From the NCBI GenBank assembly GCA_003576845.1, contig QEVJ01000012.1, forward strand, positions 1-63,320: DNA of 63,320 bases, given 5' to 3'. The notes under the pieces were generated by a model. That model worked only from the letters and a program-made list of their open reading frames with translations. It searched no databases and was not told the origin of the DNA. The position numbers and the translations under genes are program-made. Numbering within the stretch: position 1 is the stretch's first letter; each line of letters starts with the position of its first letter. Below, one piece after another: positions 1 to 63,320 of this stretch. Origin of the DNA: Planctomycetota bacterium. Lineage in GTDB: Bacteria > Planctomycetota > Planctomycetia > Pirellulales > PLA5.

Positions 1-1
1 G

Positions 2-274
2 GTCGCCCGCCCCGCTCCGGCCGGCGTCGAGTGCGATCAGATCCTGCCCGTCAAATGGCGCGACATCACCCGCGGCGGCTCGACCGCCACGAACTACCAG
101 GTCCTCCCCGGCGACCGCATCTTCATCAGCGAAGACCGCTTCGTCGCCCTCGACGCCACGCTCGAAAAGATGTTAAGGCCATTCGAACGCCTGCTAGGCT
201 TCAGCGCCTTGGGCGCCCAGACGATCCAACAATTCCAACGCTTCCCCAAAGGCTTCAACCAGGCGGGATTTTAG
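2..274 (+). CDS. Polysaccharide export protein, Wza/SLBB-like (C-terminal end only)
   Basis: Only the last 90 codons are present; the frame is open to the left edge and ends with TAG at 272-274. The visible peptide contains ILPVKWRDITRGG followed by NYQVLPGDRIFIS, the kind of segment found near the end of outer-membrane polysaccharide export proteins, where a pore lipoprotein passes exopolysaccharide across the outer membrane (family knowledge). The tail after it (RPFERLLGFSALGAQTIQQF) is amphipathic and could be a terminal helix. Its place ahead of aminotransferase, epimerase and sugar transferase genes on the same strand fits the start of an exopolysaccharide locus. The rest of the gene lies outside the window, so domain content cannot be confirmed. 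Confidence 0.6.
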   Translation, partial: VARPAPAGVECDQILPVKWRDITRGGSTATNYQVLPGDRIFISEDRFVALDATLEKMLRPFERLLGFSALGAQTIQQFQRFPKGFNQAGF

Positions 275-419
275 CGTGAGCTGCGAGGCCCCGATGGTGG
301 ATCAGGTTTGCCGTCGCATTACGCCGGGCGTAAAATTGAGCTGCGAAACCGCATAATTCCGCCTTTGCCGAAATTGGCGAACGCCGACATTCAGAACCTA
401 CCCCAAAACCGGAATCTGC

Positions 420-484
420 AGGAGGCGAATCCTTTCGCCGACAGCGCTGGTTAGCGATTCAATTGGCGAAAGGATTCGCTTCCT
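420..484. repeat. Intergenic palindrome, family A copy 1
   Basis: Arms of 20 bp at 420-439 and 465-484 pair with one mismatch around the core GCGAATCCTTTCGCC; the loop is 25 nt. A second copy with the same core lies at 33815-33886. It lies between the exporter gene and the small secreted protein, about 60 bp before the latter's start. No coding gene explains it. The rest of the 275-546 gap shows nothing I can name. Confidence 0.8.
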
Positions 485-546
485 ACGATTCTGGGATAGG
501 CACTCAGCTTCCCATCGAACGTTCCCCAAACCGGAGAAACGATACC

Positions 547-930
547 ATGACCGTCATCAAGTACATCGCGCTCGTCGTCGCCGCGCTGGTCGTGAGCGTG
601 GCCTGCGAAGACCGAGCGATGGCCCAGTTCGGCGGCCCATCGCTCAGCAACAACTGGCGAGATCTGGCGTACCGGCGTCCGACCGTCAGCCCGTACCTGA
701 GCCTGTTCGACCGCGCCGGAAGTTCGACGACTCCATACTACGCCTACGTCAAGCCGCGGCTCGAACAACAAGCCGAGAACCGCCGCTTCGAGCAGCAACA
801 AACCCAACTCCGCCAGGAACTCAACCAAGTCACCGCCCGTGCCAACGCCGCGCAGCAAACCGGTCGCTTGCCCACCGGTCACACGACGGCGTTCATGAAC
901 TACTCGCACTATTTCCGCATGCCTAGGTAG
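547..930 (+). CDS. Small secreted planctomycete protein, function unknown
   Basis: A 127-residue protein. The ATG at 547 was chosen over an in-frame start at 463 because GGAG lies about 10 bases upstream and because it puts a signal peptide at the N-terminus: MTVIKYIALVVAALVVSVAC, then a likely cleavage after AMA before QFGG. The mature part contains NNWRDLAYRRPTVSPYLSL, then a glutamine- and arginine-rich, probably helical stretch (about residues 75-105) and ends PTGHTTAFMNYSHYF. This arrangement of an RRPTVSPY motif, a coiled segment and a terminal NYSHYF block is familiar from small exported planctomycete proteins of unknown role (recollection, not searched). It is the first complete gene of the polysaccharide region, but nothing ties it to that pathway. 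No catalytic motif is seen. Confidence 0.7.
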   Translation: MTVIKYIALVVAALVVSVACEDRAMAQFGGPSLSNNWRDLAYRRPTVSPYLSLFDRAGSSTTPYYAYVKPRLEQQAENRRFEQQQTQLRQELNQVTARANAAQQTGRLPTGHTTAFMNYSHYFRMPR

Positions 931-1207
931 CGGGACCACACCGCTGCGGGACGCCGCTTCGCAACCGACCACCGCGGCCATACGTTCGCCGTGTTGCCCA
1001 TTGCCAACAGGCGAAGTTGACATTGCGAAACTTCCGGCCGGCTTGGACGCGCCCTCGCGCTTCCAAGCCGGTTCTCATTGGCGGCGCAATCCGCGCACCC
1101 GCGCTATCCTGCCCACCGTCGCGAGTTTTCACCCCGATCCGCCGCGCAGGCGCCCAACTTGCTCATCCTTCTCGCACGGTCGTCCCGCGCCGCAATCGCG
1201 CGGCCCA

Positions 1208-1237
1208 ATGACGATGCGACGAGAACTCGTATATACT
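1208..1237 (+). promoter_or_regulatory. Candidate sigma-70-type promoter for the aminotransferase
   Basis: In the 407-base gap 931-1337, TATACT (1232-1237) lies 18 bp downstream of ATGACG (1208-1213), which matches TTGACA at four positions. Transcription would begin near 1244, about 94 bases before the aminotransferase start. I see nothing else in this gap. Planctomycete promoter consensus is poorly known, so this is only a candidate. Confidence 0.35.
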
Positions 1238-1337
1238 GCAAGACTTCGTGCCGACCGCGGCGCAGGGCACTCGATTCCCCGTCCCGCGCTTTGAGTATTC
1301 CTTTCGTTCGACGACCGCTCTGCGCCGCGCTTGCTCC

Positions 1338-2483
1338 ATGAATCAGCGCCCCTTTCACGACGTGCATCGCATTCCGCTCGCCCGGCCGTGGTTCGACGAT
1401 GCGGAAGTCGCCGCCGCCGCCGCCGTCGTCCGCTCCGGTCAGCTTTGCCAAGGCCCGCAAACCGAAGCGTTCGAGGCCGAGTTCGCCGCCAAGCTGAACG
1501 TCCGCCATGCGGTCGCCGTCTCCAACGGCTCCGTCGCCCTGCTCGTCGCCCTCGAAGCGATGGGAGTCACCGCCGGCGACGAAGCCATCGTGCCCGACAT
1601 GACGTTCATCTCCACCGTCACCTCCGCGGTGCGTCTGGGCGCCACGCCCGTCTTCGGCGACATCACGCTCACCGATTACAACCTCGATGCAAACCTCGTC
1701 GAACGTCTCGTCACGCCGAAGACCAAGGTCCTCATCCCCGTCCACTACGCCGGCCAGGTTGCCGACATGGACGCGCTCGCCGACATCGCCCGCCGGCACA
1801 ATCTCAAAATCCTCGAAGACGCCGCCGAAGCGCATCTGGCCCGTTACAACGGCGGCAAATTCGCCGGAACCATCGGCGACACCGGAATCTTCAGTTTCAC
1901 GCCCACCAAGCCCATGACGACCGGCGAAGGCGGGATGATCGTCACCGACAACGACGAAATCGCCGACCGCTGCCGCTTGATCCGCAATTTCGGCGACCGC
2001 GGCAAGTTCAACTGGGACGCGATGGGCTTCAACTACCGCCTCAACGAGGTCGCCTCCGCCATCGGTCGTTGCCAATTGGCCAAGCTCGACGAAATTGTCG
2101 CCATGCGCCGCGCGAAGGCCCGCCGCTACGACGAAGGCTTCGCAGCCTGCGATTTGATCCACATCCCCTGGCTTCGCGGCCGGGAGGATTCGAATTACCA
2201 GCTTTACACGATCCGGCTTGCCGTCGACCGCCTCGATGTCTCCCGCGACGCGATCATCGCCGAATTGACCGACCGCGGCATTTCGACCCGGCTCTACTAT
2301 CCGGCCCTGCATCGACAAGGCGTGTTCCGCCCGTTCGGCCCGCAGGACGACCGCCGATTCCCCAACGCCCTCGAATTCGAACGCTCCGCCCTGTCGCTCC
2401 CAATCTTCTCGGGTCTCACCCGCGAAGAACAGGATTACATCATCAAAACCATTCCCGCGGTCCTCGCCGCCCATCGCAAGTAA
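1338..2483 (+). CDS. DegT/DnrJ/EryC1/StrS-family sugar aminotransferase
   Basis: A 381-residue PLP enzyme expected to transfer an amino group to a nucleotide-linked keto-sugar in the cytoplasm. The N-terminus reads IPLARPWFDDAEVAAAAAVV, typical of the family. The cofactor lysine is in SFTPTKPMTTGEGG (near residue 190), the usual SF-x3-K-x4-GEGG block. ILEDAAEAH supplies the aspartate that holds the pyridine nitrogen, and NYRLNEVASAIG is the usual dimer-interface segment. Length is normal. The ATG at 1338 starts exactly at this homology; a frame extension back to 1248 looks non-coding. It is followed by an epimerase gene and probably makes an amino-sugar for exopolysaccharide; the exact sugar cannot be read from sequence. 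Confidence 0.9.
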   Translation: MNQRPFHDVHRIPLARPWFDDAEVAAAAAVVRSGQLCQGPQTEAFEAEFAAKLNVRHAVAVSNGSVALLVALEAMGVTAGDEAIVPDMTFISTVTSAVRLGATPVFGDITLTDYNLDANLVERLVTPKTKVLIPVHYAGQVADMDALADIARRHNLKILEDAAEAHLARYNGGKFAGTIGDTGIFSFTPTKPMTTGEGGMIVTDNDEIADRCRLIRNFGDRGKFNWDAMGFNYRLNEVASAIGRCQLAKLDEIVAMRRAKARRYDEGFAACDLIHIPWLRGREDSNYQLYTIRLAVDRLDVSRDAIIAELTDRGISTRLYYPALHRQGVFRPFGPQDDRRFPNALEFERSALSLPIFSGLTREEQDYIIKTIPAVLAAHRK

Positions 2484-2539
2484 ACCGTTCGCGGACAGAA
2501 TAGGACGGACTTGAAGTCCCTCCCACGTGAGAACCTCAG

Positions 2540-2637
2540 CAGCCTGTTGAAAAAGGGGACTGACCCTCTCAGGCACGTCGTAATCTGCGGCGAAAAACGC
2601 ACTTTCCAAAGGGTCTGTCCCCTTTTTCAACGGGCTG
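2540..2637. repeat. Long inverted repeat with GTTGAAAAAGGGGAC arms
   Basis: The arms at 2540-2567 and 2610-2637 are 28 bp each, complementary at 26 positions, with a 42-nt loop. The left arm reads CAGCCTGTTGAAAAAGGGG on the + strand and the right arm is its near-perfect reverse complement. It lies between the aminotransferase and epimerase genes, which run in the same direction. As RNA it would form a strong hairpin, so it may attenuate or process the transcript. It may be a small non-autonomous mobile palindrome; no transposase is nearby. Confidence 0.8.
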
Positions 2638-2662
2638 TCAAGCCACCATCGAGAACCGCCTC

Positions 2663-3634
2663 ATGATTCAGGGCAAACGAATTCTGATTACCGGCGGCGC
2701 CGGATTCATCGGCACGCACATGGCCCAGCGGCTCGTTGCCGACAACCGCCTGACGATTTTCGACATCGACCTCGCCGGTCCCATCCGCTTCAGCCCGCTG
2801 GCCAGCGACGAGCGCGTACGCAAGGTCCAAGGCGACGTGCGCGTATACGACCAGCTCGCTCCGCTCGTCGCCGAAAGCGACATCGTCCTCCACTACGCCT
2901 CGATCCTCGGCGTCAAGAAAGTGATCGACCACGCCCGCGAGACGATCGACACGATTCTCGCGGGCACCCGCAACGTCCTGGAAGCCGCCCGCCTCAATCC
3001 GCGGATCGAGCGGCTCGTGAATATCTCCACGAGCGAGGTCTACGGCAATGTCATGGACGCCACGGAAGGCGCCGCCGCCTCCGTCGGCACCGGCAACGAC
3101 CCACGGCTCTCCTACGCTTCGGCCAAACTAATGGGCGAGCACCTCGTATGGGCCTATCACCGCGACTTCAAAATCCCGACCGTCATCGTCCGACCCTTCA
3201 ACATCTACGGTCCCCTGCGAACCGCCAGCAACGCCGTCGGCGTTTTCTGCGTCAAGGCCGTCGCCAACAAGGACGTCACCCTCCACGGTGACGGAAGCCA
3301 ACTCCGTTCGTGGTGTTACATTGACGACTTCTGCGATGCCATGATGGGGTGTATCGAAAAGCCGGGCGCCGCCGGCCAGGACTTCAACCTCGGCAACCCC
3401 GTCACCGCCGTCACGATTTACGATCTGGCCGAACGAATCATCCGCCTCTCGCGTAGTAACTCGAAGCTAACCACCACGCCCTACACGTTCAGCGACATCG
3501 GCGTGCGGGCGCCCAACTCCTCCAAGGCCCGGGAACTGCTCGGCTACCACCCCAAGTTCGACATGGACCAGGGCCTTCGCCCGACGATCGACTGGTATCG
3601 CGACCATTTGAGTGAATTCCAAGCGTGGTTATGA
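2663..3634 (+). CDS. NAD-dependent epimerase/dehydratase (extended SDR)
   Basis: A 323-residue cytosolic nucleotide-sugar enzyme. The Rossmann glycine motif is at the N-terminus (ILITGGAGFIGTH), the acidic residue after strand 2 is in FDIDLAG, and the catalytic Ser/Tyr/Lys set is seen as NISTSEVYG followed by YASAK near residue 154. RPFNIYGP and WCYIDDF are the conserved substrate-side blocks of the UDP-glucose 4-epimerase / UDP-glucuronate decarboxylase group. Length and order of motifs are normal. It follows the aminotransferase on the same strand with a palindrome between, so the two probably act on the same sugar nucleotide. Whether it epimerises, decarboxylates or dehydrates is not decided by these motifs. 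Confidence 0.88.
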   Translation: MIQGKRILITGGAGFIGTHMAQRLVADNRLTIFDIDLAGPIRFSPLASDERVRKVQGDVRVYDQLAPLVAESDIVLHYASILGVKKVIDHARETIDTILAGTRNVLEAARLNPRIERLVNISTSEVYGNVMDATEGAAASVGTGNDPRLSYASAKLMGEHLVWAYHRDFKIPTVIVRPFNIYGPLRTASNAVGVFCVKAVANKDVTLHGDGSQLRSWCYIDDFCDAMMGCIEKPGAAGQDFNLGNPVTAVTIYDLAERIIRLSRSNSKLTTTPYTFSDIGVRAPNSSKARELLGYHPKFDMDQGLRPTIDWYRDHLSEFQAWL

Positions 3635-3681
3635 GACAATGAATCCAGACGCCCTAGTACATTGTCGAATCTCAGATTTTC

Positions 3682-3775
3682 GGGCGGGTGCCACTGCTGG
3701 CTTGTCCAGCAGTGAGAATGCCGTTTGGCCTTGCCCTGCAAATCGCACTGCCGGACAAGCCAGCAGTGCCGCCCC
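3682..3775. repeat. Nested intergenic palindrome, family B copy 1
   Basis: The left part carries CACTGCTGG-cttgt-CCAGCAGTG (3692-3714), itself a hairpin. The right part (3746-3775) is the reverse complement of the left part including the flanking GGGCGG. The element can therefore form two small hairpins or one long one. A second copy lies at 49599-49692 and shares the central TTGCCGTTTG-like segment poorly but both arms closely. No transposase is nearby. Confidence 0.85.
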
Positions 3776-3895
3776 AATTATCAGCATCGACGGTCCACTT
3801 GAGCCGCCCGCTCGCTGCCGGTTGCAACCGCGCTGAATCGCCGACACGAAGCCGTCCCCAAAGATTCGCAGCCTGACGCACGCACCGAGCTCCCT

Positions 3896-5431
3896 ATGGA
3901 AACGCAACTGGGCAAAATCTCGCGGGGTATGTTGCTCCGCATGGCCGCCGACACCCTGATGGTCCAGGTGGCACTCATCGCCGCGCTCGTCAGCCGCCTC
4001 TTCTGGCAGATCGCCTTCTTCGACCGCGAATACGCCGATGGATACGGCGAGACGGCCCGCTTTTATCTGGCGTTCTATGCCAACAACGCCTGGCCGCTGA
4101 CGATCGTCGTCCTCGTCACGCTCTACCTGATGGGCGTCTACACCTATAGCCGCTTCTACCAAAGCCGCTATCGCGCCCTCGTCGTCTTTCAGGCCGTGAC
4201 GCTCGCTTTCCTCATCTTCGCCGCCTTGCGATTATTCGTCATCACCGCGCCCCTCCCCCGCATCACCCTCGCGCTGGCCTGGCTGTATACGTCGGGCCTG
4301 GTCGTCTCCGCCCGCGTCTGGTCGCAACTTTTCGAACGCATCATTCGGCCCGAGCGGCAGGCGATGCTCTCCGCCCGCCGCGGCGCCGGACAGAACATCC
4401 TCGTCATCGGCGGCGCCGGCTATATCGGCTCCGCCTTGCTGGGAAAACTGCTGGCCAAGGGCCACCACGTCCGCCTCTTGGACTTGATGGTCTTCGGCGA
4501 CGAACCGATCAGCCACTTGCTCCACCACAAAAACCTCGAAGTCATGCACGGCGACTTCCGCCACGTCGAAAGCGTCGTCGAAGCAATGCAGGGCATGGAC
4601 GCCGTCATTCACTTGGGCGCGATCGTCGGCGACCCCGCGTGCAGTCTCGACGAAAACCTCACGATCGACGTCAACCTCACCGCCACGCGGATGATCGGCG
4701 AACTCGCCAAGGCCCACGGCGTCCGCCGCTTCATCTTCGCCAGCACCTGCTCCGTCTACGGCGCCTGCGACGAAATCCTCGACGAACGCAGCTTCGTCCG
4801 CCCCATTTCCCTCTACGGCCAGACGAAACTCGCCTCGGAACAAATCCTGTTCAAAATGGCGACCGACCAGTTCAAGCCCACGATCGTGCGATTCGCCACG
4901 ATCTACGGCCTCTCCGGCCGCACGCGGTTCGATCTGGTCGTCAACCTCCTCACCGCCAAGGCCAAGCTCGAAGGCAAGATCACCGTCAACGGCGGCGCCC
5001 AATGGCGCCCCTTCGTCCACGTCGACGACGCCGCCGCCGCCGTCGCGCGGATCGTCGAGGCCCCGCTCCAAATCGTCGCCGGCGAAATCTTCAACGTCGG
5101 CTCGAACGAGCAGAATTACACCATCTCGCAAATCGGCGAACTGGTCCACGAACAGGTCGTCTCCGCCGAACTCATCGTCAACGAAACCGACACCGACCGC
5201 CGCAATTACCGCGTCAATTTCAACAAAATCCGCAACCACCTCGGCTTCGACCCACAGTGGACCGTCGAACGGGGAATCCAGCAGGTGCTCGAAGCGATCG
5301 CCAACGGCGACGTCCAGGACTATCGCGACGCCCGGTACAGCAACGTAAAATTCCTTACCGAGTCGGCAAACGCCGCGATCGTCCGCGACAACTGGGCCCG
5401 CCGCCTTATCGAAAGCCTGCCGCACGAGTAA
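3896..5431 (+). CDS. Membrane-anchored NAD-dependent sugar epimerase (fusion)
   Basis: A 511-residue protein in two parts. Residues 1 to about 150 hold roughly four hydrophobic helices (for example MVQVALIAALVSRLFWQIAF, TIVVLVTLYLMGVYTYS, VVFQAVTLAFLIFAALRLF), resembling the membrane part of polysaccharide synthesis proteins. From about residue 165 a complete extended SDR begins: NILVIGGAGYIGSALL, GDFRH, then FIFASTCSVYG and YGQTK. CapD/WbpM-type dehydratases also join a four-helix anchor to an SDR, but they carry an additional Rossmann domain that I do not see here, and the SDR looks like the RfbB/GalE group. The likely role is nucleotide-sugar modification at the inner membrane, next to the phosphoglycosyl transferase encoded downstream. 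The frame is continuous, so the fusion is not an artefact of a broken stop. Confidence 0.8.
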   Translation: METQLGKISRGMLLRMAADTLMVQVALIAALVSRLFWQIAFFDREYADGYGETARFYLAFYANNAWPLTIVVLVTLYLMGVYTYSRFYQSRYRALVVFQAVTLAFLIFAALRLFVITAPLPRITLALAWLYTSGLVVSARVWSQLFERIIRPERQAMLSARRGAGQNILVIGGAGYIGSALLGKLLAKGHHVRLLDLMVFGDEPISHLLHHKNLEVMHGDFRHVESVVEAMQGMDAVIHLGAIVGDPACSLDENLTIDVNLTATRMIGELAKAHGVRRFIFASTCSVYGACDEILDERSFVRPISLYGQTKLASEQILFKMATDQFKPTIVRFATIYGLSGRTRFDLVVNLLTAKAKLEGKITVNGGAQWRPFVHVDDAAAAVARIVEAPLQIVAGEIFNVGSNEQNYTISQIGELVHEQVVSAELIVNETDTDRRNYRVNFNKIRNHLGFDPQWTVERGIQQVLEAIANGDVQDYRDARYSNVKFLTESANAAIVRDNWARRLIESLPHE

Positions 5432-5601
5432 CCCGCTAAACTGGCTGTATCGCGTAGCGCAAGTCGCAAGACTTCCGACACGCCAACACTCCAGCGCGCC
5501 GGCAATGGACGACGGCGCTCGGAAGTTTCGCGGCTTCCGCTACCGGCCTTTCGCAGTCCAGAGAATCCGTTCCCGTGGCGCTTCGCTGAGCGCTTCGCAA
5601 T

Positions 5602-6291
5602 ATGTACCGACGATTCGGCAAGCGGTGTTGCGACCTGGCCGCGGCGATTCCGCTGTTGATCTTGCTGCTGCCGCTGATCGGACTCGTGGCCCTTCTCGTT
5701 TGGGCCCGATTGGGATCGCCCGTGTTCTTTCGCCAACAGCGCGGCGGTTTTCGCGGCTCCGTGTTCCGCGTGCGGAAGTTCCGCTCCATGCTCGACGCTC
5801 GCGACGCACAAGGAAAACTGCTCGGCGACGCCGACCGCCTCACCCCCTTCGGCCGCTTCCTCCGCGCGTCGAGCCTCGATGAATTGCCGACGCTGTGGCA
5901 CGTCATCACCGGCGAAATGAGCCTCGTCGGCCCGCGCCCGCTCCCCGCCATCTACCTGCCGCGCTACGCGCCCGAACAAGCCCGCAGACACGACGTTCTG
6001 CCCGGCGTCACCGGTTGGGCACAAGTCAACGGCCGCAACGCGATCGCCTGGGAAGAGAAGTTCCGCCTCGACCTGTGGTACGCCGACCACTTGAGCTTCT
6101 GGCTCGACCTGAAAATCCTGTTCATGACCGTCGGCAAAGTCCTTCGCCCCTCCGGCATCAGCGCCGAAGGCGAAGCAACGATGCCCGAGTTCTTAGGCAC
6201 CGCCCCCAACACCGCCGCCCCCAACACCGCCGCCCCCGACGCCGCCGCCCCCGACGCCGCCGCGACGCGCGAGGCCAGCGCCGCCCGATGA
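5602..6291 (+). CDS. Initiating sugar transferase (monotopic phosphoglycosyl transferase)
   Basis: A 229-residue protein of the bacterial sugar transferase family (WbaP/PglC catalytic core). These enzymes move a sugar-phosphate from a nucleotide sugar onto undecaprenyl phosphate at the inner membrane, the first step of polysaccharide repeat-unit assembly. A hydrophobic helix is at residues 9-35, followed by VFFRQQRGG, RVRKFRSM, the catalytic Asp-Glu pair in SSLDELPTLWHV (near residue 92), SLVGPRPL and PGVTGWAQVNGRN. The last 30 residues are an alanine/proline tail encoded by four 15-bp repeats (6208-6267, NTAAP/DAAAP units), which is outside the family core and probably disordered. The stop overlaps the next start by ATGA. 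Confidence 0.92.
   Translation: MYRRFGKRCCDLAAAIPLLILLLPLIGLVALLVWARLGSPVFFRQQRGGFRGSVFRVRKFRSMLDARDAQGKLLGDADRLTPFGRFLRASSLDELPTLWHVITGEMSLVGPRPLPAIYLPRYAPEQARRHDVLPGVTGWAQVNGRNAIAWEEKFRLDLWYADHLSFWLDLKILFMTVGKVLRPSGISAEGEATMPEFLGTAPNTAAPNTAAPDAAAPDAAATREASAAR
6208..6267 (+). repeat. Four tandem 15-bp coding repeats
   Basis: Four successive 15-bp units (aacaccgccgccccc twice, then gacgccgccgccccc and a near copy) encode NTAAP-NTAAP-DAAAP-DAAA at the C-terminus of the sugar transferase. Copy number is likely to vary by slippage without breaking the frame. Confidence 0.75.
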
Positions 6292-7181
6292 CGACCGCCC
6301 CCCTCACGCCACGCCCGCTCGACTGGCTGGCCGTCGCGGCCTGTCCCGATTGCCGCGCACCGCTCGAACCGATCCGCGGCGGCGCAACCCGCGAGACCGC
6401 CCGCTGCTCCGGCTGCGCTCGCCCGTTCGCGCCTTCATACAGCGGACTCAACCTGCTTCCCTCGGGCATCGAACTTCGTCCCAACGAAGCCGCGCCGACG
6501 AGCCGGCGCTGGCGATCCAAGTTCGTCGCTTCCATTTACACCCGCCACAACCGCTCGCCCAACGTTCGCCGGGCGCTCTCCCGCGTCCTCGCCGCGCTCG
6601 ACGATGCGAGTTGGGGCCTCAACATCGGATCGGCAAACACCCGCTATCACGACCGCCTGCTCAACCTGGACATCGCCGAGAGCGACAACGTCGACATCGT
6701 CGCCACGGCCGATCGCTTGCCGTTCCGCGATGACGCGCTCGCCTGCGTCGTGAGCCAGGAAGTCTTCGAACACTTGCCCGACCCCGCCGCCGCCGCCCGC
6801 GAAGTCCTCCGTGTCTTGCGGCCCGGCGGGCTGTTCTACTTTCAAGTCCCGTTCATCATCGGCTTCCATTCGGCCCCGCACGACTTCTGGCGATTTACCC
6901 ATCGCGGCGTCGAACAATTGCTTTCCTCCGCCGGTTTCGAGATCGTCGAAATCGGCGCCGCCGTCGGCCCCGGAACCAGCCTGTATCGCATCAGCGTCGA
7001 ATATTTCGCCACGCTCGCCGCCGCCCTTGCGACGAAGCTCTATTTCCCCGCCAAAGCCCTCGCCGCCGTGATCTGTGCCCCGCTGCGGTGGACCGACTTC
7101 GTGGCCCGCGAGTATAGTAATACCAACCGGATCGCCGCCGGCTTTCTGGCGATTGCCCGCAAACCCGCTGCCTCCCCATGA
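6288..7181 (+). CDS. SAM-dependent methyltransferase with N-terminal zinc ribbon
   Basis: A 297-residue protein. The first 45 residues hold two cysteine pairs (CPDC and CSGC), a Trm112-like zinc ribbon. The methyltransferase part starts near residue 100: LNIGSANTRYHDRLLNLDI in place of the usual glycine-rich motif, then VATADRLPFRDDALACVVSQEVFEHLPDP and VLRVLRPGGLFYFQVPF, which are class I motifs. The start is the ATG at 6288, overlapping the sugar transferase stop; the long frame that extends back to 5895 is a shadow. The stop overlaps the ATG of the following ATP-grasp gene, so three genes are translationally coupled. It likely methylates a sugar or a sugar-linked group of the polymer; the substrate is not evident. 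Confidence 0.85.
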   Translation: MTTAPLTPRPLDWLAVAACPDCRAPLEPIRGGATRETARCSGCARPFAPSYSGLNLLPSGIELRPNEAAPTSRRWRSKFVASIYTRHNRSPNVRRALSRVLAALDDASWGLNIGSANTRYHDRLLNLDIAESDNVDIVATADRLPFRDDALACVVSQEVFEHLPDPAAAAREVLRVLRPGGLFYFQVPFIIGFHSAPHDFWRFTHRGVEQLLSSAGFEIVEIGAAVGPGTSLYRISVEYFATLAAALATKLYFPAKALAAVICAPLRWTDFVAREYSNTNRIAAGFLAIARKPAASP

Positions 7182-8203
7182 GCGCGCCGTTCAACATCCT
7201 GCTCTCCTCCGCCGGCCATCGCGTCAAGCGCGTCGAAATGTTCCGCGCGACGCTCGCCGAGCTGGGGCTTTCGGGCAAGATCGTCGCGGCCGACCTAACG
7301 CCCCTGTCCGCGGCCATGCAAGTCGCCGACGCGGCCGAAATCACGCCCCGCTGCACGTCCGCCGAGTTCATCCCCGCCTTACTCGACGTCTGCCGGCGAC
7401 ACGCAATCTCGCTCGTCGTGCCGGGCATCGATCCCGAGCTGCCGGCCCTTGCCGCCGCGCGCGAGCAGTTCGCCGCCGCAGGCGTCGCCGCGCTCATCTC
7501 GTCGCCCGATACCGTCGCCATCGCCGCCGACAAGTGGCGCACGCATCATTGGCTCGTGGAACACGGTTTCCCAACCGTGGAGCAGACGACGGTCGCCGAT
7601 GCGCTGGCAAGCCCAAACGCCTGGCCCTTTCCGCTGTTCATCAAACCCGCGCTCGGCAGCGGTTCCGTCGGAGCGGCGGCCGTCGCCGACGCCGACGAAC
7701 TCCGCTTCCGCACGCGCGGCGGCGACTTCGTCGTCCAAACCCTCGCCGCCGGCGTCGAATACACCGTCGACGTGCTCGTCGATCGCGCCGGCAAGTGCCT
7801 GACCGCCATACCCCGCCGCCGCATCGAGGTCCGCAGCGGCGAAGTGTTCAAAGGCGTTACGCATCGCCGCGCCGAACTCATCGACCTCGCCGGCCGCATC
7901 GCCGAAACCCTTCCCGGCGCCTACGGCCCGCTCAACATCCAGATGTTCTTCGACGAACCGCGCGGCACGATTCAAGTCATCGAAATCAACCCGCGCTTCG
8001 CCGGCGGTTTTCCGCTCGCTTGGGAGGCCGGCGGCAAGTTTCCCCGCTGGATCATCGAAGAGATTCTCGGCCGCCCCTCGACCGCAACCGCGAACGCTTG
8101 GAAAGACGGCCTCGTCATGTTGCGCCACTTCGACGCCGTGTTCGTCGACGCCGCGACGCTCGAAAAGTTGGCGGCGCAGCAACGCGCCGCCGGCACGCCG
8201 TAG
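7178..8203 (+). CDS. ATP-grasp ligase (carbamoyl-phosphate-synthase-like fold)
   Basis: A 341-residue ATP-grasp protein. It begins NILLSSAGHRVKRVEMFRATL, a PylC/CarB-like pre-ATP-grasp domain, continues with FPLFIKPALGSGSVG (the ATP-binding lysine and glycine loop, near residue 150) and ends the fold with YGPLNIQMFF and IEINPRFAGGFPLA, the Glu-x-Asn metal site. Enzymes of this type join a carboxylate to an amine through an acyl-phosphate. In polysaccharide loci they may attach an amino acid to a sugar (inference). Its ATG overlaps the methyltransferase stop, and a HAD phosphatase gene follows after 29 bases. The acceptor and donor cannot be named from sequence. Confidence 0.85.
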   Translation: MSAPFNILLSSAGHRVKRVEMFRATLAELGLSGKIVAADLTPLSAAMQVADAAEITPRCTSAEFIPALLDVCRRHAISLVVPGIDPELPALAAAREQFAAAGVAALISSPDTVAIAADKWRTHHWLVEHGFPTVEQTTVADALASPNAWPFPLFIKPALGSGSVGAAAVADADELRFRTRGGDFVVQTLAAGVEYTVDVLVDRAGKCLTAIPRRRIEVRSGEVFKGVTHRRAELIDLAGRIAETLPGAYGPLNIQMFFDEPRGTIQVIEINPRFAGGFPLAWEAGGKFPRWIIEEILGRPSTATANAWKDGLVMLRHFDAVFVDAATLEKLAAQQRAAGTP

Positions 8204-8232
8204 CGGTTCCCGCCTAACGCCCACGCGCACCG

Positions 8233-8934
8233 ATGCCCACGGCTTCGTTCTCGACGGTTCACTGCGTCGTCTTCGACATCGACGACACGCTCTACCTCGA
8301 ACGCGATTACGTCAAAAGCGGCTTCGAGGCCCTCGCACCCCTGGTCCGCGAACGCTTCGGCGCAATCGGTTTCGCCGATCGCGCGTTTGCGGCGTTCGAG
8401 CGCGGCATTCGCGGCACGACGTTCGACGTAGCGCTCGCCGAGTGCGGCGTCGCCGCCTCGCCGCACGAAATCGCCGAACTGGTCGCGGCCTACCGCGCCC
8501 ACCGTCCCAAGATCGCGCTCGCCACCGACGCCGCTCGCTGCCTCGCCGACCTCCACGGCCGCCTGCCAGTCGCCGTCGTCAGCGATGGTCCCCTCGTGGC
8601 CCAGCAAAACAAGACCGCCGCACTCGGCCTGGCCGAGTGGTGCGACCCGATCCTTCTCACCGAAGCCCTCGGCGCGGGCTTGGGAAAGCCCCACCCCGCC
8701 GCGTTCGAGATGGTCGAGCGCGCGGCCGGCACGCGCGGCGAGCAATGCCTGTACGTCGCCGACAATCCCGCCAAAGACTTTCAAGCCCCCCGCGCGCTCG
8801 GCTGGCGCACCCTCCGCATCCGCCGGCCGCTAAGCCTGCACTACGCCACTGCCGAGCCGCTCTTCTGGGATGCCGAACTGGCGAACCTCGACAAACTCGC
8901 GGAACTGCTGAATCTGGGCAAACGCGGTGTTTAG
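8233..8934 (+). CDS. HAD-superfamily phosphatase
   Basis: A 233-residue cytosolic hydrolase. Motif I is VVFDIDDTLYLE, with nucleophile and acid Asp15 and Asp17; motif II is VAVVSDG; the motif III lysine is in LGKPHPAAFEMV; motif IV is LYVADNPAKDF. The helical insert between motifs I and II places it in the beta-phosphoglucomutase/phosphoglycolate phosphatase type. It directly follows the ATP-grasp gene on the same strand, and the pair may act on the same sugar-phosphate intermediate (inference). Length is normal for the family. Confidence 0.87.
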   Translation: MPTASFSTVHCVVFDIDDTLYLERDYVKSGFEALAPLVRERFGAIGFADRAFAAFERGIRGTTFDVALAECGVAASPHEIAELVAAYRAHRPKIALATDAARCLADLHGRLPVAVVSDGPLVAQQNKTAALGLAEWCDPILLTEALGAGLGKPHPAAFEMVERAAGTRGEQCLYVADNPAKDFQAPRALGWRTLRIRRPLSLHYATAEPLFWDAELANLDKLAELLNLGKRGV

Positions 8935-9058
8935 CGAACCGTGCGCATTCGGCATAGGTCGCCGCCGCCGCTCCCGATATACTGCCGCACTCGGAATTCG
9001 ACCTGCCCGAGGGCAATCCGCAACCGGCCCCCCTCGCCAATCAACGGCCAGGCCCACG

Positions 9059-12000
9059 ATGTTCGGACACGGACGTCCGCCAGCGTCGCCGCCGCCGCCC
9101 AAGCGCAATGCGCCCCGGGCGAGCATCGTCCTATGCGCCGTGCTCGCCGCATTCTTCGCTCCCACCGCCTCCGCCGTCGACACGCGCGATACGCTCCGCG
9201 TCCGCGTCGCCTGGGGCGGAGGACCGGCCGTCCAATGGCAAGGCACAATCGAATTGAGCGACGGCACGCTCTCGGAAATCTTCCCCCTCGGCGTAAACCC
9301 CGACGAAGCCGGCTCGCTTCGCAACGACAATGGCCGCCTCCGCATTCGCCAGCGCAACGCGAAAACCTACGATGGCGTCGATTTTCTCGCGTCGGCCTCG
9401 CCCGAGACTTCGCTCACGATCCGCCTCTCGCCGGTTCGCGAACGCGCCCGCCCCGCCGCGCCCACAGCCGCTGAAACGCCCGCCGCCTTCGTCGAAACGA
9501 TTCCGCTCGCGAAGCTCGTCGACGGCGTCGTCGACCTGCCGCTCGGCGACGACGGCAATCGGATCCTCGTCATGCGTTCGCCCGGCGATGCGCTCCGCGT
9601 CGACTTGGGCGCAAAACGTGATTCGCTCGTTTTCGCCCCCGGCGAGACGCTCGACATCACGTTACAGCCGCACCGGCTCCCGATTGCCCCCGGCACAAAG
9701 CTCCGTATCGTCGCCCAACTCAATTCCGCCCGCGGCGGCGCCGAGCTTTGGTCCCAGGAAGAGCGCCGCGAAGTCGCTCCCGGCGGAAGCGCAGACGCCT
9801 GGTCCCTCTCGATCCCCGTTCCCGATCGAGCCGGCGTGTACGATGTGCGGTTCTCGGCCTATCCCTGGGGCCTGCGTGAACGGCTCGATCCGGCCAAGCG
9901 GCTGGGACTCGGCACACCGCTCGCCGCGCGGACCGTCCAGTTCGTCGTCTACGACGCCCGCGCAGCCGACCCCGCCGCGGTCGAAACGCCGTCCTCGCCG
10001 TTCGAGGTCGTCGTCGAACTCGACCCCGCCAATCCGAGTTGGTGGACGCGGTTCATCGCCATGCCCCAACTTCGCAAGTGGTCGCTGCTTCCCAAAAGTT
10101 CCTGGGACCACGGCGAGGTCGCCCGCGCGGAACATCCTGAGCTGCGCGCAACCATGCAGCTCGGCCCCGGCTCGTGGGAAGCCCTGCCGTTGCCGGTCGA
10201 GCAGCTCGGCATTCCGCACGTCGTCGAGATCGACTACCCCAGCGACGTCGCCCAGTCGCTCGGCGTGAGCATCCTCGATCCGAACGCCGCCGGAGAACTG
10301 GTCCCCGTCGGCTTGGATTCCGGCGTCTACGTCGAAACGCCGACCGCTTCGCCCGAACCGGCGCGTTGGCTCACGCATCGCCTGGCCTTTTGGCCGCGCA
10401 CGAAAACGCCGCTCGTCCTGCTCGTGAATCGCGATGATGCAAAACCGGCCGTCCACGGCAAAATCCGCGTCCTCGCGGGCCCCGAAAATTTGCCCAACGC
10501 CCGCCGCCCCGGCGACCTCCGGCCGGAGCGGCTCTTCGCCGGCTATCTCGAACGGCCGCTCCTGGCCCGCAACTTTTCCGCGAGCGAAGTCTACGATGCC
10601 TATAGCCGGCGGAGTCTCGAAGACTGGGTGACGTTCTACGAAGCGAGCACGCGGCTGGCCGAGTATCTCGACTACGTGGGCTACGGCGGCGTCATCGCGG
10701 CCGTCGCCAGCGAAGGCAGCACGATCTATCCCTCGCGCGTCCTCGAACCGACGCCCCGCAACGACACCGGCGTATTCCTGTCGACCGGCAGCGACCCGCT
10801 CCGCAAGGATGCGCTCGAATTGCTCTTCCGCGTGTTCGACCGCCGCTCGCTCACGCTAATTCCCGCGGTGCAGTTCTCGTCGCCGCTGCCGGCGCTCGAA
10901 ACGCTGCTTGCCGAACGGCCCGAAGAAGCGGTCGGCATCGTGCCCATCGGCCGCGACGGTCTCCCGGCGAGCACCGCCGATGCCCCGAACGCCGGCGGCG
11001 CGCCGTTCTACAACCCGCTCGACTCCCGCGTGCAACAGGCGATGCTCGATGTCGTTGCCGAGTTGGTCGACCGCTACGGCCGCCACCCGTCGCTCGGCGG
11101 AATCGCGATTCAACTCTCCACCGACGGCTACGGCGTCCTGCCCGGCATCGAATGGAGTCTCGACGACGCCACGTGGTCCGCCTACGAGCGCGCCACCGGC
11201 CAAACCCTGGCCGCCAAAGGACCCGATCGCTTCGCCCGCCGCGCCGACGCGGTAACGGGCCCGCACCGCGCCGCCTGGCTTCGCTGGCGCGCCGACCGCC
11301 TCGCCGAGTTCCAGCGCCGCGCCGCCGCAATCGTCGCCGGCGCAGGCCAAGACGTCCGTCTCTACGTCTCCGCCGCGGCAGTCTGGGACTCGCCCGCCAT
11401 TCGCGAACGCCTGCGCCCCAGCCTCACGCGCCCGGCGCGGGTCGACGACGCCCTGCTCGCCGTCGGCATCGACATCCACGACTATGCGAAGCCCGACATG
11501 GCGAACGTCGTGTTCCTGCGGCCGAACCGCATCGGCCCGCCCACGTCCCTCGACGACCGCGCCGCCGACGTGGCCCTCAATCAAGCCGCAGAACTCGACC
11601 GCGCCCTGTCCGCAGCCGGCCGGATGGCCAGCGTGTTCTACCATCCCCCGTCGCGCCTGCGGCTCAAATCCTTCGACGAAAAGAGCCCCGTCGGCCCTCA
11701 AAAAACGTTCGCCTGGCTTGCGGCCCAAATGTCGCCCAGCGGCGTCGAGAACCGGCGGCGATTCGTCCACGCCCTCGCCGTGGGCGACGCACCGGCAATG
11801 TTCGACGGCGGTTTCATGCTCCCGCTGGGACAAGAAGAGACTCTGCGCGATTTGATCGACGTTTACCGCCGTTTGCCGGCCGGCCGCTTCGAGACGCTCG
11901 AAAGCTCGCCGCGCCCCGTCACGATTCGCGTCCGCAGCGAAAGTCGCCGCACGCTCGCCTACGTGACGAACGACGCCCCCTGGCGCGTCGCGCTCGACGT

Positions 12001-12994
12001 CGCCGTCGCCGCGTCGCCCCGCTGCCGCGCGCTAAGCCTTTCGCCGCAACGGCCGCTTCCCGAACTAACGACCGAAGCCGGCTCGCTCCGCTGGCGCGTC
12101 GCGCTCGAACCCTACGATGTCGTCGGCGTCGTCTTTACCGAGCCGGGCGTTGCGCTCGCCGACCCAAGCGTCGAAACAGAAACGCAGGCCGTCGAATCCC
12201 TCCGTCGGCGAGTCGCCGAACTCGGCGAACGGCAGCAGCGGCTCGCCAAATCGCCCAGCTACGATGTCCTCGCCAATGCGGGCTTCGAACTTCCCGCCGC
12301 CGACGGCAAGGTTCCGCATTGGACGACCGGCGACCAACCTGGCGTCGCCGTCACGCTCGGCGGGGCCGCCGTCGAAGGCCAACAAGCTGCGACGATCGTC
12401 TCGTCCGGCCGCGTCGCCTGGCTCACCACCGAATGGTTCGACGCGCCGAAGTCCGGCCGCCTCGCCGTGCTGGTCGCGCTCAAAACGGCCGACGCGACGC
12501 GCCAACCGCCCTTGCGCGTCGCCATCGACTCGACCGCGGGCCGCGTTCGCTATCGCTTCATCGAAGTCGGCGCCGCGCCCGCCAACGTCCCGCTCACCGC
12601 CGATTGGGCCGAGTATCTCTTCCCGTTTGAGTCCCTGCCCACCTCGCCGGGCACGAAGCTCCGCGTGCGCTTCGACCTGATGGGCGCCGGCGAAGCCCGC
12701 GTCGATGACGTCCGGCTCCTGCATCTCTCGCTCAGCCCCGAGGAAAAAACGGGCCTCGCCAAGATCGTCTCGCTCGCCAACCTCTACGTCCGCGACGAGC
12801 AATGGGCCGACTGCGCCGCCGTCCTCGACGGCTATTGGCCGCGGTTCGTCGAGGAGAACGTGCCGCTTGAGCCACTGTTGCAGGCCCGCCGCGACGGACC
12901 AACGCCGCGCGACGCTCCCGCCGAAACCCCCGCCGACGAAGACTCCGGCCGCGTCCTCGATAAGGTGAAGAAATACACGCCGTTCCTCAAATAG
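9059..12994 (+). CDS. Large secreted protein with family-10 glycosidase-like barrel
   Basis: A 1311-residue exported protein. The start is taken at ATG 9059 because a signal peptide follows (KRNAPR, then ASIVLCAVLAAFFAPTASA); a frame extension to 8927 overlaps the HAD gene and reads as non-coding. Residues 25-480 are beta-rich modules. Residues about 490-960 look like a TIM barrel of the GH10-like type: VYDAYSRRSLEDW, YNPLDSRVQQAMLDVVAELVDRYGRHPSLGGIAI, then GIEWSLDDATW. The C-terminal third carries a carbohydrate-binding-like beta-sandwich (NAGFELPAADGKVPHW to RVDDVRLLHL) and ends DKVKKYTPFLK. A TATACT hexamer lies at 8978-8983. It stands between sugar-modifying genes and galU, so it may process the polymer at the cell surface. 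Catalytic acids were not identified with certainty. Confidence 0.7.
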   Translation: MFGHGRPPASPPPPKRNAPRASIVLCAVLAAFFAPTASAVDTRDTLRVRVAWGGGPAVQWQGTIELSDGTLSEIFPLGVNPDEAGSLRNDNGRLRIRQRNAKTYDGVDFLASASPETSLTIRLSPVRERARPAAPTAAETPAAFVETIPLAKLVDGVVDLPLGDDGNRILVMRSPGDALRVDLGAKRDSLVFAPGETLDITLQPHRLPIAPGTKLRIVAQLNSARGGAELWSQEERREVAPGGSADAWSLSIPVPDRAGVYDVRFSAYPWGLRERLDPAKRLGLGTPLAARTVQFVVYDARAADPAAVETPSSPFEVVVELDPANPSWWTRFIAMPQLRKWSLLPKSSWDHGEVARAEHPELRATMQLGPGSWEALPLPVEQLGIPHVVEIDYPSDVAQSLGVSILDPNAAGELVPVGLDSGVYVETPTASPEPARWLTHRLAFWPRTKTPLVLLVNRDDAKPAVHGKIRVLAGPENLPNARRPGDLRPERLFAGYLERPLLARNFSASEVYDAYSRRSLEDWVTFYEASTRLAEYLDYVGYGGVIAAVASEGSTIYPSRVLEPTPRNDTGVFLSTGSDPLRKDALELLFRVFDRRSLTLIPAVQFSSPLPALETLLAERPEEAVGIVPIGRDGLPASTADAPNAGGAPFYNPLDSRVQQAMLDVVAELVDRYGRHPSLGGIAIQLSTDGYGVLPGIEWSLDDATWSAYERATGQTLAAKGPDRFARRADAVTGPHRAAWLRWRADRLAEFQRRAAAIVAGAGQDVRLYVSAAAVWDSPAIRERLRPSLTRPARVDDALLAVGIDIHDYAKPDMANVVFLRPNRIGPPTSLDDRAADVALNQAAELDRALSAAGRMASVFYHPPSRLRLKSFDEKSPVGPQKTFAWLAAQMSPSGVENRRRFVHALAVGDAPAMFDGGFMLPLGQEETLRDLIDVYRRLPAGRFETLESSPRPVTIRVRSESRRTLAYVTNDAPWRVALDVAVAASPRCRALSLSPQRPLPELTTEAGSLRWRVALEPYDVVGVVFTEPGVALADPSVETETQAVESLRRRVAELGERQQRLAKSPSYDVLANAGFELPAADGKVPHWTTGDQPGVAVTLGGAAVEGQQAATIVSSGRVAWLTTEWFDAPKSGRLAVLVALKTADATRQPPLRVAIDSTAGRVRYRFIEVGAAPANVPLTADWAEYLFPFESLPTSPGTKLRVRFDLMGAGEARVDDVRLLHLSLSPEEKTGLAKIVSLANLYVRDEQWADCAAVLDGYWPRFVEENVPLEPLLQARRDGPTPRDAPAETPADEDSGRVLDKVKKYTPFLK

Positions 12995-13000
12995 ACCGCC

Positions 13001-13031
13001 CTGACCTCGCCGTTCGCCCGCGAGCTATAAT
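13001..13031 (+). promoter_or_regulatory. Candidate galU promoter
   Basis: A perfect TATAAT at 13026-13031 is preceded by CTGACC at 13001-13006 with a 19-bp spacer. Transcription would start near 13038, 50 bases before the galU ATG. The -10 is strong; the -35 and spacing are weak. Confidence 0.4.
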
Positions 13032-13088
13032 GCGCGAGGCCCGCCTTCATTCTCTCGCCCGCCCAATTGCCTTCGAGCTTCGTTCCCC

Positions 13089-13970
13089 ATGTCCATCGAC
13101 CTTGCTGTCGTTCCCGTCGCCGGCCGCGGCACCCGCCTCTTGCCGCTCACCAAGAGCCAGCCCAAGGAAATGCTCCCCGTCGGCCGACGCCCCGTCGTCC
13201 AGCACGTCGTCGAGGAAATGGTCCGCTCGGGCGTGCGGCGGATTCTGTTCATCACCGGTGCGGCCAAAAGCGCGATCGAAAACCACTTCGACATCGACGC
13301 CGAACTCATCGCCCACCTCCGCGAAACCGGCAAGGAAGACCTGCTCGCCGAACTCGCCTTCGAGCGCGAGAACGTCGACTACTTCTTCACCCGCCAGCGC
13401 CGTCAGCTTGGCCTGGGCCACGCCGTCTTGTGCGCCGCGCCCATGGTCGGCGACGCCCCGTTCGTCGTCGCCCTCGGCGACTCGATCATCGGCATGGGCG
13501 ACGCCTCGGACGTCACGCGGCGGATGATCGACGAGTTCGACCGCCGCTCCGCCGACGCCGTCATCGCCTTTCAGGAAGTCCCGGCGGAGGAAGTCGTCCA
13601 CTACGGCATCGCCGAAAGCGACGGCAAGCCCGGCGACGTGTTCCGGCTCAAGCGGATCGTCGAAAAGCCGTCGGTCAAAGAGGCCCCGAGCCGGCTGGCC
13701 GTCGCCGCACGCTACGTCTTCAGTCCGAAGATCTTCGCGATGCTCCGCCAAACGCAGGCCGGCAAGGCCAACGAAATCCAGCTCACCGACGCGATCCAAC
13801 ATCTCATCGCGTCCGGCGGAGGCGTCTACGGCGTCCGCCTCGCCCCCGGCGAGCTCCGCTACGACATCGGCAATTACGAAAGCTACTTCCGCGCATTCCT
13901 CGAATTCGCCCTCGCCGACCCGCAATACGGCGGCGAAGTCCGCGCGGCACTCAAGCGAATCCTCGACTGA
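13089..13970 (+). CDS. galU: UTP--glucose-1-phosphate uridylyltransferase
   Basis: A 293-residue cytosolic nucleotidyltransferase that makes UDP-glucose from UTP and glucose-1-phosphate. The N-terminal signature is VPVAGRGTRLLPLTKSQPKEM, with the lysines and arginine that bind the nucleotide phosphates. Further family blocks are GLGHAVLCA, ALGDSII, VHYGIAE, RIVEKP and NEIQLTDAIQ; the C-terminus has LRYDIGNYESYFRAF. Length is normal. It supplies activated glucose and, through the SDR enzymes nearby, derived sugars for the polysaccharide locus, which it closes. It converges on ruvC with a 62-base gap. Confidence 0.95.
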   Translation: MSIDLAVVPVAGRGTRLLPLTKSQPKEMLPVGRRPVVQHVVEEMVRSGVRRILFITGAAKSAIENHFDIDAELIAHLRETGKEDLLAELAFERENVDYFFTRQRRQLGLGHAVLCAAPMVGDAPFVVALGDSIIGMGDASDVTRRMIDEFDRRSADAVIAFQEVPAEEVVHYGIAESDGKPGDVFRLKRIVEKPSVKEAPSRLAVAARYVFSPKIFAMLRQTQAGKANEIQLTDAIQHLIASGGGVYGVRLAPGELRYDIGNYESYFRAFLEFALADPQYGGEVRAALKRILD

Positions 13971-14032
13971 CCGGCAAACCGCGATTCGTCCGCCCCCGTA
14001 CGGCCCACTGCCGCGGCGAGCCAGCGCGCCGA

Positions 14033-14578
14033 TCAATGCGTATTGCCGCGCCGCTTCGTCCCCGCTTCCAAAATCCCCCGCGTCGAACGCAAATAATGGT
14101 GCGTCAGCGCCACCGCGAGCGCGTCCGCCACGTCGGCCGGTTCGGGAAGCGTCGGAAGCTTGAGTTCCAATTGAATCGCCCGCTGCATCTGCGCCTTGGG
14201 CGCCCGGCCGTTCCCCGTCAGCACCTTCTTGATCTGCGTCGCCGGGTAGTGCACGACCGCGACCTCCGCTTCCGCCGCCGCCAGACAAATCACCCCGCGC
14301 GCATGGCCCATCAGAATCGCGGTCCGCGGCCGAGCGTAGTGCGAATAAAGCTGCTCCAGCGCCACGGCGCTGGGCCGCAATGCCGCAATCGCGTCGCGGA
14401 CCCCCGCATATATCTCGCGGACCCGCCCCGCCAGCGACCCGCGCGTCCGCCCGCGAACGACCCCCGCCTCGACGACCCGCACCGAGCCCCCCGCCGCCTC
14501 GATGCAGCCGTAACCGGTCGTATTCAAACCCGGGTCGATGCCCAAAATGCGAACGGCAGTGCGCGGCAATTCGTCCAT
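14033..14578 (-). CDS. ruvC: Holliday junction endonuclease RuvC
   Basis: A 181-residue nuclease that resolves Holliday junctions together with RuvAB. All four acidic catalytic residues are visible: Asp15 in ILGIDPGLNTTGYG, Glu75 in AVALEQLYSHYARPR, and Asp149 and Asp152 in ADVADALAVAL. TQIKKVLTGNGRAPKAQMQRAI is the conserved DNA-contacting block. The C-terminus (ILEAGTKRRGNTH) is slightly extended. The start ATG at 14578 gives eight residues before the first beta strand. ruvA and ruvB are not in the window; the gene lies just downstream of the giant exoprotein on the same strand, 49 bases after it. Confidence 0.95.
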   Translation of the reverse strand: MDELPRTAVRILGIDPGLNTTGYGCIEAAGGSVRVVEAGVVRGRTRGSLAGRVREIYAGVRDAIAALRPSAVALEQLYSHYARPRTAILMGHARGVICLAAAEAEVAVVHYPATQIKKVLTGNGRAPKAQMQRAIQLELKLPTLPEPADVADALAVALTHHYLRSTRGILEAGTKRRGNTH

Positions 14579-14627
14579 GACGCCGCATTCTCTCAGGTTC
14601 GCCCAAATCGCAACAGGGCGATTGCGG

Positions 14628-17600
14628 CTAACGAGCCCGGCGACGCGTGCGTGCCCCGGTCGCCCACAGCGAATCGGACGACGCCTGCAACTCGCTCACC
14701 GCGCGATCGACCTGTACCGACCGCGCCGCAAGCTCGGATCGCACTCGGCGCTCGGCGACGGCTCGAACCGGCCTCGCCTCGCGCGCCAAACCCGCCACGG
14801 CCCGATCCACCGCCCGCACCACTGCCGCCGCCTGCGGACTCGCCGCGGGCGAACTCGGCGCGCCCGCCGGTAGACTCGTTCCTTGGTGATTCCGCGCCCG
14901 CACCGCGTCGACGTAATTCACCAGCCCGTCGCCGTCGAGGTCCGAAAGCGGATCGTACGATGCCATCGCCGCATCGCGGAAGTTGTCGCGGACAACCTCG
15001 TGGGTGTCGGAGGCCGTCACGCTGCCGTCGCCGGTCGCGTCGCCGGGCAACACGTCGAACCGGAGCGTGTAATCGCCGGCCAGCGACCCGCCCGACTGCC
15101 CCGTCACCGTGTCGCGCACGCGGACGAGCAGCTTATCCGCGGCGACGGGCGCGGCGAGCGACCACGTGGCCGTAAACGTCGCCGGATCGTACGCCACGCC
15201 GGCGACGCCGTAATTCGCGACGTTGACGCCGTGCAACACCAGATCGCCCGCCGCCACGTTGACCGCCTGCGAAAATCGCACGCGAATCCGATCGACGTTC
15301 GTAAACGGCAAGAGCGACGGCGAAAGCGGCGAAAGCCGATAGCCGCCGCTGCCCAAACCGTCCGCGGCCAGGCGATCGAGGAACGCCGCCGACCACCCGC
15401 TGGAACCCGCGAGCACTTCCGCGACTTGCGGTTGCGAATGCGTAAACGGAAACGCGCCCATGTCCGTCCGCGAACCGTCCGGATCGAGCGCAAAGCTCGG
15501 ATCGCCCGCATCGATGGCCGGCGAGCCGCTCTGCAAGCGGTAATCGTGTCCGACGGCATCGACGAACAGCGGATCGGCCGTCTGGTTGCCCGTCCCCGGC
15601 CAGACTTCCGCAGCGTTCGTGTAATTGACGGTGATCTGCGAAGGGTCGTAGTCCGTCCGAATCGCGTCCGGCGCGCGGAGAATGCTGTTCGTGATGTCGT
15701 ACTCGATCGTCGCGACGGGGATTCCGTATTTGTCCTCGGCCTGAATCGCGATGCTGTTGGCCACGATCGTGACGTGATCGACGAAGTTGATCGACGGACT
15801 CGGCGAGCTTTGCGTCTTCGCCGAAATGCCGATATCCGCGTTGACGATCAGCACGTTGCGAATGACGTTGTTCCCTTCGAGAATCGTAATCGCCTTGGGA
15901 TCGTCGTTCGTGTTCGTCATGTCGCGGATGACGATGTCCTCGATCGTGATGTCCGGGCCGAGCGTGTCGATCCCGTCGTCGTCGGCGTTGGCGATCACGC
16001 CGCCGCGGATAATGACCTCCTGACCCGCGCCTTGCCGGTGAATGTAGATGCCGTCGTCGTCGTCGGTGACGCCGTCCTCACGATAGATGCCGAGCATATC
16101 GAAGATGTAGCCGTCCTCCATGAGCAACCCCGTGCCCGTGATTTCCGGTCCCATCACGCTGCGCGAGAACACCGTGTCGCGGAACACGAGGTTCGACGAA
16201 CTCCCCTGCATCGTCTTGCCGGCAATGTCCGTGACGTTCGAGTTCTCGAACGTAATCGTCGAGCCGGCCGTGCGAATCGCCGGACCCGTGTTCGTATGTC
16301 CGCCGCGGGGCGAATGGCCGGCCCGCGTGATGTCCGTGTATTGATACAGCGACGGCTGGCTCGACGTGTGGTTGATCTCGCCCCACGGCGCCGCCGGATT
16401 CGTCGCCGTGATCGTCACCGGACTCGCGGCCGTCCCGAGCGAATTGACCGTGCCGGCAACGACGATGTCGGCCCCGTTCGTCGACAGCGGCGTCGCGTTC
16501 CCGTCCACCAGCACCAGCGTGCCCGGCTGAATCGTCAGCGTGTGCCCCGCCGGAACCGTCACGTCCCCCGTCACGTGAATCACGCCGCTCCAGTTCGTCG
16601 CCGTTCCGGGCAGCGTGCCCGAAACGTTCGTCTGCGCCACGCCGGCAAGCGACGTCATGGGCTTGCTGGCGTTGAGTCCGTTCGCCACCGCATTGAGTGT
16701 GAACGCGCCATTTCCCGTAAACGTCACGAGCGCCGTGCCGATGCCGTTGCGGAGTTGCACCGTATTCGTCGAAAGCGTCACCGCCGGGTTCGACGAACTG
16801 AGCGTCGCCGTGGCGTCCCAAATCGTGCGATCCGGCTTGCCGTCCGCCCCTTGAATCTCTACTCGCACCACCACCGGCACGCCGGCTAGGTAACTATCGC
16901 GCGTCGCCAGTTGCAACGAGAGCGGCAGCGGCGTGATGTGATGCACCACCGGCGGCGTGCTCAGCGGGCCGGTAAGTCCCTGGCCGTTGACCGCCGCGAC
17001 TTGATACGAGTAATCGACTTCCGGCGTGCGGCCCGTGTCGACGAACGACGCCGTCGCGCTCGTGCCGACCTCGACGCCGTCGCGGAAAATCTTGTAGCTG
17101 GCGATGCCCGACTCGGCGTCCGTTGCCCCGGCCCACGACAGCGTAATCTGCGAAATGCCGTTGTCGCTCGCCGCGACGTTGGTCGGAGCCGAAGGCGGCG
17201 TCGCGTCGACCGCGATCGTGTGGCTCACCGGCGGAGTGCTCGCGGCGCTTTCCAACCCGATGCCGTTGACCGCCGACACGCGATAGCTGTACGCCACGCC
17301 CGGCGTCCGCCCGGTGTCCACGAAGCTCGTCGTCGAAGACGTGCCGATCTGCGTCCCGCTGCGGAAGATTTTGTACGACGTCACGCCCGTTTCCGGATCG
17401 TCGGACGGCAACCACGAAACGGTGATCCGCGACGCGCCGTCGTCCGTCGCCACCACGCCCGTCGGCACGGTCGGCGGCGTTTCGTCCGAGGGCGCCGGCG
17501 GATTGAACGAAAGCGTCAGCCGCGGGCGATTGCCCGCCGTCGCCGCTTCGCTCGACGCAAAGATAATCCCGTCGGTCGCCGAATCGTCCGAGATGACGAA

Positions 17601-20600
17601 GCCGAAGTTCGTCGCCGGGTTGTCGATCCACTGTTGAATCTGCGCAATGCCGGCTGCGTTCAGGACGAACGTGCGGACACCAATTCCTCCCGAAACCGCG
17701 CCCAGGATCGTCGCGCCGCGATCCGCCGCTCCGCGCGCGCCCGGCGTTTGCCACGTCTGTCCGGCAGCGGCTTGCGTCCAGTTCGCTTCGGCTTCCGACC
17801 AGTTGCGCAATAGGGCAAAGACCTCATAGTCCTGGTTCGTGCCGTTCGACACATTGACCGTGATCGCGGCGCTACGGATCGTGTTGCCCGCGGGAATGCT
17901 CGACAAATCCCAGCGGATCAAACCGAGGTTCTCGTTCGGATCCTCGCCGTCGATGTCGAGCACGGTGTCCGCGCCGCTTATCTGGCCCTGATTGTTCTCG
18001 TTAATCCACGTGTCCGTCGTGCCGGCATACGCCCCGCTCGGCGCGGCGCCGTCCTGGAAATTCGCCACGCTCGCGGCCAGACCGCGATTGCTCTCCACGT
18101 CGTCGTTGTTGACCGCCGAGACTTCATACGTCACCACCGCGCCCACGGGCACGGACGTGTCGTTGTACGCCGCCGCCGTCGGCGACGCGACGAGCGCGCC
18201 GTTGCGATAGACCTTGTAGCCCTTGACCCCGCTCTGCGGATCGCTCGACGGGTTCCACGACAGGTTGACCTGATTCGCCCCCGCAACCACGCCGATCAAA
18301 CCGGTCGGCACGGTCGGCGGCGATGCGTCGATCCCCGTGGCCAGCGTGCTGCTCAACGCCCCTTCCACGCCGTCGCCGTTGACGGCCGAAACTTGATACG
18401 AATAGCTGACACCTGGTTGAACCGTCGTGTCGCTGTAAGCGAGGTCCGTGGTCGTCGTCATCAGCACCCCGCCGCGATAGACGCGATACTCGACCACGCC
18501 CGACTGCGGGTCGCCGGCGGCGTCCCAAGCGAAGTCGACCTGCGTATCGCTCAACAGCGTGAACCGCAGGTTGGTCGGCGCGGACGGTGGCGAACTGTCG
18601 AGCCCCGGCGTCGGTTGGGCAAAGAACTGATACGCCGCTCCGCCGTCCGGAACCCGCCCCTGCGACACTCCGGACGTCTGCGCCAGGTACAGCACTCGGT
18701 CGAGAACCTTCCCGTCCGCGTCGGCAAGCCCCACCCATCCGCGCCGGTATTCCAGCTCGAAGTTCAGGTGGTTCGCGCCGTTTTCCTCCTGATCGTCCGC
18801 GATGAACACCGAATAGCCGCCGGCGGCAATGAAACTCAACGGCGCGATCGCGTGCCGCGTCGGATCGTCGGCCGGATTGTCGGTCAGGTGCAAGCCGCCG
18901 AGCGCCACGGGATTCGCGTCGGCGTTGTACAGCTCGATGAAGTCGCTCGACCGCACGTTGCCGCCGATCGTGTACGAACCCTTCGTGAACCACTCATTGA
19001 TCGACAGCGCCGACGAATCGCCGAGCGGCTGCGCGCGATTCGCCGCGCCGAACGTCGGTTGAGCCAAACCCCACGTGCCCGATCCCGGCAATCGGCCGAT
19101 CGACAAATCCGCAAGCTGCACGCCGAACTCGACCCGGTCGATTTCCGCCGTCGCCGTGTCGTAGAGATAGACGCCTTCGCCTTCGCTGGCCAGGCCAAAG
19201 CCCGTGTGCAATTCGCCGCCCTGGCTCGGCTGGCTGTCCGCGTACACGACGAGATATCCGCGGGCCGGAATCACCGTGCCCGCCGGGAACACGTATTTCG
19301 TCGGATTGTTCGGATTGTCCGTCAAGCTCATGTCCGAAAGATCGGCCGCCACGTCGCCGCGGTTATAAAGCTCGATGACGTCGGGCCGCGTCCCGCCCAG
19401 GTCGACCGCCTGAAGGTTGCTCGCCAGCACTTCGTTGATGACCACCTGCACGGGCAGCACGCCCGAGGTCTGCACGGTCCACGTTTTCGACACCGCCGCA
19501 TCGGCTTCCGCCTGCCAGACGCCGGCCGCGTTCTTGCCGATGACGCGAACCGAATGCGGCCCGTTCGCAAGTCCCGCGAGCGCAAGCGGCGTGGCTACCG
19601 GCGTTTCGCCCGCCGAAAACGCTCCGCCGTCGAGACTGTAGCGATAGTGCGTAACGCCCGGTCCGCCGATCGAAAGCGACGCCGTCGCAAGCGATGTGAA
19701 CGCCGCCGGCTCGCCCGAAATCGAAGCGCCGCCGGGCACAAGCGCGCCCATGTCCAGGCCGTTCGGTCCCGTCCCAATCGCGGGCGACCCGGGCCGCAAG
19801 CGAAAATCGAGATTCGCCGGGTCCGTCAAATGCGCGTCGCCGCCAACGTTGCCCGTGCCCAGTCCCATCCCAAGCGCCGGATCGCCGGCCGGTACGATTG
19901 AGCGGTTGAGCGCGAGTTGCGTCGAAGCGATGATCTCGGCAAACAGCCCTTCGTTGGACAGATCGGCGAAGATCGAACCGCCCACCGACGCGCCGAGGCC
20001 CGGGCCGCTCGTCTGCCCGGCCAAATCGAAGTAAATCGCCGAGAAGTCGGCGGTAATGACCGTATTGTTCGCGAACGTCGTAAAAGCGTTCTCTTTGGTC
20101 AGCGTGACGTGATCGACGTCGTAATAAATGTTGCGGACCACGCTGTAGTTGCCGCTCGACGAGCTATGCACGTTCGACTGGCCGGGATCGAGGTTGTACT
20201 CGTCCTTGTGGTTGTGGACGAACGTGTTGCCCTCGATGTGGACGTATCCGAGCATGTCCGTAGCGTCGTCGCCGCCGCCGGCGAAGAAGTTATTGAGAAT
20301 CTGCGCGACGGGACCGGACGGATCGAGCGACGAGTCGAAATCGATCGCGTCGTTGTGCCCCTTGCCGCGGCCGAAATAGTTGTTCTCGACGACCCAATGC
20401 CCGCCGGCCGGAATTCCGCCGCCCCAGATGTGTTCGCTCAAGTTGTCCGTGCTCGGCGCGACCCCGGGTCCGAAAATGTCGGCGAAAATACTGTTGCGGA
20501 CGATCAAAGACGAGTTCTGCGAGCGCACGCGGCGGCGCTCGGCGTGGTCGAAGTATATGTGGTCGATCGTCAGATTCGACGCCGACAGGCCGACCATCCC

Positions 20601-23600
20601 CTGATTGCCCCCCGTGGTCGGCGAAGACCATTCGACGACCGCCCAGGAAAGACGATTGTCCTGCATCGTGTTGGCAAACTGAATCCCATCCCAGTTCGCC
20701 GTCGTGTTCGGCGTGCGCGTAAACCGGATCTGGTTGTACTTCGTCCCCTCCGCGACCAGCCGGCCGTTGATCGTGAGCTGCGTGCCCGCGTCGAAATAGA
20801 CCGACGCGCCCGGCTCGATGGTCAACGTCACGCCGGCGGGCACGACCACGTCGTCGGTGACGCGATACGGACCGCCCACCGCCGTCAGCGTGCGATCCGC
20901 AGCGATCGTGCCGGAAAGGTTTTGTCCACCGCCCGCGACTTGCTGTTCGAGGTGCAGCCGCAAGTCAAAGCTCGTGTCGACGCTCGTTGCATTGTTCTGA
21001 TGAATCTCGACCGCGATCGTGTTGTCGCCGTCGTTGAGCAGGTTTTGGTATTGCGGTAACGTGAGGTCGAACGGCGGCGAATTGTTGAATTGCGACTCGG
21101 CCGCGCCTGCGATTCCCGACGATGCCGGCGTCTGAAAGTTGATCGTGTTGTCGCCGAGCGTTCCCGGCATGTTGCTGCGAATGATTTCCGTGCCGTTGAG
21201 ATACACGACCCCGCCGTCGTCGCGCACCAGGCCGATCGTCATGCTCGTAAACTGCGAAGCCTGGCCGGCGGGAAGCGTAAACCGGTGCCGATAGTACGTG
21301 GTGATGTAGTTGTTGCCCGTATTGCAAACGCCGGGCGCGTTCGGGCTGCAATCGACGGTGGTGGTTTCGTCGCCGTCGCCGTAGCCGAGCTGCGCCGCAC
21401 CTGAGGCCCAACCGCCGTCGTTGAATCCTGAGCCGCGCCAGGCCGTCCCCTGGTCGCTGCCGTTGTCAAGATACCGCCAGGAGCTCCCCTGCGGCACGTC
21501 GAACGTCAGTCCGACGCCGCCACCCGCCGTGTCGTTCCAAACGTCGACGAACGTCTCGCCCACGACGTTGCCCGTCCCGCCCACGCCGTCGAATGCCTCG
21601 ACGACCAGCCGGTTGATGCCGGGCCGCAGCGGCAGCGACGCCAATGTCCACGTAGCCGTCCGCGGGTTGAGCACCGCCGGCACGCCATTGACCGTTACGC
21701 TGACCGTCTTGCCGCTGTGAACCGTGCCCGAAAGATTCACCGTGCTGCCGTCCGTGGACCGCGGAATGCCGCCGAGCGTCGCGAGCGAACTCGTCGCGCT
21801 GAGCGCGGTCGGCAACACGCTCTCGACGTACGCACGTCGCGCGGCCGCGTTGCTCTTCACGGTATCGATGACGTTCTGCGGCAGCCAGCCGGTAAACACC
21901 TGATCGGCATAAGCGTCGAATCGCGGCTGCGAATACTCCCCGGCGAGCATGTCGAGCAGCGTCTGGTGATAGAGCGCCAGAAACTGCGGATCGTTGAACA
22001 ACCGCGACAAGCCCGAGACGTTCGAATAGCCGTTGTGGATATTAGCCGTCGGATTGGCGCCGCTGTCGCCCAGGCCGAGCATCGTGTCCAAGTCGTGCGG
22101 GATCAAATAGAACCGCGTGTCGAGCACGCCGCGATACAGCGAATAGTCGTCCCCGCGGCCGGTCACCAGCCCGCCTTCGCGATTCATCAGCAGCGTGTCG
22201 ATCGCGAAGTGCCGTGCCCAGTTGTCGAGATGCGCGACCGTGCTCGCGGCCGCGAAGATGTTCGCCTGCGGCGTGTTCGACAGCACGTCGCTCAAATGAA
22301 CGATGTCCGACCAGTCGGCCAATTCTTCGTTCGTCTCTTTGGCGTACGTATCCGCATAAGCGCCGAAGTCTTCGCCGCGATAGTCGAAGTCGCCGGGCGA
22401 ACCGATGTCGTCGCTCACCGAATACAGGTTGCCCGCCGAATCGTTGGGAAAGTGGCGATTGACGAAGTCGTTGCCCCGCGTCTCGAGCCACGCATACGAG
22501 CCGTACATGCGGTTGCCCGACTGCGACAGATTGGCGTTATTCACCCGCAACTGGATCGGCGTGGCGAACTCGGCCGGCTGACCGACGGCCTGGAACAGCG
22601 TCGAGCCGATGACCTGCGAATGCGGATAGTTATAGTTGATCGTCAGCGACGATAGCCCGCTCCACGTGGCGTCGTGCGTAAAGTCGACGTGATAGTTGGC
22701 GGCCGTGCCGTTGGCGTTCCGCGTTCCGCCGCCGCGGTTGCGCACGCCGGCCCGATACCGCGTCTCGAACCCGCCGCCGTCGTACGTCACGAACGCGGCG
22801 TTCATCATCGCGTCGCTGCCCGTCACGCCGCCGATCTGCTGAATCTGCGCGAGCCGCGCCCGCTCGTCTTCCTTCATGATGAGCCGGAACATTTCCTGAT
22901 CGCCGCTCTGCCAATCGGCCGCAAAGCCGTTGTCGACCTGCAACAGCGCATTCGCGCCTTGCGTGCCGGAGCCGTCCGTCGCGGCGGGCCACGTCCGCGT
23001 CCGCGCGCCGGAGTCCGCCGCGCTGACGTAATACTCGATCACCGCGTTGTTCGCCTGCGGCGGAATCGTCGCGCCGTACAACCCGTCGCCCGCCGCGCCG
23101 TCGCCGTGCAAACCGTCGTCGAACATGGCCGCCGTCTGGAACGGATCGGAGTTGTTCGCCCGATCGACGCGCCACCGCAGGTTCACCGCCAGGCCCGTCG
23201 CCGACTCATCGCGAATCTCGGCAGTGACGGTAATCGCATCGATGGAACTGGGAATCACCGGCGCATGCGCGACCTTGTCGATAAGCGGGGCGATATTCGC
23301 CGCGACGACCGAATTGGCCGCCCCGGGCGTGCCGCCGTCCGGTCCGCTCGGACGCCAGTTCTGTCCGTTGTTGTTGCTCATCGCCGCGCTCACGAGTTCT
23401 AGCGTCTTGCCCAAACCATCGTGCGGCGCGCTCCAACTCCAACTCGGAAATCCGTGCGAGTCCGGCGGCAACAGCACGCGGTCCGCCCAGTCGCCCTCTT
23501 CCGCGTAGTCCACTTCGTCGATCTGATCGCCGACGGAATCGTCGAGCTGGATCGTCTCGTAGCGGTCGCTCAATTGTCCCGTCCAGCCGCCGACGACGAT

Positions 23601-24452
23601 CGCCGGATTCACGCCCGGATATTTCGCCGCGAACGCCGCCACGTCCGCCGCCACGACGAGATAGTCGCCCGGCTGCATCACCCGCGGCGTGCTCGCGTCG
23701 ATGCCGGGAATCGTGAACGACACGCCCTTGGTGAACTGCCAACCGGTGACGTCGACCGCCGTCGTCCCGCTGTTGAGTAACTCGATAAACTCCTCGGCCG
23801 CGTTCTCCGACGGCGGGTGATACATAATCTCGTTGATCGTGATCCGCCGTGCAGGGTCCTGCGACGTGGGGCCACTGTTTGCCGTGCCGGGCGTCGGCGC
23901 AAGGAAATACGTCTCTTCGTTCGTCAGCGGCGCAAGGCCATAAGAGATGTCCGCGTACTGCCGCGGGAATTCGCCGCCGTTCGAGTCGAACGCTTGCGCG
24001 ACGGTCGCCCCGTCGGGGTGCACGAGCGCGAAATACTCGCCGCCGTTGTTGAGGCTGAAGTTCGTGTGATACTCGCCGCCGGGACCGGTGCCCGGCCGGT
24101 CCTTGCCCGAGGCGAACACGACGAGATACTGACCCGGATTGAGCGTCACGGCGGGAAACGTCCACCGCGCGAGATTCGCGTCCGTGTCGGTGAGATGCCA
24201 CCCGGCAAGATCGATCGGCGTCGCGTCGGGATTGTGAATTTCGAGCCAGTCGGAAAACGTCCCGTCTTCGTCTGCAAGCGTGGCCGTATTTTGGGCCATG
24301 AACTCGGTGAGGATCGGCACGCCCGCGAGCAGTTGCCGCGCCTCGAGCGATTCGACTTGAAACGTGCGGCGGCGGGAACGCGACTTCTTCCGCGCGTTGC
24401 TGTGTTGTTGGGATCGTGAATCGCGCGGACGGAGAGCTTGGAATAGGCGCAT
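14628..24452 (-). CDS. Giant LEPR-XLL exoprotein: lamin-tail, CotH kinase, beta-helix, FN3, dockerin
   Basis: A 3274-residue protein. A basic N-terminus (KKSRSRRRTFQVESLEARQLLAG, written here in two parts as KKSRSRRR and TFQVESLEARQLLAG) is the planctomycete LEPR-XLL export signature. Domains in order, by approximate residue: lamin-tail 43-190 and 200-330 (ITINEIMYHPP); an Ig-like linker; CotH-type kinase 520-880, with GSYAWLETRGNDF and YLIPHDLDTMLG; a PA14/discoidin-like block to 1150; beta-helix 1160-1480; lamin-tail 1665-1800 and 1815-1940; two FN3 1950-2130; DNRLRE-like 2130-2320; two FN3 2320-2490; beta-helix 2600-2950; dockerin 3130-3190 with two calcium loops (DATGDGSVTASD, DLDGDGLVNYVD). 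A 65-residue basic tail follows. It probably acts outside the cell, as an adhesin or scaffold that may phosphorylate itself (inference). Confidence 0.88.
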   Translation of the reverse strand: MRLFQALRPRDSRSQQHSNARKKSRSRRRTFQVESLEARQLLAGVPILTEFMAQNTATLADEDGTFSDWLEIHNPDATPIDLAGWHLTDTDANLARWTFPAVTLNPGQYLVVFASGKDRPGTGPGGEYHTNFSLNNGGEYFALVHPDGATVAQAFDSNGGEFPRQYADISYGLAPLTNEETYFLAPTPGTANSGPTSQDPARRITINEIMYHPPSENAAEEFIELLNSGTTAVDVTGWQFTKGVSFTIPGIDASTPRVMQPGDYLVVAADVAAFAAKYPGVNPAIVVGGWTGQLSDRYETIQLDDSVGDQIDEVDYAEEGDWADRVLLPPDSHGFPSWSWSAPHDGLGKTLELVSAAMSNNNGQNWRPSGPDGGTPGAANSVVAANIAPLIDKVAHAPVIPSSIDAITVTAEIRDESATGLAVNLRWRVDRANNSDPFQTAAMFDDGLHGDGAAGDGLYGATIPPQANNAVIEYYVSAADSGARTRTWPAATDGSGTQGANALLQVDNGFAADWQSGDQEMFRLIMKEDERARLAQIQQIGGVTGSDAMMNAAFVTYDGGGFETRYRAGVRNRGGGTRNANGTAANYHVDFTHDATWSGLSSLTINYNYPHSQVIGSTLFQAVGQPAEFATPIQLRVNNANLSQSGNRMYGSYAWLETRGNDFVNRHFPNDSAGNLYSVSDDIGSPGDFDYRGEDFGAYADTYAKETNEELADWSDIVHLSDVLSNTPQANIFAAASTVAHLDNWARHFAIDTLLMNREGGLVTGRGDDYSLYRGVLDTRFYLIPHDLDTMLGLGDSGANPTANIHNGYSNVSGLSRLFNDPQFLALYHQTLLDMLAGEYSQPRFDAYADQVFTGWLPQNVIDTVKSNAAARRAYVESVLPTALSATSSLATLGGIPRSTDGSTVNLSGTVHSGKTVSVTVNGVPAVLNPRTATWTLASLPLRPGINRLVVEAFDGVGGTGNVVGETFVDVWNDTAGGGVGLTFDVPQGSSWRYLDNGSDQGTAWRGSGFNDGGWASGAAQLGYGDGDETTTVDCSPNAPGVCNTGNNYITTYYRHRFTLPAGQASQFTSMTIGLVRDDGGVVYLNGTEIIRSNMPGTLGDNTINFQTPASSGIAGAAESQFNNSPPFDLTLPQYQNLLNDGDNTIAVEIHQNNATSVDTSFDLRLHLEQQVAGGGQNLSGTIAADRTLTAVGGPYRVTDDVVVPAGVTLTIEPGASVYFDAGTQLTINGRLVAEGTKYNQIRFTRTPNTTANWDGIQFANTMQDNRLSWAVVEWSSPTTGGNQGMVGLSASNLTIDHIYFDHAERRRVRSQNSSLIVRNSIFADIFGPGVAPSTDNLSEHIWGGGIPAGGHWVVENNYFGRGKGHNDAIDFDSSLDPSGPVAQILNNFFAGGGDDATDMLGYVHIEGNTFVHNHKDEYNLDPGQSNVHSSSSGNYSVVRNIYYDVDHVTLTKENAFTTFANNTVITADFSAIYFDLAGQTSGPGLGASVGGSIFADLSNEGLFAEIIASTQLALNRSIVPAGDPALGMGLGTGNVGGDAHLTDPANLDFRLRPGSPAIGTGPNGLDMGALVPGGASISGEPAAFTSLATASLSIGGPGVTHYRYSLDGGAFSAGETPVATPLALAGLANGPHSVRVIGKNAAGVWQAEADAAVSKTWTVQTSGVLPVQVVINEVLASNLQAVDLGGTRPDVIELYNRGDVAADLSDMSLTDNPNNPTKYVFPAGTVIPARGYLVVYADSQPSQGGELHTGFGLASEGEGVYLYDTATAEIDRVEFGVQLADLSIGRLPGSGTWGLAQPTFGAANRAQPLGDSSALSINEWFTKGSYTIGGNVRSSDFIELYNADANPVALGGLHLTDNPADDPTRHAIAPLSFIAAGGYSVFIADDQEENGANHLNFELEYRRGWVGLADADGKVLDRVLYLAQTSGVSQGRVPDGGAAYQFFAQPTPGLDSSPPSAPTNLRFTLLSDTQVDFAWDAAGDPQSGVVEYRVYRGGVLMTTTTDLAYSDTTVQPGVSYSYQVSAVNGDGVEGALSSTLATGIDASPPTVPTGLIGVVAGANQVNLSWNPSSDPQSGVKGYKVYRNGALVASPTAAAYNDTSVPVGAVVTYEVSAVNNDDVESNRGLAASVANFQDGAAPSGAYAGTTDTWINENNQGQISGADTVLDIDGEDPNENLGLIRWDLSSIPAGNTIRSAAITVNVSNGTNQDYEVFALLRNWSEAEANWTQAAAGQTWQTPGARGAADRGATILGAVSGGIGVRTFVLNAAGIAQIQQWIDNPATNFGFVISDDSATDGIIFASSEAATAGNRPRLTLSFNPPAPSDETPPTVPTGVVATDDGASRITVSWLPSDDPETGVTSYKIFRSGTQIGTSSTTSFVDTGRTPGVAYSYRVSAVNGIGLESAASTPPVSHTIAVDATPPSAPTNVAASDNGISQITLSWAGATDAESGIASYKIFRDGVEVGTSATASFVDTGRTPEVDYSYQVAAVNGQGLTGPLSTPPVVHHITPLPLSLQLATRDSYLAGVPVVVRVEIQGADGKPDRTIWDATATLSSSNPAVTLSTNTVQLRNGIGTALVTFTGNGAFTLNAVANGLNASKPMTSLAGVAQTNVSGTLPGTATNWSGVIHVTGDVTVPAGHTLTIQPGTLVLVDGNATPLSTNGADIVVAGTVNSLGTAASPVTITATNPAAPWGEINHTSSQPSLYQYTDITRAGHSPRGGHTNTGPAIRTAGSTITFENSNVTDIAGKTMQGSSSNLVFRDTVFSRSVMGPEITGTGLLMEDGYIFDMLGIYREDGVTDDDDGIYIHRQGAGQEVIIRGGVIANADDDGIDTLGPDITIEDIVIRDMTNTNDDPKAITILEGNNVIRNVLIVNADIGISAKTQSSPSPSINFVDHVTIVANSIAIQAEDKYGIPVATIEYDITNSILRAPDAIRTDYDPSQITVNYTNAAEVWPGTGNQTADPLFVDAVGHDYRLQSGSPAIDAGDPSFALDPDGSRTDMGAFPFTHSQPQVAEVLAGSSGWSAAFLDRLAADGLGSGGYRLSPLSPSLLPFTNVDRIRVRFSQAVNVAAGDLVLHGVNVANYGVAGVAYDPATFTATWSLAAPVAADKLLVRVRDTVTGQSGGSLAGDYTLRFDVLPGDATGDGSVTASDTHEVVRDNFRDAAMASYDPLSDLDGDGLVNYVDAVRARNHQGTSLPAGAPSSPAASPQAAAVVRAVDRAVAGLAREARPVRAVAERRVRSELAARSVQVDRAVSELQASSDSLWATGARTRRRAR

Positions 24453-24677
24453 ACGGGGTGCTCTGGAATGAACCTGGATAGATGCGTTGCCGGCGGTTGC
24501 GGCCCGTGAGGCCGCGCCTGGGGTGCGGGTCGGTTGCGCTAGGCGTCGATGTCATGTCGCGCTGCGCATCGACCGGCGCAACGCCCACCCCGTTCCGGCC
24601 GCCTCTGGAAAGACCATCGCGGCAAGCCGAACTCGGCCCGCCGCGAAACCCTGACGGTCGTGTCGAACGTAGTTCCT

Positions 24678-24707
24678 ATCCTAATTATTTCGCAACACAA
24701 TCGTCAA
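24678..24707 (-). promoter_or_regulatory. Candidate promoter of the giant exoprotein
   Basis: The 460-base gap 24453-24912 separates divergent genes. Its AT-rich middle reads, on the minus strand, TTGACG (24707-24702), 18 bp, TAGGAT (24683-24678). Transcription would begin near 24671, giving a leader of about 220 nt. No hairpin or riboswitch was recognised in that leader. A promoter for the + strand membrane gene was not identified. Confidence 0.45.
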
Positions 24708-24912
24708 CAAAAACGTAGATTTTCGTCGTTTCAACACACTTGCGAGGGGTGGATCGTGTGCGCTTGCGCGCGGTTTCGGCCATGTGCGTCGCCTCCGGAA
24801 GGGCCGCTAAGGTAGAGTCGACAGGTAGTTGTGGATGGCGCTCCGCAGCAGGATACCGCGTCGCATTCGGTTGGTTCTTCGTTCCCATTGGCCGTTCTCG
24901 GCCGCAATCGGC

Positions 24913-26034
24913 ATGAACGACGGCTCGATAATCCGACCGACGCCCTACCTCCCGACAGCGTGGCGGCGGCTTTCGCCGGCTACCGCTCGATGCTGCCTAT
25001 TGTTGGCGGTGTTGGGTATTGCCGCGTCCGTCGCCGTGAGCCTCTCGCCGCTCGCCAAGGGCCGCGCCGATGCCGCCGGCCGCGGCGCGAACGACATGAC
25101 GCTCTATCGCGACGAGGTCGTCCGCGTCGCTCGCGGCGAACCGTATTACGACGCGGTCGCCGACGAACTTCGCAACCAGGGCTATCCAACCCGCAGCGTG
25201 TTCAATTGGCGGACGCCGCTGGTGGTCTGGACGCTTGCCGCGTTGCCGAGTCCGCGGTGGGGCCAAGCGGTGCTCGCTGCCCTCTCGCTCGTCTTGATCT
25301 TGTGGTCGGCGGCAATCACGATTCGCGAACGCGGCGCCGCGGCGGCAGCAATCTGCGGCATTTTGATGTGCGGCGCGCTATTGCTCGTCTCCGGCGATGC
25401 GTATTTCCTCCCCGTGATGTGGTCCGGCGTGTTGATCGGGCTGTCGCTATGCGGATACGCTAGCGAGCGCAGAGGACTCGCCGTGGCGCTCGGACTGGCG
25501 GCGTTGTTCGTTCGCGAACTGGCCGCGCCGTATTGCATCGGCGCGCTCGTGCTGGCGCTTTACGGACGCCACGGGCGCGAGGCGCTCGCCTGGGCGATCG
25601 GATTTGCCGCCTATGCCGCCTTCTATGCCTATCACATCGCCGAAGTGCAAGCGCGCATTCTGCCCACCGACATCGCTCACGACGGCACGTGGTGGCAAGC
25701 CGGCGGGCTTCCATTCTTGATCGCGCTCGCGCAAGTCAACGCCTTCTGGCTCGTGGCGCCGCAATGGATCGCCGCCGCTTACCTCGCGTTGGCCGTGATC
25801 GGCACGGCAAGTTGGGACACGCCGTGGGGTCGCCGAGTCGGGCTGACCCTTTGCGGCTATCTCGCGACGTTTGCGCTCGTCGGTTACGAGTTCAACCAAT
25901 ACTGGGGCGTGTTGATCTCGCCGCTCTTGGCCTTGGTCGCGGCCCACGCCCCCGCGGCAATTGCCGATCTCTGGCGGCAGGCGCGTTTGTTCCCCAGCGA
26001 GTCGCGGCAAACCACCACTTCCGCGGCCGCCTGA
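24913..26034 (+). CDS. Polytopic membrane protein, GT-C-like (unassigned)
   Basis: A 373-residue integral membrane protein. About eight hydrophobic helices are visible, for example CCLLLAVLGIAASVAVSL near the start, AVLAALSLVLILWSAAITI and LALAVIGTASW. The first loop holds MTLYRDEVVRVARGEPYYDAVADELRNQGYPT and FNWRTPL, a pattern of a periplasmic loop with acidic residues and aromatic pairs as in GT87-like lipid-linked glycosyltransferases (inference). The start is uncertain: ATG 24913 is used, ATG 24835 is in frame upstream but gives an arginine-rich stretch. It is first of four + strand genes ending in a GtrB-type enzyme and is followed closely by another polytopic protein. Confidence 0.65.
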   Translation: MNDGSIIRPTPYLPTAWRRLSPATARCCLLLAVLGIAASVAVSLSPLAKGRADAAGRGANDMTLYRDEVVRVARGEPYYDAVADELRNQGYPTRSVFNWRTPLVVWTLAALPSPRWGQAVLAALSLVLILWSAAITIRERGAAAAAICGILMCGALLLVSGDAYFLPVMWSGVLIGLSLCGYASERRGLAVALGLAALFVRELAAPYCIGALVLALYGRHGREALAWAIGFAAYAAFYAYHIAEVQARILPTDIAHDGTWWQAGGLPFLIALAQVNAFWLVAPQWIAAAYLALAVIGTASWDTPWGRRVGLTLCGYLATFALVGYEFNQYWGVLISPLLALVAAHAPAAIADLWRQARLFPSESRQTTTSAAA

Positions 26035-26170
26035 ACCAGTTGGCGCGGTCGCCGCGAATTCGCGGAATTTGCCGGCCGGAAAGGTAGTGCCGCGCTCGTC
26101 GCGCACGGAAGCCGGGCGCTACCGCGTGCTAGATTTGCCGGGAGACCGTCATCCGGCCCGGCTTTTCGCC

Positions 26171-27658
26171 GTGCGCGCGTCGACGCACGCATCGCAGGCC
26201 CTTCGCATCAACCCCAACCCGGAACACACCGCCTTGAGCCGCCGATCTGCGATTGCCGTCTCCTGCTACGTGCTCGTGGGGTTCATTCTCCGCATGACGC
26301 ACGGCATGTTCCATCCGACGATGGTTTGGACGCTCGCCGGCGTGCTGACCTCGATCGGCTACCTTTCGTTTCGCCCCGGCGCGGCGGCCCGCGTTTCCGA
26401 GCGCGCTTCCCCCGCCGGAACTTTGGCCGCCGTGCTGTTCGCGTCGGCCACGATGCTGGCGATGGATCCGCTGTTGATGACCGCCCACCGCGGCGCGGCG
26501 CTTACCACCGTCCAACTTGCCTCGTTCGCGCTGGCGATTGCCTCGGGCTTGTACTGCATCGGACACTTCTCCAGTTTCCGCTTTCCGCGGAGCGCCGCCG
26601 TCGGGCTGATGGCCGTGTGCCTCGCGTCGCTCGCGACCATGCGCGTGGCCGCGGTGCTCGCCGCGCCCGCGCCGCAGATCGACGTCTACGTGACGAACAG
26701 CCTCGCCTGCGACTACTTTCTCGACGGCAAGAATCCCTACGCCCAGGAATATCCGGACATCTACGAAGGAACCAAGGACTACAAACCGGGATTCTTCTAC
26801 TGGCCGGCATACCTCTACGTCGCGACGCCGTTCCACGCGCTCGGCGACATTCGCTTCGCCGTCGTGGCGGGCGACCTCTTGACCGGGGCGTTTCTGGTCG
26901 TGCTGCTTAAAAAGGCCGGCCTCAAAGGCGACGCGGTCTGGCTCGCGCCCCTGGCCTGGCTGGCATGTCCGGTAAGCCTGATGGTGCTGGAACTCGGCTG
27001 GATCGACCCGATGCTCGTGGCCGGCGCGGCCGGATTGGCCGCGGCGATCGCCTCGCGCCGCGTCGTGCTCGCCGGCGTGGCGGTGGGCGTCATTGCCGCC
27101 ACGAAGCAATACGGCGCGCTCGCCGGCGTCGTAACCCTCGCCTGGATTTGGGCGAACGAACGGCACAAGATCGTGCACTTCGTATCCGCGAGCGCGCTGA
27201 CCTTCCTCGCATTGGTCGCCCCACTCGCGCTCGCCGATTGGCACAGCTTCTACGAAAGCACGATCGCCGTTTACGCGACTGCCGCCATGCGCCTCGACGC
27301 CTTGTCGCTGCTCGTCTGGGCGAAACGGATTCTCGGCGTCGACGTAGGCGCCCCGCTGCTGCTCTCGGCATACGTCGCAATCGTCGCGGTCGCATGCTGG
27401 CGCTTGGGACGGACGCTCACCAAGCCGCGCGATTGGGCCGGCGTGATGGCGTTTTCTTACGGCGCGATCTTCCTGCTCGCGAAGCTCGCGTTCTGCAACT
27501 ACTACTACCTCGTTAGCTTCTGGATGCTGCTTTACGCGGCATTGTCGCTGGTCGACGACAAACATGCCCAATGGCTCGCCCCGCCGCGGCTCGCCGACGA
27601 GCTTAGCCGTGGCGGAACGACCAAGCCCAAGGAAAGGGACGTCGCATGGTCAGTCTGA
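26171..27658 (+). CDS. Polytopic membrane glycosyltransferase, GT87/GT-C-like
   Basis: About 495 residues if the GTG at 26171 is the start; TTG 26234 and GTG 26087 are alternatives, since no ATG precedes the first helix (SAIAVSCYVLVGFIL). Ten or more membrane helices follow. The large first periplasmic loop reads QIDVYVTNSLACDYFLDGKNPYAQ and YPDIYEGTKDYKPGFFYWPAYL, with the DxNPY-type pattern (DGKNPY) that is characteristic of GT-C mannosyl/arabinosyl transferases (family knowledge, GT87). LGWIDPMLVAGAAGL and ATKQYGAL are further typical blocks. It probably uses a polyprenyl-phosphate sugar made by the GtrB-type enzyme two genes downstream. It overlaps the methyltransferase gene by 13 bases. 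Confidence 0.72.
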   Translation: MRASTHASQALRINPNPEHTALSRRSAIAVSCYVLVGFILRMTHGMFHPTMVWTLAGVLTSIGYLSFRPGAAARVSERASPAGTLAAVLFASATMLAMDPLLMTAHRGAALTTVQLASFALAIASGLYCIGHFSSFRFPRSAAVGLMAVCLASLATMRVAAVLAAPAPQIDVYVTNSLACDYFLDGKNPYAQEYPDIYEGTKDYKPGFFYWPAYLYVATPFHALGDIRFAVVAGDLLTGAFLVVLLKKAGLKGDAVWLAPLAWLACPVSLMVLELGWIDPMLVAGAAGLAAAIASRRVVLAGVAVGVIAATKQYGALAGVVTLAWIWANERHKIVHFVSASALTFLALVAPLALADWHSFYESTIAVYATAAMRLDALSLLVWAKRILGVDVGAPLLLSAYVAIVAVACWRLGRTLTKPRDWAGVMAFSYGAIFLLAKLAFCNYYYLVSFWMLLYAALSLVDDKHAQWLAPPRLADELSRGGTTKPKERDVAWSV

Positions 27659-28257
27659 AGCGCCTATCGAGCGTGATGGAGCATCCCACCGCGTATCGCT
27701 TGTGGCAATCGCCATTCGCGCGGGCGAAGTTCGCCCCGGTGTTGCGCCACAACGACCTGGCCCAAGCCCGCCGCGTCCTCGACGTCGGTTGCGGACCGGG
27801 AACGAACGCGGCGCTGTTCGCCGGCGTCGACTACGTCGGCCTGGACATCAACGAAAGCTACGTTCGCACGGCCCGCCGGCGCTACGGCCGCGAGTTCGTC
27901 GCCGCCGACGCCTGCACATACCAAGCGCCGCCCGACGCGCGGTTCGACTTCATCCTGCTCAACAGTCTGTTGCACCATATCGACACGCCGAACGTCGAGC
28001 GCATCCTCCGGCAATTGAGTACGCAACTCGCCGACGATGGTCACGTGCACATCCTCGAACTCATCCTGCCCGAGGAACGCGGATTGCCGCGGTTATTGGC
28101 CAGGTCCGATCGCGGCGACTTCGCCCGATCGCTCGACGAGTGGCGGCGGCTGTTCGCCGCAGCCTACGAAGAGGTGGTGTTCGAGCCGTTCCCGGTGGGC
28201 CGTTTGGGCATCACGTTTTTCGAAATGGTCTACTTCAAGGGAAGGGCCAAGCGATGA
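27646..28257 (+). CDS. Class I SAM-dependent methyltransferase
   Basis: A 203-residue cytosolic methyltransferase. Motif I is VLDVGCGPGTNAALF (near residue 44), the acidic residue of motif II is in YVGLDINESYV, and motif IV is FDFILLNSLLHHID. The N-terminus (SLKRLSSVMEHPTAYRLWQSPFARAKF) resembles methyltransferases in glycan clusters. It overlaps the end of the GT-C gene by 13 bases, and its stop overlaps the next ATG (ATGA at 28254), so it is likely co-translated with both. The substrate could be a sugar or a lipid-linked intermediate. Confidence 0.85.
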   Translation: MVSLKRLSSVMEHPTAYRLWQSPFARAKFAPVLRHNDLAQARRVLDVGCGPGTNAALFAGVDYVGLDINESYVRTARRRYGREFVAADACTYQAPPDARFDFILLNSLLHHIDTPNVERILRQLSTQLADDGHVHILELILPEERGLPRLLARSDRGDFARSLDEWRRLFAAAYEEVVFEPFPVGRLGITFFEMVYFKGRAKR

Positions 28258-29309
28258 CCGTGCCCGCGCCCGGCTATAAGAAGCTGTCGGTGGCAATTCC
28301 CGTCTACAACGAAGAACGGGTGTTGCCGCAGCTTTACGCGCGGCTCGCGGCCGTGTTTGACGCGCTTCCCGCCGGACCGCACGAAATCGTGTTCGTCGAC
28401 GACGGCAGCCGCGACGGTTCGCTCGAATGGCTCGGAGCGCTCGCCCGCGTCGACCCCCGCGTCAAAGTAGTCGCGCTTTCGCGCAACTTCGGCCACCAGG
28501 CCGCGATCTCGGCCGCGCTCGACCATGTGACGGGCGACGTGGTCGTCGTCATGGACGCCGACTTGCAAGATACGCCGGAAACCATCCCGCGTTTCCTGGA
28601 AAAGCACGCCGAAGGATTCGACGTCGTCTACGCCGTCCGACACGAACGCAAGGAAGGCTGGCTGCTGCGGGCCAGCTACGCCGCGTTCTATCGCGTCATC
28701 AAGTCGCTCGCCGATATTGACTTGCCGCTCGGCGCCGGCGACTTCGCCCTGCTCTCGCGCCGCGTCGTCGATCAACTTCGCCAGTCCGAAGAGCGCAATC
28801 GCTATCTTCGCGGCCTGCGAACCTGGGTCGGCTTTCGGCAAACGGGCTTGCTCGTCGAACGCGAAGCCCGTGCGGCCGGCGAGTCGAAATACACGCCGCA
28901 AAAACTGTTCAAGCTCGCGTTCGACGGCATCTTCGCGTTCTCGACCGCGCCGCTAAGGGCCGCAACCGTGCTCGGCGCCGCGACGATCATCGCCTCGCTC
29001 GCCTTTGCCGCGTTCACGCTTTACGAGCGCGTCTTTCTCGGCCAGTCGCCCGCCGGCTTCACGGCGCTGGTCGTCGGCATCACGTTTCTCTCGGGCGTCC
29101 AACTCCTGTTTCTCGGCGTGATCGGCGAATACGTCGGCCGCGTCTACGAAGAGGTCAAACGCCGCCCGCATTACCTCGTCGACCGCGTAATCTCGGCGGA
29201 AACGCTCGACGCGGAGTACGCCACTCGCGAGACTGTGGAACGACCGACCAAGAAACGAAAGCAGAGGTCCGAGAACCCCAAGTCGCGCACGCGCACTACT
29301 CGGCCGTAG
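28254..29309 (+). CDS. GtrB/ArnC-type polyprenyl-phosphate glycosyltransferase (GT2)
   Basis: A 351-residue membrane-bound GT2 enzyme that moves a sugar from a nucleotide to a polyprenyl phosphate. The catalytic N-terminal domain shows SVAIPVYNEERVL, FVDDGSRDGS, LSRNFGHQAAIS and VVMDADLQDTPE (the DxD-type metal site). Two C-terminal helices (ATVLGAATIIASLAFAAF and TALVVGITFLSGVQLLFLGV) are followed by GEYVGRVYEEVKRRPHYLV, as in GtrB. The real start is ATG 28254, coupled to the methyltransferase; a frame open back to 27564 is a shadow. The tail is lysine- and arginine-rich. It would feed the GT-C proteins just upstream. It overlaps the HEAT protein gene tail-to-tail by 14 bases. Confidence 0.9.
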   Translation: MTVPAPGYKKLSVAIPVYNEERVLPQLYARLAAVFDALPAGPHEIVFVDDGSRDGSLEWLGALARVDPRVKVVALSRNFGHQAAISAALDHVTGDVVVVMDADLQDTPETIPRFLEKHAEGFDVVYAVRHERKEGWLLRASYAAFYRVIKSLADIDLPLGAGDFALLSRRVVDQLRQSEERNRYLRGLRTWVGFRQTGLLVEREARAAGESKYTPQKLFKLAFDGIFAFSTAPLRAATVLGAATIIASLAFAAFTLYERVFLGQSPAGFTALVVGITFLSGVQLLFLGVIGEYVGRVYEEVKRRPHYLVDRVISAETLDAEYATRETVERPTKKRKQRSENPKSRTRTTRP

Positions 29310-30636
29310 CGTCGCTGGCTTTCTCGACAGCATTAAACGCCCGCAGCAGCTTCCGCCCCTTGTGAATCTGATACGCCTGCGTCGCGCCGAGCGGGCTGCG
29401 CAAATCGCCGGCGGCGTACCAGTGCGGCTCGCCCGCGTCGAGCACGAGCGTTCCTCGCCCGCCGTTCCGCGTTGCCGTGAAGACGATGTGCCGCTCGCCG
29501 AAGAACCGGCCGACCGCGACCGGAACCACCTCCGCATAGTCTTCGCCCAGTTCGCGCACGAGCGCCTCCACCATTCCTCGCTCGACTCCCGGCGCTTCCG
29601 CGAACGGCGTTTCGCCGATCGATTCGTGCTCGGCGTGATAGCCGGCAAAGAGCGCGTAAAGATCATCGACGCCAAGCTCGTCGGCGCCGCACGGCGCCGC
29701 ATACACGAGCGGACCGACGATCCCGATCCCCGCCAGTTCGCCCTGACCCGCCCGATACGCATACCGAAACAGGAAACATTCGACCGGCTCGTCGAAACCG
29801 GGCCAGGATTGCGTTCGGCGGTCCACGAGCTCGATCTCGTGCGGGCCGATCCCGAATTGCAGCGGCGCGGCGAGCCATTGCGCAAGCTGGCCCTCCGCCC
29901 GCGCGATTGCCGAACGATATTCCGCCGGAACCTGGTCGCCCAAGCCGAGTTCTTCGAGATACGCGATCGCCCGCGTGCGCACCACCGGTTCGGCCGTCAT
30001 TTGTGCCAACGCGTCGATCCCGTCCGACTGCCCGAGCCGCGCGAGTGCCGCGGCGACTTCCGTCCGTAAGCGGCGATGCGGAAGATCGAGCGCCGCGCGG
30101 AGCGGGTCGCAAACCGAGCGATCGCCGACCAGCGCCAGCGTATCGCACAGCGAGATCAACAGCGCAAAACCTTCCTCCGCGGCGCGGCGCTGCGCCTCCC
30201 ATTCGGCCGCGTCGCCGGGCGGAGTCTTGGGCAGCTTTTCCAGACGAATCGCGACGCTCTCGAATAACGCCGCGAGCTTCGCCGAGCGATCGTTCGCGGG
30301 ATGCGGACGCAATCTTCCCGTCCGAACGTAATGATTCGCCACGTCCAGCACGATCGCAGCGACGCTCAAGTGAACCGTCGCATCGAGCAGCCGCGGAAAC
30401 AATGCTTCGACCGGCAACGCGCTCGGCTTTCGCAACAGCGGCGCGAACGCGACAAGCACGTCCTCGACGCTTGCCGGCGGATCGCTAGCCACCAACTCCG
30501 CAAACGTCGCCAAAGCCGCGGCCCTACCGTCGTTTGCCAGTCGCACGAGCCAGTCCCGCCGCGCTGCCGAAGAGACGCCGGTGCTTCGGTATTCGGCGAT
30601 GACGTCGGCGAGCGGCGCTTGAGAAGACGTTGCCAT
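29296..30636 (-). CDS. HEAT-repeat protein, function unknown
   Basis: A 446-residue, probably cytosolic protein. ATG 30636 (MATSSQAPL) was chosen; an in-frame ATG 51 bases upstream gives a histidine-rich stretch. The N-terminal half has alpha-helical repeats: LVRLANDGRAAALATFAEL, LRAALDLPHRRLRTEVAAALARLGQSDGIDAL and MTAEPVVRTRAIAYLEEL, consistent with HEAT units. The C-terminal half (from LQFGIGPHEIELVDRR) is a globular domain rich in FLFRYAYRAGQGELAG and YALFAGYHAEHESIGE that I cannot assign. No signal peptide or membrane segment. It converges on the GtrB-type gene and lies downstream of a winged-helix regulator on the same strand. Confidence 0.7.
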   Translation of the reverse strand: MATSSQAPLADVIAEYRSTGVSSAARRDWLVRLANDGRAAALATFAELVASDPPASVEDVLVAFAPLLRKPSALPVEALFPRLLDATVHLSVAAIVLDVANHYVRTGRLRPHPANDRSAKLAALFESVAIRLEKLPKTPPGDAAEWEAQRRAAEEGFALLISLCDTLALVGDRSVCDPLRAALDLPHRRLRTEVAAALARLGQSDGIDALAQMTAEPVVRTRAIAYLEELGLGDQVPAEYRSAIARAEGQLAQWLAAPLQFGIGPHEIELVDRRTQSWPGFDEPVECFLFRYAYRAGQGELAGIGIVGPLVYAAPCGADELGVDDLYALFAGYHAEHESIGETPFAEAPGVERGMVEALVRELGEDYAEVVPVAVGRFFGERHIVFTATRNGGRGTLVLDAGEPHWYAAGDLRSPLGATQAYQIHKGRKLLRAFNAVEKASDATAE

Positions 30637-30688
30637 GCTCGGTCGTATACGGTGATGCGTATGGCCGTTGTGCGAAACGTGGCGCATG

Positions 30689-30740
30689 GCCCCTGGTGCG
30701 TTAACCGGGGGCTAAATAGCTCACCGGGGGATAAATAATG
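30689..30740. repeat. Intergenic palindrome, family C copy 1
   Basis: The sequence GGCCCCTGGTG-cgtt-AACCGGGGGCTAAATAG is followed by a second half-unit CACCGGGGGATAAATAATG. Three other copies of the GCCCCCGGTG / CACCGGGGGCTAAATG element lie at 31252-31280, 57163-57206 and 61826-61868. This copy is the most degenerate and lies between the HEAT gene and the winged-helix gene. Confidence 0.7.
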
Positions 30741-30752
30741 CTCGCCCCATTT

Positions 30753-30789
30753 CCCCAGCCCCCAGCCCCCAGCCCCCAGCTCCCAGCCC
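30753..30789 (-). repeat. G-quadruplex-type tract (G-rich on minus strand)
   Basis: On the minus strand this is a run of GGGGGCT-like units (gggagctgggggctgggg and on), with four or more G-runs of three to five separated by two to three bases, a pattern that fits intramolecular G-quadruplex rules. It lies just after the stop of the winged-helix gene in its own transcript direction. A similar tract is at 54381-54406. Confidence 0.6.
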
Positions 30790-30795
30790 TATTCC

Positions 30796-31248
30796 CTACT
30801 CTTTGAACCGATACCCGAACCCCGGCACCGTCTGAATGTAATCCGAAAACTCGCCAAGTTTCTCGCGGAGCGTGGCGACGTGCGAGTCGACGTTTTCGAG
30901 CGTCACGTCGCAATCGTATCGGGCAACTCCCTCGACGACCTCGCGCGTCGAGAAGGGCCAGTAAGGATTGTTCGCGAGCAGGCGAAAAATCTCGAACTCG
31001 CTGTACGTGAGCCGAATCGTCCGGCCCACGACCCGCACTTCGCGCCGCTCGCGATCGAAAAACAACTCGATCCGCCGTCGCCGCCGCCGTTCGCGCACCC
31101 GGCCCACCGCTTCCAACTCCGCGTACGCCCGATCGAGCGACGCCTTGTCGGCCGGCTCGAGCGCGCGCTGCGGCAACGGCTCTTCCGTCCGCTCATTCGG
31201 CGGAATGAGCGGAATCTCCGGCGACGGCGACGCGGGTTGCTGGTACAT
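30796..31248 (-). CDS. Orphan OmpR/PhoB-type winged-helix regulator without receiver domain
   Basis: A 150-residue protein. The C-terminal 90 residues match the OmpR/PhoB effector domain: LTYSEFEIFRLLANNPYWPFSTREVVEGV, then NVDSHVATLREKLGEFSDYIQTVPGFGYRF, which is recognition helix plus wing. The N-terminal 60 residues are proline-rich and then form a basic helix (RVRERRRRRRIELFF); no receiver domain or phospho-aspartate is present, so it is not a conventional response regulator. The start ATG at 31248 sits directly next to a family C palindrome. Its target and its input signal are unknown; no kinase gene is adjacent. Confidence 0.85.
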   Translation of the reverse strand: MYQQPASPSPEIPLIPPNERTEEPLPQRALEPADKASLDRAYAELEAVGRVRERRRRRRIELFFDRERREVRVVGRTIRLTYSEFEIFRLLANNPYWPFSTREVVEGVARYDCDVTLENVDSHVATLREKLGEFSDYIQTVPGFGYRFKE

Positions 31249-31251
31249 ACC

Positions 31252-31280
31252 ATTTAGCCCCCGGTGAATACACCGGCGGC
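31252..31280. repeat. Intergenic palindrome, family C copy 2
   Basis: On the minus strand this reads GCCGCCGGTG-tatt-CACCGGGGGCTAAATG, and the winged-helix ATG follows two bases later. The hairpin therefore occupies the region where a ribosome binding site would lie, and no other Shine-Dalgarno is seen. Confidence 0.8.
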
Positions 31281-31349
31281 AATGTGCTCCAATTCAATGA
31301 TCGTCCAAAGTGACCTGGTGGCGCCGCCGGACCCGCGAACCACCCGCTG

Positions 31350-32378
31350 CTATTCTACCGCGCAGCGCACGAATTGGGCTTGCTCGGGCAAGAGATCGTC
31401 GAGACTCCGCTCATCGAACTGAGTCGATCGGTCTATGCGCGCCGGGAAGGCGGAATCCGCCGTAGACGAATTGGGGACCCAGAACGTCGCCCCGACGAGC
31501 GAAGCGCCGCGGAAGTCGGCGCCACGGAGATCGGCCCCGGCAAAATCGGCGCCTTCCACGTCGGCGTTGTGAAACGATGCGCCCCGCAAGTTTGCCGCCG
31601 CGAAATGGGCGTTCGACAGGTTCGCGCCGGTGAAATCCGCGTCCGCGAGCGTGGCCCGCGAAAAATCGGCATTCCTCAACAGCGCGCCGCGCGCATCGAG
31701 TCCGGCCAGTTCGTGTCCCGCCGCGTCGAGGCTCCGCAAATCGCGGCCGGCAAAGCTGCGCGCAGCGAGCACTTCGCGCATTTCCTGCCGCGTGAGCGAG
31801 GCCACCAGAAATCGCTGCTCGCGCCAGGGATCGGCCGCGTTGTGATAGCCTGCTTCCGCCTCCCAATAACCCAACCGATCTTCGGCCAGCACGTCGATCC
31901 GCCGCAGCCATTTGAGACTTTTGTAGAAGTAACGACCCGGCACAACGACGCGCGCCGGGCCACCGTGCTCGGTCGAGAGCTGCTCACCGTCGGCATCGAG
32001 CGCAATCATCGTTCTCAACTCAATGGCGTCCGCAAGCGGCAGCGACGTGCTGTGCTCCCGCGCACTGTGTGCCACGAACGAAACGAATCTCGCATCCGCA
32101 CGAGGCCCGGTCGCCGAAAGCAGATCGGCGAGCAGCACGCCACCGAACCGCACGCCGAGCTTCGACCACCGCGTGACGCAATGAATATCGGCCACCGCCT
32201 CGATCCAACGCAGCGATCGCAATTCGCCCAGCGACCACGTCCGCGGCTCGGCCACCAACCCAGCAATCGAAACGGTCCAAGGTCCGTCATCCGCGGCGGG
32301 CAGACGCTCGCCGACCAGCGGCCACTTGCCGGGCGCGGCGAGTTGTTGTCCCGGCGGAAGTCGCTCGCGGTCGGTCAT
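31350..32378 (-). CDS. Molybdopterin oxidoreductase (YedY/sulfite-oxidase-like) fused to pentapeptide repeats
   Basis: A 342-residue protein with two parts. Residues 15-205 match the sulfite-oxidase/MsrP fold: WTVSIAGLV, WSLGELRSL, and Cys67 in ADIHCVTRWSKLGVRFGG, the expected molybdenum ligand; GGPARVVVPGRYFYKSLKWLRRID is the conserved pterin-binding region. Residues about 213-310 are pentapeptide repeats of the A(D/N)Lxx type (LADADFTGANLSNAHF, GADFAGADLRGADF), which fold as a right-handed beta-helix. The start ATG 32378 opens at MTDRERLPPG; upstream the frame is arginine-rich and non-coding. No signal peptide is seen, so unlike MsrP the protein seems cytosolic. It is divergent from the zinc-ribbon gene, with a short palindrome between. 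Confidence 0.85.
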   Translation of the reverse strand: MTDRERLPPGQQLAAPGKWPLVGERLPAADDGPWTVSIAGLVAEPRTWSLGELRSLRWIEAVADIHCVTRWSKLGVRFGGVLLADLLSATGPRADARFVSFVAHSAREHSTSLPLADAIELRTMIALDADGEQLSTEHGGPARVVVPGRYFYKSLKWLRRIDVLAEDRLGYWEAEAGYHNAADPWREQRFLVASLTRQEMREVLAARSFAGRDLRSLDAAGHELAGLDARGALLRNADFSRATLADADFTGANLSNAHFAAANLRGASFHNADVEGADFAGADLRGADFRGASLVGATFWVPNSSTADSAFPARIDRSTQFDERSLDDLLPEQAQFVRCAVE

Positions 32379-32437
32379 GTCGCTATGCGTCGGCGGCAAA
32401 AGCGCGATTGGCACGGGGGCAGCGCGCCAACTAGGAT

Positions 32438-32452
32438 GGAGTATGATACTCC
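32438..32452. promoter_or_regulatory. Perfect 15-bp palindrome, candidate operator
   Basis: GGAGTAT-g-ATACTCC lies in the 140-base gap between the divergent oxidoreductase (starts 32378) and zinc-ribbon gene (starts 32519). Such a site is suited to a dimeric repressor acting on both genes. No regulator is assigned. Confidence 0.35.
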
Positions 32453-32518
32453 GTACCCCTCGACGGCGACGAGGCGGCAATCGGAGAAGCTTTGTATCCG
32501 GCGGAACGGGGAGCGGCG

Positions 32519-33742
32519 GTGCTGCAGTTTGCCTGCCCTTATTGTAACGGCATGTTCCAGGTCGATCCGTCGATGGCGGGCGGCGAGGCGATGTGCCCGT
32601 TGTGCCACGCGGTGGTTGTCGTTCCCGCCGATATCGGCGGTTTCGCGCCCCCGGCCGAGAGCCGTCCCGCCGCACCCGACGCATTCGACTTCACCCGCAA
32701 GCGACGCGGCGGGATGTTCGAGGGTCTCGACCAGGGGCCGCCGCTGCCGGGACAACTCGCGGATTTGGAACCGCCGCAGCCGGCGCACCGCGGCGCCCTG
32801 TCGGACGCGGCGGCGCTAGTCGCGATGGGATGCCCCTACTGCGGCTCGCCGTTTCAGGTCGATCCCGCGCTGGCCGGGCAGCAAGCGATGTGCCCCACGT
32901 GCCAGGGACTCGTCGTCATTCCGGATTCCTTCGCGCCGGAGCAAACCTACGCCCCGCAGCCGCCCGGCATATTTCCCACGCCTCCTGGGCAGCCGCTGTT
33001 CGGTCTAGGGCCAAGCGGTTTTGCAACGTCGCCCACGCCCACTCCGGCGCCTCCGTTGCCCGCACCAAAGTCGAATCCGCTCTTGCCGGGATTCGAGCTG
33101 CCCACCGCGGCTGGCGTGCCCGTCTCGCCGCTCACGCCGCCCTCGACGACTTTCTCGCCGCCACCGCTTACCGCGCGGTCGTCCGGCGCAGCGGACGTGC
33201 CCCTGTCCGCCCGGCAAACGGTAACGGATAAAGGCTCAACGCCCGACCCATCACAAAGCCTATCAAACACAGCAGCGCTGACGCCAACTACGTCGCCGTC
33301 GCCGCCGGCCAGGTCCGAAGTCGCCGCCCCGTTGCGCCCCGTCGTCTTGCCCACGGGCGAAGCGGCAGTCCCATCGACCTACCGGTCGGATTCGCCAACC
33401 AAATCGAAAGGCGGTTCGAAGCGATCGCGAGCCGAGAAGATCGAGGCCATGCTGCCCGACGTAGCCGACCCGGACGAAGAAGTCGTCGCCGAGCGCCCGA
33501 TCGCCGTCGGGGAACCGCCCGATGCCGAACTCGAAGCGCTCGTCGCGGCCGTCGGCAGCGAGTCGGCAGCGACAGACGCTGAAGGAAATCCCATCCCCCG
33601 CCGCTCGGCCGAAGACCGCGCCCGGCTCCGGCGGCTGCGCACGCTCCTGCTGTTCGGCGTGGGCATGCTCGTACTGATCCTCGCCGCTCTTCTGCTCCCG
33701 CGGATCGGTTTCTTGATCGACATCGGCAAGGCGCCGCGATAG
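32519..33742 (+). CDS. Double zinc-ribbon protein with C-terminal membrane helix
   Basis: A 407-residue protein. GTG 32519 is the start because GGGGAG lies five bases upstream and the first zinc ribbon begins at once (VLQFACPYCNGMFQVDPSM, cysteines 6, 9, 26, 29). A second ribbon near residue 105 repeats it closely (CPYCGSPFQVDPALAGQQA, then CPTC), so the ribbon was duplicated. A proline- and threonine-rich linker follows (about 130-350), then a membrane helix near residues 375-400 (LLLFGVGMLVLILAALLL) with a short tail. The ribbons should face the cytoplasm if the helix is a single tail anchor. Similar ribbon-plus-linker-plus-anchor proteins are common in planctomycetes (recollection); the function is unknown. 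Confidence 0.75.
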   Translation: MLQFACPYCNGMFQVDPSMAGGEAMCPLCHAVVVVPADIGGFAPPAESRPAAPDAFDFTRKRRGGMFEGLDQGPPLPGQLADLEPPQPAHRGALSDAAALVAMGCPYCGSPFQVDPALAGQQAMCPTCQGLVVIPDSFAPEQTYAPQPPGIFPTPPGQPLFGLGPSGFATSPTPTPAPPLPAPKSNPLLPGFELPTAAGVPVSPLTPPSTTFSPPPLTARSSGAADVPLSARQTVTDKGSTPDPSQSLSNTAALTPTTSPSPPARSEVAAPLRPVVLPTGEAAVPSTYRSDSPTKSKGGSKRSRAEKIEAMLPDVADPDEEVVAERPIAVGEPPDAELEALVAAVGSESAATDAEGNPIPRRSAEDRARLRRLRTLLLFGVGMLVLILAALLLPRIGFLIDIGKAPR

Positions 33743-33814
33743 CCGGGGCCGCCGTCGCTCCGCTTCCCGCGGGCATCAGAGCCCTGTCCGGAAAGAACGC
33801 CCTAGTTTTTCCGA

Positions 33815-33886
33815 CTGTAGGAGGCGAATCCTTTCGCCGAAGCGTCGGTTCGCGGCCCAATCGGCGAAAGGATGCGCCGCCTACAG
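33815..33886. repeat. Intergenic palindrome, family A copy 2, with outer arms
   Basis: Arms at 33815-33840 and 33861-33886 (CTGTAGGAGGCGAATCC...) pair at 24 of 26 positions with a 20-nt loop. An outer inverted repeat (TCCGGAAAGAACGCC near 33787 and its complement near 33914) extends it to about 128 bp. The core is that of the copy at 420-484. It lies between two convergent genes and may serve as a transcription terminator for both. Confidence 0.85.
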
Positions 33887-33920
33887 CGCCAATCTCAGGC
33901 GTTTCTTTCCAGATAGCCTC

Positions 33921-35774
33921 TCACTTCCGGCCGCTGGCCACGAGCGTGTCCGCGCCCATTTCGAGTTGATAACCCAACGTGATCCACCCGCGTTGGAAAT
34001 CGAACTCCCGGAGCGCAAGCGAACGCAGTTTGCCGAGCGCCCCGCCTTCGGGCGCTACGAGGCCGTCGAAGTGAAGCTCCTCGGGAAACACGGCGGAGAA
34101 CTTTCGCTCCAGGAAACGCTGCAAATCGTTCGCGGCGGGCGCGTCGGGCGAGACGCGAACGGCGATCCCTCCGCGGCGAAACAACGCCGGGCCGTCCCGC
34201 ATCATCCGCGGTTCGAGCAGCGTCTCAACTTCGATCGGCGTCGTCCAATGGTCGTCACCCCGGCGGGCGGCATCGAATCGCAACACGATCCGAATTGCGC
34301 CGTCCGCAACCCGCGTCGACACCGGCAGGCTCTCGGCAAACGTCACCGACCACGGCGCCGCGCGGTCGTGAACCCAGAGTGCCCGCGGCGGCGAACCCGT
34401 CGCCACCGAAAGCATCTCCATCCAAACGCGATCCTTCACCGTCACGCCCGGCAGGACGCTTTCCGCAAGGTTGTTGAGAAACGACTCGTGGACGCGAAAC
34501 GCCAGGTCGTCGCGCTGGTGGTATTCCGGCGCCGGTACGGCCGATGCCAATTGAGCGAACCGCCGCTGCAAGACCACGATCTTCAGGTGATCCCCCGTCG
34601 TCGAGAACTCGAATCGCTCGGGGAGCGCATCCAGCCGAACGAGCGGCGTCCGAACCTGCTGGCAAAGGAACGTATGGGCCTTGTCGAGCGCATCCTTGCT
34701 CAATTCGTCCGCACGCGTTTCGATCTCCGACTCGATGCGCCGCGCCGTGTCGGAGGCCGCCTGGGGTCGCATGCTTTCAGCGCGACGCCACGCCGCCCGC
34801 TCGATGAATCGCAGCCTGGCCGAAACGTCCTCGATGCTCACGTTCGCCCGCGCCGTCGCTTCAGCCGGCGCAGGGCGCAACCCTTCGTCGTGGATCGTCA
34901 CGCGCTTGGCGGCCGTCATCGTCGCGTCCGATGAACTGTACACGGCCACCCGGCGACGCGTGGACACGTTCTCGGGCATCGCGACCGACCCGCGGATCGT
35001 GAGGTTAACCGTCGCCTCGCCTTCGTTCGGCACGAACTGCACGCCCACTTTCGCCCGCGTGATCGCGACGCCGGTCGTCTCTGCGCCCATCGTAAAAGCG
35101 CTGAACGAGCGCGATTCCGCAATGACGCGGCTGGCCATATAGTCGAGCAACCGCCGCGATACGCGAAACGTCGCATTCGGCTCGGAATACCGGCGTTTCA
35201 CCGCGTCGGCGTATTCCCGGTCGGTTTCGCTGACTCGCGATAGCCAGTCGGCGAGGGCGGCGGCCGTCGCCAACTCGACGTGCGGCGGTTGATCGCCCAG
35301 TGCGTCGCCCAGCCGTCTGGCCGTTTCGCGGCGGGCGGCGAGAAGTTGCTCCGGCCGATCCTCATCGGCGAGCTCGGCGCTGGCCGCAAGCGACCGAAGT
35401 TCGTGTCGCAGGCGGATGAACTCGGGCCGTTCCAAGCCGACCACGTTTTGCCGCAGATGGCGGTCGATCGCAGCGAGCGCTTCACAGTCCGGCCGTTCGG
35501 CCGCGACCAGCGAATCTATGTCATTCCATCCGAGCCATGTCCGCCATGCCTGTGCGTTCGCCGCGCCGCCACCGTCGATGAGCTTGCCGACCTCGGCAAG
35601 CGCCGCCACGGCCCGCTGTCGAGCGGCGTTCAGCAGAGCGCCGCGGCTTGACTTCGCGGGCAGTTCGCGCCGCGCGCGCTCGTTCGCGCCGAACAGTGTT
35701 GCGGCCGCACAAGAAAACAGGATTGTCGTCGCGGCCGCAGTCCACGTGCGCCGCCATACTCGACCTCGGTTCAT
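33921..35774 (-). CDS. Secreted protein of unknown function coupled to the redoxin fusion
   Basis: A 617-residue protein starting at ATG 35774, which overlaps the stop of the upstream gene (ATGA). A signal peptide is likely: MNRGRVWRRTWTAAATTILF then SCAAATLFGANERA. The mature part is predicted alpha-helical at the N-terminus (ARQRAVAALAEVGKLIDGGG) and beta-rich later (VGVQFVPNEGEATVNLTIRGS; FRRGGIAVRVSPDAPAANDL). I recognise no domain. It is not the 1011-codon reading frame that runs further upstream, which is a shadow of the neighbour. Translational coupling to the redoxin fusion gene suggests a shared process outside the cytoplasm. Confidence 0.72.
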   Translation of the reverse strand: MNRGRVWRRTWTAAATTILFSCAAATLFGANERARRELPAKSSRGALLNAARQRAVAALAEVGKLIDGGGAANAQAWRTWLGWNDIDSLVAAERPDCEALAAIDRHLRQNVVGLERPEFIRLRHELRSLAASAELADEDRPEQLLAARRETARRLGDALGDQPPHVELATAAALADWLSRVSETDREYADAVKRRYSEPNATFRVSRRLLDYMASRVIAESRSFSAFTMGAETTGVAITRAKVGVQFVPNEGEATVNLTIRGSVAMPENVSTRRRVAVYSSSDATMTAAKRVTIHDEGLRPAPAEATARANVSIEDVSARLRFIERAAWRRAESMRPQAASDTARRIESEIETRADELSKDALDKAHTFLCQQVRTPLVRLDALPERFEFSTTGDHLKIVVLQRRFAQLASAVPAPEYHQRDDLAFRVHESFLNNLAESVLPGVTVKDRVWMEMLSVATGSPPRALWVHDRAAPWSVTFAESLPVSTRVADGAIRIVLRFDAARRGDDHWTTPIEVETLLEPRMMRDGPALFRRGGIAVRVSPDAPAANDLQRFLERKFSAVFPEELHFDGLVAPEGGALGKLRSLALREFDFQRGWITLGYQLEMGADTLVASGRK

Positions 35775-37627
35775 CGTGTTCCCCCGTCGCTTGCTGCCCC
35801 GGCGCGATCGAGCCGATACTTGAATCGCGTGCTGAACATCTCGTCCGTGGTTTGCTGGCCCCACGAGACTTCGGTGTCCGGATTGGGGTTGTTGGGGTTG
35901 ATGTCCGAGTTGTCGAAGTGGCCGACGGCGCGGAGTTCCATGCCCGCCGGCAGGTTGAGCGGCGTTTCGAGTTCGTACGTTCGCTGCCAGTTGGGATCGA
36001 ACAACGGAACCGACAACACCGGCGTGACCCGCATGACCTCGTCGGTATCCGGATCGCGTTCGACGATTTCCAGACGAAAAGACTTTCCGCGCAAGTGGAA
36101 ATGCGGCCGCACCGCATCGATCAACACGTCGTGCGCGAAGTAATACGTGTCTTCGACCCGATAGTGCGGATGGTGCGGCGGGACGCGGAATCGGCCGATC
36201 GGCTTGCGAAACACTTCCGTCAGCACTTCCTCTTGGGGCAGTTCCTGCGCCCAGCGAAACGCGACCATCGACTGATCGTCCACTTCGCGAACGTTGTTGG
36301 GCGTGTAATGTACCTCGAAGATCAGGTCGGAATGCTTGGGAATGCGAACGCCCTGGCCCCGCGGATAGACCTTGGCGTTGTACGAGTCGCCCGGCACGTA
36401 GTCGTTTATCAAATGCCCCAGATTGCCGTTCACGCCGTAAAGCTGGGCCATCGCCATCAGCCCGTCGATCTTCCCCTTCGACTCCGGCACGACGTGCAGC
36501 GTGATGTGGTGGACGACGTCCGCGCTGCCGGGCTTGATTTCGACCGCCTCGAACCAGCGATCTTCCTCCAGACCCAGCGGAACGCGGAAAAACTGATAGT
36601 CGAGCACGCCGTGCTTGGGCACGCGAAACGGTTTGGGCATGCGATAGACGTAGTCGACCGCGCCGATTTCCCACTCGCTCTCCTTGCCGGTGGAATCCCG
36701 CCGCTGCGACGCGACGGAGCTCGCTTCTCCCTCGGGCGCGCCCGCGTCGATCCACGCGACGAACAGGTCGCGGTCCTTGTCGGGAAGACGCTTGTCGTTG
36801 CGAATCTTGCCGAACTTCGGATTCAAGTCGCCGTGCCACGGCGGCATCCGGCGATCGACGATCGCCTCGCGAATCTTCTCCGAATTCATCGACACGTCGT
36901 CGTAAGTGAGCAACTCGAAGGGACCGGGTCCGCCATCGCGGTGACACGCTTGACAATGTTGCGCGATGATCGGCGCAATGTCCCGGTGATAAGTGACGCC
37001 GTCCGCCGGCTTCTGCTCCGGCTTGCGGCGCTCGATGAGACAGCCCGACGCCCGCGCAAACGGCAGCTTGACGATCCGCCCGGCGAGCACGTCGTCAATC
37101 GCGTCGCGCAGATACTGTTTCCTCGCCGCGGCCTTGCGTCCGCGCTGCTCGAACTGGTCGTCGATCGCGCCCTGATAGACCTTCTTCAAGTCGCTCGTCA
37201 GCAAGACGACTTCGGGCGTGATCGTCGCTTCGAGCCATTCGGCGAGCCGCTGGTCGACGTCCTTGAATGCCGGCAGCGCGATGTCCTGGTCGTGCGCGTG
37301 CACGGCCATGTCGTGAACTTCCACGCTCGGGTCGCTGTACACGGCGAAGAACCGCACGCCTCGGTCGCGAAAGCGGTCTTGCAGCTCGTTGAGCTTGGGA
37401 ATGTATTGCTGGGCGACAGGGCACTCGGTTCCCAGGAACACGAACGCCAGCGCGCGGGTGTCGTCGCGCACAAGTTGGGCCACGTCGAAGCTGCTCGAGT
37501 AGATGCTCTTAAGCTGAGGGCGTTCCGCAGGCGACGACGCCAGAGGCTGCTGCGCCGAGCAAAACGCGGTTGAGCCGATCGTGACCAACGTGACCGATAG
37601 GGCGATTGCGCAGGTTGTCCGTTTCAT
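35771..37627 (-). CDS. Redoxin / CxxCH haem-type / copper monooxygenase-like fusion
   Basis: A 618-residue exported protein. ATG 37627 has GGGAG eight bases upstream and opens a signal peptide (MKRTTCAIALSVTLVTIGST, cleavage near SAQQ). Domains in order: a thioredoxin-fold redoxin (about 30-195) with the single active-site-type Cys69 in LGTECPVAQQY; a short cytochrome-c-like segment with QHCQACHRDG near residue 222 and MPPWHGD, giving a CxxCH haem site; then a domain resembling copper type II ascorbate-dependent monooxygenase (about 340-590), with DVVHHITLHVV and LIFEVHYTPN as candidate copper histidines. The order fits a periplasmic electron-transfer or oxidation protein of a type seen in planctomycetes. 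The redoxin has no CxxC, so it is not an oxidoreductase of thioredoxin kind. Confidence 0.8.
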   Translation of the reverse strand: MKRTTCAIALSVTLVTIGSTAFCSAQQPLASSPAERPQLKSIYSSSFDVAQLVRDDTRALAFVFLGTECPVAQQYIPKLNELQDRFRDRGVRFFAVYSDPSVEVHDMAVHAHDQDIALPAFKDVDQRLAEWLEATITPEVVLLTSDLKKVYQGAIDDQFEQRGRKAAARKQYLRDAIDDVLAGRIVKLPFARASGCLIERRKPEQKPADGVTYHRDIAPIIAQHCQACHRDGGPGPFELLTYDDVSMNSEKIREAIVDRRMPPWHGDLNPKFGKIRNDKRLPDKDRDLFVAWIDAGAPEGEASSVASQRRDSTGKESEWEIGAVDYVYRMPKPFRVPKHGVLDYQFFRVPLGLEEDRWFEAVEIKPGSADVVHHITLHVVPESKGKIDGLMAMAQLYGVNGNLGHLINDYVPGDSYNAKVYPRGQGVRIPKHSDLIFEVHYTPNNVREVDDQSMVAFRWAQELPQEEVLTEVFRKPIGRFRVPPHHPHYRVEDTYYFAHDVLIDAVRPHFHLRGKSFRLEIVERDPDTDEVMRVTPVLSVPLFDPNWQRTYELETPLNLPAGMELRAVGHFDNSDINPNNPNPDTEVSWGQQTTDEMFSTRFKYRLDRAGAASDGGTR

Positions 37628-37965
37628 CTTGTATTCTCCCGGAAACTTTACCTCGCGAATCCCGCGCCGAGATGGCTGCCGCCCGGCTGGAGTGCGGACG
37701 ATTTTGCCGCTGCGGTTCTCCCAGCTGCGCATTCCAAAACGAAACCTTTCTTTGACCCGACCGCCGCAACGCGCCGCCTCCGGCGGAGAACCGCGGGCGT
37801 GGCGTGGCTGCCCAGTGGGTAAAAGACGGCCGGCGAATCGGGCCAATTCGGCTTGTTCCGGGGCAAGCGACCGACTACAAGAAAGGCTGCCCGGTGAGCG
37901 TTGCCGCTCGCCAGCGGTGTGTTTTTTGTGACCGCTCTGGTTTCCCGCAGACGCTCCGACCGCCC

Positions 37966-38808
37966 ATGGACAACGGCCAGCACGAACCGAAATCCCGCGG
38001 CAAGCGGCCGAAGCGGGAAACGCCGGAGGGGCTATGGAAACAGTGCCCCGGCTGTAGCGAGACCGTCTGGGTCAAGGAAGTCGAGCGGGCGCAAAACGTG
38101 TGCCCCCACTGCGATTTTCATTGGTACGTGTCCGCGTCCGAGCGGATCCGCCAGGTTCTCGACGAAGGCACCTTCGAGGAGTGGGACGCAGACCTCGTGC
38201 CGGCCGATCCCCTCGGTTTCGTCGACAAAAAACCCTATCCCGAGCGCGTCGCCGCAGAGCAGAAGCTGACCGGACTCAAGGAAGCCGCCGTCACGGGCAC
38301 GGGCATGATCCGCGCCCGCCGCGTCGCTTTCGGCGTCACCGACTCCGCCTTCATCATGGGCAGCATGGGTTCCGTCGTCGGCGAGAAGCTCACCCGGCTC
38401 GTCGAACGGGCGACCGACCAAAAACTGCCGCTGATCATCGTCAGCGGCTCCGGCGGCGGCGCCCGAATGCACGAAGGAATTCTGTCGCTGATGCAAATGG
38501 CGAAAGTCTCGGCGGCCCTCGCCCGCTACGACCAGGCCGGCGGATTATTCATCTCGGTGCTGACCAATCCGACGATGGGCGGCGTCGCGGCCAGTTTCGC
38601 CTCGCTCGGCGATCTCGTCTTCGCAGAACCCAAAGCCCTGATCGGCTTCGCCGGCCCGCGAACCATCAAGGCGACGATCCGCATCGAACTCCCCAAAGGA
38701 TTTCAGACGAGCGAGTTCTTGCTAGAGCACGGTTTTGTGGACCACATCGTGCATCGCAAGAATCTCAAAAGCGAAATCGCCCGGGCGATCGACTACTGCG
38801 GGAAGTGA
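37966..38808 (+). CDS. accD: Acetyl-CoA carboxylase carboxyltransferase subunit beta
   Basis: A 280-residue subunit that, with AccA, transfers the carboxyl group from biotin to acetyl-CoA to form malonyl-CoA. The N-terminal zinc ribbon is complete (Cys27, Cys30, Cys46, Cys49: CPGC and CPHC). The crotonase-like core follows: [51 protein letters not shown] and [17 protein letters not shown], then [12 protein letters not shown]. Length is normal for the family, and ATG 37966 begins just before the zinc ribbon; an in-frame extension to 37804 contains no conserved sequence. No Shine-Dalgarno is evident. accA is not in the window. It ends at the border of the compositionally different accessory patch. 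Confidence 0.95.
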
Positions 38809-39041
38809 CGGACCAAGTAGTGTGCCCTGCGAGTACCGACGATGGTCACACCACGGTGCGCCGACTCGGCGTGCCAGCGTGCGTGTGCTGCGGCTACTGG
38901 TTTCGCCGCCGACGATTGTGTCCATGAATCGAGGTCTATCGGGGCAATCGCAGCAACGCTACGAGACTAGATCGCGCCATGCGACATACCATCTACGCAC
39001 CAACGCGATCACGGTTGGCGATCCCAACAGAAGGTTTCGCC

Positions 39042-39509
39042 TCACGCACCAAGTGAGAAGATGGGCTGTGTCGTGATGACCATGTTACCGGCGATTCTTA
39101 GAAACGCTTCAAATCCGTCGTCTTCAGGGGATGGTCCAACTAGTTCCGCCAATACGACGGAACCATTGAATCTGCGGTCGACGTAAAACGGTCCATTCGT
39201 CTGCTTCGCGCACTCGTATTGCTGCGAAAGCCAATGGAAGACAAGGGCGTGGGCAGAATCTTGCGGAAGTACGCCCCACCCAGTTCGTCTCCCAAGCCAA
39301 GAATATAAATCCGGCCAGTTTCGTATTAGCTTTGCTCCACGATCAAGCTTGTAAAGCGATTCTTGCACGCCTGGTTCCATGGCAAGCCCGGCTACGCGAA
39401 CCTCAAGGTTCTCCTGCGCGTCGCCATGCCATTTCGTATATAAACCAAACGTGGCGGAATTCGCGTTGACATCGCCCAGGTAAACAAGATAGCAGTTACT
39501 TATGTCCAC
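39042..39509 (-). CDS. Small protein of unknown function in an AT-richer patch
   Basis: A 155-residue protein. The GTG at 39509 was chosen over an in-frame start at 39608 because GGAG lies seven bases upstream. It begins VDISNCYLVYLGDVNANSA and contains EVRVAGLAMEPGVQESLYKL and AHALVFHWLSQQYECAKQ. There is no signal peptide and no membrane helix, and no motif I can name. Base composition is visibly lower in GC than in the neighbours, as for the next four genes. It is downstream of the secreted coiled-coil gene on the same strand. Small soluble proteins in such patches can be immunity or antitoxin proteins, but nothing in the sequence shows that. Confidence 0.55.
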   Translation of the reverse strand: MDISNCYLVYLGDVNANSATFGLYTKWHGDAQENLEVRVAGLAMEPGVQESLYKLDRGAKLIRNWPDLYSWLGRRTGWGVLPQDSAHALVFHWLSQQYECAKQTNGPFYVDRRFNGSVVLAELVGPSPEDDGFEAFLRIAGNMVITTQPIFSLGA

Positions 39510-39601
39510 GGCATCGGCTCCTGTCTTCGTTTGGCAGGTAGGCTTCAGCGCACGGCAAGCAATATAATTAGCGGATCGCTTGGACCACGAGCGTTCGCGT
39601 C

Positions 39602-40105
39602 TCACCACGTGCGCGGTCGTTTACGGATTTGGTTCATGTTCTCCTGGAATTGGCGATTCCGTAGCTCCTGAAACTGGCGCTCGCGTTGCTGGAGTTGCTC
39701 TCGATGATGTCTCTCGCGCTGCTTCAATTCGGCGCGATGGCGGCGGTCTGCTTGCTTCTGTTTCTCTTCCTCGTGCCGACGAGGAGCATCGACGGCGACC
39801 GATTCGGTTCGTTGAAGGACTACATTCATGCGCTTCTTTACGTCGTCTGCGCGATTCCAGTTGCCGTCCGCAATGTGCTTTCTATAGTCGCGCAGGAGCC
39901 ATTGCAGGGTCTTGACGTCGCTTCGTTCCCGTTCGTTGGCAACGGCACTCGAACTTCTGCCGACTATGCCCTCAACGAAGTTCTGGAACTCTTGATGCTC
40001 CCTACGGCGTTCGCGGTCGGGGTCAGGCCGGTCTCGCTGTCCATTGCTCTCAGCGCATGCGAGCAACAAAGCGAACATTAAGAAGAGCTTCTTTTTCATT
40101 GACAT
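39602..40105 (-). CDS. Secreted coiled-coil protein, possible lipoprotein
   Basis: A 167-residue protein. The start is ATG 40105 (or ATG 40099), opening MSMKKKLFLMFALLLACAES, which is a signal peptide; LLAC could be a lipobox with Cys at residue 17. The mature part is very rich in Arg, Glu and Gln (DRERRREHQEFQNF; LKQRERHHREQLQQRERQF) and should be a long helix or coiled coil. No enzymatic motif is seen. It lies 92 bases upstream of the unknown gene at 39042-39509 and is transcribed away from the YwgA-like operon, so the 144-base region 40106-40249 should hold both promoters. Confidence 0.65.
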   Translation of the reverse strand: MSMKKKLFLMFALLLACAESNGQRDRPDPDRERRREHQEFQNFVEGIVGRSSSAVANERERSDVKTLQWLLRDYRKHIADGNWNRADDVKKRMNVVLQRTESVAVDAPRRHEEEKQKQADRRHRAELKQRERHHREQLQQRERQFQELRNRQFQENMNQIRKRPRTW

Positions 40106-40249
40106 GATTCCGAATGGGAGCAGAAGATCAACTTCGCGGGCACCCAAACCCTACTTCGTTTCTACCCAATGGGCAAACGAGAGGTTGCGGCTTCACCAAA
40201 CGTATGGGCGCAACATTCTATGCGCATTGGAGTTAGGGGACTTCGTAAA

Positions 40250-40402
40250 ATGAGCGACCCGATGCGAATTACGCTCGATCCGATCGTAATGGGCGACACG
40301 GTCTACAAACTCTATAATCCCGATGCGGAGCATGAGTTGACTGAAATTTGCAGCGAGTCCTCGCACCTGAACTACAAAAAGTTGAGCCCTAGGACAGCAT
40401 GA
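40250..40402 (+). CDS. 50-residue micro-ORF, possibly an HD-hydrolase remnant
   Basis: The ATG at 40250 follows AGGGGA by about ten bases, so it may be translated. The 50-residue product includes MRITLDPIVMGDTVYKLYNP and ends YKKLSPRTA. Its stop overlaps the ATG of a second micro-ORF (ATGA at 40399-40402). Two readings are open. It may be a real small protein. Or, since the YwgA-like gene comes next, and ywfO (an HD phosphohydrolase) sits beside ywgA in Bacillus (recollection), it may be the eroded C-terminal part of an HD gene broken by a frameshift. Confidence 0.4.
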   Translation: MSDPMRITLDPIVMGDTVYKLYNPDAEHELTEICSESSHLNYKKLSPRTA

Positions 40403-40503
40403 CGCAATTGGCGAAGAAGAACACGTTGGTTCGCCATTATCTTCCTGCCACGGTGCGCGATAAAATGTTCCCCGAGGCCGTGCCGTTACTCCACAAGGAT
40501 TGA
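40399..40503 (+). CDS. 34-residue micro-ORF coupled to its neighbours
   Basis: It is too short for routine gene calling. It starts with ATG at 40399 inside the stop of the preceding ORF and ends with TGA at 40501-40503, three bases before the ATG of the YwgA-like gene. The product reads MTQLAKKNTLVRHYLPATVR and ends EAVPLLHKD. With its neighbours it forms a three-ORF chain with no gaps. It could be a small component of that module or the second half of a frameshifted gene. Confidence 0.35.
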   Translation: MTQLAKKNTLVRHYLPATVRDKMFPEAVPLLHKD

Positions 40504-40506
40504 GCC

Positions 40507-41007
40507 ATGAGCATCGAGAATTATCGCTGGCTGGCGGCACTAATCGCGGCCCATCCCGATTGCGAAGTCTTCGGAAGGACGCGCCTGCAGAAAGAAGTAA
40601 AGCTATTGCAGCGGATCGGATTCCCGACGCATTACGACTACATGATTCACTTCTACGGTCCTTACAGCGAATCGCTGCATAGCGACATCGGCTTGCTCGA
40701 AGCATTTGGTTTTATCGTACAGACGGCCGAGCCAACCAAGGAAGGCAATCCTTGCTACAAGCTGAGCGCTCAGGAACGACCCGATTTGCCGAGCGTGGCG
40801 GAGTATCGCGGCGCGATTGCGCGGCTTCATGGAGAGCCTACCGTCGTTCTGGAATTGGCGGCTACCTACGACGCATTCCGCGACATGGGTTCCGACCACG
40901 CCGAGGCAATCGAGCGGTTGCGTAGAAAAAAAGGCGCGAAATGTGACGAAGGAAACCAAGAAAGGGCACTCGAACTGCTCGAGTCGTTGGGGTTGCCCGT
41001 CGCATGA
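40507..41007 (+). CDS. YwgA-like winged-helix protein
   Basis: A 166-residue cytosolic protein. The ATG at 40507 lies three bases after the previous stop. The N-terminal part has CEVFGRTRLQKEVKLLQRIG, HFYGPYSESLHSDI and LLEAFGFIV, a winged-helix pattern shared with Bacillus YwgA and distantly with DUF4065/Panacea proteins, some of which are antitoxins (family knowledge; not searched). The C-terminal part is helical and charged (AIERLRRKKGAKCDEGNQE). No catalytic motif is seen. It is the best-preserved gene of the accessory patch. It may be an antitoxin-like or regulatory protein, or accompany the HD hydrolase remnant. Confidence 0.65.
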   Translation: MSIENYRWLAALIAAHPDCEVFGRTRLQKEVKLLQRIGFPTHYDYMIHFYGPYSESLHSDIGLLEAFGFIVQTAEPTKEGNPCYKLSAQERPDLPSVAEYRGAIARLHGEPTVVLELAATYDAFRDMGSDHAEAIERLRRKKGAKCDEGNQERALELLESLGLPVA

Positions 41008-41033
41008 CGCTCGCGGCGCCGGCGGCAATGCGT

Positions 41034-42410
41034 CTACGCCGTCCGATCCAGCGCCGTCACCTGGTTCAGCTTGTTATACAGCGTCTTCAAGCTGATTCCC
41101 AACTCTTCCGCCGCGCGCGTCTTATTGTTCTCGTTCCGTTCCAGCGATTGCTGAATCGCCTGGAGTTCCAGTTCGGCCAGCGTCCTCGGGCCGAACGTAA
41201 CGAGCGGTTCGCGCAGCCGGCGCTGGCGGAAGTTCGCCGGCAGATGGTCGGCTTGAATCGGCAGTTCGTCGCACAGAATCGTGGCGTGCTCGACCACGTT
41301 CGCCAGCTCGCGGACGTTGCCCGGCCAGGCGTGCGACTTGAGAAGCTCGAGCGCTTCGTCGGTGAACGCGCCTGCCCCGCCGCGCAGCACCGGGCGAAAG
41401 CGGGCGAGCAAGTGATTGGCGAGCGCGGGAATATCGTCGATCCGCTCGCGCAACGGCGGCAGGTGAATCTCGAACGCATTGACGCGGAACATCAAGTCTT
41501 CGCGAAAGTCACCGGTGTGGACCATTTCTTCGAGATTGCGGTGCGTGGCGCACACGACGCGGACGTCGATCGTCTTCGCCTCGTTGTCGCCGACGCGGCG
41601 AATCTCGCCGCTCTCCATCACGCGGAGCAGCTTCGCCTGCATCGCCTTGGGAAGCTCGCCGATTTCATCCAGAAACAGCGTCCCGCCATGGGCGACCTCG
41701 AACAGCCCAACGCGATGCTCTTCCGCGCCCGTGAAGCTTCCTTTGCGATGGCCGAACAGCTCGCTCTCGATGAGCGTTTCGGGAAGCGCGCCGCAGTTTA
41801 CGGCGACGAAAGGCATGTCGTGTCGATGGCTTTGCTCGTGCAGCGCGCGAGCGACGAGCTCCTTGCCGGAGCCGGTCTCGCCGAGCACCAGCACCGTCGA
41901 GTTCGTCGGCGCGACCTTGGCGATTAGCTTTTCGACCTTCTGCATCGCCGGGCTTTCGCCGACCATGTTGGCCGGACCTTCGACGTGTTCGAGCCGCCGC
42001 TTGAGCGCGCGGTACTTCTGCGTCAACTCGCGCTTGTCGGCGACGCGATTGAGCAGCGCTTCGAGTTCGGCCAGCTTGCACGGCTTGGTCAGATAGTCGA
42101 ACGCCCCTTCGCGCAAGGCGGCAATCGCCGTGTCGAGCGATGCCTTGCCCGTCATGATGATCGCGTCGGTGTCCGGCGAGAGTTCGCGCGCCTTCCGCAG
42201 GACCTCGATGCCGCTGTAGCCCGGCATGTCGAGATCGAGCAGCACGCAGTCGTACGTATTGCGTTCAAGCGCGGCGACTGCCGTCCTGCCGTCGGGACAG
42301 ACCGTCACCTGATGGCCCATCGCGGGCAGTTCCAGGCTCATCAATTCCTGCAATGCCCGTTCGTCGTCGGCAAACAGCAGCTTGAGCGATTTATGCGGCT
42401 TGGTAGCGAT
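41034..42410 (-). CDS. NtrC-type sigma-54-dependent response regulator
   Basis: About 458 residues. Receiver domain: acidic pair in LLFADDE, phospho-acceptor Asp59 in CVLLDLDMPG, the threonine of IIMTG and the lysine of YLTKPC. AAA+ domain: Walker A GETGSGKE, sigma-54 loop GSFTGAEE, Walker B GGTLFLDEIGE, R-finger region. Fis-type HTH at the C-terminus (NNKTRAAEELGISLKTLYNK). The acidic pair lies upstream of the first ATG, GTG or TTG in frame. AAGGAG followed seven bases later by ATC (42410) gives the only start that includes it, so ATC is taken as the start. It overlaps the kinase gene by 20 bases, so the two are translated as a pair. Confidence 0.85.
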   Translation of the reverse strand: MATKPHKSLKLLFADDERALQELMSLELPAMGHQVTVCPDGRTAVAALERNTYDCVLLDLDMPGYSGIEVLRKARELSPDTDAIIMTGKASLDTAIAALREGAFDYLTKPCKLAELEALLNRVADKRELTQKYRALKRRLEHVEGPANMVGESPAMQKVEKLIAKVAPTNSTVLVLGETGSGKELVARALHEQSHRHDMPFVAVNCGALPETLIESELFGHRKGSFTGAEEHRVGLFEVAHGGTLFLDEIGELPKAMQAKLLRVMESGEIRRVGDNEAKTIDVRVVCATHRNLEEMVHTGDFREDLMFRVNAFEIHLPPLRERIDDIPALANHLLARFRPVLRGGAGAFTDEALELLKSHAWPGNVRELANVVEHATILCDELPIQADHLPANFRQRRLREPLVTFGPRTLAELELQAIQQSLERNENNKTRAAEELGISLKTLYNKLNQVTALDRTA

Positions 42411-44019
42411 GGTCGAGCTCCTTCTCGATGGCGCCGCCGGGCTGTTTGGCCTTGGCGGCGATGGGTAGCGTCACGCAAACCGTCGAGCCGCGGCCGGGGC
42501 CGGCGCTCGTGGCTTCGATCTGGCCGTCGTGGTCCGAAACAATGCTGTACACGATCGACAGCCCCAGGCCGGTTCCTTGGCCACAGCGGCTGCGCGTGAA
42601 AAACGGCTCGAACAGGTGTTCGAGCACTTCCTCCGTCATCCCGCAGCCGTCGTCGGCTACGCGAATCTCCGCCTTGTCGCCGCGGCGGGCGAGCGTAATC
42701 GTTACATTGCCGCCCACGTCGACGCTATCGAGCGCGTTCGTCACGAGGTTCAGCACCACTTGCTTGAGTTGCTGGGCGTTCACCGCCGCGACCACGGGCA
42801 AGCCTTCGGCGAGCACGACTCGCTTTTCCTTGTACTTACCCAGGTGCTGCACCATTTCGAGCACCGACTGCACCAGCCCGCGCAAATCGGTGGGAACGCG
42901 CTTCACTTCCCCCATCCGCGAGAAGTCCAGTAGCTTTTCGGTGATCTCTTTGCAGCGAAACGCCTGGTCCTGAATCATCCGCAAGTAGTTGTCGATCACT
43001 TTGTGCCGCTCGTCGCCCAAATCGAGCGCCGAAGCGACGCGATTCTGCAGCGACTCGGCGCACATCGCGATCGAGGCCAGCGGGTTGTTGATTTCGTGCG
43101 CCACGCCGGCCGCGAGAAACCCGACGCTGGCGAGCTGCTCGCTGCGGACGACTTGCTTCGTGCGGACCTGCACTTGCCGGTCGAGATCGTCGCGGATGGT
43201 CTGAAACCGCTCGGTCATCTGGTTCATCGCGCCGGCCAGCTCCGACATTTCGTCGTGCGTGTCGATCGCGATGCGGTGGTCGAAGTCGCCCGCCGCGACG
43301 AGCCGCGAGCCTTTGATCAGCACCCGCAACGGGCGGAAGACCCACGTGTAGAAGAGTTTCAACAGCAGAGCGAGCATGACCAGCGCCAAAGAACCCGTCA
43401 CCCACACCATGCCGATTAGCGCCCGGTATTGCACCCGCACCTCATTGCGCAGGTCCCACATTTTTTGATGCATGTATCCGGGCAGGGCAACCGAGAGCTG
43501 CTGCAATCGCTCCAACTCGTCCGTTAGCTCAGCGATACGCGAACTGTCGAACACCCACGTGTACTCGCGCTCGTCGGTCGCACGGATCCGGGCGAGCACC
43601 GCCTTGATATCCGCCGCCGTCTGTCTTTCGTGCGAGCTGTCGTCCGTCGCGATGTCGCGATAATCGCTCTCGTCGTTGCGCTGAAGCTGGTAACGATATA
43701 GATTGAACGAATCCTCGACGATGTCCAATTGCCAGCGGAACTCATCCCGAATTCGGGCCAGATCGCGGCGCGGCTCGTCGATCGGCCGCTGAGGCCAATT
43801 TGTCGCCCGGGCTTCGCTCAGTGTCACGCGGAGATTGCTCACTTCGAGACTAAGCTGCGTGGCCAGCGGAAGCTCCGTCGCGCGGAGTTCCAGGCTCCGC
43901 ACCAGATCGCGATAGCGGTAGGCGCCCACCGCGCCGGCGATGAACAACACGCTCACCATCACGACCAACAGCGCGATGCCGACGAGCAGCTTGTTGCGAA
44001 TTGGCCATTTGGAGAGCAC
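42391..44019 (-). CDS. Membrane sensor histidine kinase (HAMP, HisKA, HATPase)
   Basis: A 542-residue kinase. The GTG at 44019 has AAGGAGG six bases upstream; a longer frame to 44190 begins in unlikely sequence. Helix 1 is KLLVGIALLVVMVSVLFIAG, then about 190 residues of extracytoplasmic sensor, helix 2 (ALIGMVWVTGSLALVMLALL), HAMP, and a HisKA domain with the phospho-acceptor His in AAGVAHEINNPLASI near residue 305. The ATPase shows VVLNLVTNALDSV (N box), DDGCGM (G1) and GTGLGLSIV (G2). It phosphorylates the adjacent sigma-54 regulator, with which it overlaps by 20 bases. The sensor part has no recognisable ligand domain; it is alpha-helical in character. Confidence 0.92.
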   Translation of the reverse strand: MLSKWPIRNKLLVGIALLVVMVSVLFIAGAVGAYRYRDLVRSLELRATELPLATQLSLEVSNLRVTLSEARATNWPQRPIDEPRRDLARIRDEFRWQLDIVEDSFNLYRYQLQRNDESDYRDIATDDSSHERQTAADIKAVLARIRATDEREYTWVFDSSRIAELTDELERLQQLSVALPGYMHQKMWDLRNEVRVQYRALIGMVWVTGSLALVMLALLLKLFYTWVFRPLRVLIKGSRLVAAGDFDHRIAIDTHDEMSELAGAMNQMTERFQTIRDDLDRQVQVRTKQVVRSEQLASVGFLAAGVAHEINNPLASIAMCAESLQNRVASALDLGDERHKVIDNYLRMIQDQAFRCKEITEKLLDFSRMGEVKRVPTDLRGLVQSVLEMVQHLGKYKEKRVVLAEGLPVVAAVNAQQLKQVVLNLVTNALDSVDVGGNVTITLARRGDKAEIRVADDGCGMTEEVLEHLFEPFFTRSRCGQGTGLGLSIVYSIVSDHDGQIEATSAGPGRGSTVCVTLPIAAKAKQPGGAIEKELDHRYQAA

Positions 44020-44186
44020 CGGCGACCTCCTTGTCGCACGCGGCATCAACACGCGATCGCGCGCTACGCCAGCAGTGCTGGCGCAAACTCGGTCCAGGGC
44101 GCGGAATCTCGCGCCCTGGAAATGTACCCGAGGGCCGCGAGACGATGCAACGCGAAATTGAGGCGCGATCCAATTTCGACCTACGG

Positions 44187-44924
44187 TCACGGTTCGCTCG
44201 CCGGGCGGATCACGCCGGGGGCGACGGGATTGTCTTGGCGAACCGACGCCGGATCGCTGGGCCAGACTCTCGGCTCCGCGAACGTGGCCGGTGACGACGG
44301 AGCCGCCGCGGGCGCTACGACCGTCGCAGAACTCGCCCCAAAGTCGCTTGGCGCTGAGGCGGGCCGAGCCGGAATTTCGCGGGCAATCCCGCTGGCCGGC
44401 GGGATTAAGAGGTCGACGCCGATGGGCAGCGCGCCGCTGGCCGGGAGTCTCTCGCAGTTCGCCTCGTGAATCTCTCGCGCCCGCCCGGCGTCGCCGAAAT
44501 AACGCTCCGCCAACGACGCCAGCGTGTCGCCGTCCTCGACGCGGTGCAGCCGACCGCCGCCGTGCTCCCCAAGCGGCCGTTCGCCGGTCCCGCCGTCAAT
44601 GGGCCAAGACGGCGGGGCGCTGAGCGGAATGCTCCCGATGGGACTCGACGTTGGCAACTCGGGAGGAACGTTCGAGTTCGACCCGAGCGACGCACGCGGC
44701 GCTGCGGGGCGACTTGCGGCGAACTCCGCGACGTGCGGAGACGCGGTCTCGGATCGCGCCGGACCCGAAACGATCCGCGGCCCCTCAATCCGGTGCGCGA
44801 ACGGGGCGGGGGTTGGCGCCAGAGACTCCGCGGTCGCGCCCGGCGGTTTGCGGAACAGCGACGCGGCACATATCCCGCCCGTCAGCACGACGGCAAACAG
44901 CAACACCTTGGAACTCGACGACAT
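44187..44924 (-). CDS. LysM-domain protein with proline-rich linkers
   Basis: A 245-residue protein. ATG 44924 (AAGGGGA upstream) opens SSSSKVLLFAVVLTGGICAA, a signal peptide or membrane anchor. Proline/serine-rich sequence follows to about residue 130. One LysM domain is visible: HRVEDGDTLASLAERYFGDA then IHEANCERLPA and GVDLLIPP, the usual GD(T)L(x)I-like and terminal-valine blocks, expected to bind peptidoglycan or chitin-like sugars. The C-terminal 60 residues are again Pro/Ala-rich and end with PVAPGVIRPASEP. It lies 167 bases upstream of the kinase gene on the same strand, so co-transcription is possible but not required. Confidence 0.8.
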   Translation of the reverse strand: MSSSSKVLLFAVVLTGGICAASLFRKPPGATAESLAPTPAPFAHRIEGPRIVSGPARSETASPHVAEFAASRPAAPRASLGSNSNVPPELPTSSPIGSIPLSAPPSWPIDGGTGERPLGEHGGGRLHRVEDGDTLASLAERYFGDAGRAREIHEANCERLPASGALPIGVDLLIPPASGIAREIPARPASAPSDFGASSATVVAPAAAPSSPATFAEPRVWPSDPASVRQDNPVAPGVIRPASEP

Positions 44925-45143
44925 GGCAAATCCCCTTTCCGAAGAAAGCGGCAGCCATGCCGCGAAAACTCGCGTCCTTGGGCGCGCGTTGCGCCTTCCA
45001 TCGGATTCGGCAACGCGGCCGCAGGAAATCCAATCGGCGCAAAGCTTGCCGCACAGGCTACGCAAGCGAAAGAGTCGACGGCAATGGTTGCCGATTGCGC
45101 AAGGCTTTTCGGTAGAATCGCCGGCGGGCGACGAGCAGCGGCA

Positions 45144-46343
45144 TCACGCCGTCGACCTGGCCGCTTCGTTCTCGCCGACCTTATTGCCTCGCGCCCCGCC
45201 GTGGCGGCGAAACTGGCCCGGAGTCTGTCGCGTGAAGCGTTTGAACGCGACGGCCAGGTACTCCGCGTGGCGAAAACCGGTCCGCTGGGCGATCGTTTGC
45301 AGCGGCAAGCTCGTTTCGACCAACAACTGTTTGACGCGGTCCATGCGCAGCCGCTCGATTTCCTGATGCGGCGTGCGGCCGATGAGCCGTTGAAACCGAT
45401 CTTCGAGCGCCCGCCGCGAGAGCGACACCTGTTTGAGCACGTCGCCCACGTTGATCCCGTCGAAGGCGTGTTGGCGAATGAATCGCATCGCCTTGACGAT
45501 GTCGGCGTCGTCGATGGCGAGGATGTCGGTCGAAGGACGTTCCGCGATCCCCAGCGGCGGAATCAAATGCGCGTCGGCCGGTACGTTCACGCCCGCCATC
45601 ATCGCGTCGAGCAATCGCGCCGCTTCGTAGCCCGTGCGCCGCGAGTCGGGAATGATGCTCGACATCGGCGGGGTCGAGAGATTGCAAATCCGCGCGTCGT
45701 TGTCGACGCCGACGACGGCCATTTCCTCCGGCACCGCGATGTCGAGCTCGCGGCAGGCATCCAGCACCTGCTGGCCCTTGATGTCGTAACAGGCCATGAT
45801 GCCGATCGGCCGCGGCAATTGCGACAGCCAGTTCATCAGCCGTTGCCGCTCGCGGTTCCACGAGAAGTCGTGGTCGAAGCGAGATTTCGAGTGATACTGA
45901 TGAAACGTCGCGCCGGCGGCCTTCACGCGGCACTCGAAATGCTCGCACCGCCACTGCGACCAGTTGAAGCCCTGTTCGCCGCAGAAGGCAAGGTGGCGAA
46001 ACCCGCGCTCGAGCAAATGCGCCGCGGCGAGATTGGCGATCGCCTCGTCGTGGGTTTCGACCCACGGAATGTCCGGCACGCGGCGGGCAGCGCTCACGTC
46101 CACAACGGGCAGGTTCGTGCGGCGAACCGCATTGGCGATCGCTTCGGTCTCGATGCGGACGATGATCCCGTCCCCCTGCCAGCTTTTGAGCCACGCCGGC
46201 GGGGCGGCGCCGCGCTCCTGCTCGGGCAGATAGATCGACCACGCCTCGTGCTCCCGCTGCCACGCGATGATGCCGTCGAGCAGGCCGCGGGCATAGGCGT
46301 TCGAGGTTTCGATGAGCAGAGCAACCGCCTTGCGACGCTTCAT
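45144..46343 (-). CDS. XylR-family transcriptional regulator (LacI-type sensor plus AraC HTH)
   Basis: A 399-residue regulator. Residues 1-270 form a LacI-type periplasmic-binding fold (VALLIETSNAYARGLLDGII; AHLLERGFRHLAFCGEQG; EEMAVVGVDNDARIC), which binds a sugar. Residues about 285-380 are two AraC helix-turn-helix motifs (VGDVLKQVSLSRRALEDRFQ and LQTIAQRTGFRHAEYLAVAF). This is the XylR pattern, where the sensor half is LacI-like and the DNA-binding half AraC-like. It is divergent from the secreted FG-GAP protein gene, with 248 bases between; regulation of that gene is therefore plausible (inference). The inducer cannot be named. Confidence 0.88.
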   Translation of the reverse strand: MKRRKAVALLIETSNAYARGLLDGIIAWQREHEAWSIYLPEQERGAAPPAWLKSWQGDGIIVRIETEAIANAVRRTNLPVVDVSAARRVPDIPWVETHDEAIANLAAAHLLERGFRHLAFCGEQGFNWSQWRCEHFECRVKAAGATFHQYHSKSRFDHDFSWNRERQRLMNWLSQLPRPIGIMACYDIKGQQVLDACRELDIAVPEEMAVVGVDNDARICNLSTPPMSSIIPDSRRTGYEAARLLDAMMAGVNVPADAHLIPPLGIAERPSTDILAIDDADIVKAMRFIRQHAFDGINVGDVLKQVSLSRRALEDRFQRLIGRTPHQEIERLRMDRVKQLLVETSLPLQTIAQRTGFRHAEYLAVAFKRFTRQTPGQFRRHGGARGNKVGENEAARSTA

Positions 46344-46591
46344 TTCTCTGTCCGGGTCGAGTAGCGCCGGTCGTGAAATTCATAAGTCGCCGGAGGACCC
46401 AACGCCGGGCCACCGTCTACTTTTATGGTAACTTATCTACGGGGCGGGTGGCACTCTCGCCGTAAAAAATCGCAGTCGCACTGCACAACTTTGCATCGCC
46501 CGCGATCTCCAAAGGGAGAATGCTAGGCACCGCCGCCGCTCGGCGGAATAATCGGCGAAATGCCGGCCCTATCCGCATGAAGGAACCACCG

Positions 46592-48412
46592 ATGAACACG
46601 CCGTCTCGTTCCATCCGCACGGCGGTCTGCTGGACCGCGATTGTCGCCTTGCTCGTCGCGACACCGATTGCCTCGAATGCAACCGCCGACGAACGAAAGC
46701 TGCACACGTTCGAACGCAAGCAGCTCACCGACGTCTATCTCTCCGAAGGCGCCAATGCCGGCGACATCAACGGCGACGGACACAGGGACGTCGTCTATGG
46801 GCCGTATTGGTTCGAAGGTCCGGATTTCACGAAGAAGCACGAGATTTATCCGCCCAAGCCGCAGCCGCGCGAGCGCTATGCGGACAACTTCTTCAATTGG
46901 GTCTACGACTTCAACGGCGACGGGCACAACGACGTGTTCGTGGTCGGTTTTCCCGCCACGCCGGCGTTCGTCTACGAGAATCCCGGCAAGGATGGCCGCG
47001 GCAAGCACTGGAAGAAACACCAGGTGTTCGATTCGGTGGCCAACGAGTCGCCGCACTTTACGAACCTCGTCGGCGACGAGCGCCCGGAGCTCGTCTGCAC
47101 ATTCGGCGGCACGTTCGGTTTTGCCACGATCGACTGGCGTCGGCCGCTCGAAACTTGGAAGTGGCATCGCATCTCGGAGGAAAAGGCCCCCGAGCAATTC
47201 GGCCACGGGCTCGGCGTCGGCGACGTCAACGGCGACGGAAAGCTCGACATCCTCACGGCGGCGGGTTGGTTCGAGCAGCCCGCCGAGTCGCCGGAGGACC
47301 GGCCGTGGGCATTCCACAAAGCGGCGTTCACGAATGCTTACGGCGGCGCAGAGATGTACGCCTACGACGTCGACGGCGACGGCGACAACGACGTGATAAC
47401 GAGCCTCGCGGCGCACGACTTTGGCCTCGCGTGGTACGAACAGCAAAAGAGCGGCGACGAAACGAAGTGGAAGATGCACCTCATTGTCGGCGCGCAGCCG
47501 GCCGAGAATCGCTACGGCGTCGTGTTCAGCGAGCCGCACTCCGTCGCATTGGTCGACATGGACGGCGACGGACTCAAGGACATCGTCACCGGCAAGACGT
47601 TCTATTCGCACCACAAACAAAGCCCGATGTGGGACGCCGGGGCCGTGGTGTATTGGTTCAAGCTCGTGCGAAACAAGGACGAGACGGGCGCCGTTTACCG
47701 TCCGAGCGGCAAGCCGAACGTCGATTGGATTCCCTACAAGATCGACGGCGAGGCGGGCATCGGCCGGCAAGTGAGCATCGCCGACGTCAACGGCGACAAA
47801 CTGCCGGACGTGGTCGTCGGCGGCATGGTCGGCGCACACGTGCTCGTGCAGCGCGCGGAGAACGTCAGCGAAGAGAAGTGGAAGGCGGCTCAGCCCAAGC
47901 CGTTCGACGGGGCGTCGCAACCCACGCTCAAACGCGGCCCGGCGTCGAACATCGACAAGTCGACCGGCAAAGTCGCCGGCGCAATCGAAGGCGAGGAGAT
48001 GACCGTCGTCAAAGCGTCGGCCGGCAAGGCGTCGGCGCAAGACATGGCCAGCTTCAAGCAGGACCGCTGGAGCGGCGGCAAGCAACTCTTCTGGATCGGC
48101 GCGAAACCCGGCGACACGCTTGAACTCGAATTCGAAGCTGCCGACAAGGGGCGTTATGAACTCCACGCGGCGATGACGATGGCCGGCGATTATGCCGCCG
48201 TCGAACTGGCGCTCGACGGAGAGAAGCTCACACCGCCGCTCGACCTGTATCACTATCCCGACGTCGTCACGACGGGCGCCGTCGTCCTCGCCGTCCGCGA
48301 ACTCGACGCGGGCAAGCACCGCTTGACGGTCAAAATCGCCGGCGCCAACCTCGCGGCCAAGAAGGCGTACATGTTCGGGTTGGATTATCTGGTTCTTTCC
48401 GCCGCGAAATAG
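46592..48412 (+). CDS. Secreted FG-GAP/VCBS-repeat protein
   Basis: A 606-residue exported protein. ATG 46592 has AAGGA seven bases upstream; the signal peptide is RTAVCWTAIVALLVATPIAS, cleaved near TADE. Six calcium-loop motifs of the DxDxDG type mark beta-propeller blades: DINGDGHRDVVYG, DFNGDGHNDVFVV, DVNGDGKLDILTA, DVDGDGDNDVITS, DMDGDGLKDIVTG and DVNGDKLPDVVVG. After residue about 470 a beta-sandwich follows (GDTLELEFEAADKGRYELHA to GLDYLVLSAAK), resembling a carbohydrate-binding module. It probably binds glycans at the surface. The divergent XylR-type regulator suggests sugar-dependent expression. Confidence 0.82.
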   Translation: MNTPSRSIRTAVCWTAIVALLVATPIASNATADERKLHTFERKQLTDVYLSEGANAGDINGDGHRDVVYGPYWFEGPDFTKKHEIYPPKPQPRERYADNFFNWVYDFNGDGHNDVFVVGFPATPAFVYENPGKDGRGKHWKKHQVFDSVANESPHFTNLVGDERPELVCTFGGTFGFATIDWRRPLETWKWHRISEEKAPEQFGHGLGVGDVNGDGKLDILTAAGWFEQPAESPEDRPWAFHKAAFTNAYGGAEMYAYDVDGDGDNDVITSLAAHDFGLAWYEQQKSGDETKWKMHLIVGAQPAENRYGVVFSEPHSVALVDMDGDGLKDIVTGKTFYSHHKQSPMWDAGAVVYWFKLVRNKDETGAVYRPSGKPNVDWIPYKIDGEAGIGRQVSIADVNGDKLPDVVVGGMVGAHVLVQRAENVSEEKWKAAQPKPFDGASQPTLKRGPASNIDKSTGKVAGAIEGEEMTVVKASAGKASAQDMASFKQDRWSGGKQLFWIGAKPGDTLELEFEAADKGRYELHAAMTMAGDYAAVELALDGEKLTPPLDLYHYPDVVTTGAVVLAVRELDAGKHRLTVKIAGANLAAKKAYMFGLDYLVLSAAK

Positions 48413-48442
48413 CGTCGTGCTGCGTTACGCCAACATCGCGCG

Positions 48443-49294
48443 CTAGCCAACCTTGCTTTGCACTTGCGATTCGCCGTCTTCCGCTTCGTCGTGCAACAGC
48501 AACGTCGCGCCGGACGGGGCGCGCCGCGCGGGAACGAATCCGCGCGTGCCGCCGACGAAGAACTCGCGGAACTTCGCCGCCGGTCCGCTCGGGAAATCGA
48601 CTGCCAGATAGTCGAGCACCTTGGTCCACGGCAATCCGCTGCGATAGATCAGCCGATACGCCGCCTTGATCTGGGCGATGGCTTCCGGCGAATACCCGGC
48701 ACGTTTGAGACCCACGCGATTGAGCCCGGCGATGGCCGTGCTCACGCCGTCGACCGTGACGAACGGCGGGATGTCGCGGGTGACGTGGGCCTGCCCGCCG
48801 ACCATGGCCAGCGTCCCGATGCGGCAAAACTGATGCACGCCCACCGCGCCGCTGACGTAAGCCCGATCGTTGACGGTCACGTGCCCCGCGAGCATCACGT
48901 TGTTCGCCACGATCACGTTGTCGCCCAAGCGGCAGTCGTGGGCCACGTGCGACGAGACCATCAGCAAACAGTTGTTGCCGATCGTCGTGTAATGGTGCGC
49001 GTCGAGCGGGCGGTGGATCGTCACGCTCTCGCGGATCACGTTGCCGTCCCCGATGACGACCCGCCCACAGTGCTCGGGAACGCGGAGGTGCTGCGGCAGC
49101 CCGCCGATCACGGCGTGCTCGAAGATGCGGTTGTTCGCGCCGAGCGACACGCCCGACTTGACGATCGCGTGGGCGGCCAGCTCGCAGTCGTCGCCGATCG
49201 CGACGTCGTCTTCGACGATGGCGAAGGGTCCGATCAGGACGTTTCGGCCCAGGCGCGCGTTGGGACTCACCGACGCAAGCGGATGGATTTGCAC
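48443..49294 (-). CDS. lpxA: Acyl-ACP--UDP-N-acetylglucosamine O-acyltransferase
   Basis: A 283-residue acyltransferase that starts lipid A synthesis by moving a 3-hydroxyacyl chain to UDP-GlcNAc. It is a left-handed beta-helix of hexapeptide repeats (SVSPNARLGRNVLIGPFAIV; IGDDCELAAHAIV). The catalytic His119 is in SSHVAHDC, and GGLPQHLRVPE is the substrate loop. The C-terminal helical part (GYSPEAIAQIKAAYRLIYRS) is typical. The GTG at 49294 was chosen for AAGGAG six bases upstream; a frame to 49606 is unlikely. It implies an outer membrane with lipid A. Other lpx genes are not in the window. It converges on the FG-GAP gene. Confidence 0.92.
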   Translation of the reverse strand: MQIHPLASVSPNARLGRNVLIGPFAIVEDDVAIGDDCELAAHAIVKSGVSLGANNRIFEHAVIGGLPQHLRVPEHCGRVVIGDGNVIRESVTIHRPLDAHHYTTIGNNCLLMVSSHVAHDCRLGDNVIVANNVMLAGHVTVNDRAYVSGAVGVHQFCRIGTLAMVGGQAHVTRDIPPFVTVDGVSTAIAGLNRVGLKRAGYSPEAIAQIKAAYRLIYRSGLPWTKVLDYLAVDFPSGPAAKFREFFVGGTRGFVPARRAPSGATLLLHDEAEDGESQVQSKVG

Positions 49295-49598
49295 CGTTGG
49301 CTCCTTCGCGGCGCGTGCTGGCGCGCGAACGATAGCAATGCAAGCGCGGCGTCGCGGACGGCGTCGCGCTTGAAAGAGGCCCCCCTCGCCGCAGTCGCCG
49401 CGATCGGCGGCAAGCGGCTCTTGAGATGCTATCGGATTGCCGAACGCGGCGAGTTGACCGATTGTTAGGGCAATGCCGGGCGATGCGGCCCGCCGCCCCG
49501 TCGCCCAGCCGGCGCCGACGCGACATTGCCGTTGGAAGCGGTGGGAACGGGCGGCTAAAATAACGCGGCACGCGAGGCGTTGTCGGCGCAAAGAATTC

Positions 49599-49692
49599 GG
49601 TGCCACTGCTGGCTTGTCCAGCAGTGCGTATTGCCGTTTGATCTTGCCTCCCGAATTGCACTGCTGGACAAGCCAGCAGTGGCGCCCACCCC
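49599..49692. repeat. Nested intergenic palindrome, family B copy 2
   Basis: CACTGCTGG-cttgt-CCAGCAGTG (49604-49626) is followed by its inverted copy (49659-49681), flanked by GGTG and its complement. It matches copy 1 at 3682-3775 in both arms, though the loop differs. It stands in the 463-base gap 49295-49757 upstream of the TPR-glycosyltransferase; the rest of that gap shows nothing I can name. Confidence 0.85.
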
Positions 49693-49757
49693 AATCAAGA
49701 TTTGTCGTGTACTAGCGTCTGCGACCGAACCCGCCGCGTTCGGTAGGAGCCACGAGC

Positions 49758-51593
49758 ATGGACGCGATTACTCGCCGACTCGCCGAGGCGCGCCGGGCAC
49801 TCGCCGCGGGGCGCGGTGAAGAGGCTCTAGCGATTGGCCGCGAACTGGTGCGGAAGCATCCCCAAAACGCCGCGGCATTGAACTTCGTGGGGCACGTGTA
49901 TTGCCTGGCGGGTAAGCACGCTCTCGCCATCCCCTTTCTACGGCGTGCCGTAGCGGCCGCGCCGGGCGACACGGCGATCGCCTTATCGCTCGGGCGCACG
50001 TTGGCAGAAGCCGGGCTCGTCGACGAGGCGTTCTCGGTCGTCGACCAGGCCGAGGTCTCTACCGCGTCGTCGCACCGGACGACTTTCGACGGGCAAATGC
50101 TGCTCGGCGATCTACATCGTCGCCGAGGCAGCCTGGCCGACGCGCTGGCGTGTTTCACGCGGGCACGCGAACTGGCCGCCAAACGCGCTCCCGGCGCGGT
50201 CGACTCGGACGTCCCGAACCACGACCGGGCAATCCAATTCGCCGCCGCAAGCAACAATGCCGCGAACGTGCTGTGCGAAGCGGGACGAATCGACGAAGCA
50301 CTCGACGAATACCGGCGCGCGATCGAGGCGTCGCCGCGGTTCGCCGATGCGTGGACGAATCTCGCGGCGATGCTGCTCGATCTGGACCTGTTCGCTGAGG
50401 CGGAGGCCGTGGCCCGGCGGGCCGTGAAACTCGATCCGCGACAAATCTCGGCCTGGATCACGTTCGGCAGCGCGCTCGCCGAACGAGGCGAATGGGCGGC
50501 GGCTCGCCGGGCGGGCGACGCCGCATTGATGGTTGACCCCTTGTCCAACGAAGCGCGTTACAACCGCAGCCTGGCCGGATTGGCCCTGGGCGACTGGACG
50601 GCGTGGGAAGATTATCGCCTGCGGCACGTCGTCGAACCGACGGTTAAAGTCGTCAGCGGGCTGCCGCGATGGCGCGGCGAATCGCTCGAAGGCAAAACCG
50701 TTCTCGTGCGCCGCGAACAAGGCATCGGAACGCAAATCATGTTCTCCGGATTCTTGCCCGCGCTGGCCAATCTTTCGGGCAGGGTGCTCGTGGAGTGCGA
50801 CGCGCGCTTGCGGCTGCTATTGTCGCGGACGCTGCCGGGAATCGACTTTGCGCCGAGTGCCGAGATATTCTCGACGAACCTTGAGGGCGGCGCTTCGCCG
50901 AAGCGAACCGAAGCGGTCGAATGGCTCGCACCGAAGCCTGAAGTGGAAGTTGCCATCGGCGATTTGCCCGGCATGGCGCGGCGAGGCAATGGCGGCCGCT
51001 CGTGGAGCGACCGCGTGCTGCCGCCGCGATTGTGTCCGGATGCGCTGCTCGTGAAGAAGTGGAGCGAACGCCTCGCGCGGCTCGGCGGCGGATTGCACGT
51101 CGGCGTGTCGTGGCGCGGCGGCGGCACGTCGAGCGCGCGGCAAAAACGATCGACCACGCTCGACGCCTGGTCGCCCGTGTTCGAAACGGCCGGCGTCGAT
51201 TTCGTGTCGCTTCAGTACGGCGACGTCGACGGCGAGCTTGCGGAACACGAGCAATCCGGCGGCGTTCGATTGCACCGCTGGGACGATTTCGATCCGCGCG
51301 ACGATCTCGACGACCTGGCGGCGCTCGTTGCGGCCCTCGACCTCGTGATATCCGTGGACAATTCGACGGTGCACCTCGCCGGAGCGGTCGGGGCACCCGT
51401 TTGGGTCCTGCTGCCGCACGCCGCCGACTGGCGGTGGCTCGTCGGCCGAAGCGATTCGCCGTGGTATCCGTCGGCGGAACTCTTTCGGCCGAAGCAGCAC
51501 TATGAAAGTTGGCCGGATATCTTCGCCCTTGCCGGCCGGAGATTGCGGCAACTCGTGAGCGAGCGCCACCGCGGAAACGCTCAAGCCGGATAA
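49758..51593 (+). CDS. TPR protein fused to a GT9-like glycosyltransferase domain
   Basis: A 611-residue, cytosolic protein. ATG 49758 has GGAG eight bases upstream. The N-terminal half (about 1-265) is tetratricopeptide repeats: ALAIGRELVRKHPQNAAALNFVGHVY, ALDEYRRAIEASPRFADAWTNLA and AEAVARRAVKLDPRQISAWI (shown in part). The C-terminal half resembles heptosyltransferase-like GT9 folds: SLEGKTVLVRREQGIGTQIM, VGVSWRGGG and ISVDNSTVHLAGAVGAPVWV, the nucleotide-sugar binding block. TPR-GT fusions are often involved in glycosylation of proteins or surface sugars (family knowledge). Which substrate it uses is unknown. Confidence 0.8.
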   Translation: MDAITRRLAEARRALAAGRGEEALAIGRELVRKHPQNAAALNFVGHVYCLAGKHALAIPFLRRAVAAAPGDTAIALSLGRTLAEAGLVDEAFSVVDQAEVSTASSHRTTFDGQMLLGDLHRRRGSLADALACFTRARELAAKRAPGAVDSDVPNHDRAIQFAAASNNAANVLCEAGRIDEALDEYRRAIEASPRFADAWTNLAAMLLDLDLFAEAEAVARRAVKLDPRQISAWITFGSALAERGEWAAARRAGDAALMVDPLSNEARYNRSLAGLALGDWTAWEDYRLRHVVEPTVKVVSGLPRWRGESLEGKTVLVRREQGIGTQIMFSGFLPALANLSGRVLVECDARLRLLLSRTLPGIDFAPSAEIFSTNLEGGASPKRTEAVEWLAPKPEVEVAIGDLPGMARRGNGGRSWSDRVLPPRLCPDALLVKKWSERLARLGGGLHVGVSWRGGGTSSARQKRSTTLDAWSPVFETAGVDFVSLQYGDVDGELAEHEQSGGVRLHRWDDFDPRDDLDDLAALVAALDLVISVDNSTVHLAGAVGAPVWVLLPHAADWRWLVGRSDSPWYPSAELFRPKQHYESWPDIFALAGRRLRQLVSERHRGNAQAG

Positions 51594-51641
51594 AGCCGTT
51601 CGTCCCGGCGACCAAAGGGCAGATTCAGCCATCCGCAGAGG

Positions 51642-53159
51642 TTACTCTTCCGCGACGATGAGTCGCCGCGGCTCGCCCTCCGGAGTGCGGATCGTCAGCT
51701 CGACCGGCCCCGTATGCGTGGCGACAGCGTCGCGAAATGCCGCTAGCGTGGAAACGTCGCGGTCCCCAACGCGGGAGATCAACATGCCTGCCGCAAGTCC
51801 CGCCCGCGCGGCGGGACTCTGCGCGGCGATGGACCGCACGGCGACGCAGCCCGTCGGAATCTCGATCAGTTCCTGTGGAGGAACGATCGCCGCAGGCCAC
51901 TCGACCCGCAACCCGCGCCACGCCGACGGTCGATCGGTCACCACGCGACGCCCCACGACGCGGGCCTTCGTTAGCTCGGCAGTCAGTTCGCTCGCGCGAC
52001 CCGCGCGGATGACCGACAAGCGCACGTTGGCCTCGGGCGGCAACCGGCTAATCCCAAGCACGAGGTCGTCGGCCGTCGCGATGGGAGCGCCGTCGATCGC
52101 AGTAACCCGGTCGTCGCGCCGCAGGCCGGCCCGTTCGCCAGGACCGCCGCGGACGACCCGCTCCACGCGAACGCCGGTTGCCGAGGTCGGCGCGCCGCCC
52201 AACAAGTCGGCCTCGGCGGGAGCCGGCTGAACGCCCAGGAACCCATACTCCACTTCGCGGCCGGCTTTGAGCGATTCCAATGCGCGGCGAAACACGTCGT
52301 CGACCGCGATCGCGAATCCGGCCGAGGTTTCATAGCCTACCTGCGCAGCAACGGCGGTCGTCAGGCCGATCATCTCCCCGCGAAGATTGACGAGCGCCCC
52401 ACCGCTCGTCCCGAGATTGAGTCGGGCGTCGGATTGAATCAAGCCGCCATAGTGATGGAGCGTCGTCTTTCCTTGGGCCGCGACGTCCTCGTCCGCGCTC
52501 GCCGGAAGCTTGCGGTCGACGTTGGCCACGATGCCCCAACTCGCGCTCGCCTGACCGTCGCGCGCGATTGCGTAGGGATTGCCCAGAGCAATGACCATCG
52601 TTCCGCGCCGCGCCGCGCTGCCATCGCCCAAGAGCATCGGCTTGAGCTTGAGTCCCTGCGCCGGCAGTCCGTCCGGCAAGACGAGTTCGAGAATGGCTAG
52701 GTCGCTCCGTGGGTCGGCGGCTTTGATTCGGGCCCGGTAAACCTTGCGATCGGCCGTCGTCACGTAATGGTCGACTTCGTAGTCCTCGTTATCGAAGCCG
52801 AGCACGTGATAGTTGGTCAGCACCAGCCCGGCGGCATCGACCACGACTCCGGAGCCAAAATAGGTGGGGACGAAATCGGAACTGAGCGGACTTATCCGGC
52901 GCAAGGCGGCCGGGTCGAGATCGAACGGCAACGGACGGTCGCCGTGGCGGCGACGCCTATCTTGTGCGATCGCGACGACCGACGGCGCACACGATTCGAT
53001 AACGCCCGTGACGACGCGCTCGAACTCCTCGGCGGCGGCAAGCGCTCGGCTGTCGGCCGGTTGAGCCGCAGCGCGACCGGCGAAGACTTCGATGCCGACG
53101 GCCACGCCAAGCAGCATGACCGCCGCGCGCATCCACCGTCGCCGAGACTCGAACGCCAT
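51642..53159 (-). CDS. HtrA-type serine protease with two PDZ domains
   Basis: A 505-residue periplasmic protease. The signal peptide is WMRAAVMLLGVAVGIEVFAG, cleaved near AAAQ. The triad is intact: His118 in VLTNYHVLG, Asp153 in DPRSDLAILEL and Ser252 in LNLGTSGGALVNLRG (GTSGG rather than the usual GNSGG). Two PDZ domains follow (about 300-390, with VERVVRGGPGERAGLRRDDRV, and about 420-505, with VRSIAAQSPAARAGLAAGML). Such proteases degrade misfolded exported proteins. The gene starts 18 bases after the recA stop on the same strand, so the two may be co-transcribed. No Shine-Dalgarno stronger than GGGGGCG is seen. Confidence 0.9.
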   Translation of the reverse strand: MAFESRRRWMRAAVMLLGVAVGIEVFAGRAAAQPADSRALAAAEEFERVVTGVIESCAPSVVAIAQDRRRRHGDRPLPFDLDPAALRRISPLSSDFVPTYFGSGVVVDAAGLVLTNYHVLGFDNEDYEVDHYVTTADRKVYRARIKAADPRSDLAILELVLPDGLPAQGLKLKPMLLGDGSAARRGTMVIALGNPYAIARDGQASASWGIVANVDRKLPASADEDVAAQGKTTLHHYGGLIQSDARLNLGTSGGALVNLRGEMIGLTTAVAAQVGYETSAGFAIAVDDVFRRALESLKAGREVEYGFLGVQPAPAEADLLGGAPTSATGVRVERVVRGGPGERAGLRRDDRVTAIDGAPIATADDLVLGISRLPPEANVRLSVIRAGRASELTAELTKARVVGRRVVTDRPSAWRGLRVEWPAAIVPPQELIEIPTGCVAVRSIAAQSPAARAGLAAGMLISRVGDRDVSTLAAFRDAVATHTGPVELTIRTPEGEPRRLIVAEE

Positions 53160-53177
53160 CGTCGCCCCCGGTTGGGG

Positions 53178-54356
<1,179 letters not shown>

Positions 54357-54380
54357 CCGGAAGACTCCTTGAATCGTAAC

Positions 54381-54406
54381 GGGGGCTAGGGGCCGGGGGC
54401 TAGGGG
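54381..54406 (+). repeat. G-quadruplex-type tract in the recA leader
   Basis: GGGGGCTAGGGGCCGGGGGC continuing TAGGGG gives four G-runs of four to five bases with loops of two to three, an almost ideal quadruplex pattern on the + strand. recA is transcribed from the minus strand, so the G-rich strand is the template. It lies 25 to 50 bases upstream of the recA start and inside its predicted leader. Confidence 0.65.
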
Positions 54407-54486
54407 CAAGCCGCGGGGTCGGGATTCGGCATTCAAGATTCGAGAACAAACGACACGCGTAAGACTTTGTGTCTGTACGTATGAAT

Positions 54487-54515
54487 AGTGTATCGGTGTT
54501 CACGTTTGGTTGCAA
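54487..54515 (-). promoter_or_regulatory. Predicted recA promoter
   Basis: On the minus strand TTGCAA (54515-54510), 17 bp, TACACT (54492-54487): both close to the sigma-70 consensus with ideal spacing. Transcription would begin near 54480, giving a leader of about 124 nt. No LexA box of a known type was recognised in this 505-base region (54357-54861). No promoter for the + strand cyanophycinase gene was identified in it. Confidence 0.55.
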
Positions 54516-54861
54516 GAGGGAATTCCGGACGATTTCTGGGAAAGTTCCCAATCGACCGGCTAGGAATGCCGGCCCGAAAAAGCTTGCAATTGGCGGGATT
54601 TCAACGAGAATCGGGGCCGAACCTCGCAAATCGCCGTCGTGAACAACCCTCATTCGTGGGGAATACCAACGCGAATCGGGGTTGACGCATTCACCGCGGT
54701 GGATATGTTTTCGCCCATCGGACCGCCGATCGGGTGGAGAAACCGCTCGCCGTGCGAATTCCGAACCGGAGCGAGCAGCGTCTCTCACGAGCCTGCTCGC
54801 GGGAACCCGTCGCCAGCGTGTTCCCGGACAAACCCTACACGACAACAGGAGGTTGTTCATC

Positions 54862-56247
54862 GTGAGACGCCCAGCGTCGATTTGCCTCGTCACCTTGGCG
54901 TGCCTGATTCCTTGTTCGCTCGGGCGGGGCGAAGAACCGCAAGGATCGCTGTTGATCGTCGGCGGCGGTCTGCGGTACGCCAATACTCAAGTCTGGTCTC
55001 GGTTCGTCCAACTGGCCGCCGAACGGTCGGAGAAATCTCAGCGGGGAACGCCTCACCTCGCCGCCGTTTCTACGGAGCGCGCTGCCGATGACGCGAATAT
55101 CGTCGCGGCCAAGGGCGAGGGCCCAATCGACGCAGCCAACTCCGGACCCGTAAAACGCCTCGCCGCCTCCGGCACAAGGCCGAAGATCGCCGTCTTTCCC
55201 ACCGCCAGCAGCAGCCCCAAGGAAACGGGCGAGCGCGTGGCGAAGGCGCTCGAAGAGTACGGCGCCGAGGCGTTCGTCGTGCCCGTCGCCGTCCGAAACA
55301 TGGATGTCGACTATCAGCAGGCCGTCCACGATCCCAAGATCATCGAGCAGGTGCAACAGGCCGACGGCGTGTTCTTCACGGGCGGCGCACAGGAACGCAT
55401 CGTCCGCACGCTGTGCGACGAATCCGGCAAGAACACGCCGCTGCTCGACGCGGTGTGGGCCGTCTATCGTTCAGGCGGCGTCGTTGCCGGCACGAGCGCC
55501 GGCGCCGCCGTGATGAGCCACATCATGTGCCGCGATGCCAAAGAAGTTCTGCGCACGCTCGAATCCGGCGTGTCGATGGGCAAGGAAGTTGACCGGGGCC
55601 TGGGATTTCTCGACAACCAGTGGTTCGTCGATCAACACGCGCTCGTCCGCGGACGGTTCGCGCGGGCGCTCGTGATCATGAAATCGCAGAATCTCAAGTA
55701 CGGCATGGGCGTCGACGAGAATACGGCCGTCGAAGTCCGCAACGGGGCCGACGCGACCGTGATCGGCGAGAAAGGCGCGCTCGTGCTCGACCTTTCCGAA
55801 GCGGCCAGCGACGACAAGGCCGAGGGCTTCAACGTCAAGAATGCGAAATTGAGCTACCTCGAGCACGGCGACGCGATCAATCTCAAGACGCTGGCGGTGA
55901 AGCCGTCGCCCGAGAAGGAGAAAGGCGAAAAGCTCGACCCCAAGGCGCCGGACTTTCGCCCAGCAGAGAACCGGCCGTTGTTCTTCAACGACATCCTCGG
56001 GAACACGGCGGTCGTCGACCTGATGTCCAAGCTCATGGAGAACCGCCGCGACGAGGCGATCGGTCTGGCGTTCGACGGCCGCGCCGCGCAAGAAGCGGCG
56101 AACACCAGCGGGTTCGAGTTCCGCTTCTATCGCGGCCCCGACAGCCACGGCTGGCTCACGGGCCAGTTCGGCGGCGCGTCGTACACCGTGTCGAACGTGC
56201 GGCTCGACGTGCGGCCGGTAAAGATTCAAGGCCCGCTGTACAAGTAA
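54862..56247 (+). CDS. Secreted cyanophycinase-like peptidase (S51 family)
   Basis: A 461-residue protein. GTG 54862 with AGGAGG nine bases upstream was chosen; upstream frame is not convincing. Signal peptide: [20 protein letters not shown]. Peptidase motifs: [12 protein letters not shown] at the start of the fold, [25 protein letters not shown], nucleophile Ser (near 212) in [12 protein letters not shown] and [16 protein letters not shown] with the catalytic His. Cyanophycinase cleaves Arg-Asp polymer; no cphA is in the window, and a 50-residue insert after the first strand plus a 140-residue C-terminal extension make it larger than the typical 270-300 residues. It may cleave another aspartyl-type polymer outside the cell. 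Confidence 0.82.
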
Positions 56248-56290
56248 GCGTTGCAAGCGCGGACCGTTCGCCGATCAATCGCCGTTTGGT

Positions 56291-56962
56291 TTATTTGCTG
56301 GATGCGCGCAAGTCGCGAGCGTGGCTTTCCTTGAGTCGCGCGAGGATTTGCGACTCCGTGTAGAGCATACCCGTCGGCGTGTCGTAGTCGCGCGTGCGCG
56401 GGCCGTCGGCCAAGCGGCGGCTGATGTCTTTGCCCGCCTTGGACTCGGTGAGCGCGGCCAAGACCTCGTTGCCGTTGGGCAGCTTGAGGATGTCGGCCAC
56501 CTGGCGGTCTCCGCCCTTCGTGGCACAGAGTCGGCGGAGATAGTCGTATTGTTCGGCGGAGCCGCCCGTGCTTCGCATGAACTTCTGGCCGCTCTTGGTC
56601 CGCAATTGCCGCACGACGAAGTCGTCGTCGGGACAGATTTGGCCGAGCAGCGCTTGTTGATCGGAAACCTTCCAGCCGAGTTTCGCAAGCTGCGCGAGGA
56701 GCGGCTTGATCTGGCCCTGTGAAAGGACGTCGCCCGGCCGATAGTTCGGCAGAGAGCGGCAATATTTTTTGGCGGCCGACTCGACCGACTTCCAATCGGG
56801 CATCGACGCTTTTTGCGCCGGCTGATTCGCAGCATCGCTTGGCGCGGCGGCCGAGGCACCGGCAGGCGGCGCAGAAGCGGCATGTGAAGGCACGGCGAGC
56901 GTCCACGCCGCGGCCGACAGCCCCAGACCCAACGAACCCCATACCGTGCGGCGTGTCTGCAT
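56291..56962 (-). CDS. Exported protein with Tat-like N-terminus, unknown function
   Basis: A 223-residue protein. ATG 56962 (GAGGAC upstream) begins MQTRRTVWGSLGLGLSAAAW; TRRTVWG resembles a twin-arginine motif but the third consensus residue is weak, so a Sec signal is also possible. The mature part starts with an Ala/Pro linker (ASAPPAGASAAAP), then helices: WKSVESAAKKYCRSLPNYR, LLAQLAKLGWKVSDQQALL and ARLKESHARDLRASS. Cysteines are at CRSLP, CPDDDF and CATKG. No family is recognised. It converges on the cyanophycinase gene with a 43-base gap. Confidence 0.65.
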   Translation of the reverse strand: MQTRRTVWGSLGLGLSAAAWTLAVPSHAASAPPAGASAAAPSDAANQPAQKASMPDWKSVESAAKKYCRSLPNYRPGDVLSQGQIKPLLAQLAKLGWKVSDQQALLGQICPDDDFVVRQLRTKSGQKFMRSTGGSAEQYDYLRRLCATKGGDRQVADILKLPNGNEVLAALTESKAGKDISRRLADGPRTRDYDTPTGMLYTESQILARLKESHARDLRASSK

Positions 56963-57551
56963 GATGACGTCCTCGTTTCGTGGCAAAGTTCGAGCGATCC
57001 GTACAAACCTACCTTATGGAACCGTTGCCCGAGCCGCTTCGCATACGGGATTTTCCGGGGCCTGGCGAGGAAAATCGGTTGACAATCCGCTGCAAATCGC
57101 GGTGACAAAACGGGTTAGCGGCGTCCTTAATGGGTAGGGCCGACGCGGAGTTAAAGCAGTTTGCCCCCGGTGTATTCACCGGGGGCTAAATGGCGCCGGG
57201 CTAAATGAGGAAGCAACTATGGCTACCATCGTCGTTTTTTTGCCGAACCCTTCGCCCAGCGATTCCGTAAGCAATAGATCGGTCGCACCGCTCGCGGAAC
57301 CAGGACGGTTTGTGCGAGGCGGTCGCACCGATTCGGCTGCTGCGTCGCCCCAAGCTACCCAGCTTAACGACCTGCCGAAATGGCGCGCGGAGGAACCGCC
57401 CGCCAACTCTGACTCCTTCCGCCCTATGTCGAAAAGGAATTCCGACGCCCCCGGTTGGCTGCGTTGCCTGGAGAGTCGCGATCGGTTAGGATGCGTCCTG
57501 CCGTCCGGATCTCTCACGTCTGTCGCGCCGCCGGACAAAAGGAGTAGCGAC
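56963..57551. other. 589-base intergenic region with a family C palindrome
   Basis: The region between two genes contains the palindrome at 57163-57206. An in-frame extension of the next gene starts at ATG 57219, which follows GAGGAAG, but its product up to 57551 (MATIVVFLPNPSPSDSV and on) has no sequence character of a conserved domain, so I treat it as non-coding. I see nothing else here. Confidence 0.5.
57163..57206. repeat. Intergenic palindrome, family C copy 3
   Basis: GCCCCCGGTG-tatt-CACCGGGGGC is a perfect 10-bp-arm palindrome (57163-57186), followed by TAAATGGCGCCGGGCTAAATG, which repeats the tail of the same unit. The element matches copies at 30689, 31252 and 61826. Confidence 0.85.
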
Positions 57552-57785
57552 ATGCCCACGAGCACGTATTTCTTGCAGGAGTGTCCGACTTGCGGCCGCA
57601 GGGTCGAAGTTCGGGTGGAGTACTTGGGCCGTCGCGTGTATTGCGATCACTGCAACGGGCGGTTCGTCGCCGAAGACCCCAACGGCGTGGAATCGGGCTC
57701 GGTGGCGATGTCCGGCCGCGATTTGATCGCTCGCGCGAACCGGCTCCTGCAAGCCGTCGAAGCTCGCCAGGCGCGCACGGCATAG
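57552..57785 (+). CDS. Small zinc-ribbon protein
   Basis: A 77-residue protein. ATG 57552 has GGAG seven bases upstream. One zinc ribbon is present: LQECPTCGRRVEVRVEYLGR followed by VYCDHCNGRFVAEDP (four cysteines as CPTC and CDHC). The last 25 residues form a helix (DLIARANRLLQAVEARQA). The ribbon resembles those of the double zinc-ribbon membrane protein at 32519. It has no signal peptide. It could bind nucleic acid or protein. It is followed by the phosphatase gene after 40 bases on the same strand, and may be co-transcribed with it. Confidence 0.75.
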   Translation: MPTSTYFLQECPTCGRRVEVRVEYLGRRVYCDHCNGRFVAEDPNGVESGSVAMSGRDLIARANRLLQAVEARQARTA

Positions 57786-57825
57786 CAGAATCGTCTTCGT
57801 CGCGCGTTAGCGCTCAAGCGGCATC

Positions 57826-58449
57826 ATGATCTTGTTCCTCGTCCGCCACGGCGAAAGTCAGTTCAACGCCGAAGGCCGGATTCAAGGGCAGCTCGACGTT
57901 CCGCTTTCCGATCTCGGTCGCCGACAAGCACTCGCCGTGGCCGAGCGCTTTGCGGCCGAGCCGCTCGATACGATCTATTCCAGTCCCTTGTCGCGCGCGC
58001 TCGATACGGCGAGCGAGATCGCCGCGCGATTGAACATCGACGTGCGGATCGACGAACGCCTCAAGGAGATTCATGCCGGTGCGTTTCAAGGACTCACGCG
58101 GCGCGAGATGGCCGAGCGCTATCCGGACGAAGAGCGCCGCTGGACGGCGCGCGAACCCGACTTTCGCGTGCCCGGCGGCGAAACGCGGCGCGAACTCGGC
58201 CGGCGCGGCCGGGCGGCGCTCGAAGCGATTCGCGAGACGCAGCTTGACCGCGTCGCCGTCGTCGCGCACGGCGCGATTCTCTCGGCCACGCTCAAGGCGC
58301 TCTTGGACATTCCCGTCCACCGCGCCCCCTTCCACTTCTACAACGCGGCGGTCACGAAGATCCTCTGGAAGCACGAGCCGATCGTCGACACGCTCAACGA
58401 GACGGAGCACCTCCGCGGCTTGGACACCCGCGGGTTCGGCGATCTGTGA
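57826..58449 (+). CDS. Histidine phosphatase (phosphoglycerate mutase-like)
   Basis: A 207-residue cytosolic enzyme. The phospho-acceptor is His8 in LFLVRHGESQFNAEGRIQG, with the arginine before it. PLSDLGRRQALAVAERF and TIYSSPLSRALDTASEIA are the second family blocks; the second histidine is in VVAHGAILSATL, and the acidic acid/base residue in LKEIHAGAFQG. Family members include cofactor-dependent mutases and CobC/alpha-ribazole phosphatases. The specificity cannot be settled by motif. It lies next to a zinc-ribbon gene and is followed by an AT-rich inverted repeat that may end its transcript. Confidence 0.88.
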   Translation: MILFLVRHGESQFNAEGRIQGQLDVPLSDLGRRQALAVAERFAAEPLDTIYSSPLSRALDTASEIAARLNIDVRIDERLKEIHAGAFQGLTRREMAERYPDEERRWTAREPDFRVPGGETRRELGRRGRAALEAIRETQLDRVAVVAHGAILSATLKALLDIPVHRAPFHFYNAAVTKILWKHEPIVDTLNETEHLRGLDTRGFGDL

Positions 58450-58615
58450 GAAATGCAGAATGCAGGGCGGAGAATGAAGAATGCAAAATGAAGAATGCAA
58501 AATGGCAACGATTTAGCCCATGCCGGCCGTCTGAACTGCATCGCGCAGACGCCCACGTGCGGATACGCATATCCCCCGCATTTTTCATTCTTCATTTTTC
58601 ATTTTGCATTTTGCC
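58450..58615. repeat. AT-rich inverted repeat between convergent genes
   Basis: The left arm (about 58460-58505) is a tandem of AATGAAGAATGCAAAATG-type units. The right arm (about 58575-58615) is its imperfect inverse, TTCATTCTTCATTTTTCATT. The arms are about 45 bp, separated by about 70 bp of GC-rich sequence. This is the most AT-rich stretch in the window. It lies exactly between two convergent genes and would form a hairpin in either transcript; it may act as a bidirectional terminator. Confidence 0.75.
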
Positions 58616-58630
58616 TTTCCTCCGCCCGCC

Positions 58631-59962
58631 CTACGCGAACTTCGTCCGGCCGGGCTTGGCGACCGGCGGGACTTCCAGCGGGCCGAATTCGTACTTGGCC
58701 GGCGAGAGGTCTTCCTTCGAGTTGATCGCTTCATCCCACGTTAGCGTCCGGCCCGTATACGTGCACATTCGGCCGAGGATCGCCAGCATGGAACTCGTCG
58801 CCATGTAGTCGCCGTTATAGATAACCTCGCCTTTGCGCATCGCGGCGAACATTTCCTTGTGCTCGTTGTCGTACATGTTCGGAGTGGCGCCGCGATACCG
58901 CCACTTTTCGCCGCCGGCGACGATTTCGTTCTTGAGGATCCGCGCCTGCCCTTTCGTGCCGAAGAAGTAATCCTCCGTGTCCATCGACGTGCCGTCTTGC
59001 TGGCGGCAGAACGCGAACACGCGCACGCCGTTTTCGTATTCGTACACGACCGCGTGATGATCGAAGATGTTGCCGAACTCAGGCGCCGTGCGCACCTGGC
59101 GGCCGCCCAAGCCCGTTGCGCGGACCGGCGGCTTGTCGCCCATGACCCAGCTCGCCTTGTCGAGGCTGTGAACGTGCTGCTCGACGTTATGATCGCCGGA
59201 GAGCCACGTGTAATACAGCCAGTTGCGAATCTGGTACTCCATATCGGTCCACTCCGGCTTGCGGGCTTTGTGCCAGAGGAACCCGGCGTTGTAGTTCTCT
59301 TGCACCGCGATGATGTCGCCGATCGCGCCGTCCTGCACGCGCTTCATCGTTTCGCGCACGCCGAGATCGTAGCGCCAACACAGGCCGGAAACGACGGTCA
59401 GCTTCTTTTCCTGCGCGATCTTGTTCGCGGCCATCACCCGGCGAATGCCCGGCGCGTCGACGGCGACCGGCTTTTCCACGAAGCAATGCTTGCCGGCGTT
59501 GACGGCGTACTCGTAATGAGCCGGGCGGAAGTGCGGCGGCGTGGCCATCAGCACCACGTCGATGTCGACGAAGTCGATCAGCCGCTTGTATGCCTCGAAC
59601 CCGTCGAAGCAATGGTCTTCGGCCACGGTGGCGCGGTTCGGATCGCGGCGGGCGAAGTGCTCGCGGGCATGACGGACCTGATCCGGAAACAAATCGGCCA
59701 GTGCCACAAGCCGGTTGTTCGGATCGGCATTGAGCGCGTTCTCCGCCGCGCCCACGCCGCGACCGCCGCAGCCGATCAAGCCGAACCGAATCGCGTCGTC
59801 GCCGGCCGCGTGGACCATGCGGGGAATCGCGAGATTCGCCGCCGCGATGCCGCCCGCCGCGAGGGCCGATCGCCTCAGAAACGCGCGCCGCGAAGGAGGC
59901 GGCGACGCTTCGGCGTGGGGCGAAGGCTGGGGCGTGGAACGAGGGTTCGCAGATTGGCCCAT
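58631..59962 (-). CDS. Tat-exported Gfo/Idh/MocA-family oxidoreductase
   Basis: A 443-residue protein. ATG 59962 has AAGGAG six bases upstream. A twin-arginine signal is clear: SRRAFLRRSALAAGGIAAAN, cleaved near VHAAG. The Rossmann domain shows RFGLIGCGGRGVGAAENAL and VALADLF; GKHCFVEKPVAVDAPGIRRV holds the family EKP motif. The second domain includes YYTWLSGDHNVEQHVHSLDKASWVMG with the conserved His pair, then NEHKEMFAAMRKGE. Members oxidise or reduce sugars with NAD(P), and planctomycetes carry many exported copies. The substrate is unknown. Cofactor export by Tat after folding fits the signal. Confidence 0.9.
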   Translation of the reverse strand: MGQSANPRSTPQPSPHAEASPPPSRRAFLRRSALAAGGIAAANLAIPRMVHAAGDDAIRFGLIGCGGRGVGAAENALNADPNNRLVALADLFPDQVRHAREHFARRDPNRATVAEDHCFDGFEAYKRLIDFVDIDVVLMATPPHFRPAHYEYAVNAGKHCFVEKPVAVDAPGIRRVMAANKIAQEKKLTVVSGLCWRYDLGVRETMKRVQDGAIGDIIAVQENYNAGFLWHKARKPEWTDMEYQIRNWLYYTWLSGDHNVEQHVHSLDKASWVMGDKPPVRATGLGGRQVRTAPEFGNIFDHHAVVYEYENGVRVFAFCRQQDGTSMDTEDYFFGTKGQARILKNEIVAGGEKWRYRGATPNMYDNEHKEMFAAMRKGEVIYNGDYMATSSMLAILGRMCTYTGRTLTWDEAINSKEDLSPAKYEFGPLEVPPVAKPGRTKFA

Positions 59963-60251
59963 CGAAAGGCTCCTTACGAGAGACTGGCAAGCGTAGGTGG
60001 GATTCTCAATGCGTCGTCGCCGAAGGCAGGCAGCGCGGCGAAGGAGGGAGACGCGTCGACGGTCTATTGTAAGTCCCGGCACTTTGCGTCGCCATCCCCG
60101 TTTTCGGCGGTATGGGCGTGGGCGGGCGACACCCTTTGTTGCAAGAGCTGCTGGATTCGGCTTCCGCGCGCAGTGCCCATCAGGCGGGCGCGGATAAAGT
60201 CGATCGAGAATGGTAATTCATTTGGCCGCTTTGCCTAGCCTAAGAGTTGGT

Positions 60252-61664
60252 TTACGAGTTGGCCAGCACGGCTTGGACGAACCCCTGGCGGGCGACGTTC
60301 GTGATTCGGCTCGGCGAAATGCGCGAGAGCACGCCTTCGTAGCGGCCGTTGACCGTGGCGAGGCCGAGCGTGAGGTACATCTCGCGGACGGCGAGACCGG
60401 AATCTCCGTCGCAGACCACGCTGAGCTTGGCCGGCTCGACGTAATCCTGCACCACGCGCGGCGTCGCCGGATCGACGGCGCAAAGCGTTTGCCATTCGTC
60501 GCGCGGACATTCGCGGCCGATGACGACGCCGTAGCCGCGGCCTTCGCTCGTCGGTTTGATGACGAACTCATCTTGGTGCCCGGCGACGTAAGCGAGCAGG
60601 TCGATTTCCGCGCCGTCGCGGACGACGCGGCCCGGTTGCAGCCGCGCCGTCCAGAGCACGTTGTCCGCGACGAATTGCCGCTCCGCCTCGGACATCAACT
60701 CCGCAGTCTCGGGCAGCGCGAGGATGCCCAGAAGCGATTTGTCTTCGGCGATCGACTGGGCCGCCAGATTATTCACCGCGGCGAACGCTCCGGCTTTCTG
60801 CGCCGCGAGGAACGCGGCATAGCGCACGTCGAATCCGTCGCGCCAGCAGTGATTGCGGCTCGTGGGAACGCTGATGCGGAATTTGTCGTAAGTGAGCGAG
60901 ATCGGCTGGCCGCGATGCGTCGCGCGGCGGCCGTCGAACGCGAGTTCTTCCGCTGGAGCAATCCGAGCGATTCGGCCGCGGCTCGCGAAATCGTCGAGCA
61001 TCAGGTCGAGTTCGTGCGTGAGGCGATTCTCGTCGGTGAGCAGCACGGCGAGACCCGGCTCGACGCTGCCCGCGGCGGTGGCGGCGCGTTCGATTTCAAT
61101 GAGTCCGTCGACGAGGGCCGTGGCGCGGATCGTGGCGGGCATCCGCGCGGCATCGCCGAGCACGCCCAGTTCGCCGAGGGCCGTACCGGTGGTCTTCGTG
61201 AACGCCGCCGCGTGCATGAATCCGGCCGGACAACCCGTGTTGAGCTCGATGATCCGAATTCGCCCGTCTTCGGCGACGACGGCGTCGTAGCGTGAGATGG
61301 CTTGCCAATACCTTGCGCCGGGCGTCTTCGCGAGATAGGGGAAGATGCGGCGGTAGTCGCCGGCGAGTCGCTCGGAGCGCTCCGGCGACGCGAGAATCCA
61401 CCCGACGACGCGGTCGACGATCGCAAAGAGCCGCTCGGCGGTTTGGCGGAGCGCGGCGACGTCGGCCGCATCGAGCAGCAGCGCGGAAAGCGCGACCGAG
61501 AGATTCTTGAGGCCGCCGAATGATTTGTCGTGCTGCCCTAGCCGGGCGTCGGCGGCGGCGAGGACTTCGGCAAGCCGCGCTCGGTCGCGGCCGCACCAAT
61601 CGGCGAGCGCCGCGGCCAGTTGCCGCGAGGGTCCTAGGTCCAATCGCGGCTGGGCGTCACTCAT
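60252..61664 (-). CDS. ATP-grasp-like ligase, glutathionylspermidine-synthase-related
   Basis: A 470-residue cytosolic protein. The central part has RIRIIELNTGCPAGFMHAAA, with a metal-type Glu-x-Asn, and the C-terminal part has EFVIKPTSEGRGYGVVIG, where Lys and the following glycines suit ATP binding. DYVEPAKLSVVCDGDSGLAVREMYLTLG follows. The layout, with the ELN motif before the lysine loop, points to a permuted ATP-grasp of the glutathionylspermidine-synthase kind (inference). It would join a carboxylate to an amine, but no partner gene for peptide or polyamine is close. The flanking gaps are 59963-60251 and 61665-61877. Confidence 0.6.
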   Translation of the reverse strand: MSDAQPRLDLGPSRQLAAALADWCGRDRARLAEVLAAADARLGQHDKSFGGLKNLSVALSALLLDAADVAALRQTAERLFAIVDRVVGWILASPERSERLAGDYRRIFPYLAKTPGARYWQAISRYDAVVAEDGRIRIIELNTGCPAGFMHAAAFTKTTGTALGELGVLGDAARMPATIRATALVDGLIEIERAATAAGSVEPGLAVLLTDENRLTHELDLMLDDFASRGRIARIAPAEELAFDGRRATHRGQPISLTYDKFRISVPTSRNHCWRDGFDVRYAAFLAAQKAGAFAAVNNLAAQSIAEDKSLLGILALPETAELMSEAERQFVADNVLWTARLQPGRVVRDGAEIDLLAYVAGHQDEFVIKPTSEGRGYGVVIGRECPRDEWQTLCAVDPATPRVVQDYVEPAKLSVVCDGDSGLAVREMYLTLGLATVNGRYEGVLSRISPSRITNVARQGFVQAVLANS

Positions 61665-61825
61665 GGCGGTCGTGGCGCCGCGGTTCTCGCAGCCGTCGCG
61701 GTGGGAGCGGGTTCGATGGCGGTGGTTTGCCCTTTCGTGGAAAGCGTACCACGCGAAACGGCGGCGCGCAAGACCGCGGCAGCGCCGATGCGTGCGACGG
61801 GGCCGAATTGTGTGGAAAGCGCATT

Positions 61826-61868
61826 GCCCCCGGTGTGTTCACCGGGGGCTAAATGACGCCGGGGCTGA
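61826..61868. repeat. Intergenic palindrome, family C copy 4
   Basis: GCCCCCGGTG-tgtt-CACCGGGGGC at 61826-61849 is a perfect palindrome, then TAAATGACGCCGGGGCTGAAT, the same tail unit as in copy 3. It lies between the TPR gene end and the ATP-grasp gene start, both on the minus strand. Confidence 0.85.
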
Positions 61869-61877
61869 ATCCGCGGG

Positions 61878-63320
61878 CTAGAACGCCACGAGTTGCATCT
61901 GGCCGACGGGGACTTCGACGTATTGCTTTTGCCATTGCGACGGCGGCGTCTGTTGGGCTTCTTGCGTCTCGGCCGGGCTTTGGGCCGTCGTCGTGCCGCC
62001 GATGTGCGACTTGTAGAAGCTCGCCATCGGCGTGCCGTCCCAATTCGCCAGAATCGCCAAGATGTGCTCGCGGGCTTTGTCGAGATTGACCACGCTCAGT
62101 TCGGCAATCTTGTCCTTGGGGAGCGTCGCTTCGTACTCGTTCACGCCCCAATCGCCCATGTACATTCCGGCCAGCGTCCAGCGTGCCCGCAACGCAAACC
62201 GCGATTCGCGAAACTCGGGCAGCGCGGCGAGCGCCTCGAATTGCTCGGCCGCCTTGCGATAATCCTTCTGCACGAGCAGCGCGTAGTCGGCCATGATTTC
62301 GGTCTTGATCGCTTCGTTGCCGGCCTTGTCGCGGTTCTCGTAAGCCACCGTGAGCGCGTCGAAGGCCTTCTTCGTGTTGGCTTCGAGATCGCGATGCTTG
62401 GAAAGACTGAAGGCCGCGTTGGCGAGTTGCAATTGCGTGAACACGTTGTCCGGCTCGAAGACCAGGGCTTGCTCGAAGCAGGCGACCGCTTCGGCGAGTT
62501 GATTGGCCGTTTCGACGCTCGACGCATCCTGGCGCGAGACGCCCAGCGTCTGTTCGAGCCGCTCGATGCCGGCGAGCAATTGCCGCTTGGCGCGGGAGTC
62601 GTTCGAGAGCCCGTCGCCGGTTTCCGCCGGAGCCTGACGACCTTTGTAAGCCGCGAACGTCGTGTGCCAGGCCTTGTCGGCGCCGGTCGATTTTTCGAGC
62701 TCGCCGGCCGTCCGATCGAGCAGAGTGCCGAGCGTCAAAACGGTGAGCGCCGTGGGGCGGCGATCGTCGGGCATGTCGGCCTGGCCGTCGGCCTTCGCGA
62801 CGAGTGTCGCCGCGCCGTCTTTGACGCGATAGAGCCGCGTGTCGAGGCGTTCGCCGTGCTCGCTGGACGCCGCGTATTCGCCCCAGACGATGAAATCGAC
62901 CCGGAGCTTCGCGGCCAAATCGGCGAGAATGCGCTCGTCGGCAGCGCCGGCCCGCTGCGTCGCGCGAATCGCTTCGGCCACGGCCGCAGCGTCGCGGACT
63001 TGCATTTGCGGGGCCTTATTGAGCAACAGCCGCAATTCGGTCGCAAGCTGCACTTCCGGGCGGTCCGGGTCGGTGTTCATTTCATCGAGCTTCATGTGCG
63101 GCAGCACGGCCACGCGGACCGGAGCGCCTGCGGAGGTCTGCCAATGAGCTTGGGCGATGTCGTCCGGTTCGATCGCTTTGAGCCGCTGATAAGTCCGCGT
63201 CGCGCCCTTGGCGGCGGCAGTCAGTTCCGCAACGAGTTGCTGATTCCACAGATCGAGCACGTCGCCGCCCGTCGCCGTCGCCATTTGCCTTGCGAACGCG
63301 AGAAAACCGGGATGTTCGCG
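61878..63320 (-). CDS. TPR-containing protein, partial at the right edge
   Basis: The frame is open to the window edge and ends with TAG at 61878-61880, giving 480 residues. An ATG at 63284 is in frame, but the sequence before it (EHPGFLAFARQ) continues the same reading without a stop, so the gene probably starts beyond the window. PVRVAVLPHMKLDEMNTDPDRPE opens a beta/alpha region (LRVDFIVWGEYAASS) like the N-terminal domain of curli-like or TolB-type helper proteins (weak). The later part is alpha-helical with TPR-like units: AVACFEQALVFEPDNVFTQLQLANAAF and YRKAAEQFEALAALPEFRE (in part). Localisation is unclear without the start. Confidence 0.65.
   Translation of the reverse strand, partial: REHPGFLAFARQMATATGGDVLDLWNQQLVAELTAAAKGATRTYQRLKAIEPDDIAQAHWQTSAGAPVRVAVLPHMKLDEMNTDPDRPEVQLATELRLLLNKAPQMQVRDAAAVAEAIRATQRAGAADERILADLAAKLRVDFIVWGEYAASSEHGERLDTRLYRVKDGAATLVAKADGQADMPDDRRPTALTVLTLGTLLDRTAGELEKSTGADKAWHTTFAAYKGRQAPAETGDGLSNDSRAKRQLLAGIERLEQTLGVSRQDASSVETANQLAEAVACFEQALVFEPDNVFTQLQLANAAFSLSKHRDLEANTKKAFDALTVAYENRDKAGNEAIKTEIMADYALLVQKDYRKAAEQFEALAALPEFRESRFALRARWTLAGMYMGDWGVNEYEATLPKDKIAELSVVNLDKAREHILAILANWDGTPMASFYKSHIGGTTTAQSPAETQEAQQTPPSQWQKQYVEVPVGQMQLVAF

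Follow-up and report, generated by a model that had tools for sequence, protein, structure and literature searches.

Two short ORFs ahead of a planctomycete YwgA-like gene read as the decayed tail of an HD-domain dNTPase gene

The two short, overlapping open reading frames (ORFs) that lie directly ahead of a YwgA-like gene in a planctomycete contig are, judging from sequence comparison, almost certainly the decayed tail of an HD-domain dNTPase gene and no new small proteins. The locus lies in a 63,320-nucleotide stretch of DNA, called the window here. It represents the known HD-YwgA pair in degenerate form, with ywgA left as an orphan, and the micro-ORF module that had been proposed for it is not real. 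The first gene of the pair originally encoded a deoxynucleotide triphosphohydrolase with an HD domain, of the EF1143/YwfO type and about 447 residues long. This gene has lost about 84% of its length from the 5′ side, at least one frame-changing deletion has broken the tail that remained, and the two micro-ORFs are the two open pieces of this broken tail.

Table 1. Features of the HD remnant, the YwgA-like gene and the surrounding segment (positions of the window).
Feature	Position	Strand	Description and basis
Variable segment, accD-like to NtrC-like genes	38811..41035		Holds the HD remnant and ywgA; blastn synteny
Micro-ORF 1	40250..40402	+	50 codons; fragment of the decayed HD dNTPase gene
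Main frame lesion	40388..40392	+	5 bases versus 9 in intact relatives; alignment with L003, L004, L005 and L027
Micro-ORF 2	40399..40503	+	Final 34 codons of the HD gene, up to the HD stop codon
AAGGA, probable ywgA ribosome-binding site	40495..40499	+	Within the HD tail; junction sequences
YwgA-like gene, intact	40507..41007	+	166 aa; 60-67% identity over the full length, conserved blocks

Layout of the micro-ORFs and their match to an HD gene

Rechecking the ORF positions confirmed the arrangement described originally, including the coordinates, the ATGA overlap that joins the two micro-ORFs and the gapless lead into the YwgA-like ORF, which starts 3 bases further on. The length of 50 codons given for the first ORF reflects a choice of start, since its ATG lies inside a longer frame that opens with an ATG at 40169 (77 codons). 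The Shine-Dalgarno sequence attributed to this ORF does exist, as AGGGGA at 40235-40240, 9 bases upstream of the ATG, but is weak. Pairs of ATGA-joined ORFs of at least 34 codons each number 27 across both strands of the window, with real genes among them; with such pairs so common, the arrangement by itself is no evidence for genes.

Neither separately nor joined did the micro-ORF products match any Pfam or NCBIfam model, a result that is uninformative because the fragment falls outside the HD and HD_assoc models; the HD test was therefore made against the HD genes of real neighbours and not against these models. A DNA profile was derived from the HD genes that precede close relatives of the window's YwgA-like gene in other planctomycetes. 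The single nhmmer alignment to this profile (40291-40503, E 6.7e-22) spans both micro-ORFs and reaches the final model position, which is the HD stop codon and lies 3 bases ahead of ywgA. With the HD protein as query, tblastn aligned micro-ORF 1 in frame +2 (61% identity, 31 aa) and micro-ORF 2 in frame +1 (57% identity, 35 aa), with a combined E of 6e-12. The homology of micro-ORF 1 is clear from 40291 (DTVYKLYNPDAE...) until about 40389, its final codons ahead of the TGA being outside the ancestral HD frame, and the HD reading frame is open from 40393, i.e. before the start of micro-ORF 2. At the main lesion (Table 1), the DNA alignment places a net 4-base deletion that changes the frame from +2 to +1. 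The HD tails of relatives read ...DTAYKLYNPDAEKPATQIYIES...VELS...ESVKQLAEKYTLVRYYFPDAVR...AVPLLNKV, and the micro-ORF products DTVYKLYNPDAEHELTEICSES...KLS (first) and DSMTQLAKKNTLVRHYLPATVRDKMFPEAVPLLHKD (second). A MAFFT alignment hints at HD homology back to about 40230, with an extra 2-base gap; as the nhmmer match stops at 40291 without extension towards 40230, we do not claim a second frameshift.

The original prediction had offered a choice between a three-part module of new small proteins, the favoured reading, which was to be abandoned if the joined products aligned to an HD protein's C-terminus, and a frameshifted HD hydrolase in two pieces. Both products do align, in order, with the HD C-terminus. 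The module thus falls, and the second reading is right by tblastn and nhmmer, with the addition that the first ~84% of the gene is lost as well.

Decay of the HD tail and retention of ywgA

Upstream of 40291, neither tblastn nor nhmmer detected the other ~1130 bases (the 5′ ~84%) of the HD gene. The missing portion corresponds to about 370 codons and unrelated sequence stands in its place. The metal-binding HD core (H...HD...D) is absent at the locus, the part carrying it being gone, and the window's HD copy is a pseudogene, no working member of the HD-domain dNTPases of EF1143/YwfO type. The rest of the same genome contains only divergent HD paralogues (34-39% identical). No repeats or target-site duplications able to explain the 5′ loss were found.

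The alignment is the main evidence and is supported by a codon-position test, a small one in view of a remnant of about 70 codons whose sites are not independent, in which the window differed at 18 of the 90 first and second HD-tail positions conserved in three other genes (20%), against a baseline of 20/236 (8.5%) with each other gene taken as the odd one out (Fisher p 0.006). In the equal test on YwgA, the window differed at 18/215 positions (8.4%) versus 51/642 (7.9%; p 0.88). Identity between the window and its three closest relatives was 44-55% for the HD tail and 61-66% for YwgA, while among these relatives themselves the HD tail is similar to or above YwgA in identity. Conserved HD-tail positions such as QIYxE are lost in the window, and the tail retains a residual excess of third-position differences, from which the decay may be recent. 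Taken together, these comparisons indicate that the HD tail has lost amino-acid constraint and that the YwgA-like gene has not. The latter retains all conserved blocks of its family, including GRTRLQK and YGPYS; with these, its full-length similarity and its adjacency to the HD remnant, it is placed in the YwgA family, as the orphaned partner of the lost HD gene, still under constraint.

The probable ribosome-binding site of ywgA lies within the HD tail (Table 1), and in 7 relatives a purine-rich sequence of this kind (AAGGAG or similar) occupies an equal position inside the last HD codons. No sigma-70-like promoter was found before ywgA; planctomycete promoters may differ. The tight spacing and the coupling are thus inherited from an intact operon in which the last HD codons contain the ywgA ribosome-binding site. 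We infer that selection on this site, present in the last codons of the HD stump, may be what has preserved the stump. A general trap follows: the last codons of a decaying upstream operon gene can mimic coupled micro-ORFs, because the ribosome-binding site of the downstream gene lies within them.

Three other explanations were weighed. Real small proteins, acting in a three-gene module with an antitoxin-like YwgA-like protein, would account for two open, ATGA-coupled frames with ywgA close behind and for the weak AGGGGA ahead of the first, but they would leave unexplained why both ORFs align in order to one HD tail through its stop codon, why the relatives examined carry an HD gene and not small ORFs, and why the deduced tail is losing conserved residues; such ORF pairs are, moreover, common within the window, and we regard this explanation as extremely improbable. 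Scarcely more credible is an HD gene that is intact in the organism and broken by a sequencing or assembly artefact. The assembly is in 289 contigs and one small indel could be an error, yet a net 4-base deletion is unusual as an error, about 370 codons are replaced by unrelated sequence and amino-acid constraint is reduced across the whole tail. Assembly error is possible for the 4-base deletion alone, and would leave the missing 5′ part unexplained.

Alternatively, frameshifting might allow the truncated tail to be read as a short C-terminal peptide that still functions, for example one that binds YwgA. Third-position changes still outnumber the others in the tail, which is not wholly lost, but no HD domain is left, QIYxE and other conserved positions are gone, and the frame is changed by a net loss of 4 bases; either recent decay or the ywgA ribosome-binding site in the tail is a simpler cause of its retention, so that this explanation too seems very unlikely. 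With the micro-ORFs read as a decayed HD gene tail, a supposed new small-protein system is struck from the list of candidates.

The HD-YwgA pair in other genomes and the segment around it

Searched with the YwgA-like protein, 196 related genomes yielded three close relatives (61-67% identical) from other genera of the same order, plus more distant ones. A gene for an HD-domain protein of ~447 residues precedes ywgA in the two close relatives with complete upstream DNA; in the third, the contig ends near the HD gene and leaves its tail alone visible. The pair is likewise present in L027, a sequence from genome_contigs. In total, HD adjoins YwgA, in either order, in 17/17 distinct planctomycete relatives outside the window locus, one of which has the HD tail only, at a contig end. 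Where the pair is intact, the HD stop and ywgA start codons are no more than a few bases apart. Separate small ORFs ahead of YwgA were seen in none of the relatives examined, the HD gene occupying that place. In Priestia megaterium (NZ_CP140268), HD and YwgA-like genes are annotated together with rsfA and ywhD, in a neighbourhood typical of Bacillaceae, which bears out the original statement that ywfO and ywgA are neighbours in Bacillus. Plasmids yielded two YwgA relatives, one of them adjoining HD, and a phage collection yielded none. The best solved relative of the HD proteins is EF1143 (E 1.4e-69, residues 7-433), and the H, HD and D metal-binding motifs are present in the HD proteins of intact neighbours (P0001, P0002); by this homology the HD enzyme of intact pairs probably hydrolyses dNTPs.

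Two further loci deserve mention. On the minus strand of L004 (G063 C135, 2250-2395), the match to HD in the gene ahead of the YwgA-like gene begins only at residue 347, and the ~85 bases preceding it, where the contig ends, are without HD match; the cause is either an artefact of the contig end or another 5′ truncation that arose independently. The genome of the window itself carries a second, divergent HD-YwgA pair (L019; G000 C17, about 436-1944) with open frames and reversed order, YwgA being first.

In a genome of the same genus (G001), the flanking accD-like and NtrC-like genes are kept, blastn similarity ends at 38810 and 41036, and the segment between was not found at these borders. 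There, a tRNA-Pro(ggg) and an integrase-like gene follow the NtrC-like gene (L037, C582, 2593-3971). From these breaks, the tRNA-Pro and the integrase-like gene, the HD-YwgA pair of the window lies in a variable segment, and gene turnover appears to take place at the NtrC-like gene junction of G001. A tRNA search of the window found none. The variable segment also contains, at 39042-40147, two minus-strand ORFs of 188 and 181 aa with a 7-base overlap and no Pfam matches; the former has no relative among 96 related genomes, and an internal start in the latter yields a lipoprotein-like signal (MKKKLFLMFALLLACAES).

The YwgA family and its likeness to known systems

None of the 18 YwgA family members matched any Pfam model at E 0.01. 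Assignment to the Panacea (DUF4065) antitoxins was rejected, as the DUF4065/SocA_Panacea model was unmatched by all 18. One distant archaeal relative carries a DUF4065 annotation, and the PADLOC candidate defence model PDC-M19A was matched by 17/18 members (alignment A3, best E 8.1e-07). We found no paper on YwgA function.

Among solved structures, the profile of the 18 members matches only one significantly, namely the DarG C-terminal domain (7yk3 chain B, E 1.9e-4), and the PADLOC DarG model was matched by all 18 (best E 3.7e-11). An AlphaFold2 model of the window's YwgA (mean pLDDT 83.6, residues 50-57 being poor) aligned with 7yk3 chain B over 148 of 166 residues (VIA-align, Z 9.4, rmsd 4.7); this was the only chain at Z ≥8, lower rows being mostly winged-helix regulators. 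Foldseek alone gave no significant match of the model in the PDB, the DarG match coming from VIA-align and the sequence profiles. Profile and predicted fold thus agree on a DarG C-terminal-domain-like fold in the YwgA family. Membership of the DarG/DarTG antitoxins was rejected, since YwgA has the C-terminal-domain-like part only (positions 178-224 of the PADLOC DarG model), the macro- (or NADAR) domain part is lacking and the linked gene is HD, not darT. The term antitoxin-like, applied to YwgA originally, hence draws weak to moderate support from the DarG C-terminal domain resemblance and does not extend to DarG/DarTG membership.

DarG uses this domain to block DarT, whose DNA site it occupies (Deep et al. 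2023, as relayed in PMC11481870), and we found no literature linking DarG and dNTPases as one system. The strict gene linkage and the DarG-domain resemblance indicate that YwgA probably binds or regulates its HD partner. More speculatively, by analogy, intact HD-YwgA pairs could form a widespread effector-restrainer module, a SAMHD1-like dNTPase being checked by direct DarG-CTD-like binding, perhaps in phage defence; this is a fair but tentative proposal, which we hold as less likely than not, and regulation through DNA binding would suit a winged-helix protein such as YwgA just as well. An effector lost and a restrainer left fits the hypothesis that YwgA restrains the dNTPase, although a single case proves nothing; if it were true, the window would display the aftermath, with the effector gone and the restrainer remaining. 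As a modest lead, YwgA, an uncharacterised family, becomes a candidate partner of SAMHD1-like dNTPases.

Among the closest known systems is the Bacillaceae pair ywfO-ywgA, seen in Priestia megaterium, in which the HD gene is directly followed by the YwgA-like gene. Its HD protein is 35% identical to the planctomycete P0002 and its YwgA 29% identical to that of the window, where, in contrast, only a frameshifted tail is left of the HD gene. The Enterococcus faecalis protein EF1143 is a SAMHD1-like dNTP triphosphohydrolase (PMC8177086) with structures 2o6i, 3irh and 4lrl in the PDB; the HD proteins of intact neighbours resemble it, with function predicted by homology, whereas the window copy retains no HD domain. 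YwgA is alike to the C-terminal domain of DarG (DarTG) by profile and predicted fold, but has neither the ADP-ribosyl-glycohydrolase domain nor a DarT neighbour, its partner being an HD dNTPase. In Clover, a two-gene pair of the CloA dNTPase and the CloB regulator, the second protein restrains a dNTPase (PMC12265719), which gives the restrainer hypothesis for YwgA a precedent. CloB is a nucleotidyltransferase making p3diT and YwgA a small, winged-helix-like and unrelated protein, so that the likeness is a functional analogy only.
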